Shown here: positions 1 to 64,000 of the stretch, one piece after another
Layout: each line of letters begins with the position of its first letter
Position numbering within the stretch: the stretch's first letter is position 1
Assembly (NCBI RefSeq): GCF_014696435.1
Contig: NZ_JACJQG010000025.1
Coordinates: 45,170-109,169, forward strand
Source: Calothrix anomala FACHB-343
GTDB lineage: Bacteria > Cyanobacteriota > Cyanobacteriia > Cyanobacteriales > Nostocaceae
Direction: 5' to 3'
DNA: 64,000 nt
Notes under the pieces: model-generated
Seen by the model: the letters and a program-made list of their open reading frames with translations, nothing else
Database searches by the model: none
What the model was told of the DNA's origin: nothing
Program-made: the position numbers and the translations under genes

Positions 1-420
1 ACTCACCTAACTATTGGGAATAGCGAAGTCATATTTAAAGCTGTTGGTGCTGATACTCATGGGCATGTGGGATTATTTGAAAATGTACTCCCACCAGGGG
101 GAACCTCGCCTGTATTGCATATTCACCGCCAGATGGAAGAAATGTTTTATGTTCTAAAGGGAGAAGTTGAGATTCAAGTGGGTAATCAAACAGTGCAGGG
201 TAAACCTGGAGCGTTTGTATTAGTTCCTCGTGGTACACCTCATACCTTTGCGAACCAAGGAACTACAACCGCCAAGTTATTGATTATGTTTTGTCCTGCA
301 GGCGATCGCGAACAGTATTTTGCAGGTTTAGCCAAACTCCTGCAAATGGGACAAACGCCAGATAGGGAAGCTTTGATAGAGTTAATGCGCCAATTCGATC
401 AAGAACCAGTAGACGGTTAA
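1..420 (+). CDS. Cupin-domain protein (5' partial)
   Basis: The reading frame is open from base 1, so the true start lies outside the window; the GTG at 67 is internal. The protein is a single small beta-barrel cupin. Motif 1 is visible as HIHRQMEEMFYVLKGE (histidines plus glutamate, metal-ligand type) and motif 2 as PRGTPHTFANQG. Such proteins bind a metal or small ligand; the substrate cannot be read from the sequence. The last ~35 residues are a helical tail. No neighbour upstream is visible. Family assignment is firm, function unknown. Confidence 0.85.
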   Translation, partial: THLTIGNSEVIFKAVGADTHGHVGLFENVLPPGGTSPVLHIHRQMEEMFYVLKGEVEIQVGNQTVQGKPGAFVLVPRGTPHTFANQGTTTAKLLIMFCPAGDREQYFAGLAKLLQMGQTPDREALIELMRQFDQEPVDG

Positions 421-876
421 GCACCATCTGACCTATTACCTATTCTCTATGCCTGCATAGATTAAAGATATAAAAAAGTTGAATATTAAGTTCTCTAAAC
501 AAATTGCTTAATCCCTGCCTATTTGGGATTTTCGATGGCTAAATAATCAGCTTGCCTAATATTATTTAAGTTTTTAAATTAATCGAGCTTATATTTTACG
601 GCTCAAATAAGAAATTTCTGCCAAGCAATAGCGATCGATATAAAAGCTTGTACTAGGTATATGAAAGCTTTACCAGGCATCTACGTATAATCACTGTATG
701 AAATGTTTGTTTTGTCTATGATTAACGTATCCGGATTTAGAGTTGGGCTGTTGTAGAAGTAATCATGAACACAAGTAAAACTACTTGAGTTAATCACCCA
801 TAACAAAATACAGCGAAAACAAAAAAGCTGTCAAATTACAAAACACATCATTAATAACAGGTATAAGGAGCGAACA
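421..876. other. Intergenic, AT-rich, no gene seen
   Basis: 456 bases without a convincing reading frame. It carries a HIP1-like gcgatcga and a pair of similar AAAGCTT-containing stretches near 640-675. The promoter of the gene at 877 should lie here, but I cannot place -35/-10 boxes with confidence. Confidence 0.5.
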
Positions 877-1659
877 ATGGCAACTTTAAATTTAATGGAC
901 GATCAAACATTAGTTAGCCAATTTGTACAAGGAAAAACCAGATTAGCATCTAACCCAAATTTCCGCATCGAATCAATCTCAACAACAGTTCAATTATTCA
1001 GTAAAAAAGGTTTATTACTAGCAAGTATTAATTTGGCTAGCGAATCTAAATTTTTCTTGGTTCGCCAAAATTGCCAACATTTAGATTTAATCAACGCAGT
1101 GTTGCTCAAACATAATTTTCTTCCTACTGGCAAGCTTGAAAATGGCTTAATGCGTTATGAATATTACCATATTCCTGTTGGCTATAAAATGAATTATACT
1201 GAAATGAAATCTCTATGGAAGTTTTGGCGTTCTCAAATGAATTTTAGAGAAAGAAATCAGCAAAACGTTAGATTACTGATTTTCACTGGTAATGGCTTCC
1301 AAAAAGTTCTCGATATGGCATTTAACCAAGAAAGTTTCTATATCAAAACTACCAATCATGAAGTTTTAGTCCAAGTAGAAGATCGCGTGATTTGGATGAG
1401 TGCTGAACAATCCCAATCAGAACCCACAACAATGATTCAAGCACATAAAGCACCAGGCTCAAACTTGCTAGGTTTATACCAAGAACAAATTCAGCCTAGC
1501 GAACAGTTATTTTCAATGGCTGCAATCACAACTAATAATATTGTCCGTTTCGATCAAGGTAAACTTTATATTCAAACAACTGAAGGTGAAATTGTTGTTG
1601 AAGGTTCTAACCTCAAATATTTTCTCAACGAGCGCACAGTCGAAAATTGCAATAGATAG
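877..1659 (+). CDS. Hypothetical protein, 260 aa
   Basis: I do not recognise this protein. The ATG follows a good ribosome site (AAGGAGCG, 6 nt upstream), so the start is well supported. There is no signal peptide or membrane segment. It is a mixed alpha/beta protein with a lysine/arginine- and tryptophan-rich middle (WKFWRSQMNF, ~residues 113-122) and a beta-rich C-terminal half. It stands alone on the plus strand. Its TAG stop is followed at once by a dispersed repeat that recurs after two other genes in this window. Codon use looks like its neighbours. Confidence 0.7.
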   Translation: MATLNLMDDQTLVSQFVQGKTRLASNPNFRIESISTTVQLFSKKGLLLASINLASESKFFLVRQNCQHLDLINAVLLKHNFLPTGKLENGLMRYEYYHIPVGYKMNYTEMKSLWKFWRSQMNFRERNQQNVRLLIFTGNGFQKVLDMAFNQESFYIKTTNHEVLVQVEDRVIWMSAEQSQSEPTTMIQAHKAPGSNLLGLYQEQIQPSEQLFSMAAITTNNIVRFDQGKLYIQTTEGEIVVEGSNLKYFLNERTVENCNR

Positions 1660-1728
1660 TCGGTGTAACGAAAATACTGGTAAGGGTTGTCATTTGTCAT
1701 TTGTCATTTGTCATTTGTCATTTGTCAT
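1660..1728. repeat. 3'-associated repeat plus TTGTCAT array (copy 1)
   Basis: Begins directly after the stop codon with TCGGTGTAACGAAAATAC, then runs into six perfect tandem copies of TTGTCAT (1687-1728). Related copies follow the genes ending at 13002 and 13609. Confidence 0.85.
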
Positions 1729-1817
1729 GAGTGATGATGAAGCTTATCGATAATGTTAATTGCGGTTAAGCTAATTTAAATAATCTGGTTGGAGATATAT
1801 CAGCATTTTAGCGATCG

Positions 1818-2054
1818 CTATTTCTCATCATCATAGTCAAAGGTTACACAAGGACTGTCAATTTCCTGGGATGGTTGAAATGAATTGCAAAAAATTACTT
1901 GAGAACAATTAACCTGCAATTCGTCTGGGTGAATACAGTCGAGAACGCCTTCTCTGTGAATATGAAAAGCACAATCTTGGCAAATAGTTTGGCGTTGTAA
2001 TGTTTTGTCATACTCGGAAATTAGTTGATATTGATTATCGATTGAGTCTGACAT
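1818..2054 (-). CDS. Small cysteine-rich hypothetical protein, 78 aa
   Basis: Not recognised by name. Five cysteines and two histidines fall in the middle (ICQDCAFHIHREG, then single Cys residues at about 8-16 residue spacing), a pattern suggesting a zinc or Fe-S site. Acidic C-terminus (FDYDDEK). The next gene, divergent, starts 138 bp away. A short gene with no strong ribosome site, so it is moderately supported. Confidence 0.55.
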   Translation of the reverse strand: MSDSIDNQYQLISEYDKTLQRQTICQDCAFHIHREGVLDCIHPDELQVNCSQVIFCNSFQPSQEIDSPCVTFDYDDEK

Positions 2055-2192
2055 AAGCCAAAATTATCATGAATATTTTATACAGAGAAATAAGCGATTG
2101 ATGATTTAGGGCTGAAGTCTGGAGTAGTAACTAATTTACTCTCTCTGTGGTAAGCTCTCTTAAGGTTATCATCCGATTGCTATCAATAGTTC

Positions 2193-2993
2193 ATGATGGA
2201 GCTAGCGTTAATTAAGCTGGGAGGGTCGTTAATTACTGATAAGGATCGACCTTATACAGCTAAACCCGAAATTATACAACAACTAGCCGGGGAAGTGAGC
2301 GCGATCGCACTTCAAAATCCCCATCTGAAATTGATTATTGGCAATGGTGCAGGTTCTTTCGGTCATCAGTCTGCTAAAAAATACAATACCATCAATGGCA
2401 TTAGCACTGATGTTGATAAATTTGGATTTTGTCTAGTTCACCAAGATGCTATTGATTTAAATCGGCTAATAGCTAAGGCTTTTTTACAAGCGGGTTTACC
2501 TGTAATTAGTCTCCCACCTGTAACTATGGGAGTGACTGAAAACAAAAAGCCAATAAAATTTAACTATTCAATTATCGAAAATACTTTAGCAGCAGGTTTG
2601 ATTCCCTTAGTATTTGGGGATGTAGTTTTAGATAAAATAATTGGCGGAACAATTCTCTCTACTGACACAGTATTAGCAGAATTAGCGAAACATTTTCATA
2701 TAAAAGAAAATTTGCGCGTGCAATTAATCAATGTTGGTAACTATCCGGGTGTGTATGATCAATATGGACAGGTAATATCTGAGATTACTTCAGCTAACTA
2801 TCCACACATCAAAAATTTTCTGGGTGAAAGTAAATCGGTAGATGTTACGGGTGGTATGCTCAGGAAAGTGAAAGAATTTTTAGCTATAGCCGATTTAGGA
2901 ATTGATTGTTGGATAATTGATGGTGCTGTACCAGGTAATTTAACTAATGCTGTGTTGGGAAAGTCAGCGTTAGGTACTTTGATTAAAGCTTGA
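2193..2993 (+). CDS. Isopentenyl phosphate kinase-like protein (amino acid kinase family)
   Basis: 266 residues of the amino-acid-kinase fold. Seen: N-terminal IKLGGSLITDK (phosphate-binding lysine and glycine loop, residues 7-17), then GNGAGSFGHQSA with His58. In isopentenyl phosphate kinases this histidine binds the substrate phosphate and separates them from other family members. A C-terminal VTGGMLRKV block fits the nucleotide site. The known reaction is ATP + isopentenyl phosphate to isopentenyl diphosphate. Cyanobacteria make IPP by the MEP pathway, so this would be a salvage or bypass kinase. Two adjacent ATGs (2193, 2196) are possible starts. It could also be a related small-molecule kinase. 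Confidence 0.75.
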   Translation: MMELALIKLGGSLITDKDRPYTAKPEIIQQLAGEVSAIALQNPHLKLIIGNGAGSFGHQSAKKYNTINGISTDVDKFGFCLVHQDAIDLNRLIAKAFLQAGLPVISLPPVTMGVTENKKPIKFNYSIIENTLAAGLIPLVFGDVVLDKIIGGTILSTDTVLAELAKHFHIKENLRVQLINVGNYPGVYDQYGQVISEITSANYPHIKNFLGESKSVDVTGGMLRKVKEFLAIADLGIDCWIIDGAVPGNLTNAVLGKSALGTLIKA

Positions 2994-2997
2994 TATT

Positions 2998-3774
2998 CTA
3001 TCTTTGTCGTTGGCGATGGCGTTCGTAATCTTCAAAGCGTAACTTAGCGATCGCACTTCTGGTAGTTGTTCGCGCTACAATTCCTTCGGCTCTACCGCCT
3101 GCACCTGCATCCAATGCCACGTTTGTCTGTGGTAGCATGGCTTTGAGAAATTCATGGGTTTCGGAAATCGTCACGGGTAAAGATGTCACTGTTGCAATTC
3201 GCGGTGTTAGCGCAAATCTATAGTCAATACTTGCTTGAGTCAGTTGCTTTTCATCAAGAAAAACTTGTCCCCCGTTATCTCGCCATGCGGCTATTTGCTT
3301 GATAGGTTGTGCAAATAGGGTTTCTATATCTGTGATGACTGCGACATCAAATAATCGCCAGCCAACATTTTGTTGAGAAGTATATTGCTTGCTGGCTGAG
3401 GTAATTTTTCCGCCATATAATTCCAGGTAGGTAACCATAATACCCGAATGCGATCGCGCTAATGAATCTGCAATATTTTTGAGTGCAGCGACAATCCCCA
3501 GTGCAGGATTACCAATCAAATCGCCTTTAGCAAATAATAGTTCTTCTCTGCTACCTAAAACAAAGTTACCATCAGGTAAAAGAATAATACGAGAGTTTGT
3601 CCCATCTACTTTTTCTGTAAGAATTACCTCGTCATCATCAATATTAAAGTTAACTGTCTGTTCTAGCAAAGTTCCTTTATCACCTAGTGCATGATATGTA
3701 GGGATACTCGGATATTTTGTCATAGAGTTGAGTTTGTTTAAGTCACAACTCCGCAGTGAAAAATCATAACTCAT
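2998..3774 (-). CDS. RNA ligase family protein (Rnl2-like nucleotidyltransferase)
   Basis: 258 residues with the ordered motifs of covalent nucleotidyltransferases: motif I EKVDGTNSR (Lys55 as the adenylated lysine), LGSREELL, ELYGGK (motif III-like), EGIVART (motif IV) and AKLRFEDY (motif V). Such enzymes seal RNA nicks or tailor RNA ends using ATP. No tRNA-processing or kinase/phosphatase partner lies nearby, so the substrate is unknown. The stop is 4 bp from the convergent kinase-like gene. Start uncertain: the second Met (base 3723, before TKYPSIP) matches where the family usually begins; neither start has a strong ribosome site. Confidence 0.8.
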   Translation of the reverse strand: MSYDFSLRSCDLNKLNSMTKYPSIPTYHALGDKGTLLEQTVNFNIDDDEVILTEKVDGTNSRIILLPDGNFVLGSREELLFAKGDLIGNPALGIVAALKNIADSLARSHSGIMVTYLELYGGKITSASKQYTSQQNVGWRLFDVAVITDIETLFAQPIKQIAAWRDNGGQVFLDEKQLTQASIDYRFALTPRIATVTSLPVTISETHEFLKAMLPQTNVALDAGAGGRAEGIVARTTTRSAIAKLRFEDYERHRQRQR

Positions 3775-3829
3775 TTAGCCTAACTATATATTTTAATAAT
3801 ACAAATATAATACAATTATAATTTTAAAG

Positions 3830-4279
3830 TTAATGACTGTCAATTGACTTAATGAATGTGACTATTCTTTCTACTTCTTGAAAACCTACTTTGCAGTGAA
3901 ATTCATAACTGGCGGTGTTTTCTAATAAAGCATCTGAAGCGAGTTCTAAACATCCTTTTTCTCGTCCCCATTTTTGAGCATGTTCAATTAAATATCTACC
4001 TATCCCTTGTCGGCGATATTCGCTTTTTAAATAAATTCCTTCTAAATAGGCAACGGGACTAGTAGTAGCGCCGGGTACATAATCATATCTCAAAGAGAGA
4101 TTCATAAAACCAATTGCTATTTCATTGTCATCTGCAATTAAAAATCCTGCTTCCCGTGGAGATTGGAGAATTGTGATTAGAGAATTGCGTCTTTCTTCAG
4201 GAGATTCATCTGGCCAAAGTTCTAAGGTGAGATTTAACCATGTATCAAAGTTATTTTGGTTAATTGGGAAAATTTTCAT
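3830..4279 (-). CDS. GNAT acetyltransferase, AAC(6')-I-like
   Basis: 149 residues. The GNAT acetyl-CoA loop is EYRRQGIGRYL (~residues 88-98). The block SPVAYLEGIYL before it and LELASDALLENT after it closely resemble aminoglycoside 6'-N-acetyltransferases as I remember them, as does the C-terminal FQEVERIVTF. It probably acetylates an amino group of an aminoglycoside-like compound or a cellular polyamine. No mobile element or resistance genes surround it, so it may be an intrinsic chromosomal enzyme. Substrate is inference from resemblance only. Confidence 0.75.
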   Translation of the reverse strand: MKIFPINQNNFDTWLNLTLELWPDESPEERRNSLITILQSPREAGFLIADDNEIAIGFMNLSLRYDYVPGATTSPVAYLEGIYLKSEYRRQGIGRYLIEHAQKWGREKGCLELASDALLENTASYEFHCKVGFQEVERIVTFIKSIDSH

Positions 4280-4573
4280 GGTTATTTATCTTCGGTTCAG
4301 ATTCGTTTTTATTGTAAGATAAATTCGCCATGATGCCGTTAATATTTATTTGATTAACCGCCCTTCGGGTTCAGCAGTTCGCAATCGACGCAAAGCGCCA
4401 AGACTGCGACTGCTTCACCAAGTACGCCAAGTACGCCAAGAGAAAAGAAGCTATTATTAAGTGCGAGTTTACAGAGAATTGATATAAGATGCAGACTAAT
4501 GCATTGAATAATTTTATGGTGCGTTATAACGAAGTTTAACGCACCTGTACAAGTGAGAAAATAAATCTAAAAT

Positions 4574-5167
4574 TTAAACACGACAAGCAGCGAAACTTTT
4601 ACCATTAACGGCACTTCTCATACCCAAAACAACAGCTTTCACACGTTGTTCTGGCGTACCGTGATGGTGTCGGCTACCCCAGTCATAATCACCAATATGA
4701 TAAGCTAGGCTGGCAATTTCTAGCGTATCGCGTTCGTCAAATACAATGTTAGGAATTAAGCCTAAATACACTCCAGCTAAACAATCTGCTTGCAGTTCTG
4801 ATATGGGTGTAATTCTAGGTTCAAATCCATAAGCTGTTTGCATAGCATGGGCATATTCATGGGCAACTATATAGGCTAAAGCTGCATCGCCAAAATGATA
4901 TGCCATTTGAATATCTTGTCTGGTTATATAGACAGTATGGTTTAGTTTACAATACAAACTACCGTAAACTCTTCCACAGCGACTAGGAGAACCTTTGGCA
5001 ACATCCCAAATTAATCTTGGTGTAGCTTTATAGCCATGAATATGTTGAATACCTGCATAAACTCCATCAACAACGGCTTTTGGTGCCCATTCTGCTTTTA
5101 CAGGAATATTTGCTAGTACAGTGCTAAGACTGACTAGTGCTGTTGTCAAGGCTTTGAGTGCTTTCAT
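4574..5167 (-). CDS. Exported neutral zinc metallopeptidase
   Basis: 197 residues. N-terminal signal peptide (basic start, hydrophobic stretch, likely cleavage after VKA near residue 25). The catalytic zinc motif is VAHEYAHAMQ (His103, Glu104, His107), with ELQADCLAG (~123-131) supplying the third ligand. This arrangement matches the YpfJ-type neutral zinc metallopeptidases. Four cysteines could form disulfides in the periplasm. The gene stands alone on the minus strand, about 180 bp downstream of cheR in the direction of transcription. Substrate unknown. Confidence 0.8.
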   Translation of the reverse strand: MKALKALTTALVSLSTVLANIPVKAEWAPKAVVDGVYAGIQHIHGYKATPRLIWDVAKGSPSRCGRVYGSLYCKLNHTVYITRQDIQMAYHFGDAALAYIVAHEYAHAMQTAYGFEPRITPISELQADCLAGVYLGLIPNIVFDERDTLEIASLAYHIGDYDWGSRHHHGTPEQRVKAVVLGMRSAVNGKSFAACRV

Positions 5168-5280
5168 TGCGTGTGTTTGACTGTTGAACTTAGGGCGAAA
5201 TTATTCAAAGTCTGATGACGGATTGTTAGCGGAAAAAGTGCTGAGGCTTAAAGAATCTTGAAATATTAATATATAGACTA

Positions 5281-5311
5281 GATCCCCGATTTTTTGCAGA
5301 AGTCGGGGATC
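5281..5311. terminator. GATCCCCGA hairpin after cheR
   Basis: Inverted repeat GATCCCCGA / TCGGGGATC around a T-rich loop, ~30 bp beyond the cheR stop. A half copy (AAGTCGGGGATC) occurs near 13899-13910, so it may be a dispersed repeat acting as a terminator. Confidence 0.5.
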
Positions 5312-5343
5312 TGAATGAATGCTTGTTACTATATCAAAACAAT

Positions 5344-6177
5344 TTATTTATTTAACCGATAGCAAATAGCTTTATCAAATTGAACCCGAGTAAATGCCGA
5401 ATCTAAATGAATGGTGGTTTCAGCATTGCCGAGAAATAAGTAACCATCTGGATTTAATTTATGTTTAATTTTTTTTAATAAGTCTTTTTTTGTAGCGGTA
5501 TCAAAATAAATTAAAACATTGCGTAAAAAAATTACATCTTGTTTGGGTAATGCTATCCAAGATTCTACAAGATTAAACTGGCGAAATTCTACCATCTGTA
5601 TAATTTCGTTATGAATTTGCCAGTTATTATCTAGTTCTTGAAAATAGCGATCGCGTAAATTGCTCGGTAACCCACGCTGGATTTCTAGCTGGTTATAACA
5701 GCCTTGTTTCGCCTTGGCTAAGACTTTATGGGAAAAATCGCTGGCTATTAGCTTTAAAGACCATTTGCTCAGTATGGGAAAATATTCTTTAATCAGCATC
5801 GCTATGCTGTAGGGTTCCTGCCCGTTAGAGCAAGCTGCACACCAAATATTAAGCGATCGCTCTCTGCTTCTTTTAGCAATCAATTCTGGTAGTACATACT
5901 CTTTCAGCGCTTCAAAGGGATAGCGATCGCGAAAAAATGATGTTTCATTTGTTACCAATGACTCAACTACCTGGCTGTGCAGTTCGCTTAAAGGTTGAGT
6001 TTGTAGATAGTGAACTAATTCGCCAATTGACGTAAATCCAAGCGCTTCCGTAATTGGTTGTAAATATAGTTCTGCTAAATAGGTTTTTTCGGGTTGTAAA
6101 ACTACTGCCGATTGCTCGTAAACTAATTGACAAATATATTTAAAATCAATAGTGTTTATACTCATAGTCTGTTTCAT
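5344..6177 (-). CDS. cheR: CheR chemoreceptor glutamate methyltransferase
   Basis: Transfers methyl groups from S-adenosylmethionine to glutamates of chemoreceptors. Seen: N-terminal helical CheR domain, TNETSFFRD, then the SAM-binding segment CAACSNGQEPYSIAM and FLRNVLIYFD late in the protein, all typical. The ATG at 6177 shares one base with the cheB stop (TGATG), so translation is coupled; a GTG at 6180 is the alternative. No methyl-accepting protein, cheA or cheW is in the window, so the partner receptor array is elsewhere, or this pair serves a phototaxis or other hybrid signalling system. Confidence 0.92.
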   Translation of the reverse strand: MKQTMSINTIDFKYICQLVYEQSAVVLQPEKTYLAELYLQPITEALGFTSIGELVHYLQTQPLSELHSQVVESLVTNETSFFRDRYPFEALKEYVLPELIAKRSRERSLNIWCAACSNGQEPYSIAMLIKEYFPILSKWSLKLIASDFSHKVLAKAKQGCYNQLEIQRGLPSNLRDRYFQELDNNWQIHNEIIQMVEFRQFNLVESWIALPKQDVIFLRNVLIYFDTATKKDLLKKIKHKLNPDGYLFLGNAETTIHLDSAFTRVQFDKAICYRLNK

Positions 6178-7250
6178 CACAGACCTGAAAAAGGTACTTG
6201 ATTGTCACGAACCCGGTGGATAATTTCACCTGCTATTTGCTTGAGGGGAAGAACCTCATCGGCTAGCCCAGCATTGACAACAAAACTGGGCATTCCCCAG
6301 ACTACGCTACTAACTTTGTCCTGGGCTAGTATTTGTCCGCCAGCTTCCCGGATAGCTTTACAGCCATGTAAGCCATCTTGTCCCATACCTGTGAGAATAA
6401 CAGCGATCGCTCTTTGACTGTAAACTTCGGCTACAGACTTAAATAGTACATCTACCGAGGGACGACAAGAATTTTCTGGTGGTGCTTGATTAATTCCCAG
6501 GCGCACTACATCATTTTGACGCTGTACCACCATGTGAAAATCTCCTGGCGCAATCCAAGCTTGCCCAGGCTTGATTTCAGCACCAGCAACGGCTTCATCA
6601 ACATGAATTTGGCATTGAGAATTTAATCTTTCTGCTAATAATTTGGTAAACATTGGTGGCATGTGTTGCACAATCAAAATCGGAACCCGGAAATCGGCTG
6701 GAAGTGCGGGAAGTATTTGGGCGAGAGCATTCGGCCCGCCTGTTGACACCCCAATTGCCACAACATCTACCTGTTCTTTACCCTTGGGGACAGCAGGAAA
6801 AAGCGAATTAGTAATTGTAGTTTGTAAGGGAAATAAACTATTTCCCAAAGCGAATAACTTAATTTTAGGAATTAATTCCTCGATAATATGTTGGTTACTA
6901 GCCTCCACACTTCCTAGATTACTAGGTTTTGTCGCATAATCAGAAGCACCTAAAGAAAGAGCTTCGATAGTAGCGATCGCTCCTGTATAGGTAGAGGTGC
7001 TAAACATAATCACAGGTAGCTTGGGATACTTTTGTTTGATAGCTGTCAAAGTTTGTAAACCATCCATCTCTGGCATTTCTACATCCAAAACAATCACATC
7101 AGGATGAAGGTGGGGTATTTTTGCCAAAGCAATACCCCCATGAGCAGCCACGCCCACTACCTCTAATTCTGGATCGCTGGCTAAAATTTTACTGACGCGA
7201 CTGCGAACTACCACAGCATCATCAACTATGAGTACCCGGATTTTTAGCAT
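6177..7250 (-). CDS. cheB: CheB protein-glutamate methylesterase/response regulator
   Basis: N-terminal receiver domain with the acidic pair DD and phospho-acceptor Asp in VLDVEMPEMDG, linker, then the methylesterase with catalytic Ser in GVSTGGPNAL, His in VQHMPP and Asp in TGMGQDG. It removes methyl groups from chemoreceptor glutamates when phosphorylated. I chose the ATG at 7250 (MLKIRVLIVDD), where the receiver domain begins naturally; a TTG at 7265 would add five residues. It is translationally coupled to cheR downstream. No histidine kinase adjoins. Confidence 0.92.
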   Translation of the reverse strand: MLKIRVLIVDDAVVVRSRVSKILASDPELEVVGVAAHGGIALAKIPHLHPDVIVLDVEMPEMDGLQTLTAIKQKYPKLPVIMFSTSTYTGAIATIEALSLGASDYATKPSNLGSVEASNQHIIEELIPKIKLFALGNSLFPLQTTITNSLFPAVPKGKEQVDVVAIGVSTGGPNALAQILPALPADFRVPILIVQHMPPMFTKLLAERLNSQCQIHVDEAVAGAEIKPGQAWIAPGDFHMVVQRQNDVVRLGINQAPPENSCRPSVDVLFKSVAEVYSQRAIAVILTGMGQDGLHGCKAIREAGGQILAQDKVSSVVWGMPSFVVNAGLADEVLPLKQIAGEIIHRVRDNQVPFSGL

Positions 7251-7335
7251 TGGGATGAGGGTCAAACCTGTCCGTAATGTAGTTTGATTTTGGGGAATTG
7301 AGATGATTTGCTTGCGCCCCTAACTCCAAAGCGCC

Positions 7336-7794
7336 TCATCTTCTAAATTTTCCAATTGTGACGTTTTCATTAGCTTTATTGATGGCCTGCTCAATTGTAA
7401 AATTAATTTCTTGACCATAGGAAACTTCTAAGGTGTGACCATCAGGATCGCGGAAAAAAGCCCAGTAACCGACAGGAAAACCCCAGTCATGGGGCCCATC
7501 TATCAACACACCTTCCAAACGTGCCTCATCGCAAAGGCGGTCTATTTCCTCACGAGTTTGACAAGCTACTCCCAGATGGGATGCAGGCGCAAGGGTGCAT
7601 TTTAATTCTGCAACTTGAATTAAAACAATTACAAATGGTCGAGTTAAATCGCTAATCCAAGCAACATCTACATGCTTTGCTTTATCAGTGCGACGATGCA
7701 CCACTTGCATTGCGGCATACTTAGCATAAAACGATAGACTGCGATCGATGTCGCTTACCCCCAGGGCGATATGAGTAAAGCCTAGATCTGACAT
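7336..7794 (-). CDS. VOC (glyoxalase/bleomycin-resistance fold) protein
   Basis: 152 residues with two beta-alpha-beta-beta-beta modules. The N-terminal FTHIALGVSDIDRSLSFY and C-terminal FFRDPDGHTLEVSYGQE carry the His and Glu typically used as metal ligands. The family includes lyases, dioxygenases and resistance proteins; the reaction cannot be named. An AAGG ribosome site lies about 9 nt before the ATG. It is 86 bp upstream of cheB on the same strand but need not belong to its operon. A 142-bp MITE lies just upstream of its start. Confidence 0.8.
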   Translation of the reverse strand: MSDLGFTHIALGVSDIDRSLSFYAKYAAMQVVHRRTDKAKHVDVAWISDLTRPFVIVLIQVAELKCTLAPASHLGVACQTREEIDRLCDEARLEGVLIDGPHDWGFPVGYWAFFRDPDGHTLEVSYGQEINFTIEQAINKANENVTIGKFRR

Positions 7795-7840
7795 TAGCTT
7801 TTACCTTTTCATAAATGAGCAATATCTTCCAGATTAAGAT

Positions 7841-7982
7841 TAGGACTTACGCAGTGTCATATATTTTTCATGCTTTTTGTCAATGGTCAATAGTCCATAG
7901 TCCAAAAAGCTGAATTTTGACCATTGACTTTTGACTTTTGACCACCCTTGTGAGGGTTTTTGTGTTCGGTGCGTAAGTCCTA
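7841..7982. mobile_element. MITE A, 142 bp, TAGGACTTACGCA ends
   Basis: Perfect 13-bp terminal inverted repeats TAGGACTTACGCA / TGCGTAAGTCCTA flanked by a 5-bp direct repeat AAGAT (7836-7840 and 7983-7987). The interior is non-coding and holds TTGAC/GTCAA repeats. A second element with the same ends is at 54947-55129. Confidence 0.85.
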
Positions 7983-8082
7983 AAGATATTGCAAATCGGT
8001 ACAAGTTTGGCAGAGGGGCAGGGGGCAGGCTTCCGCCGTGAGCGTCAGCCGAACGGGAGCAGGGGGAAAGAATTAAATTAAT

Positions 8083-8430
8083 ATGAGGTATGCAGGTAGG
8101 GGCAGTACCATGCCCATTGGTGTCAACTTAACGCGAAACCCAGTTACCGCAAGTAACTGAAGTTCCTTGCTAATAGTCAAAGTCATCGTCAGATGACTAC
8201 ATATCCTCAAAATCTTGAGTCTACTTCAGTAGGGGCGGGTTCACAGATATGCTCCAATAATTCACGACTATCTCGCTTAACCCGCCCCTACTTTGGCTAT
8301 GAGCCTGAGAATTCATTCTCAGGCGGGTGACAAAGCTAAGACAGAGGCTATTTTTAGCTTAAGTTGACACCAATGTACCATGCCTCTACAGTCAAAGATT
8401 ATCTGTATCTCACCAACTTGCAATCTGCTG
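8083..8430. repeat. TGAGGTA...TACCTCA-type dispersed repeat, split by a MITE
   Basis: The left part (8083-8114) and right part (8385-8430, GATTATCTGTATCTCACC) match the uninterrupted copy at 33042-33128. The 261-bp element at 8115-8375 splits it, duplicating TACCATGCC. Confidence 0.8.
8115..8375. mobile_element. MITE B, 261 bp, with 17-bp ends and 9-bp target duplication
   Basis: Perfect 17-bp terminal inverted repeats CATTGGTGTCAACTTAA / TTAAGTTGACACCAATG. The 9-bp target duplication TACCATGCC is at 8106-8114 and 8376-8384. No reading frame inside. It contains a hairpin GTAGGGGCGGGTT / AACCCGCCCCTAC (~8230-8292). A lone left end recurs at 18970. Confidence 0.9.
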
Positions 8431-8442
8431 TATGTAAAAAAC

Positions 8443-8669
8443 TTCGAGTTTCCCTTTCGGAACTCGGAGTTTGCTGTTCGGAACTCGAAGTTTCCCCTTC
8501 TGAACTCGAAGTTTCCTGTTTTGAACTCGAAGTTTCCCTTTCGGAACTCGAAGTTTCCTGTTTTGAACTCGGAGTTTGCTGTTCGGAACTCGGAGTTTGC
8601 TGTTCGGAACTCGGAGTTTGCTGTTCGGAACTCAAAGTTTGCTGTTCGGAACTCGGAGTTCCGCGTTCC
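8443..8669. repeat. 21-bp tandem repeat, ~11 units
   Basis: Units alternate between TCGGAGTTTGCTGTTC and TCGAAGTTTCCTGTTT types, each closing with GAAC or similar. Because 21 is a multiple of 3, frames stay open on both strands without a real gene. Related in reverse orientation to the array at 17243-17468. Confidence 0.85.
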
Positions 8670-8718
8670 AAGCTCAAATTATCGCCATCGCCGCTCGATT
8701 AATCGCCTTTTTTACGGG

Positions 8719-8797
8719 GTAGGTTGGGTTGAGGAACGAAACCCAACACCGAAAAACCTTGGCATAGTTGGGTTTCACTGGGTTCAACCCAACCTAC
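8719..8797. repeat. GTAGGTTGGGTT palindromic repeat, copy 1
   Basis: Ends GTAGGTTGGGTT / AACCCAACCTAC with an inner GAAACCCAAC / GTTGGGTTTC pair. A second copy is at 13787-13880. It supplies the TAG stop of the acetyltransferase gene at 8794. Confidence 0.8.
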
Positions 8798-9225
8798 ATC
8801 TGACTTAACTCGATAGTAAAGTGATAAGCTCTGATTTCTAGACGCTGCTTAAAGTAAAAACGATGAGCCGCGAAGCGCTGAACCCCGGAATCGAGGTGTA
8901 ATTGTTGGCAAGCATTAGCTTGAGCATAATCTATTAGCCAATTGAGGAGATTTGAACCGTAACCTTGAGAGCGATCGCGTTCTTGAGTTACCAAATCATC
9001 CACATAAACAAACTTACCCCAAGATAAGGATTCAGCGATTCTAAATCCGGCTACAGCCTTGATGCTTCCCCCATCTTCTAAATAAGCTAGGTGAAAACCT
9101 TGCTGTTGTTGTCTGCGAATGCGAGTGACAAACTCACTAGCGACAAGATGGGGACGAAGCAATTGCATAGTGGGGAAACAACGCTCAATTTCTGCATCAG
9201 ACTGTGCCAGATTAATGTGAGTCAT
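8794..9225 (-). CDS. GNAT family N-acetyltransferase
   Basis: 143 residues, GNAT fold. The acetyl-CoA loop is RSQGYGSNLLNWL (~residues 85-97), preceded by the beta-4 strand KFVYVDDLVT and followed by the C-terminal HRFYFKQR segment typical of small-molecule acetylators. Its ATG follows the ndhK stop without a gap, so the two are co-transcribed. The TAG stop lies inside a dispersed palindromic repeat, so the natural C-terminus may have been trimmed or replaced. Substrate unknown. Confidence 0.8.
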   Translation of the reverse strand: MTHINLAQSDAEIERCFPTMQLLRPHLVASEFVTRIRRQQQQGFHLAYLEDGGSIKAVAGFRIAESLSWGKFVYVDDLVTQERDRSQGYGSNLLNWLIDYAQANACQQLHLDSGVQRFAAHRFYFKQRLEIRAYHFTIELSQM

Positions 9226-9927
9226 TTAGTCTCGGATAACTTGAGAATTTTGAGTTTTTGGTAATGCTAAGGGTAATTGCGAATCTGGATCTATAGCAAG
9301 TTCTGGCGGGTAAGTTTCTCTAGTAGAACTTCTGAGATATTGTCCATCGTTGACAGGTTCTACAGGCTTGAGGCGATGATTAATACTGTAATAGCGGTGA
9401 GTTTGTTGGCTGATATGACGTTCTTGAATGCTTTCATTCGCAATTTTCTTTCGCAATTTAATAATTGCATCGATGACAGCTTCCGGTCGAGGCGGGCATC
9501 CTGGTATATAAACATCAACTGGAATTAATTTATCTACACCCCGCACGGCGCTAGGAGAATCAACACTAAACATTCCTCCTGTAATGGTACAAGCACCCAT
9601 CGCGATGACATATTTAGGTTCCGGCATTTGTTCGTACAGCCGCACGAGATTCGGCGCATACTTCATGCTAATTGTGCCAGCCGTAATTAACAGATCTGCT
9701 TGTCGCGGAGTCGCTCTGGGAATCATCCCATATCGTTCTAAGTCGAAGCGCGACGCATAAGCAGCCATAAATTCCATAAAGCAACAGGCTGTACCAAACA
9801 TCAAGGGATACAGACTGGACATTTTTACCCAGTTGTAGATGTCATCTACTGTGGTGAGAATTATATTTTCCGATAATTGTTGCGTAATTTCCGGACGCTC
9901 AACGGGGTTGATAATTGAACTAGTCAT
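9226..9927 (-). CDS. ndhK: NAD(P)H-quinone oxidoreductase subunit K paralogue (NdhK-type)
   Basis: 233 residues of the NuoB/NdhK family, the peripheral-arm subunit that holds the 4Fe-4S cluster N2 next to plastoquinone. Ligands are visible as Cys48 and Cys49 (FGTACCF), Cys113 (MGACTITGG) and Cys144 (PGCPPRPE). Normally ndhK sits between ndhC and ndhJ; here neither is present. It is followed instead by an acetyltransferase with no gap. The segment [19 protein letters not shown] differs from the canonical cyanobacterial sequence as I recall it, so this is probably a second, specialised copy. Confidence 0.88.
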
Positions 9928-10296
9928 AAGTTGAGTTCCCCAATAAATATTTGTAGAGCAATTTATTGCTACATCACTGCTAACGACAATTTCCGAAAAC
10001 TCTCCCCTTGTAGCTTGAAAATAGGGGCTAGGGGAAAAGGATTTTTATGTTTGGTTGCGGGATTTTATCACAATCAATTTCTGGCGATCGCATACCTGCA
10101 GTCAGTGCAAAAAGCAATTAGCTAGAAGCGTTGTAGAGCGATCGCTATTTGATTTCGGAGTGAGATAACGTTACTTGCATTCCATAGTCATAACGATTAT
10201 GATTTAAATACGAAGTAGTTATGAGTATGATGTAGTTGGTTTGCAGACCAAGATTAAGTTTGGGTAATCTGACTTATATGGAGAATTTCTCTACCT
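9928..10296. other. Intergenic upstream of ndhK and the catalase remnant
   Basis: 369 bases without an intact gene. It should hold the divergent promoters of ndhK and of the former catalase gene. A HIP1 site (10136-10145 region) and the AT-rich stretch 10185-10235 are the only notable items. Confidence 0.4.
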
Positions 10297-10446
10297 ATGA
10301 CTGAACTGCAAAAGTTGACCACTGCTGATGGTATCTCCGTTGCTGACAACCAGAACTCACTAACTGCTGGCCCCCGTGGCCCGGTATTAATTCAGGATTT
10401 CCACTTAATTGAAAAACTGACAATCAACAATAATATCCAAAAATAA
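10297..10446 (+). pseudogene. Catalase N-terminal remnant, 49 codons
   Basis: Starts with ATG behind a GGAGAA ribosome site and reads through [15 protein letters not shown] and [10 protein letters not shown]. This is the N-terminal signature of clade catalases, which normally continues to ~480 residues or more. Here the match ends after EKL, followed by TINNNIQK and a stop. All catalytic residues are missing, so it cannot be an active catalase. Either a deletion removed the rest of the gene or the 5' end was left behind by a rearrangement. An AT-rich hairpin follows directly. Confidence 0.85.
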
Positions 10447-10803
10447 TAGCTACATTATCAATATTTACTACTGAAGTATAGTAGTAAATATTTAGAAGTA
10501 ATTATACAAATTTTTATATCTACTAAATGTGTGCAAAGGCTTGACTATACAATCAAGATAACTGTTAGTATCAGATATTTAGTATCAATTGCAGCTACAG
10601 AAAATTATTTAATAACTTTAATTGTTTTAAGTTAAAAAATATTAACTACAATTACTATACGTAAAATCATTGAAAATAATTTATCTGGCAGATCGGGAAT
10701 CATTTGGCCTAAAATGTCGTCTACAGTTTAATCAAAATTAACTTCTCCCTGATTCCAGCGAAATCTTCCTGATTTATTATTTAAAGATTAGAGGATTTGT
10801 ATA
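10447..10803. other. Very AT-rich intergenic region
   Basis: Contains the hairpin at 10460-10492 and presumably the promoter of the polysaccharide gene that starts at 10804. I see no further catalase sequence here in any frame. Confidence 0.45.
10460..10492. repeat. Perfect 13-bp inverted repeat with 7-nt loop
   Basis: AATATTTACTACT / AGTAGTAAATATT, 14 bp beyond the catalase-remnant stop. It could be a terminator of the lost gene or a protein-binding palindrome; no T-run follows. Confidence 0.7.
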
Positions 10804-13002
10804 GTGACTAACAGTAGTCTGAACCAAGGGCAAATGCTCAACAACTCTTCACCAAACGCGATTGATATCAAACAACTCACTACAATTCTGTATCACAGAC
10901 GTTATCTCATATTAGGTATTTCCTGTGCAGTTATCTCAGTAGCTAGCGTCTTGGCTATCTTGGCGAAACCAAATTACCAAAGCTCGATGCAAATACTGGT
11001 AAGTTCCAAGTTAGATCCAGGCTTAGATGCAAATAAAGTTCAGGGAAAAACAGATAGTCAAGGAACTGAAGATCTCAACGTTCAAGTTGTAGACTATACA
11101 GCTCAACAAAAACTAATGGAAAGTTCTCCATTAATTCAAAAAGCTGTAGATTTACTGCGTCCTAATTACCCCAACATTACTTTAGAAGATATTAAAGGTA
11201 AACCAGGACAATATGAAAAATCGCCGTTAAATGTCACTCAGATAAAAACTGCAACGGGAATTAACGATCTAAACAATCAAATATTTGAGATTTCTTTTAA
11301 AGATAAAGACCCAGTTAAAACCCAAAAAGTGTTGCAAGCACTACAAATTGTTTATCACAATTACAACATTGAAGAACAAAAGGAGCGATTAAATCAAGGG
11401 CTGGCTTATGTTAACGCTCGCTTACCCGAAGTCAGAAAACAAGTTAGCCAATCAGAACAGAAATTAGAAAAATTTCGCAAAAAGTATAATTTAGTCGATC
11501 CAGAGGTACAAAGCAAAATTCTGCTGCAATCTTTAGCGGATATTCAAAAACAATTACAAAATACTCGCGCCCAAATTCAAGACATCAAAGCGCGCCAAGC
11601 CGGACTACAGCGAAAAATGGTGTCTTTATCCCAAAAAAGTATAGTTTCTTCGCGTTTGAGCCAATCACCGCGCTACCAAACTTTACTGAATGAAATTCAA
11701 AAAACCGAATTAGAACTTTCACAACAAAGACTACGATATACAGAAAATTCTCCTGTAATCGAAACCCTAAAACAGCAACGCCAAAGCCAATTAGCCTTAC
11801 TGCGACAAGAGGTAGGAAGATCTGCAGAAGCAAATGATACCAATACAAATAATTCTAGTCCCGGACAAATTGCTGGGGTTGATTTAAAGGTAGTAGAAGA
11901 ATTAAATCAAATACAAACTACTTCTTTAGGACTGATAGCTAATGAAAAAAGTTTAGTTGAAGCCGAACAAAAATTACGTGTTGAACTGAGCAAGTATCCT
12001 AGCATTATAGCTGAGTATAATCGTTTATTACCAGATATAAGAAACAGTCGTCAAACCTTAGAACAATTATTGCAGCAGCAACAGTCTTTAGGAATGACAA
12101 TTGCGCAAACTGGATTTGATTGGCAATTATTAGAAGCACCAGAAAAGGGAACATATATCGGTAGTGGTAGGTTGTTTTTGTTAGGTGGAGCTTTAATAAC
12201 CGGGCCGATTTTAGGAATTATTACAGCTTTAATTTGGCAAATATTTCATGATGTGATTTATTCGCCACAACAATTAAGAAGGCTGACAAATCTGCGACTA
12301 TTGGGAGCAGTCCCGAAGATTGTTGAAAAGAGTCGAAAAAGACGATGTTTTAAACCATTTAAGCATCAGGAATCAATGGCAATTTTAGGAGAAACTATCC
12401 CTAGTTTGCCAGACCACGAAAATTTTGATTTAGTCTATCAAAATATTCAATTATTTAATTATCCTGTTGCTTTTAAATCGCTGATGTTGACTTCAACCCT
12501 AGCGGGTGAAGGAAAAACAACCTTAGCTTTGGGGCTGGCTGCGAGCGCATCTCACATGCATCGTCGCGTATTAGTAATTGATGCTAATTTGCAGCATCCT
12601 AACTTGCATAAAAAATTAAATCTGTCTAATGATTGGGGTTTATCTCTGTTATTAGTTGATGAAAGTAATAATCCAGTTGCTGAGTATATTCAACCAATTC
12701 ATCCCCACATTGATGTTTTAACTGCTGGCCCCGCACCAGAAGACGCTGTTAAGCTACTCAGTTCAGGGCGGATGAAAGAAATTATTGAATTGTTTGAACA
12801 AACCTACGATTTAGTGTTAATTGATGCTCCAGCAATTTTAAATAAGGTTGATGCCAGAATTCTGGCATCTTTGTGTAATGCCATTGTGTTAGTCGGGCGG
12901 ATTGGTCAGGTAACTCAAAGCGAACTCATGGATGCTAGAGAAATTTTCAGCAACTTAAATTTAATTGGCGCGATCGCTAATGATGTCAAACAAACTAAGT
13001 AG
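10804..13002 (+). CDS. Polysaccharide co-polymerase with BY-kinase domain (Wzz/Wzc-type)
   Basis: 732 residues. Wzz domain with a first membrane segment (~34-54), a long periplasmic part with coiled coil (~195-345), a second membrane segment (~457-480), then a cytoplasmic ATPase: Walker A LAGEGKTT, Walker A' VIDANLQHPN, Walker B LVLIDAPA. These proteins control chain length and export of exopolysaccharide. The tail ends IANDVKQTK, so the usual tyrosine cluster for autophosphorylation is absent. No glycosyltransferase or Wzx/Wzy gene is near. Starts with GTG behind GAGGA. The stop is followed at once by a dispersed repeat. Confidence 0.88.
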   Translation: MTNSSLNQGQMLNNSSPNAIDIKQLTTILYHRRYLILGISCAVISVASVLAILAKPNYQSSMQILVSSKLDPGLDANKVQGKTDSQGTEDLNVQVVDYTAQQKLMESSPLIQKAVDLLRPNYPNITLEDIKGKPGQYEKSPLNVTQIKTATGINDLNNQIFEISFKDKDPVKTQKVLQALQIVYHNYNIEEQKERLNQGLAYVNARLPEVRKQVSQSEQKLEKFRKKYNLVDPEVQSKILLQSLADIQKQLQNTRAQIQDIKARQAGLQRKMVSLSQKSIVSSRLSQSPRYQTLLNEIQKTELELSQQRLRYTENSPVIETLKQQRQSQLALLRQEVGRSAEANDTNTNNSSPGQIAGVDLKVVEELNQIQTTSLGLIANEKSLVEAEQKLRVELSKYPSIIAEYNRLLPDIRNSRQTLEQLLQQQQSLGMTIAQTGFDWQLLEAPEKGTYIGSGRLFLLGGALITGPILGIITALIWQIFHDVIYSPQQLRRLTNLRLLGAVPKIVEKSRKRRCFKPFKHQESMAILGETIPSLPDHENFDLVYQNIQLFNYPVAFKSLMLTSTLAGEGKTTLALGLAASASHMHRRVLVIDANLQHPNLHKKLNLSNDWGLSLLLVDESNNPVAEYIQPIHPHIDVLTAGPAPEDAVKLLSSGRMKEIIELFEQTYDLVLIDAPAILNKVDARILASLCNAIVLVGRIGQVTQSELMDAREIFSNLNLIGAIANDVKQTK

Positions 13003-13063
13003 GTCGGCGTAACGAAAATACAGGCAAAGGTAGTCATTGGTCATTGGTCATTAGTCATTAGTC
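13003..13063. repeat. 3'-associated repeat plus heptamer array (copy 2)
   Basis: GTCGGCGTAACGAAAATAC directly after the TAG stop, followed by degenerate GTCATTG/GTCATTA heptamers. Same layout as 1660-1728. Confidence 0.85.
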
Positions 13064-13144
13064 AGGGGTTGGAAACTGTAAAACTACTGACTATCCCATT
13101 CAATGCTACGATGTTGAAGTATCTGCTTGACTAGTTGCGATCGG

Positions 13145-13609
13145 ATGAATAAACCATTGGATGCGGCGCTTTCGGTTGAAATTTCTCAACGCATCAAAAG
13201 CAAAGCCAAAAAAACCTTTGATAATGCTTACAAAGCAGCACTGGCGACTGAGAAAGCAAAGTACGTCCAGGGGTTTGTAGTGTTTTCCGGTCAGCCATAC
13301 CGACCTGTTGAACATGCTTGGATTGAATTAGACGAGTCAATTGTCGATCCTAACCTCCCGCATCTGCAAAAAAAACCAGAGAACCTTTACTACTTCCCCG
13401 CAGAAAGCTTTTCTATTAAGAAACTCAAAGCCATTATTGAGGAATCTGAAGAAGATTATCCTGAAGATGACCCCCTACCCATTTATGGCGATCCACCTTA
13501 TGAATATTATGGTGATGTCATGTTGGGTGGGAAAAATTATTTAGATGCATATCAAGCTGCTGAGGCTAAAAGCAAAGAAATTAATCAACCCAAATTGGAT
13601 AGTAATTAA
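13145..13609 (+). CDS. Hypothetical protein, 154 aa
   Basis: Not recognised. I chose the ATG at 13145 (MNKPLDAALSVE); the TTG at 13127 would add six residues. N-terminal half basic and helical (IKSKAKKTFDNAYKAALA), centre with an aromatic beta-rich section (YVQGFVVFSGQPYRPVEHAW), C-terminal part acidic and tyrosine-rich (EDDPLPIYGDPPYEYYGD). Soluble, no signal peptide. It may be a cyanobacterial lineage-specific protein. It follows the polysaccharide gene by 142 bp, with a repeat in between. Confidence 0.65.
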   Translation: MNKPLDAALSVEISQRIKSKAKKTFDNAYKAALATEKAKYVQGFVVFSGQPYRPVEHAWIELDESIVDPNLPHLQKKPENLYYFPAESFSIKKLKAIIEESEEDYPEDDPLPIYGDPPYEYYGDVMLGGKNYLDAYQAAEAKSKEINQPKLDSN

Positions 13610-13616
13610 TAATTCT

Positions 13617-13683
13617 CAGTCGGTCGGTGTAATTAAAGATAACTAGCGAAGGCTGTCATTTGTCCTTTGTCATTGGTCATTTG
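13617..13683. repeat. 3'-associated repeat plus heptamer array (copy 3)
   Basis: GTCGGTCGGTGTAATTAAAG shortly after the TAA at 13609, ending in GTCATTT-type heptamers. A more diverged member of the family at 1660 and 13003. Confidence 0.7.
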
Positions 13684-13786
13684 GTAAGAGTTTCAAGCCA
13701 ATTTACGTTTCTTAACATAGTTCGGTTTATTTCCACTGACTTACTTAGTAGTAGATTGACAAGCCTAAAATGATGCAATAGATTTT

Positions 13787-13880
13787 GTAGGTTGGGTCGT
13801 TCGCGTTAGCGTCACGTAGTGAAGAATGAGACCCAACACTCAACGAATGTTGGGTTTCGCAAAGCCTCAACCCAACCTAC
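13787..13880. repeat. GTAGGTTGGGT palindromic repeat, copy 2
   Basis: Same ends and inner GAGACCCAAC / GTTGGGTTTC pairing as 8719-8797, with a different loop (GTTCGCGTTAGCGTCACG region). Confidence 0.8.
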
Positions 13881-13907
13881 AACTAACTTCTTGAAGAAGT
13901 CGGGGAT

Positions 13908-15053
13908 CTAGGAAGATAACTGCATTCGCTTTAAGATTCGTCGGGCGACATTAAATAGTAAAACGCCCAGAATAATTAGCATGAGGATGGCGAACCAAAC
14001 ACCAGCCCAACCGGTACCGCGCACGTAAGCATCGCGAGTAATTTCAATATAATAACGGGCGGGAATAATGGCAGAAAATAAGGATAGGGGAAAAGGAATA
14101 TTACTGATAGGATAAATAAATCCTGATAGTAGTAAAGCTGTTAAAAAGCCGACTAAGGCGACAGCTTGCACAGCAGAATTTTGATTATTGACGCGCACGC
14201 CAATTAATAAACCAAACATCACACTATCAATTAAAAATATCAGCGTACCAATGAATAATGGTGTTGGTTCTACTGCAAAGCTTAATTGCCAAATAATTGC
14301 ACTCATCACCATAATTAATATAGCTTCGCTAATGCCAATTAAAAGATAAGCCAAGCCTTTCCCTAATAGTAATTCCTCAGCAGTGAGATTAGAGGCATAA
14401 ACTTGTAAAATTGTCCCTTTTTCTTTTTCTCGCACCATTGCAACTGCTGTTAATAGTGAGGGATAAATCCAAAGGATTACTGCATAAATTCCAGGGACTA
14501 TATATAAAGATTCTTTTCTACCAGGGTTAAACCAGAGGCGGATATGGGCAACGATTTTATCAAATGAGGATTGTAGTCCAGAATCTCTTAAAAAGAATCT
14601 AGTAGTTGCTTGAATACTATTTTTGATAATTCTGGCATTATTCACATCTGTTCCATCAACTAACACTTGAATATTTATAGGTAAATCTGATTTAATCTGC
14701 CGACTAAAATCTGGGGGAATAATGACAGCAGCTTTGGCAAGTCCTTTATCAATTGCTTCTTGAGGATTAGATATTTCAACTTGAGATTTATTGAGGGAAT
14801 TAAACAGGGGAAATTTAAAGTTATGAATTGGTTCAAATTGATTCGTAGCAAATAAACGCTCAATATAAGAGCGACTGAGGGGACTGTTATCAAAATCTTG
14901 AATAAATATCGGAATATTTTTTGATTCTAGGCGAATCACAAATCCAAAAATAATTAAAGTCATCAAGGGTAAGAGAAACGCCAGCGCTAACGAAAGGCGA
15001 TCGCGTCTAAATTGGGCTAACTCTTTACGACATTGGGATAGTATTCTTGTCAT
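13908..15053 (-). CDS. ABC-2 type transporter permease (drug-efflux type)
   Basis: 381 residues. One N-terminal membrane helix (LALAFLLPLMTLIIFGFVI, ~22-40), a large extracytoplasmic loop (~50-175), then five hydrophobic segments ending in FAILMLIILGVLLFNVA. The EKEKGTILQVYASN turn and RYYIEITRDAYVRGTG fit YbhR/YhhJ-type permeases. It pairs with the double ATPase and HlyD protein upstream to pump a hydrophobic compound. The ATG at 15051-15053 lies at the edge of a heptamer array, with no recognisable ribosome site. Confidence 0.87.
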   Translation of the reverse strand: MTRILSQCRKELAQFRRDRLSLALAFLLPLMTLIIFGFVIRLESKNIPIFIQDFDNSPLSRSYIERLFATNQFEPIHNFKFPLFNSLNKSQVEISNPQEAIDKGLAKAAVIIPPDFSRQIKSDLPINIQVLVDGTDVNNARIIKNSIQATTRFFLRDSGLQSSFDKIVAHIRLWFNPGRKESLYIVPGIYAVILWIYPSLLTAVAMVREKEKGTILQVYASNLTAEELLLGKGLAYLLIGISEAILIMVMSAIIWQLSFAVEPTPLFIGTLIFLIDSVMFGLLIGVRVNNQNSAVQAVALVGFLTALLLSGFIYPISNIPFPLSLFSAIIPARYYIEITRDAYVRGTGWAGVWFAILMLIILGVLLFNVARRILKRMQLSS

Positions 15054-15081
15054 TGGTCATTTGTCATTTGTCATTTGTCAG
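15049..15081. repeat. Heptamer array covering the permease start codon
   Basis: Tandem TTGTCAT/TGGTCAT units; read on the minus strand they give AAATGAC repeats, one of which provides the ATG of the permease gene. Confidence 0.8.
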
Positions 15082-15115
15082 AGACGCGATTAATTGCGTC
15101 TGTACAATTGTCCAC

Positions 15116-17110
15116 CTACCCCCTGCCCCCTCTTCCCCCAATCCCCAAAGGGGGCCCCGAGTCCCCCTGCACCCTTGCCTCTTCCTCTGTGCGTTGGACT
15201 ATGCCGATGAAAGCATCTTCGAGGGAAAAGGGGATTGGACGGAGAGATTGTATATTTATGCGGTCTGTTTGCAAAATTGAGCGAATTCGGGGGATATCTG
15301 CGTCGGGATAGTCGAGGACTAGGTGGAGGCGATCGCCAAAAATTGACACTCGCCAAGGGGCAAACTGTGTTTTAAGTAAATTAGAGGCATCTTGGGTTCT
15401 ATCTGTAACTATTTCTATTAACTGGCCGGGTTGGGCGGCTTTAATTTCGCTGGGGGAACCTTGTACTACCATTTCCCCGGCTACCATAAAGCCCATGCGG
15501 TTACATTGTTCGGCTTCTTCTAAATAATGGGTGGTGACTAATACTGCTGTTCCATCTCGCGCAAACTCGTTAATTAACCGCCAAAATTGACGCCGCGCTA
15601 AGGGATCTACTCCTGATGTCGGTTCATCGAGAAATAATATCTCTGGTTCGTGCATCACGGAAGCGCCAAAGGCTACTCGCTGTTTCCATCCCCCTGGTAG
15701 TTGTCCGGTAAGCATATTTTCTCTACCAACTAAGCCACAAGTTCTCAATACCCAGTCGATTTTACTGCGACGTAATTGTCTGGCGACGCCATAAACACCA
15801 CAATAAAATTCTAAGTTCTGAATAATAGTTAAATCATCGTAAAGTGTGAACTTTTGACTCATGTAACCAATGCGTTTTCTTAAGGCACTGCTGCGTAAAT
15901 TCTGCGTTTCTCCAGCTAAGGAAATTTTGCCTGATGTCGGTTCTAGCAAGCCGCAGAGCATTTTAATAATTGTCGTCTTACCTGCGCCATTTGCTCCTAA
16001 TAATCCATAAATTTCACCGTAGGAAATTTCTAAATCTACACCTTTAACCGCTTGAAAATCACCAAATACTTTGCTTAACTTATTGGCACCAATCGCCACA
16101 GATAAATTATGAGCATCATTAGCTATTTTTTCATCCCTAGCCCCTGTTTTTGTCCGAGGAAAAGAAATAAATTCCGGGTCATTTCCCGATGCACGGAGAC
16201 GGGAGACAAATACATTTTCTAGAGTTGCATCTGCTGCTTGAATATTATTAAGTTGTAGTTGCTGTTGGGCAAAAATTTTCTCAACTGAGGCGCTTGCTTT
16301 GACAGCATCGCGAACTAATACATCTAATCTATCGCCAAAGGTTTGCACATCGACAATAGATGTTTGCAGATTATTACTAGCATCGTGCAAAACTCGCTCG
16401 GCGGCGGCAATATTATTGGTGCGAACTTCTAAACGCTGTAAACCCAAGCTTTCGCGTAACTGGGACAGAGTACCAATTTGCTGGATTTCGCCTGCATACA
16501 TTAAAGCAATGCGATCGCATCTTTCGGCTTCATCTAAATAGGGTGTAGCAACAACTACCGTCACCCCCTCAGCAGCGATCGCCGCTAATACATCCCAAAA
16601 TTCCCGCCGCGATACGGGATCTACACCTGTTGTCGGTTCATCTAATAACAAAATTTGCGGCTGAGAAATCAGCGCACAGCATAAAGCCAGCTTTTGTTTC
16701 ATCCCCCCAGAGAGACGACCCGCCAAGCGATCGCCAAATTTCTCTAAACTCATTAATCGCAGGTATTTATTGCGACGCTGCACAAAAATATTCTCAGAAA
16801 CTTCACGTAAACCCGCACTATAGCGGAGATTTTCATCAATACTAAGGTCAAGATACAGAGAAAATTGCTGAGTCAGGTACCCAATAGCTAAACGCGCATC
16901 GCGAGGAAGTTTACCTAATATCTGGATATTCCCGGCTGATGCTTCCATCACCCCACTTAAAATATGAAATGTCGTAGTTTTCCCCGCACCATCAGGGCCA
17001 ATTAAGCCAAAAATTTCTCCTTGGTTGACGGTAAAATCAATTCCCTTCACGGCGACTAATTTACCGTAACGTTTGTTTAAACCCTCCACCCGAATTACAA
17101 TGTTTGTCAT
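15116..17110 (-). CDS. Double ATP-binding protein of ABC efflux system (YbhF-like)
   Basis: 664 residues with two complete nucleotide-binding domains. First: Walker A GPDGAGKTT, signature LSGGMKQK, Walker B LLLDEPTTGVD. Second: Walker A GANGAGKTT, signature LPGGWKQR, Walker B LFLDEPTSGVD. Each is followed by the C-terminal regulatory segment of drug-type ABC ATPases. It powers the permease downstream. Oddities: the ATG sits inside a heptamer repeat, and the last ~20 residues (VQGDSGPPLGIGGRGGRG) are low-complexity and come from a GC-rich repeat, so the 3' end appears to have been extended by repeat DNA. Confidence 0.9.
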   Translation of the reverse strand: MTNIVIRVEGLNKRYGKLVAVKGIDFTVNQGEIFGLIGPDGAGKTTTFHILSGVMEASAGNIQILGKLPRDARLAIGYLTQQFSLYLDLSIDENLRYSAGLREVSENIFVQRRNKYLRLMSLEKFGDRLAGRLSGGMKQKLALCCALISQPQILLLDEPTTGVDPVSRREFWDVLAAIAAEGVTVVVATPYLDEAERCDRIALMYAGEIQQIGTLSQLRESLGLQRLEVRTNNIAAAERVLHDASNNLQTSIVDVQTFGDRLDVLVRDAVKASASVEKIFAQQQLQLNNIQAADATLENVFVSRLRASGNDPEFISFPRTKTGARDEKIANDAHNLSVAIGANKLSKVFGDFQAVKGVDLEISYGEIYGLLGANGAGKTTIIKMLCGLLEPTSGKISLAGETQNLRSSALRKRIGYMSQKFTLYDDLTIIQNLEFYCGVYGVARQLRRSKIDWVLRTCGLVGRENMLTGQLPGGWKQRVAFGASVMHEPEILFLDEPTSGVDPLARRQFWRLINEFARDGTAVLVTTHYLEEAEQCNRMGFMVAGEMVVQGSPSEIKAAQPGQLIEIVTDRTQDASNLLKTQFAPWRVSIFGDRLHLVLDYPDADIPRIRSILQTDRINIQSLRPIPFSLEDAFIGIVQRTEEEARVQGDSGPPLGIGGRGGRG

Positions 17111-17171
17111 TTGTCAATGGTCAATAGTCAATAGTCAATGGTCAATGGTCAATTGTCATTGGTCATTTATC
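17105..17171. repeat. Heptamer array over the ATPase start codon
   Basis: About nine TGTCATT / GGTCAAT / AGTCAAT units; the ATG of the ATPase (17108-17110) is within the first unit. Confidence 0.85.
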
Positions 17172-17242
17172 ATGGGTAGGGGCGGGGTTTCCCCGCCCTT
17201 TGCTTGAAGTTTGATGTTCCAAAGAGGAATTTTCATGTAAAA

Positions 17243-17468
17243 AGGTGCAAGTTTCGAGTTCAAAGGCGCAACTTCCAAGCAAAAAGGCGCAAGTTTCCAG
17301 CAAAAAGGTGCAACTTCCGAGTTCAAAACCTCAACTTCCGAGCAAAAAGCCTCACCTTCCGAGTTCAAAGGTGCAACTTCCAAGCAAAAAACCTCAACTT
17401 CCGAGTTCAAAACCTCAACTTCCGAGTTCAAAACCTCAACTCCCAAGCAAAAAGCCTCAACGTCCAAG
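17243..17468. repeat. 21-bp tandem repeat, second locus, ~11 units
   Basis: Units of the type TTCCGAGTTCAAAACCTC alternate with TTCCAAGCAAAAAGCCTC. The reverse complement shares TTTTGAACTCG with the array at 8443-8669. Open in several frames, not coding. Confidence 0.85.
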
Positions 17469-17483
17469 CTAATTTCACAAAAC

Positions 17484-17556
17484 AGCGCCTCCCCCTTGTC
17501 CCCCTTGTCCTCCTTGTCCTCCTTGTCCCCCTTCCCTTCCCTTGTCCCCCGTCCCC
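17484..17556. repeat. CCTTGTCCT pyrimidine tract
   Basis: Imperfect 9-bp repeats of CCTTGTCCC/CCTTGTCCT. Similar GGAGGACAA repeats occur at 28256-28275 and 29020-29055. Confidence 0.7.
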
Positions 17557-18816
17557 CTAATTTGCTGTAAGATCAATCTCAGCATCCGCCGGCATTCCGG
17601 GTTTAGCGAATCCAGCCGGGTTATCAATGGTAATTTTGACACCAAAAACTTGTTTAACTCGGTCTTGTTGGAAGTAAATATTCTCCGGGGTGAAAGATGC
17701 TTGGGTATCAATCGCCGCAATCTTGGCTGTTAGGGGTTGTTTGATTGCTGAATCTAGAAATATCTTAGCTGGTTGACCAACACGGACTTTACCAATCATA
17801 CCTTGGGGGATAAAAGCACGCAGATAAACTGTATTAGGATCGATTAAGGTAAGTAAAGTTTTACCAGTGCTGACAACTACTCCAGGTTCTACGCTGCGAC
17901 TGACAACTACGCCGTTAATTGGACTAGTGACTGTGAGATTAGCAATTTTCGCTTTGATTTCTTCTACAGCCGCTTTAGCATTAAGTACATCAGCTTGGGC
18001 TGTAGAGAGTTTTAGCTGAGTTTGCGCTAATTGCGTCTTTGAAGCATTTAATTGAACGTTGCGAATGGAGGAATTGTACCCCACACTTTTAGCTTGGGTT
18101 AATTGTCCTTGGGCAGAATTGACTAATTTTTGATAAGAAGTTACTGCTGCTTGGCGAGATTTGAGATTAGCTAATGCACTTTCTAAGTTTGCTTGGGCTT
18201 GATCGAATTGTTGTCTGGTAATAGCGCCCTGTTTAACTAATTTGATGTAGCGATCGCGGTTCATTTGCGCTAATTTTAACTCAGATTTGGCTTGTTCTAC
18301 ATTGGCGATCGCTTGACTGAGTTGGGCTTGGCTAGAAGCTACTGATGATTCCGCCTGTAAAATTCGTCCTTTAGCATCTTCTACAGCTTGTTTTAAGCTG
18401 ATTTGATTTTCTTGGATTTGGCTGTGGAGAAAACTGATTTGTAATCTTGCTTGCTCTTCTTGTTTTTGCATCGCATCTACACGCGCAGATGCACCTTTGA
18501 GTTGTGCTTGAATCTCTGCATCATCTAACTGAACAATTACCTGTTTTTCTCGCACCGTATCCCCTTCGCGCACAGCTACCGAGGTGATGCGCCCTGCAAC
18601 TTTAGCGCCAATATCAGTTTGATAGCCTTCAATTCTTCCAGTAACTCGGATTGTATTAGCTGCAGAACGAGATGTGATTACATAAGAGGTGAAAACACCA
18701 ATACCTGTGAGTAATAAACCTAATGGGATTAATAAACGCGGTGAGAGTTTGCGCTTACCTTTAGATGTGGCGCTGGTATCAAAAGGTTCTTGGGCGGGCG
18801 AGAGTGGCGGAGCCAT
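17557..18816 (-). CDS. HlyD-family membrane fusion protein
   Basis: 419 residues. Short cytoplasmic N-terminus, one membrane helix (LLIPLGLLLTGIGVFTSYVI, ~29-48), split lipoyl domain (VREGDTVREKQVIVQLDD and LTVTSPINGVVVSRSVEPG), long alpha-helical coiled coil (~100-275) rich in Gln and Ala, and a beta-barrel with the VYLRAFIPQGMIGKV segment. It bridges the inner-membrane ABC pump to the outer membrane. First gene of the operon hlyD - ATPase - permease, with repeat-filled gaps of ~450 and ~60 bp. A TetR-like operator lies ~75 bp upstream. Confidence 0.9.
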   Translation of the reverse strand: MAPPLSPAQEPFDTSATSKGKRKLSPRLLIPLGLLLTGIGVFTSYVITSRSAANTIRVTGRIEGYQTDIGAKVAGRITSVAVREGDTVREKQVIVQLDDAEIQAQLKGASARVDAMQKQEEQARLQISFLHSQIQENQISLKQAVEDAKGRILQAESSVASSQAQLSQAIANVEQAKSELKLAQMNRDRYIKLVKQGAITRQQFDQAQANLESALANLKSRQAAVTSYQKLVNSAQGQLTQAKSVGYNSSIRNVQLNASKTQLAQTQLKLSTAQADVLNAKAAVEEIKAKIANLTVTSPINGVVVSRSVEPGVVVSTGKTLLTLIDPNTVYLRAFIPQGMIGKVRVGQPAKIFLDSAIKQPLTAKIAAIDTQASFTPENIYFQQDRVKQVFGVKITIDNPAGFAKPGMPADAEIDLTAN

Positions 18817-18888
18817 ATTTTTTTGAGTTTAAAACTAAACTTCAACGGGAACTTACTATGATGCTGGCTCAAGATTTACAACCTGAGT

Positions 18889-18906
18889 ACATACGTTATA
18901 GTATGT
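18889..18906. promoter_or_regulatory. Candidate TetR/AcrR-type operator
   Basis: Perfect dyad ACATAC-GTTATA-GTATGT, 73-90 bp upstream of the hlyD start. It resembles AcrR-family operators in layout. No tetR-like gene is in the window, so the regulator would be encoded elsewhere. Confidence 0.5.
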
Positions 18907-18969
18907 CCGAGATGTTTTGCACAACTCAGATATTTCAGGGAGATTAGTAAATAGGGGCTAGGGACTGTT

Positions 18970-18986
18970 CATTGGTGTCAACTTAA
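18970..18986. mobile_element. Solo end of MITE B
   Basis: CATTGGTGTCAACTTAA, identical to the 17-bp end of the element at 8115-8375. No matching right end follows within the next few hundred bases, so it is a relic or half element. Confidence 0.65.
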
Positions 18987-19089
18987 GTTTAAACGCTTAC
19001 CCCACAAGCCTTTCACCCCACCCTTTAATCCCCTCCCCGTTTACCTACGGCGTACACACAAGTCTTATAATCTAGCCCGATAACGTTTT

Positions 19090-19279
19090 GATCCCCCCTA
19101 ACCCCCCTTAAAAAGGGGGGAAGAGAATCAAAGTCCCCCTTTTTAAGGGGCAGCCCTGCGTTGCGGGGGTTCCCCCCGTTGTAGCAAGTGGCGTGGATTT
19201 AGGGGGATCTAGCTACATTTTGCACTTAGCACAGAGATGTGTGTACACCGTAGCCTTAAAAAGGGGGGTAGGGGGGATC
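19090..19279. repeat. GATCCCCC / GGGGGATC inverted-repeat cluster
   Basis: Stems GATCCCCCCTAACCCCC and TTAAAAAGGGGGG recur, closing with AGGGGGGATCT at 19269-19280. Flanked by CTACGGCGTACACACA and TGTGTGTACACCGTAG. A related copy is at 33718-33840. Confidence 0.75.
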
Positions 19280-19294
19280 TGATAGCCCTGAGAA

Positions 19295-21745
19295 TTATTG
19301 ATTTGTCTTAAGTTGCAAGATACTATTTAAATCTTTGATAGTGATGGTTTGGCGATCTGATGCTGCGCCAATCAGATTTAAACTGTCGGGAGTGAGGACA
19401 GCATTATGTTTTAGTCCATCAACCGAGGAAATATATTTGTTATTTTGCCAATTCCATAGATTTGTAGAACAACAATCGTTAAAAATGATTGTTTGACTAT
19501 CAGGTGTAACGGTTAAAGATGTTAAGAAAGTAGAAGAACCCGGTAATGTTTTTAATAGTTTCAAAGTTTGCGCATCCCAAACTTTCACCATCCAAATTGT
19601 ACTTAAGTCTTGCCGATCGCTACCGCCAGTGACAATAAATTTACCATCAGGGCTGAGGGCGATTACTTCAACTTCGCGAGAATGCGCCGCCCAGCTTTGG
19701 ACAAATTTTTGTTGACGTAAATCCCAAATCTTAACTCCGCCCAGGCTAGCAATATATAAATTCTGATTGTCTTTGCTAGTGGCTAAAGCAAACACATAAC
19801 CGCGAGAATTAACTTTTTGTAGTAAGTTACCATCTGCTAAATTCCAAACTTTTACAGTTGGATCGTTGGGACTTCCAGTAACTAAGATTTGAGCATCGGC
19901 GCTGATGTTTAAAGCTTTAACTTCTCCTAAATGTGCGGGGTAGAATGTTTTATTTAACGTGCCGCTTTTGTAATCCCATTTTTGAATTACCCCTGTAGAT
20001 GTACCCACTACTAAATTTTGATTATCTGGACTGACGGCGATAGATTGAATTTTGCCAGAAAATACGTTTAAGGTTTGTTGCAGACTCTTTTTGTTAATAT
20101 CCCAAACTTGAATTTTGTTGTCCCAATTTCCGCTAATTAGTGTTTGGTTATCCGGCGCGATCGCTAAAACTCCAATATGTTCCGGTATTTTCCAAGCTGG
20201 TATGGCTGGTTGATTAGCGGAGATATCTTGTTTGGGAGTTTGCGGCTGTGAGTTAGCGTAAATTTGCGGTATTTGCCAAAGCGGCGTCAGCATGTAAATT
20301 ACCAGGAAGATGACTACATCGCCAATCAAAAACCACTTGCGATCGCGTGACTTTTTTACTGGTAGATTTGGTGGGTGAACCGTTTGATGGGCGCTAATAG
20401 CGGTAATAGTTTCCGGTAGTTGATTAAATATGTTTGTCGCTGCTTGGGATGTCAGTTTGAAATATACTTGCTCGCTAAATTGAATGATTCTAAATTCTAA
20501 TGGTAGTTCTTGACGATGGGCGGAAATGAAACCCAATCCATTATAAAACTGTTTATCTCTCCGCCAACCAAGACAGTAAAGTGGTAAGGTGATTTGCGGC
20601 TGAATTCGAGCTAATATCAACTTCGTCATTTCTTGAGGTTGATATTGTGCCTCAATATGCAAGTTAAATAACATCGAATAGTTATTGTATTTACCAAAGT
20701 GAATGTAACCTATTGGGCGGTTATCTTTCTCAATTAGTAACTCTTGCCATTTAAAAATAAACCGATTCAGGATGAAGAAGAGAGAAATTAACCAAAGTGC
20801 GATCGCAATTCCCGAAACAGGTAAATCTAATACAGAATAATCAAATTCAGCGAGCCATGTTAACCCTAGTAATTCTTTGATGATAATTCCAGTTAAACTA
20901 ATTACTACAAAACTGCCGCCAGCTAGTGCAGTAATTATTGTGGCAATATAAATCAGAGACTTTCTAAATCTTTGTCGCTGCCAAAATGTTTGATAAATTT
21001 GCCATTGTTCTTGAAAATTTTGGAAAGGACGAATAGAAATCCCTGGCGGTAAAGGAAAACTTGTAGATTTATGTTCGCTGATGGGAATTGGTGGTTGCAA
21101 TATTACCATTGCAGGGAGTGGAGAAAACTTTAATTCTCTAGGCTTCTCATCATTGGGAAGAGAAACAAACCCAAATCTTTCATAAAATGATTTGAGATAA
21201 GGAATATAAATTAGATATACAGGTAAACTGAGATTTTCTAGACAATGCCAGAGTAATTGTGAACCAACACCTTGACTGCGATGTTTAGGCTCAATATAAA
21301 TGTTAGATAGGATATTATAGTTACTTTTAACTACAATGAATGCCCAACCAACAATTTGCTTTTCATACTCAACAAACCATACTTTATCTTTGGTATAGCT
21401 ACGTGCTATTAAATATTCTGAAAGTTTATATATAGCAATGCCAAAGGCAACTGCACTACCCATTGATAAAAACACAAGAAAATCACTTGGTTTGATGGCT
21501 GAAGAAATTATTTGCCAATCAAGGAAGTGCTTTGGCGGTTTGCCATATTCAAATAAATATGCTTTATGATTTATTTCTAATCGCTTGACAAATGCTTCTA
21601 AAACTGTTCTGATACTGAAAACTATTGCCAAGATAGATATTGAAATAATTACCCAACCAGAGTATTTAGAGTGGTGCGCTTGTAATTCTGCAACAGTGCC
21701 TTGACGGAATGAGTATCCTGACGGTGTTTTTGCGGATGAAGACAT
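19295..21745 (-). CDS. Membrane GNAT-like / WD40-repeat fusion protein, 816 aa
   Basis: Unusual multidomain protein. Membrane segments at ~31-50 and ~87-106; a GNAT-like domain ~120-200 with an acetyl-CoA-type loop (PKHRSQGVGSQLLWH) and YERFGF; two long hydrophobic segments ~265-330; a second, degenerate GNAT-like segment ~345-415 (RPIGYIHFG, QFYNGLGF) whose loop lacks the glycines; another helix ~500-516; then WD40 blades from ~545 to the end (IQVWDINKK, VKVWNLADG, VKIWDLRQQ, VKVWDAQTL). The propeller would face one side of the membrane as a protein-binding platform. Alone in its transcription unit. The domain reading is by eye; the function is unknown. Confidence 0.75.
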   Translation of the reverse strand: MSSSAKTPSGYSFRQGTVAELQAHHSKYSGWVIISISILAIVFSIRTVLEAFVKRLEINHKAYLFEYGKPPKHFLDWQIISSAIKPSDFLVFLSMGSAVAFGIAIYKLSEYLIARSYTKDKVWFVEYEKQIVGWAFIVVKSNYNILSNIYIEPKHRSQGVGSQLLWHCLENLSLPVYLIYIPYLKSFYERFGFVSLPNDEKPRELKFSPLPAMVILQPPIPISEHKSTSFPLPPGISIRPFQNFQEQWQIYQTFWQRQRFRKSLIYIATIITALAGGSFVVISLTGIIIKELLGLTWLAEFDYSVLDLPVSGIAIALWLISLFFILNRFIFKWQELLIEKDNRPIGYIHFGKYNNYSMLFNLHIEAQYQPQEMTKLILARIQPQITLPLYCLGWRRDKQFYNGLGFISAHRQELPLEFRIIQFSEQVYFKLTSQAATNIFNQLPETITAISAHQTVHPPNLPVKKSRDRKWFLIGDVVIFLVIYMLTPLWQIPQIYANSQPQTPKQDISANQPAIPAWKIPEHIGVLAIAPDNQTLISGNWDNKIQVWDINKKSLQQTLNVFSGKIQSIAVSPDNQNLVVGTSTGVIQKWDYKSGTLNKTFYPAHLGEVKALNISADAQILVTGSPNDPTVKVWNLADGNLLQKVNSRGYVFALATSKDNQNLYIASLGGVKIWDLRQQKFVQSWAAHSREVEVIALSPDGKFIVTGGSDRQDLSTIWMVKVWDAQTLKLLKTLPGSSTFLTSLTVTPDSQTIIFNDCCSTNLWNWQNNKYISSVDGLKHNAVLTPDSLNLIGAASDRQTITIKDLNSILQLKTNQ

Positions 21746-22270
21746 TGATGAGTCAGCCTTTTAATAGTTGCACGCCTAGAAAAATATTTATGCGATCGCT
21801 CCCAGCTTTTCACGTAATTTAGAAAATAGAGAACCGCAATTACACCGAATGTTCTTATAGATGAGTCTGTTTTATTTTTTCTTTCAGGTATTTCCAGAAA
21901 ATCAATTATCCAATTTACGACAGAGAATATTTTCTTTCTCCCCTTGCTCCCTTCCCCTTTACCAAAAAAGCGATAGTATATTTTTTTAGCCGGAAGTCCC
22001 TAAACGGGTACAGAACTATTTTTTATCAGTATTTTTACTAATAGAAGTAATATTTTTGACGATAAATGTGGTGATGGATTGAAAAAGTGTGTTTTCTATC
22101 CGCAGATTTGTCAATTACTAATCAAAACTTCACTGAAACGAAATATTACTGCCTAAGTAAATCCCTATAATAATACTTATAGAAACTATTTGAAACCGCA
22201 AATTTAGTTGCAAATATATTTGCTGTTTTCAAAGCATTAACAATATTTGCATTTAACTTTAAATAGGCTT
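21746..22270. other. Intergenic, no gene seen
   Basis: 525 bases between divergent genes. It has a HIP1 site near 21793, T-rich runs and no credible reading frame. Promoters for both flanking genes should lie here. Confidence 0.45.
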
Positions 22271-22891
22271 ATGTTATCAGTAGCATCAGCAGTAGAAGAG
22301 TCTGTCAAAATTTTCCACAATGTTCATAATGAATATGTGCCCGCCAAGATTGTACCTATTTCTGGCAAACATATTCAAGATATTGAATTACTATGGCTAC
22401 CCCAACTGAGAAATCACAATTGTTGGGATCGGGATTTAGATATACACAAATATTTAAATAACCCAGATATTTATGAAGTTTATGTTCTGGAATACGATGC
22501 GATCGCGCAAGGTATAATTATTCTCCAAACTAATAAATGTTATTCTCGGTTGGATGTAGATAAAAATTTAATTTATGTTCACTTATTAACTGTAGCACCT
22601 TGGAACCGTGCAGCGATTCTCGGCAGAAGGAATTATAAAGGAGTGGGTACAGTTCTTTTAACATTTGCGATGTTACATAGTTTTAACTTGGGATTTCAAG
22701 GAAGAATTGCCTTAAATACTGTTCAAGAATCTGAAAATTTTTATCAAAAGTTGCCTTTTTTTGATGGCGGATATGATTTATTTCCATCTGGTAATGATGG
22801 CAGATATATTGGTTTAAAATATCTAGAAATGCCAGAAGAAGAAGCAGAATTAGTAATGCTAAATTTATATTTAACAAGTTATTTAAATTAG
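22271..22891 (+). CDS. GNAT-like protein, 206 aa
   Basis: Reads as a GNAT-fold protein: YVHLLTVAPWN (beta-4), then RRNYKGVGTVLLTFAML in the place of the acetyl-CoA loop, and ENFYQKLPFFDGGYDLF near the C-terminus. The loop GVGT keeps two glycines. I took the ATG at 22271; a TTG at 22247 is also possible. It is divergent from the GNAT-WD40 protein, so the two may be functionally linked. Substrate unknown; lineage-specific variant. Confidence 0.65.
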   Translation: MLSVASAVEESVKIFHNVHNEYVPAKIVPISGKHIQDIELLWLPQLRNHNCWDRDLDIHKYLNNPDIYEVYVLEYDAIAQGIIILQTNKCYSRLDVDKNLIYVHLLTVAPWNRAAILGRRNYKGVGTVLLTFAMLHSFNLGFQGRIALNTVQESENFYQKLPFFDGGYDLFPSGNDGRYIGLKYLEMPEEEAELVMLNLYLTSYLN

Positions 22892-22900
22892 CATTTATAG

Positions 22901-22931
22901 CTGTTGACTGTTGACTGTTGACTGTTGACAG
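22901..22931. repeat. TGTTGAC tandem array
   Basis: Four copies of CTGTTGA/TGTTGAC just after the stop of the GNAT-like gene. Confidence 0.85.
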
Positions 22932-23079
22932 ACTTAAAAGCCTTTTATTGTCAGGGTTTTATCTTAGGTTGATGTCCTAATCTATCTGGCTACAGCTATA
23001 TTGTACATTCAAGGGTTTAAAACCCCTTTATTGACACTGAGTAAATTTTCAGTGGTGGTTGACATTCCCAGCTTAAAAT

Positions 23080-23122
23080 ATTTTGAATTTTGAATTTTGA
23101 ATTTTGAATTTTGAATTTTGAA
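23080..23122. repeat. TTTTGAA tandem array abutting the rnz stop
   Basis: Six tandem units of TTTTGAA; the rnz TAA codon at 23123-23125 directly follows. The same unit recurs at 44186-44222. Confidence 0.9.
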
Positions 23123-24067
23123 TTATTCATCTGCCTCACGCCGCCGGGGTACATCATAAACCATGAAATCATGAGCCATATTAGTATTGGGAAAAATTGC
23201 TCTAGCTTCTTGTAGCAAATCCTTCAATTCTATACTATTGCCTGGAGCATAACGCGGGCTGAAATGAGTCATGATTAAGCGATGTGCTTGAGCCGCTAAA
23301 GCTGTTTGTGCTGCCATTGTACTAGTGGAATGTAGCCTTTGAAATGCCATATCTGCATCTTGATGGGCAAAAGTCGCTTCGTGAATTAACACATCTGCAT
23401 CCTGTGCTAATTCCACTGCACCTTCGCAAAATACGGTATCCGTACAATAGGCAATCTTACGGCCAATCTCTGTAGGCCCGCATAATTCTTTACCATCAAT
23501 TACTCGGCCATCTGTCAGCGTAACGGTTTCACCGCGCTTGAGTTGACCGTAAATCCGACCTGGGGGAATCTGCAATTCCTTCGCTTTTTCTATATCAAAG
23601 CGTCCGGCGCGGTCTTTTTCCGCGACTCGGTAGCCAAAAGCTGTAATCCGATGATGTAAAGCGCCGCAGGTAACCGTAAATTCATCATCTTCATAAACTA
23701 CCCCCGGACGGACAGCATGAACTTTTACCGGGTAAGAAAAGTGTGTATGGGAGTAACGTAAAGCCGATTGGATATATTCATTTAATCCTGGCGGCCCGTA
23801 AATATCTATCTTTTCGACATTTCCCGCCAAGCCACAACTAGCTAGCAATCCCATCAAGCCAAAAATGTGGTCACCATGCATGTGGGTAATAAAAATTCGG
23901 GATAGTTGGCTGATTCTGAGTTCACTCCGCAATAGTTGATGCTGAGTACCTTCGCCACAATCGAATAACCACAGTTCTGCCCTTTGGGGTAATCTTAAGG
24001 CAACACTGGAAACATTACGCGCTCTTGTGGGTACGCCGGAACTTGTCCCTAAAAATGTGATCTGCAC
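23123..24067 (-). CDS. rnz: Ribonuclease Z
   Basis: 314 residues of the short-form RNase Z. It cuts the 3' trailer from tRNA precursors that lack an encoded CCA, which fits the tRNA-Ala gene in this window. The beta-lactamase-fold zinc motif is [12 protein letters not shown] (~residues 59-70), with further ligands in CTDT, EATF and MTHFSP. N-terminus [14 protein letters not shown] is typical, so the start is firm. Gene stands alone with heptamer arrays at both ends. Confidence 0.95.
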
Positions 24068-24115
24068 AGCGTTTTTTAGTTTTCCTTTGGCTGATTTGGA
24101 TACTTTATTTTATTA

Positions 24116-24240
24116 TGGGGCATTGGGCATTGGGCATTGGGCATTGGGCATTGGGCATTGAAACAATTTTGGATTTTGGATTTTAGATTTTAGATTTTAG
24201 ATTGGAATCCAAAATCGCAAATCTAAAATCTAAAATTTCT
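24116..24240. repeat. ATTGGGC array followed by GATTTTG/GATTTTA array
   Basis: Six copies of GCATTGG-type heptamers (24118-24161), then GGATTTT/AGATTTT units (24168-24202) that pair with AAAATCTAAAATC (24209-24240) to form a long hairpin. Confidence 0.85.
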
Positions 24241-24335
24241 TGTCCCCCTTGTCCTTTCATACATGGCGATGAAATTTGTTTCATCAAGACTGCCCTCTGC
24301 TTTCTGCCTTCTTCAATCCCAGTCCGCGATTGGAT

Positions 24336-25178
24336 TTAGGTGTGAAATATCACAGTTAATAAGGGTAAAAATGCTAGCAGAAAGCCATGCCAGGAATGCA
24401 ATTTAACTGCGGGGATGGGTTCTGGTGGTGCTAAAAGGGCTTCGATTCTCTGTTCTAAGCGATCGCCTGTGGGCGAACCTAAAGCAGCACAACAAATATC
24501 TGATAATACTGGTGTATTACTAACTACCATGAGCAGCGATTCTGCTAACACTAAGGGGTCTACTTTGCTGGCTGCATATCCATCGGCGCGGAGTTCGCGC
24601 AATACTAGCAATTCTTCCCACAAGGAGTCTGTGTTGGGTAACCAGGCGGTACAAGTACGCACCCAACCCAGCCAGAAAAACCAAAATGTATCTCGGTAAT
24701 GATAATGACCTTGTTCGTGCGCCAGAACACTTTCTAAATGTTCAGGGGAAAGTGTTTGCAATAATCCTTGACTAACTACTAGTTCGGGGTGCCAAAAACC
24801 AATTTGACCTGCGAAGAGTGCTTCTGTGTTTAAGAGGCGGATTTGTCTGTGACCAAAATTTACTAAGGGACAGTTCCGCGCAGATTGGACAGACTGCCAG
24901 CCTTGAATGGTAATTTTGATACAGAAAATACTAAAAATTCCCAGATAACACAGAGCTAGGAGATAACTACCCCAGCCTGTATACATCCCTGCCATTTTAC
25001 CTTGAGGCCCCATACAGAGGACAGCGATCGCAGTCATTAATAGTAGCAAGGGGGGGAAGAGAAATAAAAATAGCGATCGCCGCCAGCGCAAATTCCAATT
25101 ACCTTGAGAACCATTCCAAGAGGATCTTAACCCCCAAGCCACTGCCACAGCAGTCAAAATCATGATTAAATGTATCAT
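24336..25178 (-). CDS. M56/BlaR1-type membrane metallopeptidase
   Basis: 280 residues with hydrophobic segments near 1-20, 35-55, 70-90 and at the C-terminal end (FLLAFLPLLTVIFHT). The zinc site is LAHEQGHYHYRD (~residues 150-161) and RELRADGYAA provides the third ligand. Family members cleave the partner BlaI-type repressor or other proteins after sensing a signal. No penicillin-binding sensor domain is fused. Its start overlaps the BlaI stop by four bases, so the pair is translationally coupled. Confidence 0.87.
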   Translation of the reverse strand: MIHLIMILTAVAVAWGLRSSWNGSQGNWNLRWRRSLFLFLFPPLLLLMTAIAVLCMGPQGKMAGMYTGWGSYLLALCYLGIFSIFCIKITIQGWQSVQSARNCPLVNFGHRQIRLLNTEALFAGQIGFWHPELVVSQGLLQTLSPEHLESVLAHEQGHYHYRDTFWFFWLGWVRTCTAWLPNTDSLWEELLVLRELRADGYAASKVDPLVLAESLLMVVSNTPVLSDICCAALGSPTGDRLEQRIEALLAPPEPIPAVKLHSWHGFLLAFLPLLTVIFHT

Positions 25179-25594
25179 TTCCCCTCCCTAGCCTGCCTTG
25201 CGGCTTGAATGCGTTTTGCGATCGCTTCTATTTGTTCGCTGGCTGTTTCATCCAGACTATCAGCAAAAGCAGCCACGACATCGGGATTACCTACCGCCAA
25301 AAATCGCTGCAATTGCTCGTGCGCTCTAATTACTTCTGCTTGCTGTTTTGTAACTAAGGGACGCCAATAAAATGCTTTACCTTTTTTATCGCAGACTAGC
25401 CAACCTTTATCGGTGAGGCGGCGCATCACGGTGGTAACAGAGGTGTAAGCTAATTCTCGGTTGGGATCGGACAAAATGCGATCGTGTACATCCTTAACTG
25501 TCGCTGAACCCAATTCCCAGATGATTTGTAAAATTTCTGCTTCTAAAGGGCCTACAGATAGCTGTTTAGGTCGGTAGTCGGGTAATGGAGCCAT
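25175..25594 (-). CDS. BlaI/MecI/CopY-family repressor
   Basis: 139 residues: winged-helix DNA-binding domain (~13-85, with LEAEILQIIWELGSATVKDV and SVTTVMRRLTDKGWL) and a C-terminal helical dimerisation segment. It probably represses its own operon and other targets until cleaved through the M56 peptidase encoded next. Ribosome site GGAAA precedes the ATG. No lactamase gene is beside it. I see no clear BlaI operator dyad upstream. Confidence 0.92.
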   Translation of the reverse strand: MAPLPDYRPKQLSVGPLEAEILQIIWELGSATVKDVHDRILSDPNRELAYTSVTTVMRRLTDKGWLVCDKKGKAFYWRPLVTKQQAEVIRAHEQLQRFLAVGNPDVVAAFADSLDETASEQIEAIAKRIQAARQAREGK

Positions 25595-25767
25595 ATAAAT
25601 TTTCCATTGGAGATGGTGGGTAAGTAGATTAAACGCGCAATTCCATTGTGAATTTGATTAGCTGAGGTTGAGTCTGTCTTTCTTTCACAATACAGACTTT
25701 TTCCGTTCCTTGAACAGCAGCCGACAACCATCAGCACCAGTTTGGCAGATAATCAAGTTACCACACC

Positions 25768-25808
25768 TGTCAACGGTCAACGGTCAACGGTCAACGGTCA
25801 ACCGTCAA
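25768..25808. repeat. CGGTCAA tandem array
   Basis: Five CGGTCAA/CCGTCAA units running into the 3'-associated repeat at 25799. Confidence 0.85.
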
Positions 25809-25850
25809 CAGCCCTCACGATGCATTGTGCAACTTAAAAGCAGAATAGCT
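25799..25850. repeat. 3'-associated repeat, family 2 (copy 1)
   Basis: CAACAGCCCTCACGATGCAT then GTGCAACTTAAAAGCAGAAT and AGCT, ending at the stop codon of the minus-strand gene at 25850. Copies at 50546-50598 (inverted) and 59240-59294. Confidence 0.85.
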
Positions 25851-27298
25851 TATGTTAAAGTTCTCACAGTTAAAACCTGTGGTGGTGTTGAATCTGGCGG
25901 ATAAATTAAATCTACCTGCACTCTACGTTGACTTCCAGGCGCTAGGTTTAGCTGGAGTAAAGGTTCTAAAACCTGGCCTGTTCTGTGCCATAAATGTACG
26001 TAGCGCGTTTTTTGTTGTCCTTGCTCGTCTAAATAGCGCAATCGCACCGTACCCCGGAAAAAGGGAAAATCCAAGGATGGTTGACGAAAACGCAGACCAC
26101 CTTGGGATAATTTATCTTCTTTTAATGGTGTTTCTAATGTGACAGTAACTTTCTGATTTTCTTTAGTTTTATTACTTAAGGGTAAAGTGAGATTGTATTC
26201 CACTCCATAATTACCATGAGCTTCATAAGCTGTATCTGGATAGCGTACTAACATTTTTGCAGTTTGAATTTGTCCGCTACCCAATTGACCACCGCGTAAG
26301 CTACCAATAGCATAAGAAATTGCCTCACCACGTTGGGGAATAGTCAGAGTTTGCGCTTTAGTATTATCTGTCAGTACAGCTTGCCATTGGGAACCGCTAG
26401 AGACGCCTGCTACACGCCCATAAATTAGCACACCGCCTGTAGCATTGGGAGGAGTGGGAGTTTTATCTCTGGGGCCGGCAAAGTTGCCATTATTGAGTAA
26501 AGCTTGCCATTCTGTTAAACTAGGAGCGCGATCGCTCCCATCAGGATTTTTCTTGGCATACATTGCCAAACTAGCAGCATAAACTTTTCCACTACTACGT
26601 AACCGCATAAAAGTAGACCGACCATTGACAGGCTTTGCCAAATTTCTTACCTCAATGCCATGATTCAGCAATAATCGGCTTTGTCCTGGTGGAATAATCA
26701 ACTTAGCTGGAAACTCTGCTTGGCGTACTCCCCGCAACACATCACTCACCGCACGCGCACCAGGCCCGGAAAAAGCTTTACCATCATTATTTTCGATGTA
26801 GGGCGCTAAAGTAGCAAAAGGCGCATCCTTCAATAAATAACTTGCTGCTTGTAAAACATCCACTGTTACAGGTTGCTTACCAGGATTATGCAACATCACA
26901 CCCAGGTAGAGAGTCTGTAAATCTTTAGGAGTGTGAGTATAATGATGGGCAAATAAATCAAAGCGTCCCTGAAACGGAAAATTCAGATGAGCGCCTGGGA
27001 CTTTTTTACCATTTGGGGGAAATGTAGACAGTAAAATACCCTCTTGTTTCACCCATTCTGGGCTATTGCTATTAAATACGGGGATATTATCCAGCTTTCC
27101 AGGTAAAGGACGGACTTCACCAGCTTGCACAATTATTTGAGGTGTTGGCTTAGGTGAACTTTGAGCAACTACTTGAGAATTATTACCTTCATTATTAAAG
27201 TTAAAAACTCCCGGTCTAAAAACTTGAGTAAGTGTAACTCCTAATAAAAATAAGCAGATAAATATAGGTAATTTATACTGAGGCTGAGGCGCTGGCAT
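25850..27298 (-). CDS. DUF3370 domain protein, exported or anchored
   Basis: 482 residues. One N-terminal hydrophobic segment (LPIFICLFLLGVTLTQVF, ~10-27) acts as signal or anchor. The remainder is beta-rich with the conserved block VFNSNSPEWVKQEGILLST (~75-93), which I associate with the cyanobacterial DUF3370 family, and GRFDLFAHHYTH. Likely a periplasmic or cell-surface protein of unknown role. Transcribed alone; its 3' end touches a dispersed repeat. Confidence 0.75.
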   Translation of the reverse strand: MPAPQPQYKLPIFICLFLLGVTLTQVFRPGVFNFNNEGNNSQVVAQSSPKPTPQIIVQAGEVRPLPGKLDNIPVFNSNSPEWVKQEGILLSTFPPNGKKVPGAHLNFPFQGRFDLFAHHYTHTPKDLQTLYLGVMLHNPGKQPVTVDVLQAASYLLKDAPFATLAPYIENNDGKAFSGPGARAVSDVLRGVRQAEFPAKLIIPPGQSRLLLNHGIEVRNLAKPVNGRSTFMRLRSSGKVYAASLAMYAKKNPDGSDRAPSLTEWQALLNNGNFAGPRDKTPTPPNATGGVLIYGRVAGVSSGSQWQAVLTDNTKAQTLTIPQRGEAISYAIGSLRGGQLGSGQIQTAKMLVRYPDTAYEAHGNYGVEYNLTLPLSNKTKENQKVTVTLETPLKEDKLSQGGLRFRQPSLDFPFFRGTVRLRYLDEQGQQKTRYVHLWHRTGQVLEPLLQLNLAPGSQRRVQVDLIYPPDSTPPQVLTVRTLT

Positions 27299-27387
27299 GA
27301 GTGTTGATACTCTCAGGAACTTTAATCTTTAGGATGACCTTTTGTAACTACAAGTTCCTAAAAGGATATTTCTGATATTCTGAATTT

Positions 27388-27969
27388 TTAATGTTGATTT
27401 ACGCGCTCAAATAACCACAGTGACGAGATAGTACCAACAAAATGTGCTGCAATTCCATTGATATTTGCTACTGCTACAAATACATCAAGGGCGCGAATAA
27501 TTTTATAAGGATCTGTAATAGCTACTCCTGGAGGTTGGGAGATAGATTTTGCAACTAACACTCCTATAGTAGAACCAGCGCCTAAAAGATTTAAAAGCAT
27601 ACCAATTAAAGCGGCGATAATTCCCCAGCGAATTACTTTAACTGTATCTGCTTTACTAGGATGAAGCGCCGGATTAATATTTCCTAAACGTTTACCGATG
27701 CGAGTATAACGAAAATCCCAATAAACGCTAAATAATAATACAAGAATTCCACATCCAGCCCAAAAAATGCCCACCCCAAGACCTGCGATTGGTTGTTCAG
27801 CAAAACCTCGACCAGTAGCAGCAAACAATAAAGTTAAGCCAGAAACCACAGCCAGTCCCAACTGTATCCAAAAAGCGATCCACCCTGTAATACGAATAGT
27901 ATTAGCGATGCTTTGAATTTCTGGCGCGATCGCTCTTGTTTCTGATTGAGTTTGCATATTACTTTCCAT
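27388..27969 (-). CDS. DUF3611 membrane protein
   Basis: 193 residues with four hydrophobic segments (starting at WIAFWIQLGLAVVSGLTLLF, IAGLGVGIFWAGCGILVLL, GIIAALIGMLLNLLGAG and VAVANINGIAAHFVG). The conserved turn YWDFRYTRIGKRL fits DUF3611, a family shared by cyanobacteria and plastids. The ATG at 27969 has a strong GGAGGAAG site 7 nt upstream, so it is preferred over the upstream start at 28008. Function unknown. Confidence 0.78.
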   Translation of the reverse strand: MESNMQTQSETRAIAPEIQSIANTIRITGWIAFWIQLGLAVVSGLTLLFAATGRGFAEQPIAGLGVGIFWAGCGILVLLFSVYWDFRYTRIGKRLGNINPALHPSKADTVKVIRWGIIAALIGMLLNLLGAGSTIGVLVAKSISQPPGVAITDPYKIIRALDVFVAVANINGIAAHFVGTISSLWLFERVNQH

Positions 27970-28537
27970 CAGATTACTTCCTCCCCTACCTTCAGCATAT
28001 TTCTGCAAGCTGTTCTCATACCCCCACCCCTAGACAGAATCACTACCACATCCAGAGAAATACAATCGCAACTATCTGGAATTACCTAATTGTCCTTTGG
28101 GGAACCAGTTGACAATAAATGTGGTTTTTGTGACAATTTCCACGCGGGAATTACGGTTGACTCCAAAACCTTACAACCTTTCCCCATCAATAGCTATGTA
28201 ACAAAGGAACGGAGGTAATCTGGATGAAAAAATTTTCATCGCTATGTATGAAAGAGAAGGAGGACAAGGAGGACAAACAATTCAAAATTCTCTCTTGGAA
28301 AGTTCTGATCGCCGGAAGCCGGCGCTCAGACTTTCCGCAAAATTCGCGCATTAAGAATTCTATTTGACTTTTGCCCAATGCCCAATGCCCAATGCCCATT
28401 TGCAAACTGGGAAATATCTCTGACTGAGGCGAGTTATCAAACTCAAGGATGATGAGAGAACATGGCGAAATTGCCAATATTGGACTTGAATGTATGAAAT
28501 TTCGATAGTTGCTAGCGATCGCAAAGGATAAAGCAGC
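27970..28537. other. Intergenic with repeats, no gene seen
   Basis: Includes GGAGGACAA repeats (28256-28275) and GCCCAAT heptamers (28374-28398). A putative frame at 28187-28477 runs through these repeats and is not credible. Confidence 0.5.
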
Positions 28538-29011
28538 ATGATTAGATCTTGGATGGTAATAGGCGGCGTAGCTTTCGTAGTTGCCTTAGCAGCTAATTTG
28601 ATTACGCCAAGCGATCGCAAATGGTTTCAGCGATTGCAACGACCTAACTGGTTAACTTTTGAAGCCGCAATTCCGATTATTTGGACTGTAATTTTTATCT
28701 GTGGTGCTTGGTCAGCTTATATTATTTGGGAAAAAAACCCAGGAAGTGACGCAACTTGGGTAATGATGGCTCTATACTTACTTCTAGAAATTGTGACTAT
28801 TGCCTATACACCTGTAATGTTCCGCCTGCGTAGCCTAAAAATCGGTACAATTCTTGGCGGTACAGGTTTCATTATCGGTTTACTATTAACCCTGGCAGTT
28901 CTAACTACTTCCGGTTGGGCAGCTTTATTATTACTTCCCTACCTAATTTGGAGTCCCATCGGTACTTATACCACCTGGCAGATGATTAACCTCAATCCCC
29001 AAGCAGCCTAA
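28538..29011 (+). CDS. TspO/MBR family membrane protein
   Basis: 157 residues, five transmembrane helices. The RPNWLTFEAAIPIIW motif after helix 1 and LLPYLIWSPIGTYTTWQ in the last helices are TspO-like. TspO proteins bind tetrapyrroles and are linked to stress and pigment regulation in photosynthetic bacteria. AAGGATAA ribosome site upstream. The typical proline-rich loop is reduced here, so this is a diverged member. Confidence 0.75.
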   Translation: MIRSWMVIGGVAFVVALAANLITPSDRKWFQRLQRPNWLTFEAAIPIIWTVIFICGAWSAYIIWEKNPGSDATWVMMALYLLLEIVTIAYTPVMFRLRSLKIGTILGGTGFIIGLLLTLAVLTTSGWAALLLLPYLIWSPIGTYTTWQMINLNPQAA

Positions 29012-29101
29012 GCACTAGGACGAGGGAGACAAGGAGGACAAGGAGGACAAGGGAGATAAATCTTCACCAATGCCCAATGCCCCATGCCCAATCCCTTGTA
29101 A

Positions 29102-30007
29102 TTATTTATTTTTGCGGTTACTTTTAAGGAGAAACTGTCGCCTTTTTTCCTGCTGACGTACTCTTTTATCTTCCGTAAGGCTGTCAAAACAGTAGGGGCA
29201 AGAAATACCTGCTTCATACTGAGGTGAAGTCTTATCTACTGCAGAAATTGGGCGACCACAACTTTGACACATCTCATAGCTACCGTTTTCTAAGCCGTGG
29301 CGCACAGCTACTCGTTCATCAAAGACAAAGCATTCTCCTTCCCACAAGCTTTCTTGGGCAGGAACTTCTTCTAAATATTTGAGAATACCGCCTTTGAGGT
29401 GATAAACTTCGGCAAAGCCCTGAGATAGCATATAAGATGAGGCTTTTTCGCAGCGAATACCACCAGTGCAAAACATGGCTATCTTTTTATGTTTACTGGG
29501 GTCAAGGTTATGGCGGACATAATCGGGAAACTCGCGAAATGAGTGAGTTTGCGGATTTTGTGCCTTCTTAAAAGTGCCAATATTCACCTCGTAATCATTG
29601 CGGGTGTCAATCACAATTACTTCAGGGTCAGAAATTAACTCATTCCATTCTTGAGGACTGACATAATTACCCACTTGTTGATTAGGATCGACTTCCGGCA
29701 ATCCTAAAGTGACAATTTCTGACTTTAACCGTACTTTCATCCGCTCAAATGGCGGAGTTTCTGTGTAAGATTCTTTGTGTTCTAAGTCTGCCAAACGAGG
29801 ATCTGAACGCAGAAATTCCAAAACTGCGTCAATCGCCTGACGAGAACCAACAATTGTGCCGTTAATGCCTTCTTGTGCTAACAAAATTGTGCCCTTAATA
29901 CCTTGCTGTTGGCAATAAGACAACCAAGGGTCTCGCATTTCGGCAAAATCTGGCAAACTGACGAATTTATAAAGTGTTGCCACAACTAAGAGATTTTCTT
30001 GCTTCAT
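29102..30007 (-). CDS. trhO: tRNA uridine(34) hydroxylase (TrhO)
   Basis: 301 residues. N-terminal acylphosphatase-like domain ([14 protein letters not shown]), central rhodanese domain with the active-site loop [12 protein letters not shown] (~residues 180-191), and a C-terminal CxxC/CPYC zinc-like segment (CQSCGRP, CPYC). TrhO proteins hydroxylate U34 of tRNAs using oxygen. The gene is convergent with tspO and divergent from tRNA-Ala, 71 bp away. Confidence 0.9.
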
Positions 30008-30078
30008 TCTGGTTGTAAAGTCACCATATTCAGGTAATATACTAGAGGTAGCTTAATTACCTACTTCTTTAATTTTAC

Positions 30079-30151
30079 GGGGGTTTAGCTCAGTTGGTAG
30101 AGCGCCTGCTTTGCAAGCAGGATGTCAGCGGTTCGAGTCCGCTAACCTCCA
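30079..30151 (+). tRNA. tRNA-Ala (TGC anticodon)
   Basis: 73 nt, complete cloverleaf. Acceptor GGGGGTT pairs with AACCTCC and includes the G3-U70 pair that marks alanine tRNAs. D-arm GCTCAGTTGGTAGAGC, anticodon stem-loop CCTGCTTTGCAAGCAGG with anticodon TGC, T-arm with GTTCGAGTC. CCA is not encoded. Confidence 0.97.
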
Positions 30152-30468
30152 TTAACTCTTAAGTGTACTGAAGTGCAGCTCACACATTAACTAATTTCGC
30201 GACCAATTGCGCATACCAGCAGGTATGAAAATATTTTCTTTATGCTTGATTGTCAAAACAGCGATCGCACCTGTAATCAAACACATTACTCTCTACAGCT
30301 AGGCTAGCACCCACAGTGCCTATAGGCTCTTGGGCTGTTGACATCCCAAGCTTATCAGATTACTTTCTTATCGCTTGACTATTTAATAACTTTATAGTTA
30401 TATAATAAAAATGTAGCTGAGATAACTGGCTACGCGATATCTAACCATACATTCGCACTTATTTAACA
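30152..30468. promoter_or_regulatory. Leader and promoter region of the D1-prime psbA
   Basis: 317 bases. A TTGACT (30375-30380) and TATAAT (30401-30406) stand 20 bp apart; the spacing is longer than the usual 16-18 bp, so the promoter is tentative. A HIP1-like gcgatcgca is near 30261. No other gene is seen. Confidence 0.4.
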
Positions 30469-31551
30469 ATGACAACAATTCTAGAAAAGCGCAGAAGCGC
30501 TGGTTTATGGGATCGTTTTTGTAACTGGGTAACTAGTACAGAAAATCGGCTATACGTAGGCTGGTTTGGAGTCATCTTGATTCCTACAGCTTTAACTGCG
30601 GCGATTGTTTTCGTTTTGGCTTTCGTTGCTGCGCCGCCTGTAGATGTAGATGGAATTCGCGAACCTGTGACCGGTTCACTACTCTATGGCAATAACATTA
30701 TTAGTGCAACTGTAGTTCCGACTTCAGCAGCCATTGGCTTGCACTTCTACCCGATTTGGGAAGCCGCTTCTTTAGATGAATGGCTTTATAATGGCGGCCC
30801 TTACGAAATGATTATTTTTCACTTTCTCATTGCCGTATATGCTTATATGGGTCGTCAATGGGAATTAAGTTACCGCTTAGGTATGCGTCCTTGGATTCCT
30901 GTGGCATTTTCTGCACCTGCGGCAGCAGCAACAGCAGTATTGTTGATTTATCCCATTGGGCAAGGTAGCTTTTCTGATGGCATGATGCTGGGTATTTCCG
31001 GCACATTCAACTTTATGATTGTGTTCTCGCCGGAACATAACATTCTCATGCATCCGTTCCACATGCTAGGGGTTGCAGGGGTATTTGGCGGTGCTTTATT
31101 TTCAGCAATGCACGGCTCCCTAGTGACTTCTACCTTGGTGCGGGAAACAACAGAAATTGAATCTGCAAATACTGGCTACCAGTTTGGCCAAGAAGAAGAA
31201 ACCTATAACATCATCGCCGCACATGGTTATTTTGGCAGGTTAATCTTCCAATATGCCAGTTTTAATAACTCGCGGGCGTTGCATTTCTTCCTGGCTGCTT
31301 GGCCTGTAGTTGGGATTTGGTTTGCAGCCTTGGGTGTAAGTACTATGTCATTTAACTTGAATGGCTTTAACTTTAATAACTCGGTGTTAGATAGTGAAGG
31401 ACGGACAATTCCCACCTGGGCTGACTTACTCAATCGCGCCAACTTAGGGATTGAGGTGATGCATGAACGCAACGCCCACAACTTCCCCTTAGACTTAGCC
31501 TGTGGTGAGGCTCAACCAATCGCGCTCACAGCACCAACCATCGCCAGCTAA
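30469..31551 (+). CDS. psbA: Photosystem II D1 protein, D1-prime (low-oxygen) form
   Basis: 360 residues, full length. D1 binds the primary donor chlorophylls, pheophytin, QB and the Mn cluster. The Mn ligands Asp170, Glu189, His332, Glu333, Asp342 and the Ala344 end are present, as are Tyr161 and His190, so it should evolve oxygen. It carries Ala80, Leu158 and Ala286, the substitutions known for the D1-prime group induced under microaerobic conditions, where other D1 forms have Gly, Phe and Thr. Residue 130 is Gln. The C-terminal 16 residues would be removed by CtpA. Confidence 0.93.
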
Positions 31552-31591
31552 TTGGTAATTCCTCGATCTCTCCTCTGGTTCATAATCATTG

Positions 31592-31620
31592 GCACCCTTT
31601 TTGTGAGGGTGCTTTTTATT
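31592..31620. terminator. Terminator between psbA and the ArsR gene
   Basis: Stem GCACCC / GGGTGC with TTTTTGTGA loop followed by TTTTTATT. It ends at the stop of the convergent arsR-type gene and may serve both. Confidence 0.8.
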
Positions 31621-31981
31621 AAAAAACTGCTGTATTGCTACGTATAGCTTTGAGACTTTCTGCTTGTTGCAGAATGCGATCGCTAATCCGATTACAAGCT
31701 ATCTCACACAGTTCAAAAATCATCGGATCGGCAATCTCGTAAAACGCACTAGTCCCTTTAGGCTGACGAGATAACACCCCAGCCTGAGTTAATACTTTTA
31801 GATGCTTAGATAGATTTGCTTGTCCTAAACCAGTTGCATCTGCAATTTCCATAACATTCATCGGGCCTGACTTAAGACAGATCAATATCTGTAGCCGACT
31901 CACTTCTGATAGCACCTTGAAATACTCAGCCACCGCCGCAATGACTACTGGTTCAGTCTGAAATGATTTTGTTTTTAGCAT
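31619..31981 (-). CDS. ArsR-family transcriptional regulator
   Basis: 120 residues, winged helix-turn-helix: LSEVSRLQILICLKSG, MNVMEIADATGLGQANLSKHLKVLTQAGVL as helix-turn-helix, and the wing RQPKGTSAFYEIAD. The CVC-type metal site of ArsR/SmtB is absent; only single cysteines occur, so it may sense redox state or a ligand other than a metal. Convergent with the D1-prime gene. Its own promoter lies in the 31982-32357 gap, and a regulatory link to psbA is only a guess. Confidence 0.85.
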   Translation of the reverse strand: MLKTKSFQTEPVVIAAVAEYFKVLSEVSRLQILICLKSGPMNVMEIADATGLGQANLSKHLKVLTQAGVLSRQPKGTSAFYEIADPMIFELCEIACNRISDRILQQAESLKAIRSNTAVF

Positions 31982-32357
31982 AGGTAATATTTAATCAGTC
32001 AGCACAAAAATACTTGATTAATTTTCAGTATATTAATATTCTTTGTACACCAGGCTACCCTTTGCCGAAAGCATGGGTCAAGGCTATTTTTCCATAATTA
32101 GCTGTCTGGTCAAATCAAGTCAAGTTTTCCAGAAATATTATTTATAACTTTACAGTCCCTCCACAGAGAGAATTCAAGCCTATTCCTGTGGTAGAAGTTT
32201 TGCACTCGCTTCAGTAGCTACCTTTGTCATCAGAAATCAATATAAATCGAACCTGCCACAACTATTAGCAAAAATTTTTTTCACAAAGTGGCCTCAGGCA
32301 GGTTGGATTGGGGATCGACAAGATTGTTACCAGATTCAAACCAATCAATATCAATCA
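31982..32357. other. Intergenic, no gene seen
   Basis: 376 bases between divergent genes; promoters for both should lie here. No conserved motif recognised. Confidence 0.4.
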
Positions 32358-33005
32358 ATGAATATGCTATATCAAACTAAAAGTCTGAAAAAGGTGATTA
32401 CCAGCTTGATCGGCATAGCTAGCGCTAGCGCCTTCATTAGTCTGCCAGTCATTGCCCAAGCTGACTGCAATTCTCAGTCTCAAAACAATTCAAATCGCAA
32501 TATTTTGACTCAAAATGGCACGCCTGCTACAACTCCCACAGCTATTCCGCAGCCTACAAATTCTCAGACTCCGGTTACCACATCGGATATAGAATTTATG
32601 AACCAAGCTGCCCAAAGTGACTTAACTGAGATTCAAACAAGTCAGCTGGCACTACAAAAGTCACAAAATAGAGCTGTGCGTAACTTTGCCCAGCAAATGA
32701 TTAAACAGCATACAGCATCCAGTCAAAAATTAACTGCGATCGCGCAAGCTAAAGGTGTCACACTGCCAACAGAACTTGATTCCCAAAACCAAGCCTTATT
32801 AACCAAGCTGCAAGGTTTATCAGGGAGGAATTTTGACCAAGCTTACATGCAAGCGCAGACTCAAGCACATCAAAAAACACTGGCTCAATATCAAAATTAT
32901 TTGCAAACAGGATTAGATGCTGATTTGAGAATGTTTGCTAGTGGAGTTGCACCGATTGTCAGACAACACTTAGAAATGGCGCAAAAGATGACATCTGCTC
33001 AGTAA
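32358..33005 (+). CDS. DUF4142 protein, exported
   Basis: 215 residues. Signal peptide ~1-33 (ASASAFISLPVIAQA), a low-complexity Gln/Asn/Pro/Thr linker (~35-75), then a four-helix DUF4142 domain (SDIEFMNQAAQSDLTEIQTS; FAQQMIKQHTASSQKL; QAHQKTLAQYQNYL). Ferritin-like fold of unknown function, usually periplasmic and stress-related. A strong terminator follows at 33130. Confidence 0.85.
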   Translation: MNMLYQTKSLKKVITSLIGIASASAFISLPVIAQADCNSQSQNNSNRNILTQNGTPATTPTAIPQPTNSQTPVTTSDIEFMNQAAQSDLTEIQTSQLALQKSQNRAVRNFAQQMIKQHTASSQKLTAIAQAKGVTLPTELDSQNQALLTKLQGLSGRNFDQAYMQAQTQAHQKTLAQYQNYLQTGLDADLRMFASGVAPIVRQHLEMAQKMTSAQ

Positions 33006-33041
33006 AGCAAACTGTCAATAATTACACCATATTTCAGGTAA

Positions 33042-33128
33042 ATGAGGTACGCGCTTCGGGGCATGGCAGTGCCAATGCCCCTACAATTAACGATTATCTG
33101 TACCTCACCAACTTGTAATTCGCTGTAA
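33042..33128. repeat. TGAGGTA...TACCTCA repeat, intact copy
   Basis: ATGAGGTACGCG at the left and GATTATCTGTACCTCACC at the right, with a GGCATGGCAGTGCCAATGCC centre. Its counterpart at 8083-8430 is split by MITE B. Confidence 0.75.
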
Positions 33129-33129
33129 T

Positions 33130-33159
33130 AGTCAGTAGTTTGGCTACTGACTACTTTTT
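33130..33159 (+). terminator. Intrinsic terminator after DUF4142 gene
   Basis: Stem AGTCAGTAG / CTACTGACT with loop TTTGG, then ACTTTTT. A second palindrome, AATCCCCCGAATGCATTCGG onward, sits at 33173-33198. Confidence 0.75.
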
Positions 33160-33246
33160 GATAATGACACTTAATCCCCCGAATGCATTCGGGGGATTAT
33201 TTTGAAAGTTGATATCATATTGCGCCTGCACCCCTAAGGCCAATCG

Positions 33247-33639
33247 CTAATCGTTAATTCGTTCAATTCTGGGTAAGGGTAAGGTGTCGGCTTCGCCAGA
33301 GTCATCAGCACCAGTTTTACCCGGGCCTGTCTGTTGTAATGCTTGTAATAAATCTCCAGTCTGGCTCAATAGCGCTTCTAAATCAATGCCTGCATAATTT
33401 CCTGGATAGCGGCGCAGACGATTACTGCCTTCTCCCAATAAAATTACAGCACCTCGCCAGTTTTGATTACTCAAATGATAAAGCGCTACAGCAATTTGTA
33501 AAATCCCTTGATAGAAGCTTTTGTCTGGTTCGCTGGCTTCGATCCATAAAGCTTCTAACGTGTCGTGACAGGCATAGAACTGTGCAGAATTGAACTGTTC
33601 TACACCTAGCCAAAACTCTAAGGGCATGGTCTCATTCAT
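33247..33639 (-). CDS. DUF309 protein
   Basis: 130 residues from the ATG at 33639 (MNETMPLEFW), which I prefer; a longer frame starts at 33708. The conserved blocks FNSAQFYACHDTLEALW and YQGILQIAVALYHL...NWRGAVILL are those of DUF309. Helical, soluble, unknown role, common in cyanobacteria and plants. The last ~25 residues (GPGKTGADDSGEADT) are low complexity. No operon partner. Confidence 0.8.
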   Translation of the reverse strand: MNETMPLEFWLGVEQFNSAQFYACHDTLEALWIEASEPDKSFYQGILQIAVALYHLSNQNWRGAVILLGEGSNRLRRYPGNYAGIDLEALLSQTGDLLQALQQTGPGKTGADDSGEADTLPLPRIERIND

Positions 33640-33717
33640 GCCATACTTTCTCGCACTTCTTTGATTGTTTCTAAGAGGATGTTTTAAAAGTCCTGTCGTT
33701 GGTAGCAAAAAGTTTTA

Positions 33718-33840
33718 GATCCCCCTAAATCCCCCTTAAAAAGGGGAGGCAGTGCGTTGGGCGGGTTTCCCGACTTGAAGCAACTGCCGTGGACTTTGAT
33801 TGTATTTCCCCCCTTTTTTAAGGGGGGGTAGGGGGGATCA
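33718..33840. repeat. GATCCCCC inverted-repeat element, second copy
   Basis: Begins GATCCCCCTAAATCCCCC and ends GTAGGGGGGATC, with TTAAAAAGGGG stems between. Related to the cluster at 19090-19279. Confidence 0.8.
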
Positions 33841-33869
33841 ATAAGTGAAAAGGTACAGCCAAAAACTTT

Positions 33870-34211
33870 TCAAACAACCTCTAAGGTAATTTCCTGTTGA
33901 TTGCCTGCAAACTCGTTATCTGATGTTAGAAACAGCATACAATGGCATTCTTTACGTTCTCGCATCGGCACACAAGGACAGTTCCAATACGCAGCATTGA
34001 CCTCAGCTTCTTTATCTTCGTAGTGACGACAGGGACATAAGGGTGAGCCAAGTTCATCTTTATGTTTGGCTAGCCCTTCGATCACTACTGCTGTTACAGA
34101 AGGTTCAGAACAGAAGTATGTTCCAGTACGCTTGGCGTATTGTTCGGAAAAATGCCGCATTGCCTCTAGGCTTTTATCGCTGGATTTTGTGTTAACTTCT
34201 GGTGAGATCAT
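33870..34211 (-). CDS. ftrC: Ferredoxin:thioredoxin reductase catalytic subunit
   Basis: 113 residues. It passes electrons from photosynthetic ferredoxin to thioredoxin through a 4Fe-4S cluster and an adjacent disulfide. The seven conserved cysteines are visible: Cys34, CPC (59 and 61), CPC (78 and 80) and CHC (89 and 91). The subunit is nearly standard length. The variable subunit gene is not adjacent, as is usual in cyanobacteria. Confidence 0.96.
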   Translation of the reverse strand: MISPEVNTKSSDKSLEAMRHFSEQYAKRTGTYFCSEPSVTAVVIEGLAKHKDELGSPLCPCRHYEDKEAEVNAAYWNCPCVPMRERKECHCMLFLTSDNEFAGNQQEITLEVV

Positions 34212-34433
34212 GGAATCGGCTGCTCATAATTTAAACATTTCTTTGCATTGTACATCAGCCTTAGAGGGCTATTACTGGGGTATTTCCCCAAGCTGAGAAA
34301 TTAAATTTGTCTCAGGTTTGCTTAAAGACTGATATTTCTGGATTGCTGGGAAGAAAAAAATTGCAGTTATCAACAAGAATTAATTTTTAGCAACATATTG
34401 AAATATCACACAAATTAAACTCCAAATCTTGCA

Positions 34434-35591
34434 TCAAACCAATGGTTTTTGTAATTGGGGTTGTAGTGCTTGGTCGCTTTGCACCATGATGCCAGAAGAA
34501 TTTTGATTAACTCCTACTGGTGTTGCTGGTAAAGAAGTATTTTGCCACAAAACCCAGCGACTTCCCGAACTTAAAGCAGAAATACTATCAGCATTTTCTG
34601 TCAGCCAAATTACCGGGAAGCCTTCAGGTAAAGGTGTTTTGCTATCTTCTTGGGCGTTAGTAGCGGCTAAGGCTTCTTGAATTGTCAAATCGCCTTTGAT
34701 TAAACCTGTAAATGCTGTCCATAGACTTACCTGCATGTTTTGCCTTTGCGCATAAAAATATAATGAAGCAGCAGCTATTACCGCTTGTTCAAAGTTTTCT
34801 GTTTCCCATTGAGATGCACTATCCAAAGCAATAATAATTTCCTGCCCACTAGTCACAATTTCTAATTCCCGTACCCGTAATTCCCCGTAGCGGGCGCTAG
34901 TACGCCAGTGAATCAGACGAATAGGATCGCCTATGCGGTAAGGACGTAGCGATCGCACTAGTCCACTAGTTTCTGTTTGCAATGGTTTACCCCGTAGATG
35001 GCTAGTATAGCTTTCTTGTTGCCCCATTTCATCAACCAAAGGGCAGTATGACAGAGGTAAGACGCTAGGATACACAATCGCTGTGGCTGGACATTCACGC
35101 TGACGGCGACACCAAAACAATCCTAAAGGCGCACCCGTAACTAATTCAAGTTTTTGCCAACGATAAACCCCCCGACGCTGGGTAGGTTGGTAATACACCC
35201 AACGATAATGGCTTTGAGGCGGAATAGTTTCTATCGCTTTGGTAATCGGTTTACCTAAAACAAAGGGTAGAACATCCTCAACCTTCAGTAAATTTACTGA
35301 TTGCTGTGTCTGATTGTAAATTTCGATTTCTACAGTTAATTCATCACCTGCTGATATTGGTCGGATAGGACGGCGTTTGACAGTTAACCCCACAAGCGAT
35401 CGCGGCGGTAAAATAGCAGCCACAATCAACAACGCAAAACTAATTCCGCTAATCACATACAACCAACCAGCCATTGTGTTAACAGCAGCACCAAAAAAAC
35501 ACAATGCAATTCCTGCTAATACCCAACCACTATATGCAGGCGCACAAGCGCGGGTTTGTAACCAATTAATCATGGGTGTAGTAATTTTCAT
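34434..35591 (-). CDS. DUF58 protein
   Basis: 385 residues. Two hydrophobic segments at the N-terminus (~20-60, WVLAGIALCFFGAAV and LYVISGISFALLIVAAIL), then a soluble part containing the DUF58 block RPYRIGDPIRLIHWRTSARYG (written here as its first and last parts around DPIRLIHW). The last part has a von Willebrand A-like LDSASQWE. These genes often pair with MoxR ATPases and transglutaminases; none is adjacent here. Confidence 0.85.
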   Translation of the reverse strand: MKITTPMINWLQTRACAPAYSGWVLAGIALCFFGAAVNTMAGWLYVISGISFALLIVAAILPPRSLVGLTVKRRPIRPISAGDELTVEIEIYNQTQQSVNLLKVEDVLPFVLGKPITKAIETIPPQSHYRWVYYQPTQRRGVYRWQKLELVTGAPLGLFWCRRQRECPATAIVYPSVLPLSYCPLVDEMGQQESYTSHLRGKPLQTETSGLVRSLRPYRIGDPIRLIHWRTSARYGELRVRELEIVTSGQEIIIALDSASQWETENFEQAVIAAASLYFYAQRQNMQVSLWTAFTGLIKGDLTIQEALAATNAQEDSKTPLPEGFPVIWLTENADSISALSSGSRWVLWQNTSLPATPVGVNQNSSGIMVQSDQALQPQLQKPLV

Positions 35592-35938
35592 AATTCCCTT
35601 TTTAGCTTACCCATGTTGAAAATTTATAAAACCTCCGTAGTTACCTAAAGAATTGATGAAGATGACTATAAAAATAAAAATATTATCTCTATAAGTAGTA
35701 GATTAGATAATCTAAGTAAGTCTACGGTTGACTTAAACTAAATCAGTTAATCTATTCCCTTGAGATTAACTAGATATTTTGTTGTCGCCAACAATTTTAT
35801 ATCTTGGATTTTTCTCATATATAAAACGTGAAACAGTAGCTAAAAAATCTCAACATCAGCAATCTAAAATCAAAAGTTTATCTTCCCAGCTAAGTTTAAC
35901 CGTTGCTTATTAGCTAATCATTGCTATGGCAAAATTAT

Positions 35939-37129
35939 ATGGACAAAGCACTGCAACTACCACCGCCACCACCTCCGCCTGTTCCACATAAACAGCAAAA
36001 AAAGGTAGTCTCGATTCAGCAAATGGTTCGCGACGCTTATATTCAGCAAGCCTCAGACATCCATATCCGCGTTGGAGAATTACCGCGATTTCGGATTCGC
36101 GGACAAATGGAGGTCTATGAATTAGGCGAATTAGTCACACCACAAATTTTTGCTGCATATTTAGACGAAATTCTCACTCCTTTAGGAAAACAACAGTTTG
36201 CCAAAACTAAAGAACTGGATACAGCCATAGTTTATCCGGGATTTATTCGCTGTCGTGTTAACTGTTTTGAAACATTAACCGGCGGTGCTATGGTACTACG
36301 GTTAATTACCTTGCATGTGCCTAGTATTGATAACTTAGGTTTGCCGCCAATTCTCAAAAATATTATTAATAAAAAGCAAGGATTAGTATTAGTTACAGGC
36401 CCCACAGGTTCAGGAAAATCAACCACAATAGCGGCGATGATTCGCTATTTAAACGAAACTGCCCAAAAGCATATTGTCACCATTGAAGACCCAATTGAAT
36501 ATGTGCATACATCCCAAAATTGCTTAATTAGCCAACGGGAAGTAGGTTTGCATACCCATGAATTTCATGAAGCTTTACGGTCAGTGTTGCGGGAAGACCC
36601 TGATGTAATTTTAATCGGAGAAATGCGCGATCGCGTAACGGTCGATACTGCCCTCAAAGCTGCACAAACCGGTCACCTAGTCTTAGGTACACTCCACTCG
36701 CAAGACAGCATTCGCTCAATTAACCGCTTACTCAACCTCTATAAGCCTGACGAACAACCAATCATGCGGGTGCAAATAGTCGATTCCTTAGTCGCTGTGA
36801 TTAATCAAAATTTGCTCGCCACAACCGATGGTGGACGTACAGCTGCAATGGAAATTTTGCTCAATACACCCACAATGCAAGATTACCTACTCAAAGGTGA
36901 AGAAGCAGAAGCCTATGATTTGATGGAAGCTAGCAGCAAAGAAGGGATGAAAGTCATGAATGACGCCCTTTGTGAATTAATGCTATCTGGTCAAATTAGC
37001 ATTGAGGATGCGTTTAGCATTACCCAAGATGTTGGCGATTTGCGTCGTCGTTCTCGCAATGAAGGGTTAGATCCATCTCATAGCACCCGTCGTGATGTGT
37101 ACACAACATATAGCTACAGTTCACAGTAA
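35939..37129 (+). CDS. pilT: PilT-type twitching ATPase
   Basis: 396 residues from the ATG at 35939; a TTG at 35921 is the longest option. Walker A GPTGSGKSTT, Asp box VTIEDPIEYVH, Walker B EDPDVILIGEMRD, and His box TGHLVLGTLHSQ are all seen. It retracts type IV pili by depolymerising pilin. The N-terminus has a proline run (LPPPPPPPVP) not found in most PilT proteins, and the C-terminus lacks the AIRNLIRE-like motif, so this is a PilT2-like variant. No pilB or pilC is adjacent. Confidence 0.88.
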   Translation: MDKALQLPPPPPPPVPHKQQKKVVSIQQMVRDAYIQQASDIHIRVGELPRFRIRGQMEVYELGELVTPQIFAAYLDEILTPLGKQQFAKTKELDTAIVYPGFIRCRVNCFETLTGGAMVLRLITLHVPSIDNLGLPPILKNIINKKQGLVLVTGPTGSGKSTTIAAMIRYLNETAQKHIVTIEDPIEYVHTSQNCLISQREVGLHTHEFHEALRSVLREDPDVILIGEMRDRVTVDTALKAAQTGHLVLGTLHSQDSIRSINRLLNLYKPDEQPIMRVQIVDSLVAVINQNLLATTDGGRTAAMEILLNTPTMQDYLLKGEEAEAYDLMEASSKEGMKVMNDALCELMLSGQISIEDAFSITQDVGDLRRRSRNEGLDPSHSTRRDVYTTYSYSSQ

Positions 37130-37148
37130 GTGCAGATAATCGTTTCTT

Positions 37149-37176
37149 GTAGGGGCACAATATGTTGTGCCCTTAC
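37149..37176 (+). terminator. Hairpin after pilT
   Basis: GTAGGGGCACAA / TTGTGCCCTTAC around TATG, 20 bp after the pilT stop. One of a set of GTAGGGGC...GCCCCTAC palindromes. Confidence 0.6.
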
Positions 37177-37201
37177 CAATTTCTTACTGTAGTTAATCAT
37201 G

Positions 37202-37789
37202 TCAAATCTTGCGCTGTAACCAAGCAAAAACATCATCAACAGAGAGTGTCAAATTCAAATCTGTTAATACTGGTAATATATCTTTACCTGTTAACAAATC
37301 CGGCAAAGAATTAGGCTGATAAACTAAAATGCAGCGCTCGCTTGGGTCAATCAACCATCCTAGCTGACTGCCATTTCGCAAACAATGTAAAATATTGCCA
37401 GTGACTTTAGTTTGACTTTGAGCAGGCGAAAGAATTTCTATTACCCAAGCAGGTGCAAAATCAATCCCACTGCTGATAATTTCACCATTTTCATCTAGTG
37501 GTAGGTGATTGCTAGAAATTACAACCACATCAGGAACTACTGAACGATTACCAAAGGTACAACGCAATTCTGGAAAAGCTTCATAGTTACTGTCTAAACT
37601 ATCAATTACAGAAACTAAACGTTTTTGCAATAAACTATGTTTAGCACCGCCCATAGGTTTTTGAATCGCTTCTCCGTTAATATATTCCCAAGCTGGTGAC
37701 TCTTCAATGTAGGGAAGTTTTAAGAACTCCTCAAGAGTCGTGCTTTCTTTGACGATAATTTTTCCTTGTGTCAACTCAATATTCGTCAT
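37202..37789 (-). CDS. Uma2-family putative restriction endonuclease
   Basis: 195 residues, intact. The PD-(D/E)XK-like fold core is recognisable in VVPDVVVISS and PAWVIEILSP, followed by LGWLIDP, the typical Uma2 order. The family is greatly expanded in filamentous cyanobacteria and is thought to be nuclease-like, but its role is not proven. It opens an accessory island that holds a second, gutted Uma2 copy and toxin-antitoxin remnants. Confidence 0.87.
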   Translation of the reverse strand: MTNIELTQGKIIVKESTTLEEFLKLPYIEESPAWEYINGEAIQKPMGGAKHSLLQKRLVSVIDSLDSNYEAFPELRCTFGNRSVVPDVVVISSNHLPLDENGEIISSGIDFAPAWVIEILSPAQSQTKVTGNILHCLRNGSQLGWLIDPSERCILVYQPNSLPDLLTGKDILPVLTDLNLTLSVDDVFAWLQRKI

Positions 37790-37917
37790 AATTAGGTTTC
37801 TTGAAGCATAATTCTTCTGTTTTATTTCTTGCTATAATTTTGTGCATGAAATTATTTTGCTTTACAAACTAGTAAATATTAGTCTAATTAACTACGAGTA
37901 AATTAACACAAAATATT

Positions 37918-38121
37918 ATGAAAATAAAAGCAATTATTCATCCTGCAGAAGAAGGTGGTTATTGGGCTGAAGTTCCAGCGCTACCCGGTTGTATTACTGA
38001 GGGTGAAACGATGGAAGAGGTATTAGTTAATCTAAAAGATGCAATTGAAGGATGGTTGGAAGTTGCAAATAGTAGTCACCAAGTAGAATCAAATGCTCAA
38101 ATTGTTGAGATTGCGGTATGA
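37918..38121 (+). CDS. hicB: HicB-type antitoxin
   Basis: 67 residues with the HicB core: IIHPAEEGGYWAEVPALPGC, then TEGETMEEVLVNLKDAIEGW. In the family this partly degraded RNase-H-like fold binds and neutralises the HicA mRNA interferase; this short form has no DNA-binding tail. It stands with a wrecked hicA, so the antitoxin is orphaned. Its stop TGA overlaps the ATG of the remnant. Confidence 0.88.
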   Translation: MKIKAIIHPAEEGGYWAEVPALPGCITEGETMEEVLVNLKDAIEGWLEVANSSHQVESNAQIVEIAV

Positions 38122-38196
38122 AATCAGAACTTGAAACCTGGAACATTAAAAGCATTGGTGAAAATCGCCAATCTAACAGAAGAAGATTTGACTTAA
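38118..38196 (+). pseudogene. hicA: hicA toxin remnant with internal deletion
   Basis: The ATGAAATCA start (MKS, as in many HicA proteins) overlaps the hicB stop. Soon after, in another frame, LKPGTLKALVKIANLTEEDL ends at a TAA (38194-38196). This is the C-terminal segment of HicA. The dsRNA-binding core with the catalytic His (GSH motif) is missing, and the frames do not join. The toxin is dead. Confidence 0.8.
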
Positions 38197-38197
38197 T

Positions 38198-38374
38198 TTA
38201 TTTGGAACTCTGTCTCACCCAATTACGAAAAGCTTTAATCGTGGCATAAGCAATTCGCGCTGCACGATGCTCACCTAATTCTTCAATAATTGTTTCTAGT
38301 TCTTGCCAAGTGACATCTTGCAATAATACTTTTTGTCCTGGTGGTAGATAGATACGCTTGAACTCAAATAACAT
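38198..38374 (-). pseudogene. Uma2-family remnant with internal deletion
   Basis: 58 codons from an ATG at 38374. The N-terminal half (LPPGQKVLLQDVTWQELE, ELGEHRAARIAY) is the start of a Uma2 protein normally ~200 residues long. It jumps to IKAFRNWVRQSSK, which looks like the usual C-terminal end. The nuclease core is absent. The frame remains open, so it could still be translated as a short peptide. It begins two bases from the hicA remnant. Confidence 0.72.
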
Positions 38375-38441
38375 ATTTTTCGCTCCAATCGCTTTTCGTT
38401 TAACGGAGTCTTCACTAATGGACACAGTAAACTGTACTAAG

Positions 38442-39215
38442 TCACACAATTAGTTCGGGACTGATGTTCTTCTCAACATAAGCAATACCTTTAGGCAGAA
38501 GTACACAAAAACCATTTTCATGATGTATGAGAGCTTCGTCATCTAATGATTTTAATATTTCTTTTCGATATCTACTTACATTGGCATATTTAATCCATTT
38601 TATTAAATCTGTATCGCTGACTTTATCTGGCTGCTTGTAGTATAGAATAAGTAAAGTTTTTTGATCCGTTTTCAGTTTAGTGTTCTGCACTCTTATAAAG
38701 CTGCCAACTTCTACTATAACGGGCATTTTTGTCTCGTTGATACTTTCAACAATTTTTCTTGCTTCATCAATGCTGTTGATATGATAGTTGCGTATTAGTT
38801 CAACTAATATCCAATCGGCTGACTGTGATACAAATAACGAATCAGAGTAGTTTGGGTTTACTTCTCCACCAACATGAGCAACATTTCTCTTGTTTCTAAT
38901 ATCAAGAAGCACCCTTGTAAGCTGAGGAATAAAAAAGCGAATACCTTCTGGTAAGCTTGTATTGCTAGTAACACGATTTATGATTTTTTGAGTATCTAGT
39001 TGCTTGCCAAACGGAGTATAATTGCCTGTGTCTAAGAACTCAATTAAACGTAGGATACACTCACTGAAACGAGCAGCATTTAATTCGGCTGGCTGAAATT
39101 TTCTGAGAAAAAACTGTTGCTTGATATGTTGATATTCTTCAATCAAAGCAATAACGATATCTTTAGGTAGCTTTGTAGACAAAGCTGCTTCAATTTGGGA
39201 TCTTAGAACACTCAT
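38442..39215 (-). CDS. Protein with HEPN-like RNxxxxxH motif (effector candidate)
   Basis: 257 residues from the ATG at 39215; a GTG at 39254 would overlap the upstream gene by 13 bp. All-helical N-terminal part with LLDIRNKRNVAHVGGEVNP (Arg107, Asn108, His114). Arg-(4-6 residues)-His is the active site of HEPN ribonucleases, many of which are toxins or defence effectors. The C-terminal ~80 residues read as a winged helix (TDLIKWIKYANVSRYRKEIL). It is the downstream partner of the zinc-ribbon gene. I do not recognise it by name; the HEPN link rests on the motif only. Confidence 0.6.
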   Translation of the reverse strand: MSVLRSQIEAALSTKLPKDIVIALIEEYQHIKQQFFLRKFQPAELNAARFSECILRLIEFLDTGNYTPFGKQLDTQKIINRVTSNTSLPEGIRFFIPQLTRVLLDIRNKRNVAHVGGEVNPNYSDSLFVSQSADWILVELIRNYHINSIDEARKIVESINETKMPVIVEVGSFIRVQNTKLKTDQKTLLILYYKQPDKVSDTDLIKWIKYANVSRYRKEILKSLDDEALIHHENGFCVLLPKGIAYVEKNISPELIV

Positions 39216-39241
39216 GATTAGTCTTAATTTCCAAAAATACT

Positions 39242-40408
39242 CTAAATAAGCCACCCCTCCACAAAGCTTTCAGCATCAGGTGTAAGATAATATAAACCTT
39301 CAGAGGTTCGACTGAAATATTTACTGTAGTCTTTGGTGTTAGTCAAAGCTTTTGAAAAATTGCTTTGACTAACAGAAACTGTTTTATATTTCTTAACTAG
39401 GTAGTCGTATGCTAATCCTGGTTTCACAGCATCTTGAGCTTTCAACTCTTTGGTAATATCGTATAAAGCAAGAAGAGCATATTCAACAGCAGTATTTAGC
39501 TTTCTCACATCAAAGCTGTCAAACCTCGATGTCATTTGAATCCACTGCTCAATGTTTTGAGTATCCTCTTTTGTTTTACGAGAACCTTTACTCGAATTTT
39601 TGCGGCTTGAACTCCAATATTCATTACCTTTTAAGTCTGAATCTTGCATTTCTGCAATAATTTTCTTGACTTCAGCCTGTCCACCAGGATTAAGTTTAAA
39701 AGTTCCATCAGACTTTACGAAATAGCGGCTTGCCAGATCATTCAAGTAACTTGTGTAATTTTTATCGTAAATACCATTCACTTTAGCAGCTTGATTTAGA
39801 TAGTCTTTTAAGACTGGTTCGTGGCAAAGTATATTGTAAGCCCAAACATAAAGCAGGCTAAATCTCTGTTGTTGAAGCTTTTTATTTTTACCTTTATAAT
39901 CAGGAGTCTTTGAAACTAGAACACCTTGTCCATCTATTTCAAAATAGTTGGCAGGTGTGTTAGTTTCTGGGGAACTTTGAACAGTAGTATTAATTGTCTG
40001 TTCTTTGGTATCTTCATATCTGTTTAGATCAACTTCTTCTTCTAATTGCTGAAAAGGAGGTAAGATTGCTTGCTGTTCCAGAACTGAAGCAGGCTTCGTA
40101 ACTTTAAGAGGAGTTAAGGGAACATAACCACCAAGAACAGATGCAACCTTATCAATTGCAGTATCAGTGAAAGATAGATTCAGCTTCCTTGAATAATTTT
40201 TGTCTGACTGTTCCTCTTCAAGAGAGAAATTATTCATAGGAGTAGAATGAAGCTTAGGAGTGTCAATTAAGGTGCCACACTTGAGGCATTTGCTCTTATC
40301 TTTAAGTAAATGTTTGCTGCACTTTAGACACTTCACTTGCCGTTCACAGCTAAGGCAAAAGCTATATTCCTCATCAATTTGAGTGTCACAATATGGGCAG
40401 TTTGACAC
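39242..40408 (-). CDS. Double zinc-ribbon protein (sensor/regulator candidate)
   Basis: 388 residues. GTG start behind AGGAAGAG, well supported. Two zinc ribbons at the N-terminus (Cys4, 7, 18, 21 and Cys27, 30, 41, 44), a ~110-residue low-complexity linker, then a helical region (YVWAYNILCHEPVLKDYL), a Ser/Lys-rich stretch (RKNSSKGSRKTKED) and a C-terminal helical/winged-helix-like part. No known name. It is followed 26 bp later by the HEPN-like gene, so the two form an operon. It may sense nucleic acid and control the partner. Confidence 0.6.
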   Translation of the reverse strand: MSNCPYCDTQIDEEYSFCLSCERQVKCLKCSKHLLKDKSKCLKCGTLIDTPKLHSTPMNNFSLEEEQSDKNYSRKLNLSFTDTAIDKVASVLGGYVPLTPLKVTKPASVLEQQAILPPFQQLEEEVDLNRYEDTKEQTINTTVQSSPETNTPANYFEIDGQGVLVSKTPDYKGKNKKLQQQRFSLLYVWAYNILCHEPVLKDYLNQAAKVNGIYDKNYTSYLNDLASRYFVKSDGTFKLNPGGQAEVKKIIAEMQDSDLKGNEYWSSSRKNSSKGSRKTKEDTQNIEQWIQMTSRFDSFDVRKLNTAVEYALLALYDITKELKAQDAVKPGLAYDYLVKKYKTVSVSQSNFSKALTNTKDYSKYFSRTSEGLYYLTPDAESFVEGWLI

Positions 40409-40521
40409 AGTTTGCTCTTCCTAATATTTGTTCAAATACTTGACTTGTTAGTATAACCGAGAGGTACTTTTTTTACAACGTTTATATATGTGGGCAAGCT
40501 CACCTCATATGACAAAAATAA

Positions 40522-40543
40522 AAAGCCCGCATTTGCGGGCTTT
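40522..40543. terminator. Bidirectional terminator beside typA
   Basis: Perfect hairpin AAAGCCCGCA / TGCGGGCTTT with a TT-centred loop, followed on the minus strand by TTTTTATTTT. It ends typA; the zinc-ribbon gene starts on the far side. Confidence 0.9.
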
Positions 40544-40566
40544 CAACATCAATTCAGCAGATTGAT

Positions 40567-42357
40567 TTATCGTTTTACTAACTTCTTCGACATCTTGCGC
40601 AAGCGAATCGATTGAGGTGTAACTTCTACCAATTCATCTGGGCCGATATACTCTAAAGCACGTTCCAAACTCATATCTACTGGTGCTTGTAACTGCACTA
40701 ATTCATCACCACCAGCAGCACGGTGGTTGGTAAGCTGCTTGGTTTTACAGATATTCAGTTCTAAGTCTTGAGGACGATTGTGTTCTCCCACAATCATACC
40801 TTTATAAACTTTAGTACCAGGAGTAATGAAGAATACACCTCTATCTTCAGCGTTTCTCATCGCATAGAAGGTAGATACACCTTCTTCAAAGGAGATGAGA
40901 ACGCCTTTGTTACGGGCTTCAATATCGCCAGAAAGCTGACGGTAATCTAAGAAGCTGTGGTTCATGATACCTTCGCCACGGGTCATCCGCATGAATTCGC
41001 CACGGAAACCAATCAAACCACGGGCGGGGATAACAAACTCTAGCTGGGTGCGTTCGTTACTACCGGGTTGCATATCTTGCATTTCACCCTTGCGTTGTCC
41101 CAAGCGTTCGATACAGCTACCAACTGCGTCTGCGGGGACATCAAGAACCAAAAGTTCATAAGGTTCACAAGGTTGTCCGTTGACTTCCCGGTAAATTACC
41201 TGTGGCTGAGATACTTGAAACTCATAGCCTTCTCGGCGCATGGTTTCAATTAAAATACCCAGGTGGAGTTCTCCACGACCAGACACGAGGAATTTATCAG
41301 GAGAATCGGTTTCTTCAACACGCAAAGCTACGTTAGTTTCTAATTCTCGCAGCAAGCGATCGCGTACTTGGCGCGATGTTACCAATTTACCTTCTTGACC
41401 TGCAAATGGTGAATCATTCACCCAGAAGGTCATCTGTAAGGTAGGTTCATCTACCTTAATTAGTGGTAAAGCTTGAGGTTCATTAGGATCTGTAATTGTT
41501 TCCCCAATATTGGCATCAGCAAAACCAGCCACAGCCACAATATAACCTGCGGATGCTTCTTCCATATCCACCCGCTTCAAGCCTTCAAAGCCCATCAACT
41601 TGGTGATTTTGGCCTTGACAATTGCACCACTTTCTGTTACTAAAGCTGCTTGCTGTCCAGCGCGAATCACACCGTTGTGAATTCTGCCAATAACAATCCG
41701 TCCTAGATATTCAGAATAATCTAGGGTTGTGACTTGCAATTGCAGAGGCTTGTTAACATCACCTACTGGGGGTGGTACATGGCGGAGGATAGCTTCAAAG
41801 AGTGGTTGCATATCCACTGGTTCTGCATCCAAGTCGTCTTTGGCATAACCAGCCAAGCCAGAAGCGAATAAATAGGGGAAATCGCACTGATCTTCATCTG
41901 CGCCTAATTCTAGGAACAGATCTAATACTTTATCAATTGCGCCGTAGGGGTCAGCTTGGGGACGGTCAATCTTATTGACAACAACAATGGGGCGTAGTCC
42001 TTTTTCTAAAGCCTTTTTCAACACAAAGCGTGTTTGCGGCATCGGGCCTTCATTGGCATCGACAATCAGGATACAACCATCAACCATGCCAAGTACACGT
42101 TCGACTTCACCGCCGAAGTCAGCGTGACCTGGGGTATCAACAATATTGATTAAGGTTTCTTTGTAACGAACTGCTGTATTTTTCGAGAGGATGGTAATTC
42201 CCCGTTCCCGTTCCAAGGCGTTGGAATCCATGACGCAATCCGGAACGTCTTCACCTTCTCGGAAGATGCCGGATTGTTTGAGGAGTGCATCAACCAGGGT
42301 GGTTTTGCCGTGGTCTACGTGGGCAATAATGGCGACGTTACGAATTGGGAGCGTCAT
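40567..42357 (-). CDS. typA: Translational GTPase TypA/BipA
   Basis: 596 residues. Elongation-factor-like GTPase acting on ribosomes under stress. GTPase motifs: [12 protein letters not shown] (G1), ERGITI (G2), DTPGHADFG (G3), NKID (G4). These are followed by domains II, III, V and the C-terminal domain specific to BipA. The start [19 protein letters not shown] is usual. It lies next to the island and is bounded by a strong terminator. Confidence 0.95.
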
Positions 42358-42611
42358 AGAAACTTTTTGTGAACTCTAGAGGGGGTTTTCAGATGTACAT
42401 CGTAAATGTTATGATGCTAGGCTGTTTTAACAGAATTGAGGATAAAGTACAAACTCTGTAAAGAAGCTTTAACAATTCTAGCTTAATCGTCACAATTCCG
42501 GGGACTTTTTTAGCCATTACTTTAAATTTCAACTTGGCAACGACCATCTCGAGAAACAATAATTACCGTTGTGCCAAAATTGACTTAGTAATCGACTGAT
42601 AATTTGTGACT

Positions 42612-42764
42612 ATGCTTTGGAAATCGGGACAGCAGTTGCAGGGTGGTAAGTATAAGATTGAACAGGAATTAGGCGAGGGTGGCTTTGGTATCACTTACCG
42701 CGCTAGCAGTCATAATGGTTCCGACGTTGTCATTAAAATTGAGCTTGTTGGAGTGCAAGCCTGA
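42612..42764 (+). pseudogene. Ser/Thr protein kinase N-terminal remnant
   Basis: 50 codons: LQGGKYKIEQELGEGGFG then ITYRASSHNGSDVVIKIEL, the start and glycine loop of a cyanobacterial Hanks kinase including the catalytic-lysine strand. It then meets a stop at 42762. Everything after the lysine strand (HRD, DFG) is gone. Confidence 0.75.
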
Positions 42765-43038
42765 CAACAAACTCCATCAAGGTAAAAACTCGCAAAGCGA
42801 TATTTAACAAAAACATCAAGCCAGTGATTCGGTTTTGATTCTGGAAGTAAATCGGTAAGGCAGGTAAAGAACCTCAGGCTAAGGCATTGAAATTCCTGGA
42901 GTATTGGACGGAAGAAAGAAACAGATTGAAGAAGAAGAAAGATCCACAATCTCAACAACTCCAGTTGGCAATGAAGGTTTTGATTTCCATTGATGAATGT
43001 GCTTCACTAAAACCTGTGTACTCAAGGAGAATCAAAAT
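42765..43038. other. Degenerate sequence between kinase remnant and RTX gene
   Basis: No intact frame. A 42887-43140 frame (KFLEYWTEERNRLKKKKD) and a minus-strand frame are not recognisable as proteins. This looks like decayed coding DNA. Confidence 0.4.
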
Positions 43039-43929
43039 ATGGCTATTATCAATGGCGATAACAATGCTAACACGCTCACTGGTACTAATAGTGCTGATGC
43101 TATCAAAGGCTTGGGTGGTGATGACACTATCTACGGTTTAGGTGGTAATGATAGCCTTGATGGTAATGATGGTAACGATAGAATTTACGGTGGCGATGGT
43201 GCTGACATAGTACGCGCTGGTAATGGTAACGATTACATAGACCTAGGCAGAGCTCAATTAATCACAGGTAACGAGTATAATCTTGTCGATGCTGGTGATG
43301 GTGATGATACAGTTATTGGTGGTCAAGATACTGATAGGATTTACTTATACTCTGGTGCAGACTCAGCTAATGGTGGGGATGGTAGAGATTATATATTCGG
43401 TGGTATAGGTAATGATACTATCCGTGGTGGTGGAGGTAATGATGACCTTTATGGAGAAGAAGGTAATGATACCCTCTATGGAGACAATGGCGACGACCTC
43501 CTTATTGGTGGTTTAAATAGTGATAGCGTTTATGGTGGTGCGGGTTATGACCTTATACGTGCAGCCTCTAAGATTACCTATTCTGATTTCTCTTATGAGA
43601 GTAGGAATACTGTAGATAATCTTTGGGGTGGAACTGAAGGTGATACATTCAGCTTTGGTTATCGTGTAACGTACAACGGTGTGCTTCGTACGATACAGGA
43701 TTATCAAGGTGGAGGTAATGCGGACTATGCTATTATTCGTGACTTTCAGGGTGGTTATGGGTATGACCGTATTCAACTAGCTGGTAGTCCAAGTGAATAC
43801 TCGCTTGACCGTATGACGCTTAATGGAGTTGAAGGAACGGGAATACGTTTTGGTACAGACTTAGTTGCCCTAGTAAAGGATAAGTTCGATCTTAGTCTGA
43901 CTAACTCCAATCAATTTATTTATTTCTAG
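43039..43929 (+). CDS. RTX-type calcium-binding repeat protein
   Basis: 296 residues from the ATG at 43039, which follows a GGAGAA site. About ten glycine-rich nonapeptides of the GGxGxDxLx type (GGDDTIYGLGGNDSLDG; GGGGNDDLYGEEGNDTLYG) form a calcium-binding beta-roll, interrupted by a 30-residue insert (~75-105). The last ~110 residues (YSDFSYESRNTVDNLWGG to the end) are a globular cap. It should be secreted by a type I exporter, but no exporter is adjacent. Nucleotide repeats make it prone to rearrangement. Confidence 0.85.
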   Translation: MAIINGDNNANTLTGTNSADAIKGLGGDDTIYGLGGNDSLDGNDGNDRIYGGDGADIVRAGNGNDYIDLGRAQLITGNEYNLVDAGDGDDTVIGGQDTDRIYLYSGADSANGGDGRDYIFGGIGNDTIRGGGGNDDLYGEEGNDTLYGDNGDDLLIGGLNSDSVYGGAGYDLIRAASKITYSDFSYESRNTVDNLWGGTEGDTFSFGYRVTYNGVLRTIQDYQGGGNADYAIIRDFQGGYGYDRIQLAGSPSEYSLDRMTLNGVEGTGIRFGTDLVALVKDKFDLSLTNSNQFIYF

Positions 43930-44392
43930 TTATTAAAGAATTAGGCTTTCAATCACAGGCAAGGCAGGAAATCGAAATCAAGTTGGGAAGACAAATGATT
44001 CGAGCCTAAGAATTACCAACAGAAATCGCACGCACAGATACAACTTTTATTACGCCTCTTAATCAGCTTCAAAAACAGATTCTTTCCGCCATGAAAATGC
44101 CTTTCTCTCTTTATTTGCTAGAACCATTACTCTGCAAGATTTAATTCCTTTTTCTGAGGTGAAAATCAGCGAACGGAAAGTCTTAATTTTGAATTTTGAA
44201 TTTTGAATTTTGAATTTTGAATTGGTATTAGGACTGTCAAGGGTCAATAGTCCAAGGTCAAAGACTAGCTTTGACTTTGTACTCTTAACTTTTGATAACC
44301 TGAGTGCGAAATATACAATTTAAATGCGTAACAGCTTATGATTACTTATAAAATCTCTGTTTTACATCATTTTCACACAAGAGTGATTTGAT
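43930..44392. other. Intergenic with decayed coding DNA and TTTTGAA array
   Basis: Reading frames are broken. A TTTTGAA array lies at 44186-44222 and GTCAA heptamers at about 44240-44265. I cannot identify the ancestral gene. Confidence 0.5.
44186..44222. repeat. TTTTGAA tandem array
   Basis: Five tandem copies, same unit as the array at 23080-23122. Confidence 0.9.
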
Positions 44393-45466
44393 ATGTCTAA
44401 AGAACCTTGGCTAGCCGTAAACTTATCAAAAATATTTCCTGGGCTAGGACAAATATATTCAGGAAAAAAAGTTCAGGGATATTCTCTTATATTTATTGAT
44501 ATTGCTTTATATATAACTGCATTGTGGCTTATACTCAGTTCTGAAGGTAATATAATTATCGGCTTTGGTCTTTTAGTAAGTCTTTTTTGTGTCTGGGTGT
44601 GGAATATTTTCGATGCTTATAATGCAGCAAAAAGTCGAAATACTCCAGAATTCGAGGAACTACGCAGACAAAGTAAAGATCCTTGGCTGGCTATGTTCCT
44701 GTCACAGCTATTTTTAGGTATCGGTCACTTCTATATTGGTAAGTGGTTATTTGGCATATTCGCAGTTATCTTGATAATTGTTTCTTCAGGTATATCAAGA
44801 TTTCTCCCAGCGATTATTTATGCTGTGATTTCATATCTAGCGTATGTGTTTTCCCCAGTGCATCGTCAAAGGTCAAAAAATTGGGCATTAATCATCGCAA
44901 TACTGATAGCAATATCAGGTTTATTAGCTGTAGGCACTGCATTTTTTCTGAGAACATATTTAGCTGAAGCTAGATGGATACCTTCAGGCGCTATGGAACC
45001 AACTCTGCACGGTACTCCAAACCAATGGGAGGCAGATAAGGTTATTGTTAATAAGCTTAACTATCGCTTTCAAAATCCTCAACGTGGAGACATTATAGTT
45101 TTTGCACCTACCGAAGCCTTACAAAAGGAAGGATACCAGGATGCGTTTATTAAGCGTATTGTTGGGCTACCTGGTGAAAAAGTAGAATTGAAGAATGGGC
45201 AGGTTTATATTAACAACCAAGCTTTACCAGAAAACAAGTACTTGAGTTCTAATCAGAGAACTTTAATTGATGTTTGTACATCAGGATTTGAGCAACCTTA
45301 CCTAGCAAAACCAGTTACTATACCACCTGCATCTTACTTAGCTTTAGGTGATAATCGCAATAGTTCCTACGATGGACGTTGCTGGGGAGTTGTACCTCGT
45401 GAATTGATTATTGGTAAAGTCAGCAAAAGATTTTTCCCTTTTAACCGCATTGGCATTATTGAATAG
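44393..45466 (+). CDS. Signal peptidase I with duplicated N-terminal membrane domain
   Basis: 357 residues. The C-terminal ~190 residues are a type I signal peptidase: catalytic Ser in RWIPSGAMEPTLHG and Lys in FIKRIVGLPGEKVE, then LALGDNRNSSYDGR. The N-terminal ~150 residues hold two similar segments (KEPWLAVNLSKIFPGLGQIY and KDPWLAMFLSQLFLGIGHFY), each followed by two hydrophobic stretches, like the TM2-type domains of small membrane proteins. Normal signal peptidases have only one or two membrane helices. It may be a specialised protease. Confidence 0.87.
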   Translation: MSKEPWLAVNLSKIFPGLGQIYSGKKVQGYSLIFIDIALYITALWLILSSEGNIIIGFGLLVSLFCVWVWNIFDAYNAAKSRNTPEFEELRRQSKDPWLAMFLSQLFLGIGHFYIGKWLFGIFAVILIIVSSGISRFLPAIIYAVISYLAYVFSPVHRQRSKNWALIIAILIAISGLLAVGTAFFLRTYLAEARWIPSGAMEPTLHGTPNQWEADKVIVNKLNYRFQNPQRGDIIVFAPTEALQKEGYQDAFIKRIVGLPGEKVELKNGQVYINNQALPENKYLSSNQRTLIDVCTSGFEQPYLAKPVTIPPASYLALGDNRNSSYDGRCWGVVPRELIIGKVSKRFFPFNRIGIIE

Positions 45467-45479
45467 TCAGGCTTGGCGA

Positions 45480-46055
45480 TTACAATAACTTTTTTAATAG
45501 CAAGGTAAATCCAGGTACAACATCTTCACCACTCAAAGTGGCTGTGGCTGGATATTGAGTGATTGAACCATCTTGGCGATAAACTAAAGCTTGCTGATTT
45601 TGACGGTCAATTAACCATCCCAACCGGACACCGTTAGCAATATACTCTGCCATCTTGGCTTTGAGTTTTTCCAAACTATCATTTTGGGAACGAATTTCTA
45701 TGACGAAATCTGGTGCTAAATTGATAAACTGATCTTCTTGCTCATCCCAACCGATTGGTAAGCGTCCTTTAGCGACAAAAGCAGCATCAGGAGAACGCAC
45801 AGCAGTATTTGGTAATCTAAAACCTGTACTGGCACTAAAAACTTCGCCTAAATCCTGACTTTCTACCCAATTTAATAGATAAGCTCCGGCTTTGATTTCG
45901 CGATTGCCAGAAATTCCTCCAGTTGGTGGCATAGTATCTATAGTTCCATCAGCATTGCGCTCAAACCGCAGTTCTGGGTTTTGCGAACTCATCTGCATTA
46001 ATTCTCTATCTGTAACCTGATACAAAGATTGCCAGGTTACGGTTTCGCTGTTCAT
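45480..46055 (-). CDS. Uma2-family putative endonuclease (second intact copy)
   Basis: 191 residues, intact. The usual core is present: RSPDAAFV, APDFVIEIRS, LGWLIDRQN and GSITQYPA near the C-terminus. About 8 kb from the first intact copy. Convergent with the signal peptidase gene, 13 bp apart. No methylase or partner gene is present. Confidence 0.85.
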   Translation of the reverse strand: MNSETVTWQSLYQVTDRELMQMSSQNPELRFERNADGTIDTMPPTGGISGNREIKAGAYLLNWVESQDLGEVFSASTGFRLPNTAVRSPDAAFVAKGRLPIGWDEQEDQFINLAPDFVIEIRSQNDSLEKLKAKMAEYIANGVRLGWLIDRQNQQALVYRQDGSITQYPATATLSGEDVVPGFTLLLKKLL

Positions 46056-46231
46056 GATGCTTTCACATTATGGGATAAAAGAGCGATCGCTACAGAGAAT
46101 AAGAAATTTTAGCGACAGATTCCCCTAACTATGAAGGTTGAAGAATGAAGCAAGAAAAATTTTCTACTTCAAACTTCAGACTTCACACTTGTTTACGCAG
46201 AACTGTATCGACTGTAACAGTCATTTTTTTG

Positions 46232-47254
46232 CTAGCGGAACATACTACTTACTGAAGTATCCTCGTGAATTCGCCAGATGGTTTCTCCGAGTAGATTAGC
46301 CACTGAAAGCACTACCAGTTGCGGAAAACGATTGCTTTCTGGAATAGGAATCGTGTTGGTAACGATAACTTCCTCAAACAAGCCACTAAGAGACAACCGC
46401 TCAACTGCTGGTGGGGAAAATACTGCATGAGTCGCACAGGCATATACCTGACGCGCTCCTTCTTCACGCAGTAATTTTGCACCCTCAGAAATTGTGCCGC
46501 CAGTGTCGATCATATCGTCCACTAAAACAGCAGTTTTACCCCTAACATCACCAATTACATTCATGACTTCGGCGACGTTGTGAGCCTGACGACGTTTATC
46601 AATAATCGCCAAGGGAGCATCACCCAGCTTTTTAGCAAATGCTCTAGCTCTGGCTACACCACCAACATCAGGAGAAACTACCACAATATCTGATAGCTGT
46701 TTACTCACCAGATAGTCTAATATGACTGGCGAACCATAAACATGATCGAAAGGTATGTCGAAGTAACCCTGAATCTGAGCTGAGTGTAAGTCCATTGCCA
46801 AAACACGGTTGGCTCCTGCTTGCGTGATTAGGTTAGCAACCAATTTCGCAGTAATGGATTCTCTTCCTGCTGTTTTGCGATCGGCCCGCGCATAACCATA
46901 ATAAGGAATTACTGCTGTTACCTGGCGTGCAGAAGCTCGCCGACAGGCATCAATCATGATCAGCAATTCCATTAAATGATCGTTAACCGGCTGACAAGTC
47001 GGCTGGATGAGATAGACATCACAACCCCGGATAGACTCCTGGATTTGAATATAGAGTTCGCCGTCCGCAAACCTTTTTCGGATCATGGGGCCTAAGTCCA
47101 TGCCCAGGTAGCGAGCGACTTCTTGAGACAGTTGTAAATTGGCAGAGCCAGAAAACAGCCGCAGGCGATTATTTTCAGTTATTCCTGTTGCAACTGGCTG
47201 CACTTTAGATAAAGTTGCAGAACTGAGCACAGCAGATCCTCGATGTGCATTCAT
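46232..47254 (-). CDS. prs: Ribose-phosphate pyrophosphokinase
   Basis: 340 residues. Makes PRPP from ribose-5-phosphate and ATP for nucleotide, His and Trp synthesis. Seen: LFSGSANLQLSQEVARYLG, DGELYIQIQESIRG, VVSPDVGGVARARAF, and the PRPP loop VLVDDMIDTGGT. The first ~25 residues before NRLRLFSGSA extend the usual N-terminus and may be partly untranslated. Confidence 0.95.
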   Translation of the reverse strand: MNAHRGSAVLSSATLSKVQPVATGITENNRLRLFSGSANLQLSQEVARYLGMDLGPMIRKRFADGELYIQIQESIRGCDVYLIQPTCQPVNDHLMELLIMIDACRRASARQVTAVIPYYGYARADRKTAGRESITAKLVANLITQAGANRVLAMDLHSAQIQGYFDIPFDHVYGSPVILDYLVSKQLSDIVVVSPDVGGVARARAFAKKLGDAPLAIIDKRRQAHNVAEVMNVIGDVRGKTAVLVDDMIDTGGTISEGAKLLREEGARQVYACATHAVFSPPAVERLSLSGLFEEVIVTNTIPIPESNRFPQLVVLSVANLLGETIWRIHEDTSVSSMFR

Positions 47255-47998
47255 GGCAATCTTAACATCAGCAATTTAGCAAATTTAACCGGAATTGTGT
47301 AAAAAAATATCTGTAAAAGTTAAAACATTTCTCCCGAAAATTATGATTTGCTAATTTTTGACTAAGTTTGGTAAACAAACTACTGATAGCTTAACTGAAC
47401 AACAACTTTATTAACTAGAGCCATTGTTCGGATTTTTGCTTGAACTCAGAAAAATTTCACATCTCAGATTTTTGTGGGGAGATTGTTAGTTATACCTACA
47501 TATTTAGGGAATGTGGTACATAATTTTTACATTTCCAACGTCATTACTCCGAGATATTCTAGAGTCGAATATGAATAATTCAACACTTAAGTAGCAGCTA
47601 ACAATCCTATGATACTAACTGCACAAGCAAACAAAAATTTGAGTTATCAGGGTTTACACACAATACCTGTATGCCTATCTGTTTACCGTTAGCTAGGGTA
47701 CCACAGTTAAGGCAAAGTTAAAGAGAGAAATTAGCAAAGGAAATTTTTTGTCATCAGCCTTATAGATGATATTTCAGGCGGTTGCTTGAGGATTGTTTAT
47801 ATCCCAGGTATCAGGTACTGACAAAGAGAGTGTAACAATAAAGTTGAGCTAGTCTGATTCTTTGTAGGCAGATTTTCGCGAAAATGCCTAAATATGATGG
47901 CAGTGGACATATTTGCCCATGAGGTAGGGTAGAATATCGCCGCAAGTAAATATCGTCAAGCCTGAAACCTATCTTGACAGAACACTTATCCCACAATT
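47255..47998. other. Intergenic, 744 bp, no gene seen
   Basis: Between divergent prs and kinase genes. AT-rich, no conserved frame; a 61-codon minus-strand frame at 47811-47996 has no family likeness. An untranslated leader or small RNA is possible but I see no structured candidate. Confidence 0.45.
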
Positions 47999-49675
47999 AT
48001 GCAACCACCGATTACAGTTGGCACTATCTTACAAAATCGTTATCGCATTATTCAAATTCTCGGACAAGGGGGATTTGCTAGAACTTATTTAGTAGAAGAT
48101 CAAAGACGGTTTAATGAACTTTGCGCTATCAAAGAATTAACTCCTACGACTGTGGGAACTTCGATGTGGGAGAAGACGCAAGAACTGTTTCAGCGAGAAG
48201 CTGCGATTTTATATCAAATCGAACATCCCCAAGTTCCCAAATTCCGCGAAAGATTTGAGCAAGACCAGCGCTTGTTTTTGGTGGAAGATTATATTGCAGG
48301 GAAAACTTACCGGAATATACTCTCAGAACGCCAAGCTTTGGGTCAAAATTTGACAGAAAATGAAGTATTACTGTTAATACGGTCGTTATTACCTGTATTA
48401 GAGCATATTCATAGTCGGGGAATTATTCACCGCGATATTTCTCCAGAGAATATTATTTTACGAGAGAGCGACTCGAAACCCGTTTTAATTGATTTTGGGG
48501 TGGTGAAAGAATTAGCAACTCGCTTGCAATCGCCTGATAGTACAGCGCCGGTGACTAGTGTGGGAAAATTAGGTTATTCTCCCAGCGAACAGATGCAAGC
48601 AGGACAAGCTTACCCTAATAGCGATTTATATGCACTAGCTGTGACAGCGATTGTGTTGCTGACTGGTAGAGAACCAAGAGAGTTATTTGATGAGAATCAA
48701 TTATCGTGGAATTGGCAACAGTTTGTGCGGGTTAATCCCCAATTTGCCGAGATTATTAATCGGATGTTAAATTATCGTCCAAGCGATCGCTATCAAAATG
48801 CAAGTGATGTCATCGCCGCATTACAAGCTATCGATCGTCCTACTGCCCCTATTCCTAATAATACCTCTAATATCCAAACTGTTGCTGTAGGCGGGCGTCA
48901 ACCTCAACCAGTACCATCACCTTCACCTAATCGCCCAGCACCAGCCATTCCACCCAGCAATAGTAGTTCTGTTTTAGATAATCCGTTAGCGGTTGGGGCT
49001 ATTGGTAGTGCTGTAGTTATCTTAGCCGGTGTTGGTTCTTGGGCTTTAGTCAGTTCAATTCGCAGTCAGCCAAAAACACCTCAAGAAACACCAGCACAAA
49101 CTTTTCCTTCACCGATTATTTCTGGTGGTAGTTTAACACCTTCACCTACACCAACTAATACTGAACCTGTGATTTTGAGTAAGCGCCTGATTTTTGGCGC
49201 AGGAAATACAGCTACAGTAGAAAATACTATTAAGGAGAATCAAATAGTTCAGTATAGTTTTGCGGCGCAAAAAGGTCAAAGATTAACTGCTGTAGTTGAA
49301 CAAGGTAATGGGATTATTTTATCGATTTTAGATAATAAGAAACAACCAATTGATAATTTAGCCAATCAAGTTCCATCTTATGATGGCAGATTACTCCTAA
49401 CAGGTAGATACACGATTCAATTAAGTTTAGAACCGGGAATTGCGGAAAGCGATTATATTCTCACAGTTGGATTAGAAAAATTAATTAGGGAAACACCGAC
49501 ACCTACATTTACACCTACACCAACCCCTACCCTATCGCCAATAATCTCACCCACGCCGACACCAAGCCCTACAGCATCGCCATCGCCAACGCCTAGCGAG
49601 ACGCCAACGCCAACACCAACTCCGACTGCAACAGAAGAGCCAATTGATATACCTACTCCAAATACTAGCCCATAA
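47999..49675 (+). CDS. Hanks-type Ser/Thr protein kinase with PPC-like extracellular domain
   Basis: 558 residues. Kinase ~13-275 with glycine loop [10 protein letters not shown], Lys45 in [15 protein letters not shown] and IDFGVVKE. Short proline-rich linker, one membrane helix (~337-358), then a beta-rich domain resembling the bacterial pre-peptidase C-terminal domain ([19 protein letters not shown]). A ~55-residue Thr/Pro tail (TPTPTPTP) ends the protein and probably spans the wall. HRDIS instead of HRDLK is a variant seen in other cyanobacterial kinases. A sensor kinase; the ligand is unknown. Confidence 0.87.
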
Positions 49676-49836
49676 AATTAAATGTAAATTTACCAATATA
49701 TACAGATGGTAATTAATAGTTTATTGGTTATGAAACCAAGATAATTTATAGCCAATAAACTGCTTGTAAATAAATATAAATATAAGTATAATGAGAAATA
49801 ACTATAGAAGATGTTAGTGAATTTTTCTAGAATAAA

Positions 49837-50517
49837 TTGTTGAATACATTACTAATTACTGGCACTGATACTGAGGCGGGTAAGACTGTTTTAACAACAG
49901 CATTAGCAGCCTATTGGCAAAAATATTTTCCCCAGCGTAACTGGGGAATTATGAAACCAATTCAATCGGGAGAAGGCGATCGCGAGTGGTATCAAAAGCT
50001 GTTTTCCCTACAGCAAACGGCGGAAGAAATTACACCGTTGTATTTTCAAGCACCTCTCGCACCCCCAATCGCCGCCGCTAAGGAAAATCGCCAAGTTGAT
50101 TTAGCTGTAGTTTGGCAAGCTTTTTCTAAATTGCGATCGCAACGGGAATTTGTGCTTGTAGAATCATTGGGGGGTTTAGGTTCGCCTATCACCGATGAAT
50201 TGACGGTAGCAGACTTAGCCGGAGATTGGCATTTACCGACAATTTTAGTAGTACCAGTGAGATTAGGCGCGATCGCACAAGCAGTAGCTAACGTCGCCTT
50301 AGCTAGACAAGCGCGGATCGATTTAAAAGGGATTGTGCTTAACTGCGTGCAACCCCGTTCCGATGCAGAAATAGCTGATTTAACGCCACCAGAGTTAATT
50401 CAATCGCTCACCCATATTCCAGTTTTAGGCTGTTTACCTCATCTCGATAACCTGACTGATTTAGATAAACTAGCCCAAGTAGCCTCCAATTTAAATTTAG
50501 AAACACTAAATTTTTGA
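49837..50517 (+). CDS. bioD: Dethiobiotin synthetase
   Basis: 226 residues. Converts 7,8-diaminopelargonate, CO2 and ATP to dethiobiotin in biotin synthesis. Walker A LLITGTDTEAGKT at the N-terminus and GLGSPITDELTVADLA in the second motif. No ATG is available: the start is a TTG at 49837 or 49840. No bioA, bioF or bioB is in the window. It is followed by a family-2 3'-associated repeat. Confidence 0.9.
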   Translation: MLNTLLITGTDTEAGKTVLTTALAAYWQKYFPQRNWGIMKPIQSGEGDREWYQKLFSLQQTAEEITPLYFQAPLAPPIAAAKENRQVDLAVVWQAFSKLRSQREFVLVESLGGLGSPITDELTVADLAGDWHLPTILVVPVRLGAIAQAVANVALARQARIDLKGIVLNCVQPRSDAEIADLTPPELIQSLTHIPVLGCLPHLDNLTDLDKLAQVASNLNLETLNF

Positions 50518-50545
50518 TAACGATACACTGAGAACATAACTCATC

Positions 50546-50598
50546 AGCTATTCTGCTTTTAAGTTGCACAATTTATCGTGAAGGCTGTTGATGGTTGA
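50546..50598. repeat. 3'-associated repeat, family 2 (copy 2, inverted)
   Basis: AGCTATTCTGCTTTTAAGTT then GCACAATTTATCGTGAAG, 29 bp after the bioD stop. Relative to its gene it has the same orientation as the copies at 25850 and 59297. Confidence 0.82.
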
Positions 50599-50600
50599 TA

Positions 50601-50664
50601 TGTAGGGGCGGGTTTATTTGGATCTTTGTTAATAAATGAGGATATCGGTGAACCCGCCCCTACA
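50601..50664. repeat. GTAGGGGCGGGTT / AACCCGCCCCTAC palindrome
   Basis: Large hairpin with 36-nt loop beside the repeat above. The same stem occurs inside MITE B and in other GTAGGGGC repeats. Confidence 0.75.
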
Positions 50665-50756
50665 AAGGTTGACAGCCCTGATTGATAGTTTTGCAATTTA
50701 GACGCGCATTAGCTTAAGCGTTTCCACCAGTTGTCTTCTACTAGCGTGTCTTCACA

Positions 50757-51974
50757 ATGGTTTCTACCTTCCCAAATCCCGGTACTGTTGACTTATCTCA
50801 CGTTCGCCTGTCGATTCGTTCATTGCAAACGCAACTGGTAGAATGGAGGCGATCGCTACATCAAAAACCAGAGTTAGGTTTTCAAGAAAAACTCACAGCT
50901 GAGTTTATCGCCCAAAAGTTGCAAGCATGGGGAATTGAGCATCAAACCGGTATAGCGAAAACTGGAATTGTGGCGATCGTTAAAGGTAACAAACCCGGTA
51001 ACGATAAGGTATTGGCGATTCGTGCGGATATGGATGCTTTACCCATCCAGGAACTCAATCAAGTACCCTATTGTTCCCAGCATGATGGAGTAATGCACGC
51101 TTGTGGACATGATGGACATACTGCGATCGCACTAGGTACAGCTTACTATCTCCAGCAGCACCGCGATGATTTTGCTGGTACTGTAAAAATTATCTTCCAG
51201 CCAGCAGAAGAAGGGCCGGGAGGTGCAAAACCCATGATTGCAGCTGGGGTACTGAAGAACCCAGATGTAGATGCAATTATTGGCTTACACCTGTGGAATA
51301 ACTTACCCTTGGGAACCGTTGGCGTGCGTCCTGGGGCATTAATGGCAGCTGTAGAATTGTTTGATTGTACAATTCGCGGTAAAGGTGGACATGGCGCAAT
51401 ACCCCATCAAACCGTAGATTCGATTGTTGTCGCCGCCCAAATTGTCAACGCCTTACAAACCATTGTGGCACGTAACGTTAATCCTATTGATTCTGCTGTG
51501 GTGACTGTAGGCGCGCTTCATGCTGGTACAGCACACAATGTCATTGCTGACACCGCGAATATGAAAGGTACAGTCAGGTATTTTAACCCAGCCTTTCAAG
51601 GATATTTTCACCAGCGAATTGAGCAAATAATTGCTGGATTGTGTCACAGTCATGGCGCAAGTTATGACTTTGAATATGTATCACTTTATCCCCCAGTAAT
51701 TAATGATGCGGGTATTGCTGAATTAGTGCGATCCATCGCTGCAGAAGTTGTAGAAACACCCATCGGAATTGTCCCAGAATGTCAAACAATGGGTGGTGAA
51801 GATATGTCCTTTTTCTTGCAAGAAGTTCCTGGTTGCTATTTCTTCCTTGGTTCTGCAAATCCTGAAAAAGACTTAGCTTATCCCCATCATCATCCCCGGT
51901 TTGATTTTGATGAAACCGCCTTACCAATGGGTGTGGAAATATTTATTAGATTTGTCGAGAGGTTTTTGAATTAG
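50757..51974 (+). CDS. M20-family amidohydrolase
   Basis: 405 residues, cytoplasmic. The metal ligands are visible in IRADMDALPI, HACGHDGHTAI, AEEGPGGAKPMI and PHHHPRFDFDE. The lid domain follows (GKGGHGAIPHQTVDSI). Family members split N-acylated amino acids or IAA-amino acid conjugates. The TAG stop is the first unit of a heptamer array. Substrate unknown. Confidence 0.9.
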   Translation: MVSTFPNPGTVDLSHVRLSIRSLQTQLVEWRRSLHQKPELGFQEKLTAEFIAQKLQAWGIEHQTGIAKTGIVAIVKGNKPGNDKVLAIRADMDALPIQELNQVPYCSQHDGVMHACGHDGHTAIALGTAYYLQQHRDDFAGTVKIIFQPAEEGPGGAKPMIAAGVLKNPDVDAIIGLHLWNNLPLGTVGVRPGALMAAVELFDCTIRGKGGHGAIPHQTVDSIVVAAQIVNALQTIVARNVNPIDSAVVTVGALHAGTAHNVIADTANMKGTVRYFNPAFQGYFHQRIEQIIAGLCHSHGASYDFEYVSLYPPVINDAGIAELVRSIAAEVVETPIGIVPECQTMGGEDMSFFLQEVPGCYFFLGSANPEKDLAYPHHHPRFDFDETALPMGVEIFIRFVERFLN

Positions 51975-52005
51975 TCAATAGTCAATAGTCAATAGTCATT
52001 GGTGA
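51972..52005. repeat. TAGTCAA array supplying the M20 stop
   Basis: Four TAGTCAA/TAGTCAT units; the first contains the TAG stop of the amidohydrolase. Confidence 0.85.
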
Positions 52006-52163
52006 TTAATAAACCTCTTGCAAAATTCGGCGTTGCTTATTTGTGGTATGATTTTTGTCTCACGCAGAGACGCAGCGAAAAGTCGGAGCGGAGGTTTCCT
52101 CCGATCTGAACTTTTCAAGACAGAGGCGCAGAGAGTAAGAGGTTGAGAACCACATCTGTAGTA

Positions 52164-52227
52164 GTAGGGGCACGGCACCAGTAAAATTATTGTATGTACC
52201 GAAAGATTGGTCGATGCCGTGCCCCTA
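52164..52227. repeat. GTAGGGGCACGGCA / TGCCGTGCCCCTAC palindrome
   Basis: GTAGGGGC-type hairpin in the gap between two convergent genes. Flanked by ACCACA / TGTGGT. Confidence 0.75.
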
Positions 52228-52261
52228 CAGTGTGGTCTATTTACCTGAAAATCGCTGTAAA

Positions 52262-52297
52262 ATTATCACTATTGACTATTGACTATTGACTATTGAC
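52262..52297. repeat. ATTGACT array supplying the kinase stop
   Basis: About five ATTGACT units. On the minus strand the AATAG of the first unit includes the TAG stop of the kinase gene at 52290. Confidence 0.85.
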
Positions 52298-54191
52298 CCT
52301 TTGATTTCTCCTGAGTTTGCAAATCGCTATTACCTTTTTGTTCAGTTTGAGGTTGTCCCTGTTTAGCTAAATTGTCCGCAGCTTTTTGAAATAAGGGAGA
52401 CATTTTATCTTGCCAATATTTAATATTAGGCAGTTTTTCGGGATGTTTTTGATAATCCAAAACCTTATCCCATTGACCTTCTCCTAAAGCGGTATTGATA
52501 TCATTAAATAAAGCATCAGCTTTCGCCCAATCTTGTTGCCATTGTGCAATCATATCCGCAGTTTCTTGAAAATCAGAAGCGGCTGTTTTAGGTACAGATT
52601 TGAGTAGAGCGATCGCTCCCCATAAATCCCCGGAATTATACTTTTCCTTGGCTTGTTCCAACACTTGCACGCTGTTATCTGTAGACTGCGATCGCTCTGT
52701 TTTTTCTCCATTAGAAGTAAATGGATCGGAACGAAATGCATCTGATTGATTGGTTGATGAAGTTGCTACTTTAGGAGGTTGAGGTTTGGGCAAAGGGCGA
52801 TCGGCAATTAAAGTATTATCATTTACTGTCTTAATTGCAATCCCTTTATCGCGCAAACAAGCAATCCATTGGTCATTATTGGCGATGACATCTGAATGTG
52901 CCCAAGCGGATTTTCCGGAGTTAAGTTTTACTTGTACCCATCCCAATTTAGTGCGTTTACCAGTTACCTCAAACTTACTATTATTGGTCACTGTTTGCAC
53001 TACATTATCAGAATGAATCGCACTTGGTTCATAACGAATATTAGAATTACCCACCACAACAGCTAAACATTTGTTAGCTACAGCAGCATCATTATTACCT
53101 GTTAAATTTGCTGCAAAATTTTTGATACTAGGATAAACATTTGTCACAACAGCCGCAGCACCACCCGCTAACATCAACCCGACGATAAAAGGTAATGGAT
53201 CTGGTTTATTAGAATCGGGACGAATAGGAACAGGTTTAGCAGCTACTTTATTCGCTGGTGCAACTGCAACAGTTTTTTGTTGTAATGCTTGAGTAGGAGT
53301 TTTATTAACTTGAGCTTGATTGCTAATATTTTGCTGTAATTCTGGGAATTTAGTACCAACCGCCATTGGCACCATAAACTGTTTGCAAGCTTGTAGCGCT
53401 TCTGTGGCGTTTTGGTAGCGGTCTTTAAAATGATAGCGTACCATTTTTGTCAAAATAGCAGCTAACTCAGAATTCACATTTACTAAATGCTGCCATAAAA
53501 GTTCGCCTGTATTCGGGTCTTCTTGCAAAGCGCCGGCTGGAACTCCAGTTAAAGCTTGGATAGCAATAATACCTAAAGAATAAAGATCGCTATTCGGACG
53601 GGGTTTACCTTGTCCCTGTTCTGTAGGCATATAACCAGGAGTACCAATGACAATTGTGGCACTTGGCTGCACCCCAGCCGTAACTAATTGTGTGCGTAAT
53701 TGTTTAACCGCGCCAAAGTCTACTAAAACTAATTTACTATCAGAACTACGACGAATAATGTTATCTGGCTTAATATCGCGGTGAATTACACCTTGGCTGT
53801 GAACATATTCTAAAACGCTCAGAATTTCTACCAATAAATGAATTACCTGATTTTCACTCCAGCGCTGACCAGGTAACAGTTCTTCACTTAAAGTATTACC
53901 GTCAATAAATTCTTGGACTAAATAAAACTCTTGTTTTTCATCAAAATAAGCTAAGAGTCTAGGTATTTGGTCATGTTGTCCCAAAACTTCTAAAGTTTCG
54001 GCTTCGCTGTTAAACAAGCGCTTGGCTGTGTCAAAAACTCTGGGGTCAGAACTACTCGGCTTGAGATGCTTAACCACACAAATAGGATTACCCGGTCGTC
54101 TAGTATCTTGTGCAATGTAGGTTTGACCAAATCCTCCCGTAGCGAGGACTTTAATTACTTTGTAACGATGGTCTAGTAGCTTACCGATCAT
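52290..54191 (-). CDS. Hanks-type Ser/Thr protein kinase with SH3-like domain
   Basis: 633 residues. Kinase ~10-270: VLATGGFGQTYIA loop, Lys41 in VVKHLK, HRDIKPDNI, VDFGAVKQL, GTPGYMPTEQ. Membrane helix ~338-358 (FIVGLMLAGGAAAVVTNV), then an SH3-like domain (~375-440, VGNSNIRYEPS, GWVQVKLNSG) and a helical C-terminal part rich in Lys and Gln. Such kinases sense the cell surface. It is divergent from the gene at 54355, and its C-terminal SKGQ-stop lies in a heptamer array. Confidence 0.9.
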   Translation of the reverse strand: MIGKLLDHRYKVIKVLATGGFGQTYIAQDTRRPGNPICVVKHLKPSSSDPRVFDTAKRLFNSEAETLEVLGQHDQIPRLLAYFDEKQEFYLVQEFIDGNTLSEELLPGQRWSENQVIHLLVEILSVLEYVHSQGVIHRDIKPDNIIRRSSDSKLVLVDFGAVKQLRTQLVTAGVQPSATIVIGTPGYMPTEQGQGKPRPNSDLYSLGIIAIQALTGVPAGALQEDPNTGELLWQHLVNVNSELAAILTKMVRYHFKDRYQNATEALQACKQFMVPMAVGTKFPELQQNISNQAQVNKTPTQALQQKTVAVAPANKVAAKPVPIRPDSNKPDPLPFIVGLMLAGGAAAVVTNVYPSIKNFAANLTGNNDAAVANKCLAVVVGNSNIRYEPSAIHSDNVVQTVTNNSKFEVTGKRTKLGWVQVKLNSGKSAWAHSDVIANNDQWIACLRDKGIAIKTVNDNTLIADRPLPKPQPPKVATSSTNQSDAFRSDPFTSNGEKTERSQSTDNSVQVLEQAKEKYNSGDLWGAIALLKSVPKTAASDFQETADMIAQWQQDWAKADALFNDINTALGEGQWDKVLDYQKHPEKLPNIKYWQDKMSPLFQKAADNLAKQGQPQTEQKGNSDLQTQEKSKGQ

Positions 54192-54354
54192 ATTCCCTCC
54201 CCAGAGTTAACACCCAAATTTCCAGATGCTAATCAATATCTCCAAATTTTCCTCCATGAAATCCGCTATCTTGAGAAAAGATTTGGAATCAAAATGTAAT
54301 TTTCTTAATAAACACACTTTGTTAATTTTTGTTTCACATCTTTTTTAATTAGCA

Positions 54355-54852
54355 ATGCCACCGAAAATAAACGATTCTGTCACTTGGCAACAGGCTGAAA
54401 CCCTCATGCAGCCTGCTTTCATCCGTGTAGTTGATAATATTCGCAAGCAACTAGATGTGTCTTCCTGGATTGGTACTTATCATGAGGTATTGATTTGGCC
54501 TGGGAATATCACCGATGAAACTAAAGCAATGGTGACTAATTTGTTGCAAGAAATGGAAACTGCGACACCAGAACAGGCAGATGAAATTAGAAAAACTCTT
54601 TCTCATCTACCCGTGCCCCATCCAGGATATCACCTACTTTTGCAGCGTCAAGAGCAGCAAATAACTATAGATTTATGGGATCTATGTTATCAGGTGTGTT
54701 TTATCAATTACAGCCCCGATGCAGTAAATGCCGAAGCAGTAGAAATTGACACTAGTTTAATAGATGAAATGGGAGAAGTCGATTGGCAACATTTGGAAGT
54801 CAAGACTAAAGAGTTAGTAGAACAGGTATTTGCCAATTTACCGACTGATTGA
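54355..54852 (+). CDS. Hypothetical protein, 165 aa
   Basis: No family name comes to mind. Soluble, acidic, mostly helical. Conserved-looking stretches are WQQAETLMQPAFIRVVDNIR, SWIGTYHEVLIWPG and PHPGYHLLLQRQEQ. Its ATG lies 163 bp from the divergent kinase. Probably cyanobacterial. Confidence 0.65.
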   Translation: MPPKINDSVTWQQAETLMQPAFIRVVDNIRKQLDVSSWIGTYHEVLIWPGNITDETKAMVTNLLQEMETATPEQADEIRKTLSHLPVPHPGYHLLLQRQEQQITIDLWDLCYQVCFINYSPDAVNAEAVEIDTSLIDEMGEVDWQHLEVKTKELVEQVFANLPTD

Positions 54853-54946
54853 CACTCCCCTATCTAAAGACGTTTGGGTTTTCAACAGGTTTCCTTATAA
54901 ACTCTTTTTGCTCGCTTCTTGGTGTCTAATGCGGTTCGTTAAAAAC

Positions 54947-55129
54947 AGGACTTACGCAAAGACAATGGGTAAATAAACCACAGAGTACGCAGAGTTCACA
55001 GAGAGAAGTCTGAGCGTCGGTTTCTGGCGATGGCTTCTCCCAAGGGGAGACGCTGCGCGAACGCCAACGTCTTCGACGAACAGAACTTCGGTGGGAATAA
55101 GAGTTTGAGAGGTTTTGTGCGTAAGTCCT
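54947..55129. mobile_element. MITE A family, second copy, 183 bp
   Basis: Ends AGGACTTACGCA / TGCGTAAGTCCT, the same inverted repeats as 7841-7982, with A-rich direct repeats outside. The interior differs (a GGAGACGCTGCGCGAACGCC segment), so only the ends are shared. Confidence 0.82.
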
Positions 55130-55160
55130 AAAAAAATAAAGTGTTTCTTCAGTATAAAAA

Positions 55161-56435
55161 TTACACTAGTTCTTGTGTAACTACTCGGCGCAAAATCTCA
55201 GTGACTTCAGTTACCATTCTCGCATCTAGCTCAACTGCATCGCGATTTTTCGCCTGTTCAATCGCCGCCGGATTAGTTTCCTGGAAAGGTTTTGCTCCCC
55301 GTAAAGCTAAACCCAAAGTTATCAAATCGGCGGGTTTCTTTCCTGATTGCGGCAAATCCAAAATAAATTGCATGAATGCGAGATAAACTATTTCTGTACT
55401 TTTGCGCGAATCGCTGTAGCCATCGCCTAATTTCGAGATAATTACTGGAGAACTAATAAAGTTTTTCAATCCCAATGTCTCAATGGCTATATCAGTATAG
55501 CGACAAGCATCTTTACCCAAAGCTTTGACAATCAGACTTAAGCTGTGCCATTGCGCACCCGGTAACCTTGCTTCCACTGGTAGCTGATGGTGCCACCCTA
55601 ACATTGTCAGCAACCGGAGTAAATCGTATGCAGTCACAAGATTATCGCCTCTAGTTGTTTCTGGTGCAGCACTGAGCAAGACTTTTTTTGTGTTTAAATC
55701 AAACAATTCAGGCTGGTTAATAAAAGGATCTTCACCATAACGTCCCCGAAAAACTAAATCTTGGTTTCCAGTAACTTTTTTGACCCAGGCTTCTAAACCT
55801 TCCCAAGTCTCGAAGCGTTTGCACATAGCAGCTAGTGAATTAGAACTGGCTACTTTTTGTTGATAGCTAATAATGTCAGATGCAATATCTAAAAATGGAG
55901 TATCTTTCTGACGCTTGGCTGGGTCTCTAATTACACAATTTTCTAAGCTGGATTGAAAGAATTTTGTATTCGCTTGAGATACTATATTCAGCAAAGGAAT
56001 GATTTTCGTACCGCTCCAAAATTGATTTTTATTGAGGGCATTTCTCCCCAGCCAATGAGCTTTGATTTTCCCTTCATTGACGCGACCAATACAGATACAA
56101 GCTTCTTTAATATCTGAATGGATAAACTCTAAACCTTGGCGGTCAATTTGCGGCATTTCCCCGACTTTAGGATAAGGTTTAAAGATTAAATCTTCAGGAT
56201 TTGCTTGTTGTTTTAGCCGCTCTGGATAATTATTAATATCTTGTAGATAAGGCGAAGTTTCTACACCTCTGTATAATATTGCTAGTTTCTCAGCAGTGGA
56301 ACCTGCATTAATTCCCTCTTTGAGAAATTTGTCAAAAATCTTGTCTTTATTCTTAGCTTGCTCTAGGGTGTTTTGCAGATTGGTGATTGTGCTATTTGCT
56401 GGTGTTTGATTAGTTGTATTGGAAGAATTAGTCAT
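55161..56435 (-). CDS. Hypothetical protein, 424 aa, possible serine-hydrolase fold
   Basis: Start ATG at 56435 has a GGAG site 7 nt upstream; a TTG at 56447 is the longest option. No signal peptide: the N-terminus is Asn/Thr-rich. The segment FWSGTKIIPLLNI contains an SxxK motif (SGTK) like that of penicillin-recognising serine hydrolases. GDNLVTAYDLLRLLTML and SKLGDGYSDSRKS could be the matching later elements. This is suggestive only; the usual export signal is missing. Otherwise unrecognised. Confidence 0.6.
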   Translation of the reverse strand: MTNSSNTTNQTPANSTITNLQNTLEQAKNKDKIFDKFLKEGINAGSTAEKLAILYRGVETSPYLQDINNYPERLKQQANPEDLIFKPYPKVGEMPQIDRQGLEFIHSDIKEACICIGRVNEGKIKAHWLGRNALNKNQFWSGTKIIPLLNIVSQANTKFFQSSLENCVIRDPAKRQKDTPFLDIASDIISYQQKVASSNSLAAMCKRFETWEGLEAWVKKVTGNQDLVFRGRYGEDPFINQPELFDLNTKKVLLSAAPETTRGDNLVTAYDLLRLLTMLGWHHQLPVEARLPGAQWHSLSLIVKALGKDACRYTDIAIETLGLKNFISSPVIISKLGDGYSDSRKSTEIVYLAFMQFILDLPQSGKKPADLITLGLALRGAKPFQETNPAAIEQAKNRDAVELDARMVTEVTEILRRVVTQELV

Positions 56436-56562
56436 AACACGCTCCAATTGCCTAAATATTTGGTTATTAGCTGAATTTCTGCTGGCATTGTATCTTATTT
56501 ATCGAAAGCGGCGGGAAACTCCATTCCCTTGTGGGTGGAGAGGGACAGTCGCCCCGCCGCTT

Positions 56563-56591
56563 GGGGCATTGGGCATTGGGCATTGGGCATG
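56563..56591. repeat. GGGCATT tandem array
   Basis: Four units of GGGCATT; the same unit as 24118-24161 and 63402-63431. Confidence 0.85.
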
Positions 56592-56716
56592 ATGAACCTG
56601 TGGCTAGCCAAAAAATGTATCTCCGATATGACAAGACTTTGATGTAGCGATCGCTCTAGATAATCTGGGGAAGATACAATATCATTTAGTGTTTTGCTGC
56701 TAACTCTTATCGCCCC

Positions 56717-57637
56717 ATGCTACCAGTCATCTATTCTGATGAGTTTCTAGATCACAAGACTGGAAATTACCACCCAGAAACACCAGAACGTTTAACCGCG
56801 ATCGCCAATGCTATCAAAGCAGCTAATTTTGCCGAGCAAATTTCCTGGCGATCGCCGACACCAGTTTTAGAAAATTCATCGCTGATGTCTGTACTGTTAC
56901 AAGCGCACACCGCAGATTACATCCACAAAATCCAGGCGATCGCGATCGCAGGTGGCGGTTATTTAGATGGAGATACGCCAGTATCACCTCGCAGTTATGA
57001 TGTGGCATTGTTAGCAGTTAGTGCTTGGTTGGATGGCGTTAACACTGTATTAACTAGCGAAAATCCCGCCTTTGTCCTCGCCCGTCCCCCCGGACATCAT
57101 GCGGAAAGTGATGCAGGTATGGGCTTTTGTTTATTTTCTAATGCGGCGATCGCTGCTTTTTACGCCCTACAACAACCAGGAGTGAATCGCGTCGCTATCC
57201 TCGATTGGGATGTACATCACGGTAATGGTACTCAGGCGATCGTTGAAAATCAGCCGCAAATCGCCTACTGTTCTCTTCATCAATACCCCTGCTACCCCGG
57301 TACCGGTCGAGCCTCAGAACGTGGCTTGCATAATAATGTTTTAAATGTACCCATACCTCCAGGTAGCAATATAGCTGTATATCAACCCATATTTGAAAAG
57401 TCGGTAATTCCCTTTTTAACTCAATTTCAGCCAGATTTACTGATTATTAGCGCCGGTTACGATGCTAACGCTGACGATCCCTTAGCCAGTATCAATTTGC
57501 AACCAGCAGATTATGGTTTATTCGTGGATTATTGTTTAGGACTAACGCGCAAAATTCTTTTTGGCTTAGAAGGTGGCTATGATTTAGACTCACTTTCCGA
57601 ATCAGTTATCAGCACCATCGAACGCTGCCTAGTTTAG
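56717..57637 (+). CDS. Histone-deacetylase-family protein
   Basis: 306 residues. Zinc-dependent deacylase fold: RPPGHHAESD, LDWDVHHGNGTQ, and GYDANADDPLASI carry the conserved His/Asp ligands. Bacterial members (acetoin-utilisation or acetylpolyamine type) deacetylate small amines. The start MLPVIYSDEFLDHKTGNYHP is normal for the cyanobacterial branch. It lies just downstream of a heptamer array. Confidence 0.9.
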   Translation: MLPVIYSDEFLDHKTGNYHPETPERLTAIANAIKAANFAEQISWRSPTPVLENSSLMSVLLQAHTADYIHKIQAIAIAGGGYLDGDTPVSPRSYDVALLAVSAWLDGVNTVLTSENPAFVLARPPGHHAESDAGMGFCLFSNAAIAAFYALQQPGVNRVAILDWDVHHGNGTQAIVENQPQIAYCSLHQYPCYPGTGRASERGLHNNVLNVPIPPGSNIAVYQPIFEKSVIPFLTQFQPDLLIISAGYDANADDPLASINLQPADYGLFVDYCLGLTRKILFGLEGGYDLDSLSESVISTIERCLV

Positions 57638-58242
57638 GCTTTGATGAGAGACTTTTAGTTCTCGCACACAACTCTTAACATTTCTTCATGAAGTTTTATT
57701 ACACCGAGCGATCGGGCTGTGACTTTAACAGACCAAATCAAGGCAAACTACCAGCAAATAGCTGTGCCTGGTTAGGTAATTTTGAAGTTTTAGTAAGCTA
57801 TTGACAAAAAATTTTTTGCCGTCAATTAGCATGAGTCTAATATCACATTAAATCCTAGTATTTTTATCGGTAAAAGTTTGGCTATAGTTGCTTTTGTTTC
57901 GGCTTTTTAGTCTCAAGAAAAAGCTTTAAAGCAAAAGTACTTTCATATTGATGAAAAACAGAATTTATATTAAAGCGTATTGAAAATAACTTAAGCGTTC
58001 AGTATTTATATTTATAGATAAATTGATTTATTTTTAACATAAATCGATTTTCAGTATTGAATTGTACCAATCATCGGTCAAGTTCATGGAATCTTCAAAA
58101 AGAAAAAATTCGAGATATGTTTTTAAACAGCTAAAGTTTTGTTAAGATGCAATTGCTAGGAAGTTCTCAACGAAATACACCAATCAGGGTGTGAAGAGAT
58201 TAAACAGCACTAGCAACACAGAGTTATAAAAGGTGAAGTGTA
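57638..58242. other. Intergenic, 605 bp, no gene seen
   Basis: AT-rich. HIP1-like gcgatcgg at 57709. It presumably holds the promoter of the 45-residue peptide gene. Confidence 0.4.
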
Positions 58243-58380
58243 ATGACCACCTACATTTTCTTCAACGATGCCCTGCAAATGCTTGTCAATGCCTTTTTAA
58301 TATCAGCAATAGTGCTTATAGCAGCTTCTGGTATAGGTTTGGCAGTGATCGAAACAATTGAAAAGACTGGAGAACGCTAA
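58243..58380 (+). CDS. Small single-helix membrane protein, 45 aa
   Basis: ATG behind AGGTGAAG, good spacing. Peptide with a membrane segment (MLVNAFLISAIVLIAASGIG, residues 13-32) and a charged tail ETIEKTGER. It has the size and layout of small subunits of photosynthetic or stress-response membrane complexes, but I cannot match it to a named one. Upstream of a TerB-family gene by 178 bp on the same strand. Confidence 0.6.
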   Translation: MTTYIFFNDALQMLVNAFLISAIVLIAASGIGLAVIETIEKTGER

Positions 58381-58558
58381 ATTCGTACCTGGCTGTCTGC
58401 TGTTTGCCAAAAACCTATTCAGTGCAAGTGTTCGCTGTTAAGAAATCTTGGGAACACTAAACTTATGAAAGTCTTACAGCGTTACAGGCTAACCTAAAAG
58501 TTGTGAAACTTGTAGGAAACTGTACTGCTATTGAGACCTCAATCAAGGAGCAACTACA

Positions 58559-59005
58559 ATGGGTTTGTTGGATACCGTATTAGATACAGAAAGCCAGGTT
58601 CAAGTGACACTTAGTCCAGCAGAAGCCTTTGCTGCTATTACCTTGGCTGCAACCGCTATAGACGGTTATTTGTCAGAGAATGACGCGCGTTGTATATCCT
58701 CAGTTTTATTACGGTCAAAGCTTTTTAGAAACTATACCAACGAGTTGATGTGCAGGTTATTTGACAAAATCCTGAGCATCCTCCGGCGTGATGGGATGAA
58801 TGTTTTATTCGATGCGGCGAAAGCATCCCTCAGTCCAGAATTGCGAGAAGCAGCTTTTGCTGTAGCTACAGATTTACTACTTTCTGAGAGTATAGTTACA
58901 GAAGAAGAAAAATATTTTTTAACCGATTTGTATCAGGCCTTGGGGATATCCAGAGAAGTAGCGATACAAATCGTCCAGGTGATCTCGATCAAGAACCGGG
59001 GATAG
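58559..59005 (+). CDS. TerB-family (tellurite resistance) protein
   Basis: 148 residues, soluble and helical. AAGGAGCA ribosome site. Acidic motifs at both ends of the fold (TAIDGYLSENDARCI and VTEEEKYFLTDL) are typical of TerB, where they bind metal ions. It may be a membrane-associated stress adaptor. It follows the small membrane peptide, with which it may be functionally linked. Confidence 0.82.
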   Translation: MGLLDTVLDTESQVQVTLSPAEAFAAITLAATAIDGYLSENDARCISSVLLRSKLFRNYTNELMCRLFDKILSILRRDGMNVLFDAAKASLSPELREAAFAVATDLLLSESIVTEEEKYFLTDLYQALGISREVAIQIVQVISIKNRG

Positions 59006-59090
59006 GATAACTGAATTACACTCTAATAGCGATCGCTATTATGTAGACGATCTCACAAAAAAATAATATTAAACTCCATTAAAAGTTGTG

Positions 59091-59136
59091 TAGGGGCAGG
59101 CAAAGATCTTATCGCTAAACCTGCCCCTAATTTTTT
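59091..59136 (+). terminator. Hairpin after terB-like gene
   Basis: TAGGGGCAGG / CCTGCCCCTA followed by TTTTTT. A GTAGGGGC-type palindrome that also fits an intrinsic terminator. Confidence 0.7.
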
Positions 59137-59217
59137 ACCTAATCCTCCAGATCCCGAATTCAATTCGGAATGTTTATAAGCTAATTCGCTGCTAAATTGC
59201 ATAACTACTAATCAGGG

Positions 59218-59294
59218 CTGTCAACAGTCAACAGTCAACCGTCAACCGTCAACAGCCCTCAAGATGGATTGTGCAACTTAAAAGCAGAATAGCT
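59218..59294. repeat. GTCAACA/CCGTCAA array and 3'-associated repeat family 2 (copy 3)
   Basis: GTCAACAGCCCTCAAGATGG then GTGCAACTTAAAAGCAGAAT and AGCT, two bases before the stop of the minus-strand lipoprotein gene. Confidence 0.85.
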
Positions 59295-59296
59295 AA

Positions 59297-60181
59297 TTAA
59301 CGGCGTCTACCACCAAAAGAAGGCGCGCGCCGACCGCTACTACGTCCACCGCTACCAAAGCTACTACCGCTAGGACTGCGTCTGGAAGATCCAGAATTAG
59401 AAGGTCTAAGTTCGCTACCACCAAAACCAGAACCGCTAGGACGGCTATTAGTATTGCGATTTGGGGTATTACGTACCGATGAGCCGCTAGGATATGTTCT
59501 TCTAATTGTCCCTGTAGTGCGGAATGCAGTGCGATTTCTCACGGCTGCTGGTGGTTGATTATAACGGCTGCGGTAGCTAGAAACTGCTTGATCGTAGCTG
59601 CTACCATATCCACCATAACCAACCAAAACTCCTCCGGGTTGGTAGACAGGAGGTACATAATATTGGGGTCTAAACAACAGACTACCGATTGCCTGACCTG
59701 CTATATTACCAGCCACAGCCGCCGCAAAGGGTGTCCAGAAACTATTCTCTTGACGGACTACAACTGTTTCTTGCTGTCCTGTTTGGGGATTAGTTTTGTT
59801 TTCTACGACATTATGGACGTACTCAATTTTAAAGTCTTCTGTTAAATATAAGACGGGCTGTCCATTTTCTACTTTTAAATAGCTTTTCTTACCTTCTTTG
59901 ATTTCTTCATCTGTCAGCCGAGCCATTTGTAAGTTCTCGGTGACAAAGGTTGGGGGTTTGCTGTTAATCAAAAATAGCGTGTACTCGCCAGTACCATCAT
60001 CGTAAGTGGCTTGTTGTAATTGATACTGTCCATCACTCAGTTTGGTATTGACAGCAGTTTGGCTCACATTTTTGGCTGGAGAGTTGGCTTGGTCGGAACC
60101 TCCTCCACAGGCTACTGTTGTTAAGCACAAACTCATGGCTAAACACACTGCTGTAAATTTACGCAATATGGTCATAATCAT
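59297..60181 (-). CDS. Lipoprotein with Gly/Ser/Arg-rich tail
   Basis: 294 residues from the ATG at 60181 (MIMTILRKF), which follows AGGA; an upstream start is at 60211. Signal peptide with a lipobox ending LTTVACGGG. After the lipid-anchored start comes an ~80-residue domain (QYQLQQATYDDGTGEYTLFL), then a glycine-rich AGNIAGQAIGSLL segment that may insert in a membrane, and a disordered Gly/Ser/Arg/Pro tail of ~110 residues. Likely an envelope protein. Upstream in the same direction lies the DUF1517-like gene. Confidence 0.72.
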   Translation of the reverse strand: MIMTILRKFTAVCLAMSLCLTTVACGGGSDQANSPAKNVSQTAVNTKLSDGQYQLQQATYDDGTGEYTLFLINSKPPTFVTENLQMARLTDEEIKEGKKSYLKVENGQPVLYLTEDFKIEYVHNVVENKTNPQTGQQETVVVRQENSFWTPFAAAVAGNIAGQAIGSLLFRPQYYVPPVYQPGGVLVGYGGYGSSYDQAVSSYRSRYNQPPAAVRNRTAFRTTGTIRRTYPSGSSVRNTPNRNTNSRPSGSGFGGSELRPSNSGSSRRSPSGSSFGSGGRSSGRRAPSFGGRRR

Positions 60182-60250
60182 TGCACTAGTATCCTTATAT
60201 GAGCTTAACAATTTCTCTTGACATCTTGTAAGTACGGACTACCCCACCAA

Positions 60251-60844
60251 TTACAAGGGAATTAATTCTGGATAAAATTGCAACAGCTGATCTTTAGTCA
60301 GTTCATCACCTAATTGTGCTGGTGAAAAATGCACCTGTACAGCCCGTAATTTATGATTGTAGTGTAGATTAATCAGGGCTTTTAAACCTTGCTTCAAGGC
60401 TTGAACGTTAGATAAATCAGTTTCTAACTCTGGTACTTCTCCTTCAAAAGCCACCGTAATCATCACAATAATATTGCGGGTTGCAGGTAGAGATAAAGGA
60501 TCGTTAAATCCAGAATCATCATTTAAATCTAGTTCTGCACCATATCTTGCAGCAGAGTCGCTAAACAGTTCGTTGACGTAATCTCCGGCTTCGCCTTCAT
60601 TCCAAAATACGTCACCTTCATTAGCAGCAGAAAGCCAGTAATCGTCATACCGCGTTAGGGTTTCACAGATTTCTACTAAGCCTTCGCCTAACACTTCCAT
60701 GTCGCCTTCGGCATCAATTGCATCTCTAGCGGCACTATTAAATATACCTAAAATTGGCGCTACTTCTGAGCCGCCTAAATGTAGAAATAAGCGGCAGACT
60801 ACATAGCGAGTCCGCCCGATCATTTTATTAAAAGTATCGCGCAT
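60251..60844 (-). CDS. DUF1517-like protein
   Basis: 197 residues, soluble, acidic. FSPAQLGDELTKDQLLQFYP near the C-terminus and the beta-rich NIIVMITVAFEGEVPELET fit what I recall of DUF1517 in cyanobacteria and plastids; the link is not firm. GGAGG ribosome site 6 nt before the ATG. It sits between the lipoprotein and the pentapeptide-repeat gene, all on the minus strand. Confidence 0.6.
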   Translation of the reverse strand: MRDTFNKMIGRTRYVVCRLFLHLGGSEVAPILGIFNSAARDAIDAEGDMEVLGEGLVEICETLTRYDDYWLSAANEGDVFWNEGEAGDYVNELFSDSAARYGAELDLNDDSGFNDPLSLPATRNIIVMITVAFEGEVPELETDLSNVQALKQGLKALINLHYNHKLRAVQVHFSPAQLGDELTKDQLLQFYPELIPL

Positions 60845-60901
60845 CTGTATCCTCCATCCATTTATCAGTTATTCAAGAATGATTATTTCACTGACAATTG
60901 T

Positions 60902-62467
60902 TCATTCTTCAATATAATGAAAACTTTTAACAAAATCCTTAATCATTTTGATTGTAGGCAATAGATATTGGCTAGATTCACTGGATATAGTATCAAAAAA
61001 TGAAGCATTGTTATCAGATTGACTAATAAATCGTTTGCCGAAATAGGGATTGTCGTAAATAATTAAAGTTTGGGCACTAGAATTGGTTAAAATTGTTTGG
61101 GTAGGAGTTTTAAAGAATTTTAATTTAGCTGCTAACGCCAGAGTTTTTTGTACTTCCTTAAGGGACTGAGCCTTATTTCTAGCTTCGTCGATCGCTGCCC
61201 TTAATTGCCTCACCCGATGGGGTATTTTTACACCCATGTAAGAAATATCTTCACCTTTAATTATGTCTATCACATCTTCGATACTTTGTTGCGTGCTGGC
61301 AGCATCCATAAATGGCAAAATAGCTATATAAGCTAGGGGAAATAAGTCTTCGTCACGCTCCACCCGGAAGGTAAAAACCGTCCGCCGACGGCCAATTTCC
61401 ATAGTTGGTGGTTGTTTAAGTCGGCGATATTGGCGGGAAATTTGGTAGTAAGCCCCAGCTAGGGTAAAGTTGGCTTCATGTTCCAAGGGGGCGTCAACAA
61501 TAATTCTGATGGTGGGGGAGGTTTCATTAAAAAAGTCTCGCGCATCTTCGGCGTTAAACTTTTGGATGATGGAGCGATCGCCTGTAGGGGAAAGATCAAT
61601 CCACTCACAAGTTATACCTTCAGTTTTCAAGCCATACCGAGATGTGGCGTAAAGTTTCGCTCCAGTGAGTATGGCTGATGTTAAGTCAGCGCCGTTCCAT
61701 TCTGCTTTAATTAATTTTGCTTGGGTTAGATCGGCATGTACTAAACTGGCATTGGTTAAATTAGCATTGCTTAAATCTGTGCTAATTAACTTCGCCCCGC
61801 TTAATTTAGCGCCGCTTAAATCAGCCCAGCGCAGGTTAGCACCACTTAAATCAGCCCAGCGCAGGTTAGCGCCGCTTAAATCGGCTCCACTGAGGTTAGC
61901 GCGGCTGAGGTTGGCTTTTCTGAGTTCCGCATCGCGCAAATTAGCACCACTCAAATCTGTATGTACCAAATCAGCAGAGTGGAGATTCGCCATTTCTAAG
62001 TTTGCAGCTATTAAGGAAGAACCCCGCAAAATTGCACCGCTTAAATTAGCTTTGCGAAAATTGGCTTGTCTGAGAGTGGCTTCTCGCAAATCGGCGCTGG
62101 TGAGGTTAGCAGCGGACAGATCTGCACCACTAAGATTGGCTCTAATCATCTCAGCCCGAATTAATGAGGCTTCCCGCAATTGGGCTTGATTTAAGTCAGC
62201 GCGGATTAAATTGGCAACATTGAGACTAGCTTGATTGAGAATCGCCTGAGCCAGATTGGCACCGCTAAGTCTAGCAACATTGAGTATGGCATTAGTTAAG
62301 TTAGCTTTACTGAGATTAGCACCGCTTAAATTAATCACACTCATATTAGCTTGAGTGAGATTGACGCCTACTAGCTTGACCCTACTTAAATTGGCTTCCG
62401 AGAGGTCAATACCGCTAAAGTCATAAACTCCGGCTGTGTATTTTCTCAACAAGTCTTCTACAGTCAT
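60902..62467 (-). CDS. Pentapeptide-repeat protein
   Basis: 521 residues. About 48 A(N/D)LxX units (residues ~17-280, such as ANLSRVKLVGVNLTQANMSV) form a right-handed beta-helix. The C-terminal ~220 residues are a separate globular domain (DLSPTGDRSIIQKF, RRRTVFTFRVERDEDLF, LRAAIDEARNKAQSLK) that I do not recognise. The repeat part can act as a scaffold or DNA mimic. It shares its strand with the two genes downstream. Confidence 0.88.
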   Translation of the reverse strand: MTVEDLLRKYTAGVYDFSGIDLSEANLSRVKLVGVNLTQANMSVINLSGANLSKANLTNAILNVARLSGANLAQAILNQASLNVANLIRADLNQAQLREASLIRAEMIRANLSGADLSAANLTSADLREATLRQANFRKANLSGAILRGSSLIAANLEMANLHSADLVHTDLSGANLRDAELRKANLSRANLSGADLSGANLRWADLSGANLRWADLSGAKLSGAKLISTDLSNANLTNASLVHADLTQAKLIKAEWNGADLTSAILTGAKLYATSRYGLKTEGITCEWIDLSPTGDRSIIQKFNAEDARDFFNETSPTIRIIVDAPLEHEANFTLAGAYYQISRQYRRLKQPPTMEIGRRRTVFTFRVERDEDLFPLAYIAILPFMDAASTQQSIEDVIDIIKGEDISYMGVKIPHRVRQLRAAIDEARNKAQSLKEVQKTLALAAKLKFFKTPTQTILTNSSAQTLIIYDNPYFGKRFISQSDNNASFFDTISSESSQYLLPTIKMIKDFVKSFHYIEE

Positions 62468-62550
62468 AAATACTACCCCTCAGATGCCAACTTTAAATTG
62501 GTGGTCAAGTACACAGAAAATACTTAAAAGATTAACTATCAAAATCAAAA

Positions 62551-63390
62551 ATGAAAATTGGAATTGTCGGACTGGGACTGATCGGTGGCTCCTTGGGTTT
62601 CGATTTGCGATCGCAAGGACATGAAGTTTTCGGAGTGAGTCGTCGTCAATCAACCTGCCAAAAGGCGGTATCTCTGGGGAGCGTTGATGAGGCTGCAGTG
62701 GATCTGAGTCTCTTAGCTACCACAGAAGTGGTATTTATTTGTACACCGATAGCTCTTATTGTTCCCCAAGTTCAACAATTAATTGCGCACTTACCTGCTA
62801 CCACAGTTATTACTGATGTGGGATCGGTAAAAGCACCGATAGTTCAAGCTATATCCCCTTTATGGCAGAATTTCGTCGGCGGTCATCCAATGGCGGGAAC
62901 TGCAGATAGCGGTATCGAAGCCGCACAACGGCATTTATTTGTCGATCGCCCTTATGTACTGACACCAACTGAGACAACACCCACCGCCGCCGTTTTAGTA
63001 TTAGAAGAAATAGTGCGATCGCTTGGTGCAAAAATTTACCATTGTCAGCCAGAACAACACGACCGCGCTGTCAGTTGGATTTCCCATTTACCTGTAATGG
63101 TCAGCGCTTCCTTAATTGCAGCTTGTATGGGTGAAACCGACCCCACAGTGTTACAACTAGCGAAAAACTTAGCTAGTTCCGGTTTTCGCGATACCAGCCG
63201 CGTTGGTGGCGGTAATCCAGAGTTAGGGGTAATGATGGCGCAATTTAATCAGCAAGCGTTGCTGGGGTCATTACAACAATATCGCCAGCAGCTTGATGAA
63301 GTAATTAAGTTAATAGAACAGGAAGATTGGACAGCTTTAGAGGCAAAATTGCAATCTACGCAAAAAGTTCGCCCCGATTTTGTTGATTAA
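62551..63390 (+). CDS. tyrA: Prephenate/arogenate dehydrogenase
   Basis: 279 residues. Nucleotide-binding GLGLIGGSLG at the N-terminus, FICTPIALI, VITDVGSVK, GGHPMAGTADSG and the C-terminal helical dimerisation domain. It catalyses the oxidative step to tyrosine. Cyanobacterial enzymes usually prefer arogenate and NADP; that cannot be decided here. Divergent from the pentapeptide-repeat gene. Confidence 0.93.
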   Translation: MKIGIVGLGLIGGSLGFDLRSQGHEVFGVSRRQSTCQKAVSLGSVDEAAVDLSLLATTEVVFICTPIALIVPQVQQLIAHLPATTVITDVGSVKAPIVQAISPLWQNFVGGHPMAGTADSGIEAAQRHLFVDRPYVLTPTETTPTAAVLVLEEIVRSLGAKIYHCQPEQHDRAVSWISHLPVMVSASLIAACMGETDPTVLQLAKNLASSGFRDTSRVGGGNPELGVMMAQFNQQALLGSLQQYRQQLDEVIKLIEQEDWTALEAKLQSTQKVRPDFVD

Positions 63391-63401
63391 GGGTCTGTTT
63401 T

Positions 63402-63431
63402 GGGCATTGGGCATGGGGCATTGGGCATTGG
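63402..63431. repeat. GGGCATT tandem array
   Basis: Degenerate GGGCATT units after the tyrA stop. Confidence 0.8.
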
Positions 63432-63590
63432 TTAAGTATTTCTTTCCCCCTGCACCCTGCACCCTGCCCCCCTGCCTTGTCCCGCTTCCCTCATCCCCTC
63501 ACTGAGCTAAGTTGAGGCACTGCTCCATAACCTATAGATATTAATAAGCAGAACTTATCAACTAATTAAGTAAATTTTTTGAGAAACTTC

Positions 63591-63619
63591 TTTACAATCC
63601 GTTACAAAGTCTCTAAGAT
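63591..63619 (+). promoter_or_regulatory. Putative promoter of the second psbA
   Basis: TTTACA (63591-63596) and TAAGAT (63614-63619) with a 17-bp spacer, about 60 bp before the ATG. Good spacing for sigma-70-type promoters; no transcription start is known. Confidence 0.5.
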
Positions 63620-63677
63620 AAAAACATCATAAGTAATTATTCCTGCGTACAACAACGCAAGTAGCAATCATAAAACC

Positions 63678-64000
63678 ATGACAGCAACTCTACAACAGCG
63701 CTCAAGCGCCAACGTATGGGATCGCTTCTGCGAATGGATTACCAGCACCAACAACCGTTTATACATCGGTTGGTTCGGCGTCCTGATGATCCCCACCCTC
63801 TTAGCAGCTACAGCTTGCTTCGTAATCGCCTTCATCGCTGCACCTCCAGTAGACATCGATGGTATCCGCGAACCAGTTGCAGGTTCCTTAATCTACGGAA
63901 ACAACATCATCTCTGGTGCAGTTGTTCCTTCCTCCAACGCTATCGGTTTACACTTCTACCCCATTTGGGAAGCAGCTTCCTTAGATGAGTGGTTGTACAA
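63678..64000 (+). CDS. psbA: Photosystem II D1 protein, canonical form (3' partial)
   Basis: Only the first 107 codons are present; the window ends inside the gene. [20 protein letters not shown] and [20 protein letters not shown] are canonical. Gly80 is present, unlike the Ala80 of the copy at 30469, so this is a standard form. Residues 158 and 286 lie outside the window. No strong ribosome site is visible before the ATG, as is common for psbA. Confidence 0.94.

Follow-up and report, generated by a model that had tools for sequence, protein, structure and literature searches.

A candidate two-gene conflict module of Calothrix anomala, comprising a predicted HEPN ribonuclease and a zinc-ribbon/winged-helix partner

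According to the portions of PMC3710099 considered here, ribonucleases of the HEPN superfamily are characterized by an Rx4-6H motif, with a spacer of six residues in some families and a polar residue after the arginine, often accompanied by an upstream acidic residue, typically in the form Ex3[KR]. A pair of adjacent genes, gene A and gene B, located in a stretch of 64,000 nucleotides of Calothrix anomala FACHB-343 (the window), resembles these RNases in that gene B is predicted to be all-helical, with R-[N/S]-x5-H, a conserved upstream acid and an association with conflict systems. It differs from them by a C-terminal winged helix in gene B and a dedicated upstream zinc-ribbon/winged-helix partner, gene A, and gene B was not recognizable in the compared portions of the family table of the same source. 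Tha, a tail-activated anti-phage system of Staphylococcus aureus prophages, possesses a C-terminal HEPN domain with R-x4-H and an antisense inhibitor, ith (portions of PMC11087260), whereas the pair has an N-terminal HEPN domain, R-x6-H, and an upstream, co-directional, multi-domain partner. In HEPN-MNT (HepT/MntA), the partner is a nucleotidyltransferase, whereas neither gene A nor five distant partners gave a nucleotidyltransferase match in Pfam. The CoCoNuT protein CnuE likewise unites a winged helix and HEPN in one effector beside a sensor module, and zinc ribbons occur in that system as they do in the pair; unlike in gene B, its wHTH is elongated and N-terminal to HEPN, and its partners are a helicase and an McrB-like GTPase (portions of PMC11090510). 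By eye, none of the McrB GTPase, helicase, PglZ or cas genes that accompany HEPN proteins in CoCoNuT, BREX and CRISPR systems was seen beside the window pair or among the neighbours listed. DS-11, reported with DefensePredictor, also combines a HEPN effector with a sensory part, but does so in one protein with CBS domains (portions of PMC13092281). Four HEPN systems are reported with DefensePredictor, of which DS-11 was compared, and overlap of the others with the pair is possible. A search of the main texts of open-access papers gave no description of the pair. Apart from this possible overlap with DefensePredictor, both the HEPN family and the way in which effector and partner are combined are new, although they belong to a known kind, the HEPN-based conflict systems. 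The pair probably constitutes a mobile, abortive-infection-type conflict module consisting of two genes, with gene A as sensor or regulator of the HEPN RNase encoded by gene B.

Both genes are located on the minus strand, gene B following gene A after a spacer of 26 bp (39216-39241). The GTG-started gene with two zinc ribbons and the second gene 26 bp further on, which a sequence-only reading of the window had announced, were both retrieved as ORFs at their place. In orthologues of gene A, the start methionine coincides with the residue matching the window GTG. The order typA-A-B is common to Fortiea sp. (L002) and Nostoc carneum (L003), and the window is cyanobacterial, as judged from genes such as psbA and typA recognized by eye. 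The features of the locus are the following:

40567..42357, minus strand: presumably typA/BipA, the constant gene bounding the variable site upstream
40521..40544, minus strand: terminator-like hairpin 3' of typA, between typA and the pair
40450..40478, minus strand: promoter-like site TTGTAA-17-TATACT upstream of gene A (consensus match only)
39242..40408, minus strand: gene A, partner or sensor-like protein, GTG start, 388 aa (ORF list and orthologues)
40277..40399, minus strand: two zinc ribbons, gene A residues 4-44 (sub-threshold Pfam Zn_Ribbon_1 and DZR)
39644..39883, minus strand: winged-helix-like module 1, gene A residues 176-255 approximately (hhalign; borders chosen by the authors)
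39245..39514, minus strand: winged-helix-like module 2, gene A residues 299-388 approximately (hhalign; borders chosen by the authors)
38442..39215, minus strand: gene B (257 aa, ATG at 39215), predicted HEPN ribonuclease whose C-terminal part is winged-helix-like
38727..39182, minus strand: HEPN-like helical domain, gene B residues 12-163 approximately (AlphaFold2 pLDDT and VIA-align to HEPN structures)
38874..38897, minus strand: R107-N-K-R110-N-V-A-H114, predicted active-site motif R-x6-H (alignment of 23 sequences)
38466..38720, minus strand: beta-hairpin and winged-helix-like C-terminal part, gene B residues 166-250 approximately (secondary structure at low pLDDT; weak profile match)
38198..38374, minus strand: Uma2 relic with internal deletion, downstream border of the site (blastn against the intact copy of relative G1233)
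37918..38121, plus strand: HicB-like/UPF0150 antitoxin-like ORF, 67 aa (Pfam)
37202..37789, minus strand: intact Uma2, putative endonuclease (Pfam PF05685, E 2.8e-28)

That the pair would form part of a typA operon was rejected, because of the terminator-like hairpin in between and because relatives hold other genes at this position. The promoter-like site and the hairpin would fit an independent unit, although promoter-like sites are no commoner here than in shuffled sequences (6 versus a mean of 7.7) and such matches are thus not above chance. Compared with the intact 213-aa Uma2 of G1233 (Pfam Uma2, E 6e-16), the Uma2 relic has lost approximately 460 bp internally (blastn), leaving a short ORF without a Pfam match of its own. 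The earlier placement of the pair amid nuclease and toxin-antitoxin relics therefore holds downstream (Uma2 relic, HicB-like ORF and intact Uma2) but not upstream, where the housekeeping gene typA is found. An ORF similar to the HicB-like ORF at 37918-38121 (plus strand) occurs in G1233 too, and no HicA was noticed by eye beside the window copy. Elsewhere in the window, positions 42997-43929 (plus strand) encode a 310-aa protein with glycine/aspartate-rich repeats, RTX-like by eye.

Gene B carries LLDIRNKRNVAHVGG, in which the RN...H motif pointed out before was found at R107/H114, the numbering of both residues being retained. In an alignment of the window protein with 22 relatives of 15-89% identity, from which L003 (near-identical group), the interrupted genes L050/L018 and L058, and chance matches were omitted, E52, R107, R110, D125, W135, E139, and R142 were invariant (23/23). 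The residue following R107 was N or S in all 23 sequences (R107-[N/S]-x5-H114), and in 16 of them the fourth residue after E52 was K or R. H114 was kept in 22/23, the exception being L059, a doubtful family member, with a histidine one residue earlier. L007 was judged a chance or partial match, a family-profile search of its genome having given none, and L011 and L041 were regarded likewise. Judged by its sequences, the gene B family fits the HEPN pattern of R-x4-6-H with a polar residue and a conserved upstream acid. Both genes look to be under selection: among close orthologues, dN/dS amounted to 0.04-0.14 in six sequences of gene B and to 0.10-0.27 in five of gene A. The low dN/dS values, together with the retention of the motif in relatives at 15-34% identity, indicate that the observation is more than chance. 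Gene B and its relatives gave no meaningful family match in Pfam, NCBIfam or PADLOC, apart from one relative with a sub-threshold Abi_C match (E 0.19) at the expected place, and comparison of profiles of gene B or gene A with PDB sequences yielded nothing significant. As no existing HEPN family profile matched, gene B is regarded as a new family within the HEPN superfamily, rather than as a listed member.

A seven-sequence AlphaFold model of gene B displayed its best resemblance to solved HEPN domains, with modest scores (VIA-align). The block-mean pLDDT of AlphaFold2 was 67-94 for residues 11-110, 38 for residues 111-120, the low-confidence block in which H114 falls, and 74-89 for residues 121-160. 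Single-sequence AlphaFold gave no usable model (pLDDT 37), and a fold search of BFVD gave no useful match. A structure model of the second protein, when checked, thus resembled HEPN domains at modest scores, and its predicted role as HEPN-like effector found backing in motif conservation and, more modestly, in the fold comparison.

As to gene A, its cysteines C4/C7/C18/C21 and C27/C30/C41/C44 were read as two zinc ribbons, for which Pfam matches fell just under the cut-offs (Zn_Ribbon_1, E 2.6e-4, two stretches; DZR, E 4.6e-4). C4, C7, C41, and C44 were invariant in seven partners of the zinc-ribbon type, the middle cysteines being gone in L004. The ribbons ascribed to the first protein are confirmed. 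Between the ribbons and the modules, a short strand-helix stretch and a linker were seen by eye. Compared with the C-termini of distant partners (an alignment from which the partners of L012, L052, and L053 were excluded), module 1 gave an hhalign probability of 94.6 (E 7.1e-8), module 2 of 64.5 (E 6.3e-5), and the gene B winged helix a weak 44.7 (E 2.3e-4). The two modules compared with each other gave 45.5, the gene B winged helix compared with them gave only 11.2 and 10.5, and the HEPN domain, taken as negative comparison, gave 0.1-0.4. The predicted winged-helix-like parts are thus borne out at the level of profile comparison; since the scores between the gene A modules and the gene B winged helix were weak, membership of one family is not claimed.

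The pairing of both genes turned out to be conserved. In 24 of 25 gene B loci, a same-strand ORF of at least 60 aa had its end somewhere from 122 bp within the gene B ORF to 43 bp ahead of it; at the remaining locus (L012, the Natronomonas plasmid), the sole candidate was a 69-aa ORF, which was not counted. The loci are not independent, as nine of them, window included, are close orthologues. Because this adjacency criterion accepts any ORF, a leave-one-out test was added, in which a profile of the partner C-terminus built without the tested locus was compared with all 20-110 ORFs of that locus. The nine close orthologues were excluded together, as were L048/L049/L058, and the partners of L012, L052, and L053 stayed outside the training sets while their loci were still tested. 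In Cyanobacteria and Chloroflexota, an upstream partner ORF ranked first in 22 of the 25 loci, with E<0.01 in 18 of these and E values of only 0.015-0.19 in L006, L049, L052, and L058. In L005 and L043, where gene A is split, the top ORF was its first half; in L051 and L053, it was a second partner-type gene, one further upstream. The test failed at three loci, namely L012, L059, and the phage-like L060. There, the first rank went to gene B; in L059 and L060, gene B reached E values of 0.33 and 0.091, followed by the partner at 2.2 and 1.5, respectively. Two successive partner-type genes are located ahead of gene B in L051 and L053, an arrangement reminiscent of a duplicated sensor. Gene B is interrupted in L050 and L058, in the latter by a transposase-like ORF.

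Of 271 genomes of the class, 15 were matched in a reverse search with a profile of the zinc-ribbon type of gene A. In eight of these 15, the match was confined to residues 1-99 and occurred in other ORFs; of the other seven genomes, five carry gene B, and two (G809 and G821) hold a truncated gene A that by eye adjoins transposase-like ORFs. The gene A of G864 is divided between two contigs. The notion that gene A normally acts without gene B was rejected, because the seven genomes have either gene B or a truncated gene A. Co-occurrence of the two genes, when checked, extended far beyond close relatives, and their pairing is old. The partners have a winged-helix tail in common; their N-termini differ, by eye, between zinc ribbons (window group, L049, L052, L058, and the further distant pair L101, whose genes overlap by 4 nt), a beta-rich 'ELEGSE' head (L045, L050, and L060), and helical heads (L047, L051, L053, L055, and L057).

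Such pairing would also be expected from a type II-like toxin-antitoxin system, with gene B as HEPN toxin and gene A as a neutralizing antitoxin and auto-repressor that binds operator DNA through its winged helices and zinc ribbons, the pair being kept by addiction and not by defence. The genes are adjacent with the regulator first, A and B overlap by 4 nt in several loci, the neighbours include HicB-like, BrnT, and other toxin-antitoxin-like genes, and other HEPN toxins are toxins of such systems (portions of PMC11586414). Gene A is, however, large and multi-domain, unlike a typical antitoxin, and the N-terminal part of the partners is not conserved. Furthermore, in L005, L043, and L052 gene A is divided over two ORFs while gene B is open, a state that would do harm if gene A acted strictly as antitoxin, unless sequencing errors account for the splits. 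On balance, the toxin-antitoxin explanation is regarded as unlikely.

The distribution of the pair is relevant to its mobility. Among 386 genomes of the phylum, five gave gene B (one as a fragment with stops), as did 7 of 388 genomes of the class and 7 of 301 Chloroflexota genomes (12 of 400 with a wider profile). The draws overlap, and these figures amount to approximately 1-3% of the sampled genomes, weak matches included. Effectively none of 198 Bacteroidota genomes carried it, a single 32-residue match with a stop not being counted. Within the genus, gene B occurred in three of nine genomes, one of them with a 22% identical homologue. typA was present in 20 of 20 relatives, window genome included, and the stretch after it was examined in 12 of the 19 others. 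A Uma2 gene of 213-214 aa follows typA in seven of these 12, as recognized by its sequence (Pfam on one), other arrangements being found in five. Three of the seven (G1233, G1237, and G1236) lack an ORF of at least 60 aa between typA and Uma2, so that the interval is empty in G1233, the closest relative by typA (TypA 100% identical to that of the window). The interval holds the pair in G1240, an AAA ATPase of 896 aa that has an OLD-like TOPRIM (PADLOC: AriA, 4e-20; Old, 3e-15; GajA, 2e-14) and a 94-aa ORF in G1234, a caspase protein (PADLOC, E 2e-33) with by-eye BrnT-like small ORFs in G1235, and BrnT (Pfam, E 2.7e-12) in G1238. G1237, with its empty interval, carries the distant pair L101 elsewhere. 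The pair is thus patchy and mobile, and occupies an exchangeable genomic site. The typA-Uma2 interval of congeners (L094, L096, and L098) contains an OLD/Gabija-like ATPase, caspase or BrnT, and it is possibly a defence hotspot in the genus. Between window and congener, synonymous divergence was 0.38 and 0.41 for the pair, versus 0.74 for typA, 0.67 for prs, and 0.62 for Uma2, the bootstrap ranges of the pair being separate from that of typA and overlapping those of prs and Uma2. This lower divergence gives at most a hint of transfer.

One viral contig (L060) carries a partner with a beta-rich head and a gene B with R-x6-H. In their vicinity, endolysin, tail, DNA methyltransferase, and UmuD-like genes are found, as is a PDC-M04A-type protein. 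Three viral-contig scans returned this one and the same contig and three returned nothing; three queries of 50,697 phage records gave no match. Plasmid matches were limited to one record, Natronomonas pharaonis PL131 (L012; 28% identity), in which no upstream partner was found. In L012, the haloarchaeal gene B homologue is followed at 5949-6197 by an 82-aa ORF. By eye, this ORF is similar to the beta-rich head of the L045/L060 partners, which suggests a reversed gene order in archaea. Concerning the neighbourhoods, a TIR protein is located near L043, PDC-S02 after L027/L028 (loci of L048/L049), and PDC-S09 after L026 (by eye), and the surroundings of L044, L045, L046, L051, L052, and L053 are mostly housekeeping. 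Seven of ten scanned neighbours gave a PADLOC match and three none, but as these ten were picked by eye and without control loci, the claim of enrichment beside defence genes was dropped. The defence reading is hence not built on neighbourhood enrichment; it draws on the patchy distribution, the exchange site, and the phage-like carrier.

Alternatively, the pair could be a chromosomal regulator of stress or RNA processing, in which gene A acts as a transcription-type regulator and gene B as an RNase on host transcripts. Winged helices and zinc ribbons are common in transcription regulators, and many loci lie among housekeeping genes. Nevertheless, a pair found in approximately 1-3% of the sampled genomes (weak matches included) and in three of nine genomes of the genus, missing from the site in the closest relative by typA and carried by a phage-like contig, has a distribution unusual for core regulators, which makes this explanation quite improbable. 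Of the defence or stress role named earlier, defence is favoured by the patchiness, the variable insertion site, and the phage-like contig, many loci having, on the other hand, housekeeping surroundings. Very improbable is a non-nuclease HEPN fold, with the helical domain as a protein-protein or nucleotide-binding scaffold for gene A: although the motif is lost in some HEPN families (portions of PMC3710099) and the fold match concerns a helical bundle at modest scores, the arginine is invariant, the histidine is present in 22 of 23 sequences and displaced by one residue in the lone exception, and further charged residues are invariant.

The computed basis of the preferred reading, a mobile conflict module of the abortive-infection type, comprises the pair, motif conservation, the modest resemblance of the modelled fold to HEPN, conserved adjacency, patchiness, the exchangeable site, and one phage-like carrier; from there, we infer RNase activity, the trigger, phage protection, physical interaction between A and B, and that A acts as sensor and not as antitoxin. 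Gene B would be a HEPN-fold RNase with catalytic R107 and H114, helper residues such as R110 and E52, and a C-terminal winged helix. Gene A would be its dedicated sensor or regulator, composed of a variable N-terminal part, here two zinc ribbons, and winged-helix modules, which may either keep the HEPN protein in an inactive state or recruit it, up to the arrival of an infection signal at gene A. Upon sensing an infection product, gene A would license gene B through the winged helices; the HEPN protein, presumably as a dimer, which is usual for the metal-independent HEPN RNases, would then cut RNA, causing a growth stop that leaves the phage unable to finish. Gene A may sense nucleic acid, as proposed before. 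Some partners lack zinc ribbons; if gene A senses at all, variants may thus respond to different triggers. The faster evolution of gene A and its variable head would fit a sensor role.

As a more tentative extension, possible rather than probable, the family may represent 'plug-in sensor' immunity, in which one HEPN-winged-helix effector is combined with interchangeable partners that share a winged-helix docking module and bear different sensing heads, across Cyanobacteria, Chloroflexota, a phage-like contig, and perhaps haloarchaea. A swap between heads (zinc ribbons, beta-rich 'ELEGSE'-type or helical) would then change the trigger and keep the killing mechanism. Should the preferred reading of the pair be right, it would contribute a HEPN RNase family that has no name yet and a simple immune design based on two genes, neither being contained in the libraries of protein families or the defence catalogue of 2023 that were searched. 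Thanks to its variable head and constant effector, the activation of HEPN RNases could be studied directly, and the typA-Uma2 interval would provide a defined site in the genus for finding further conflict genes.
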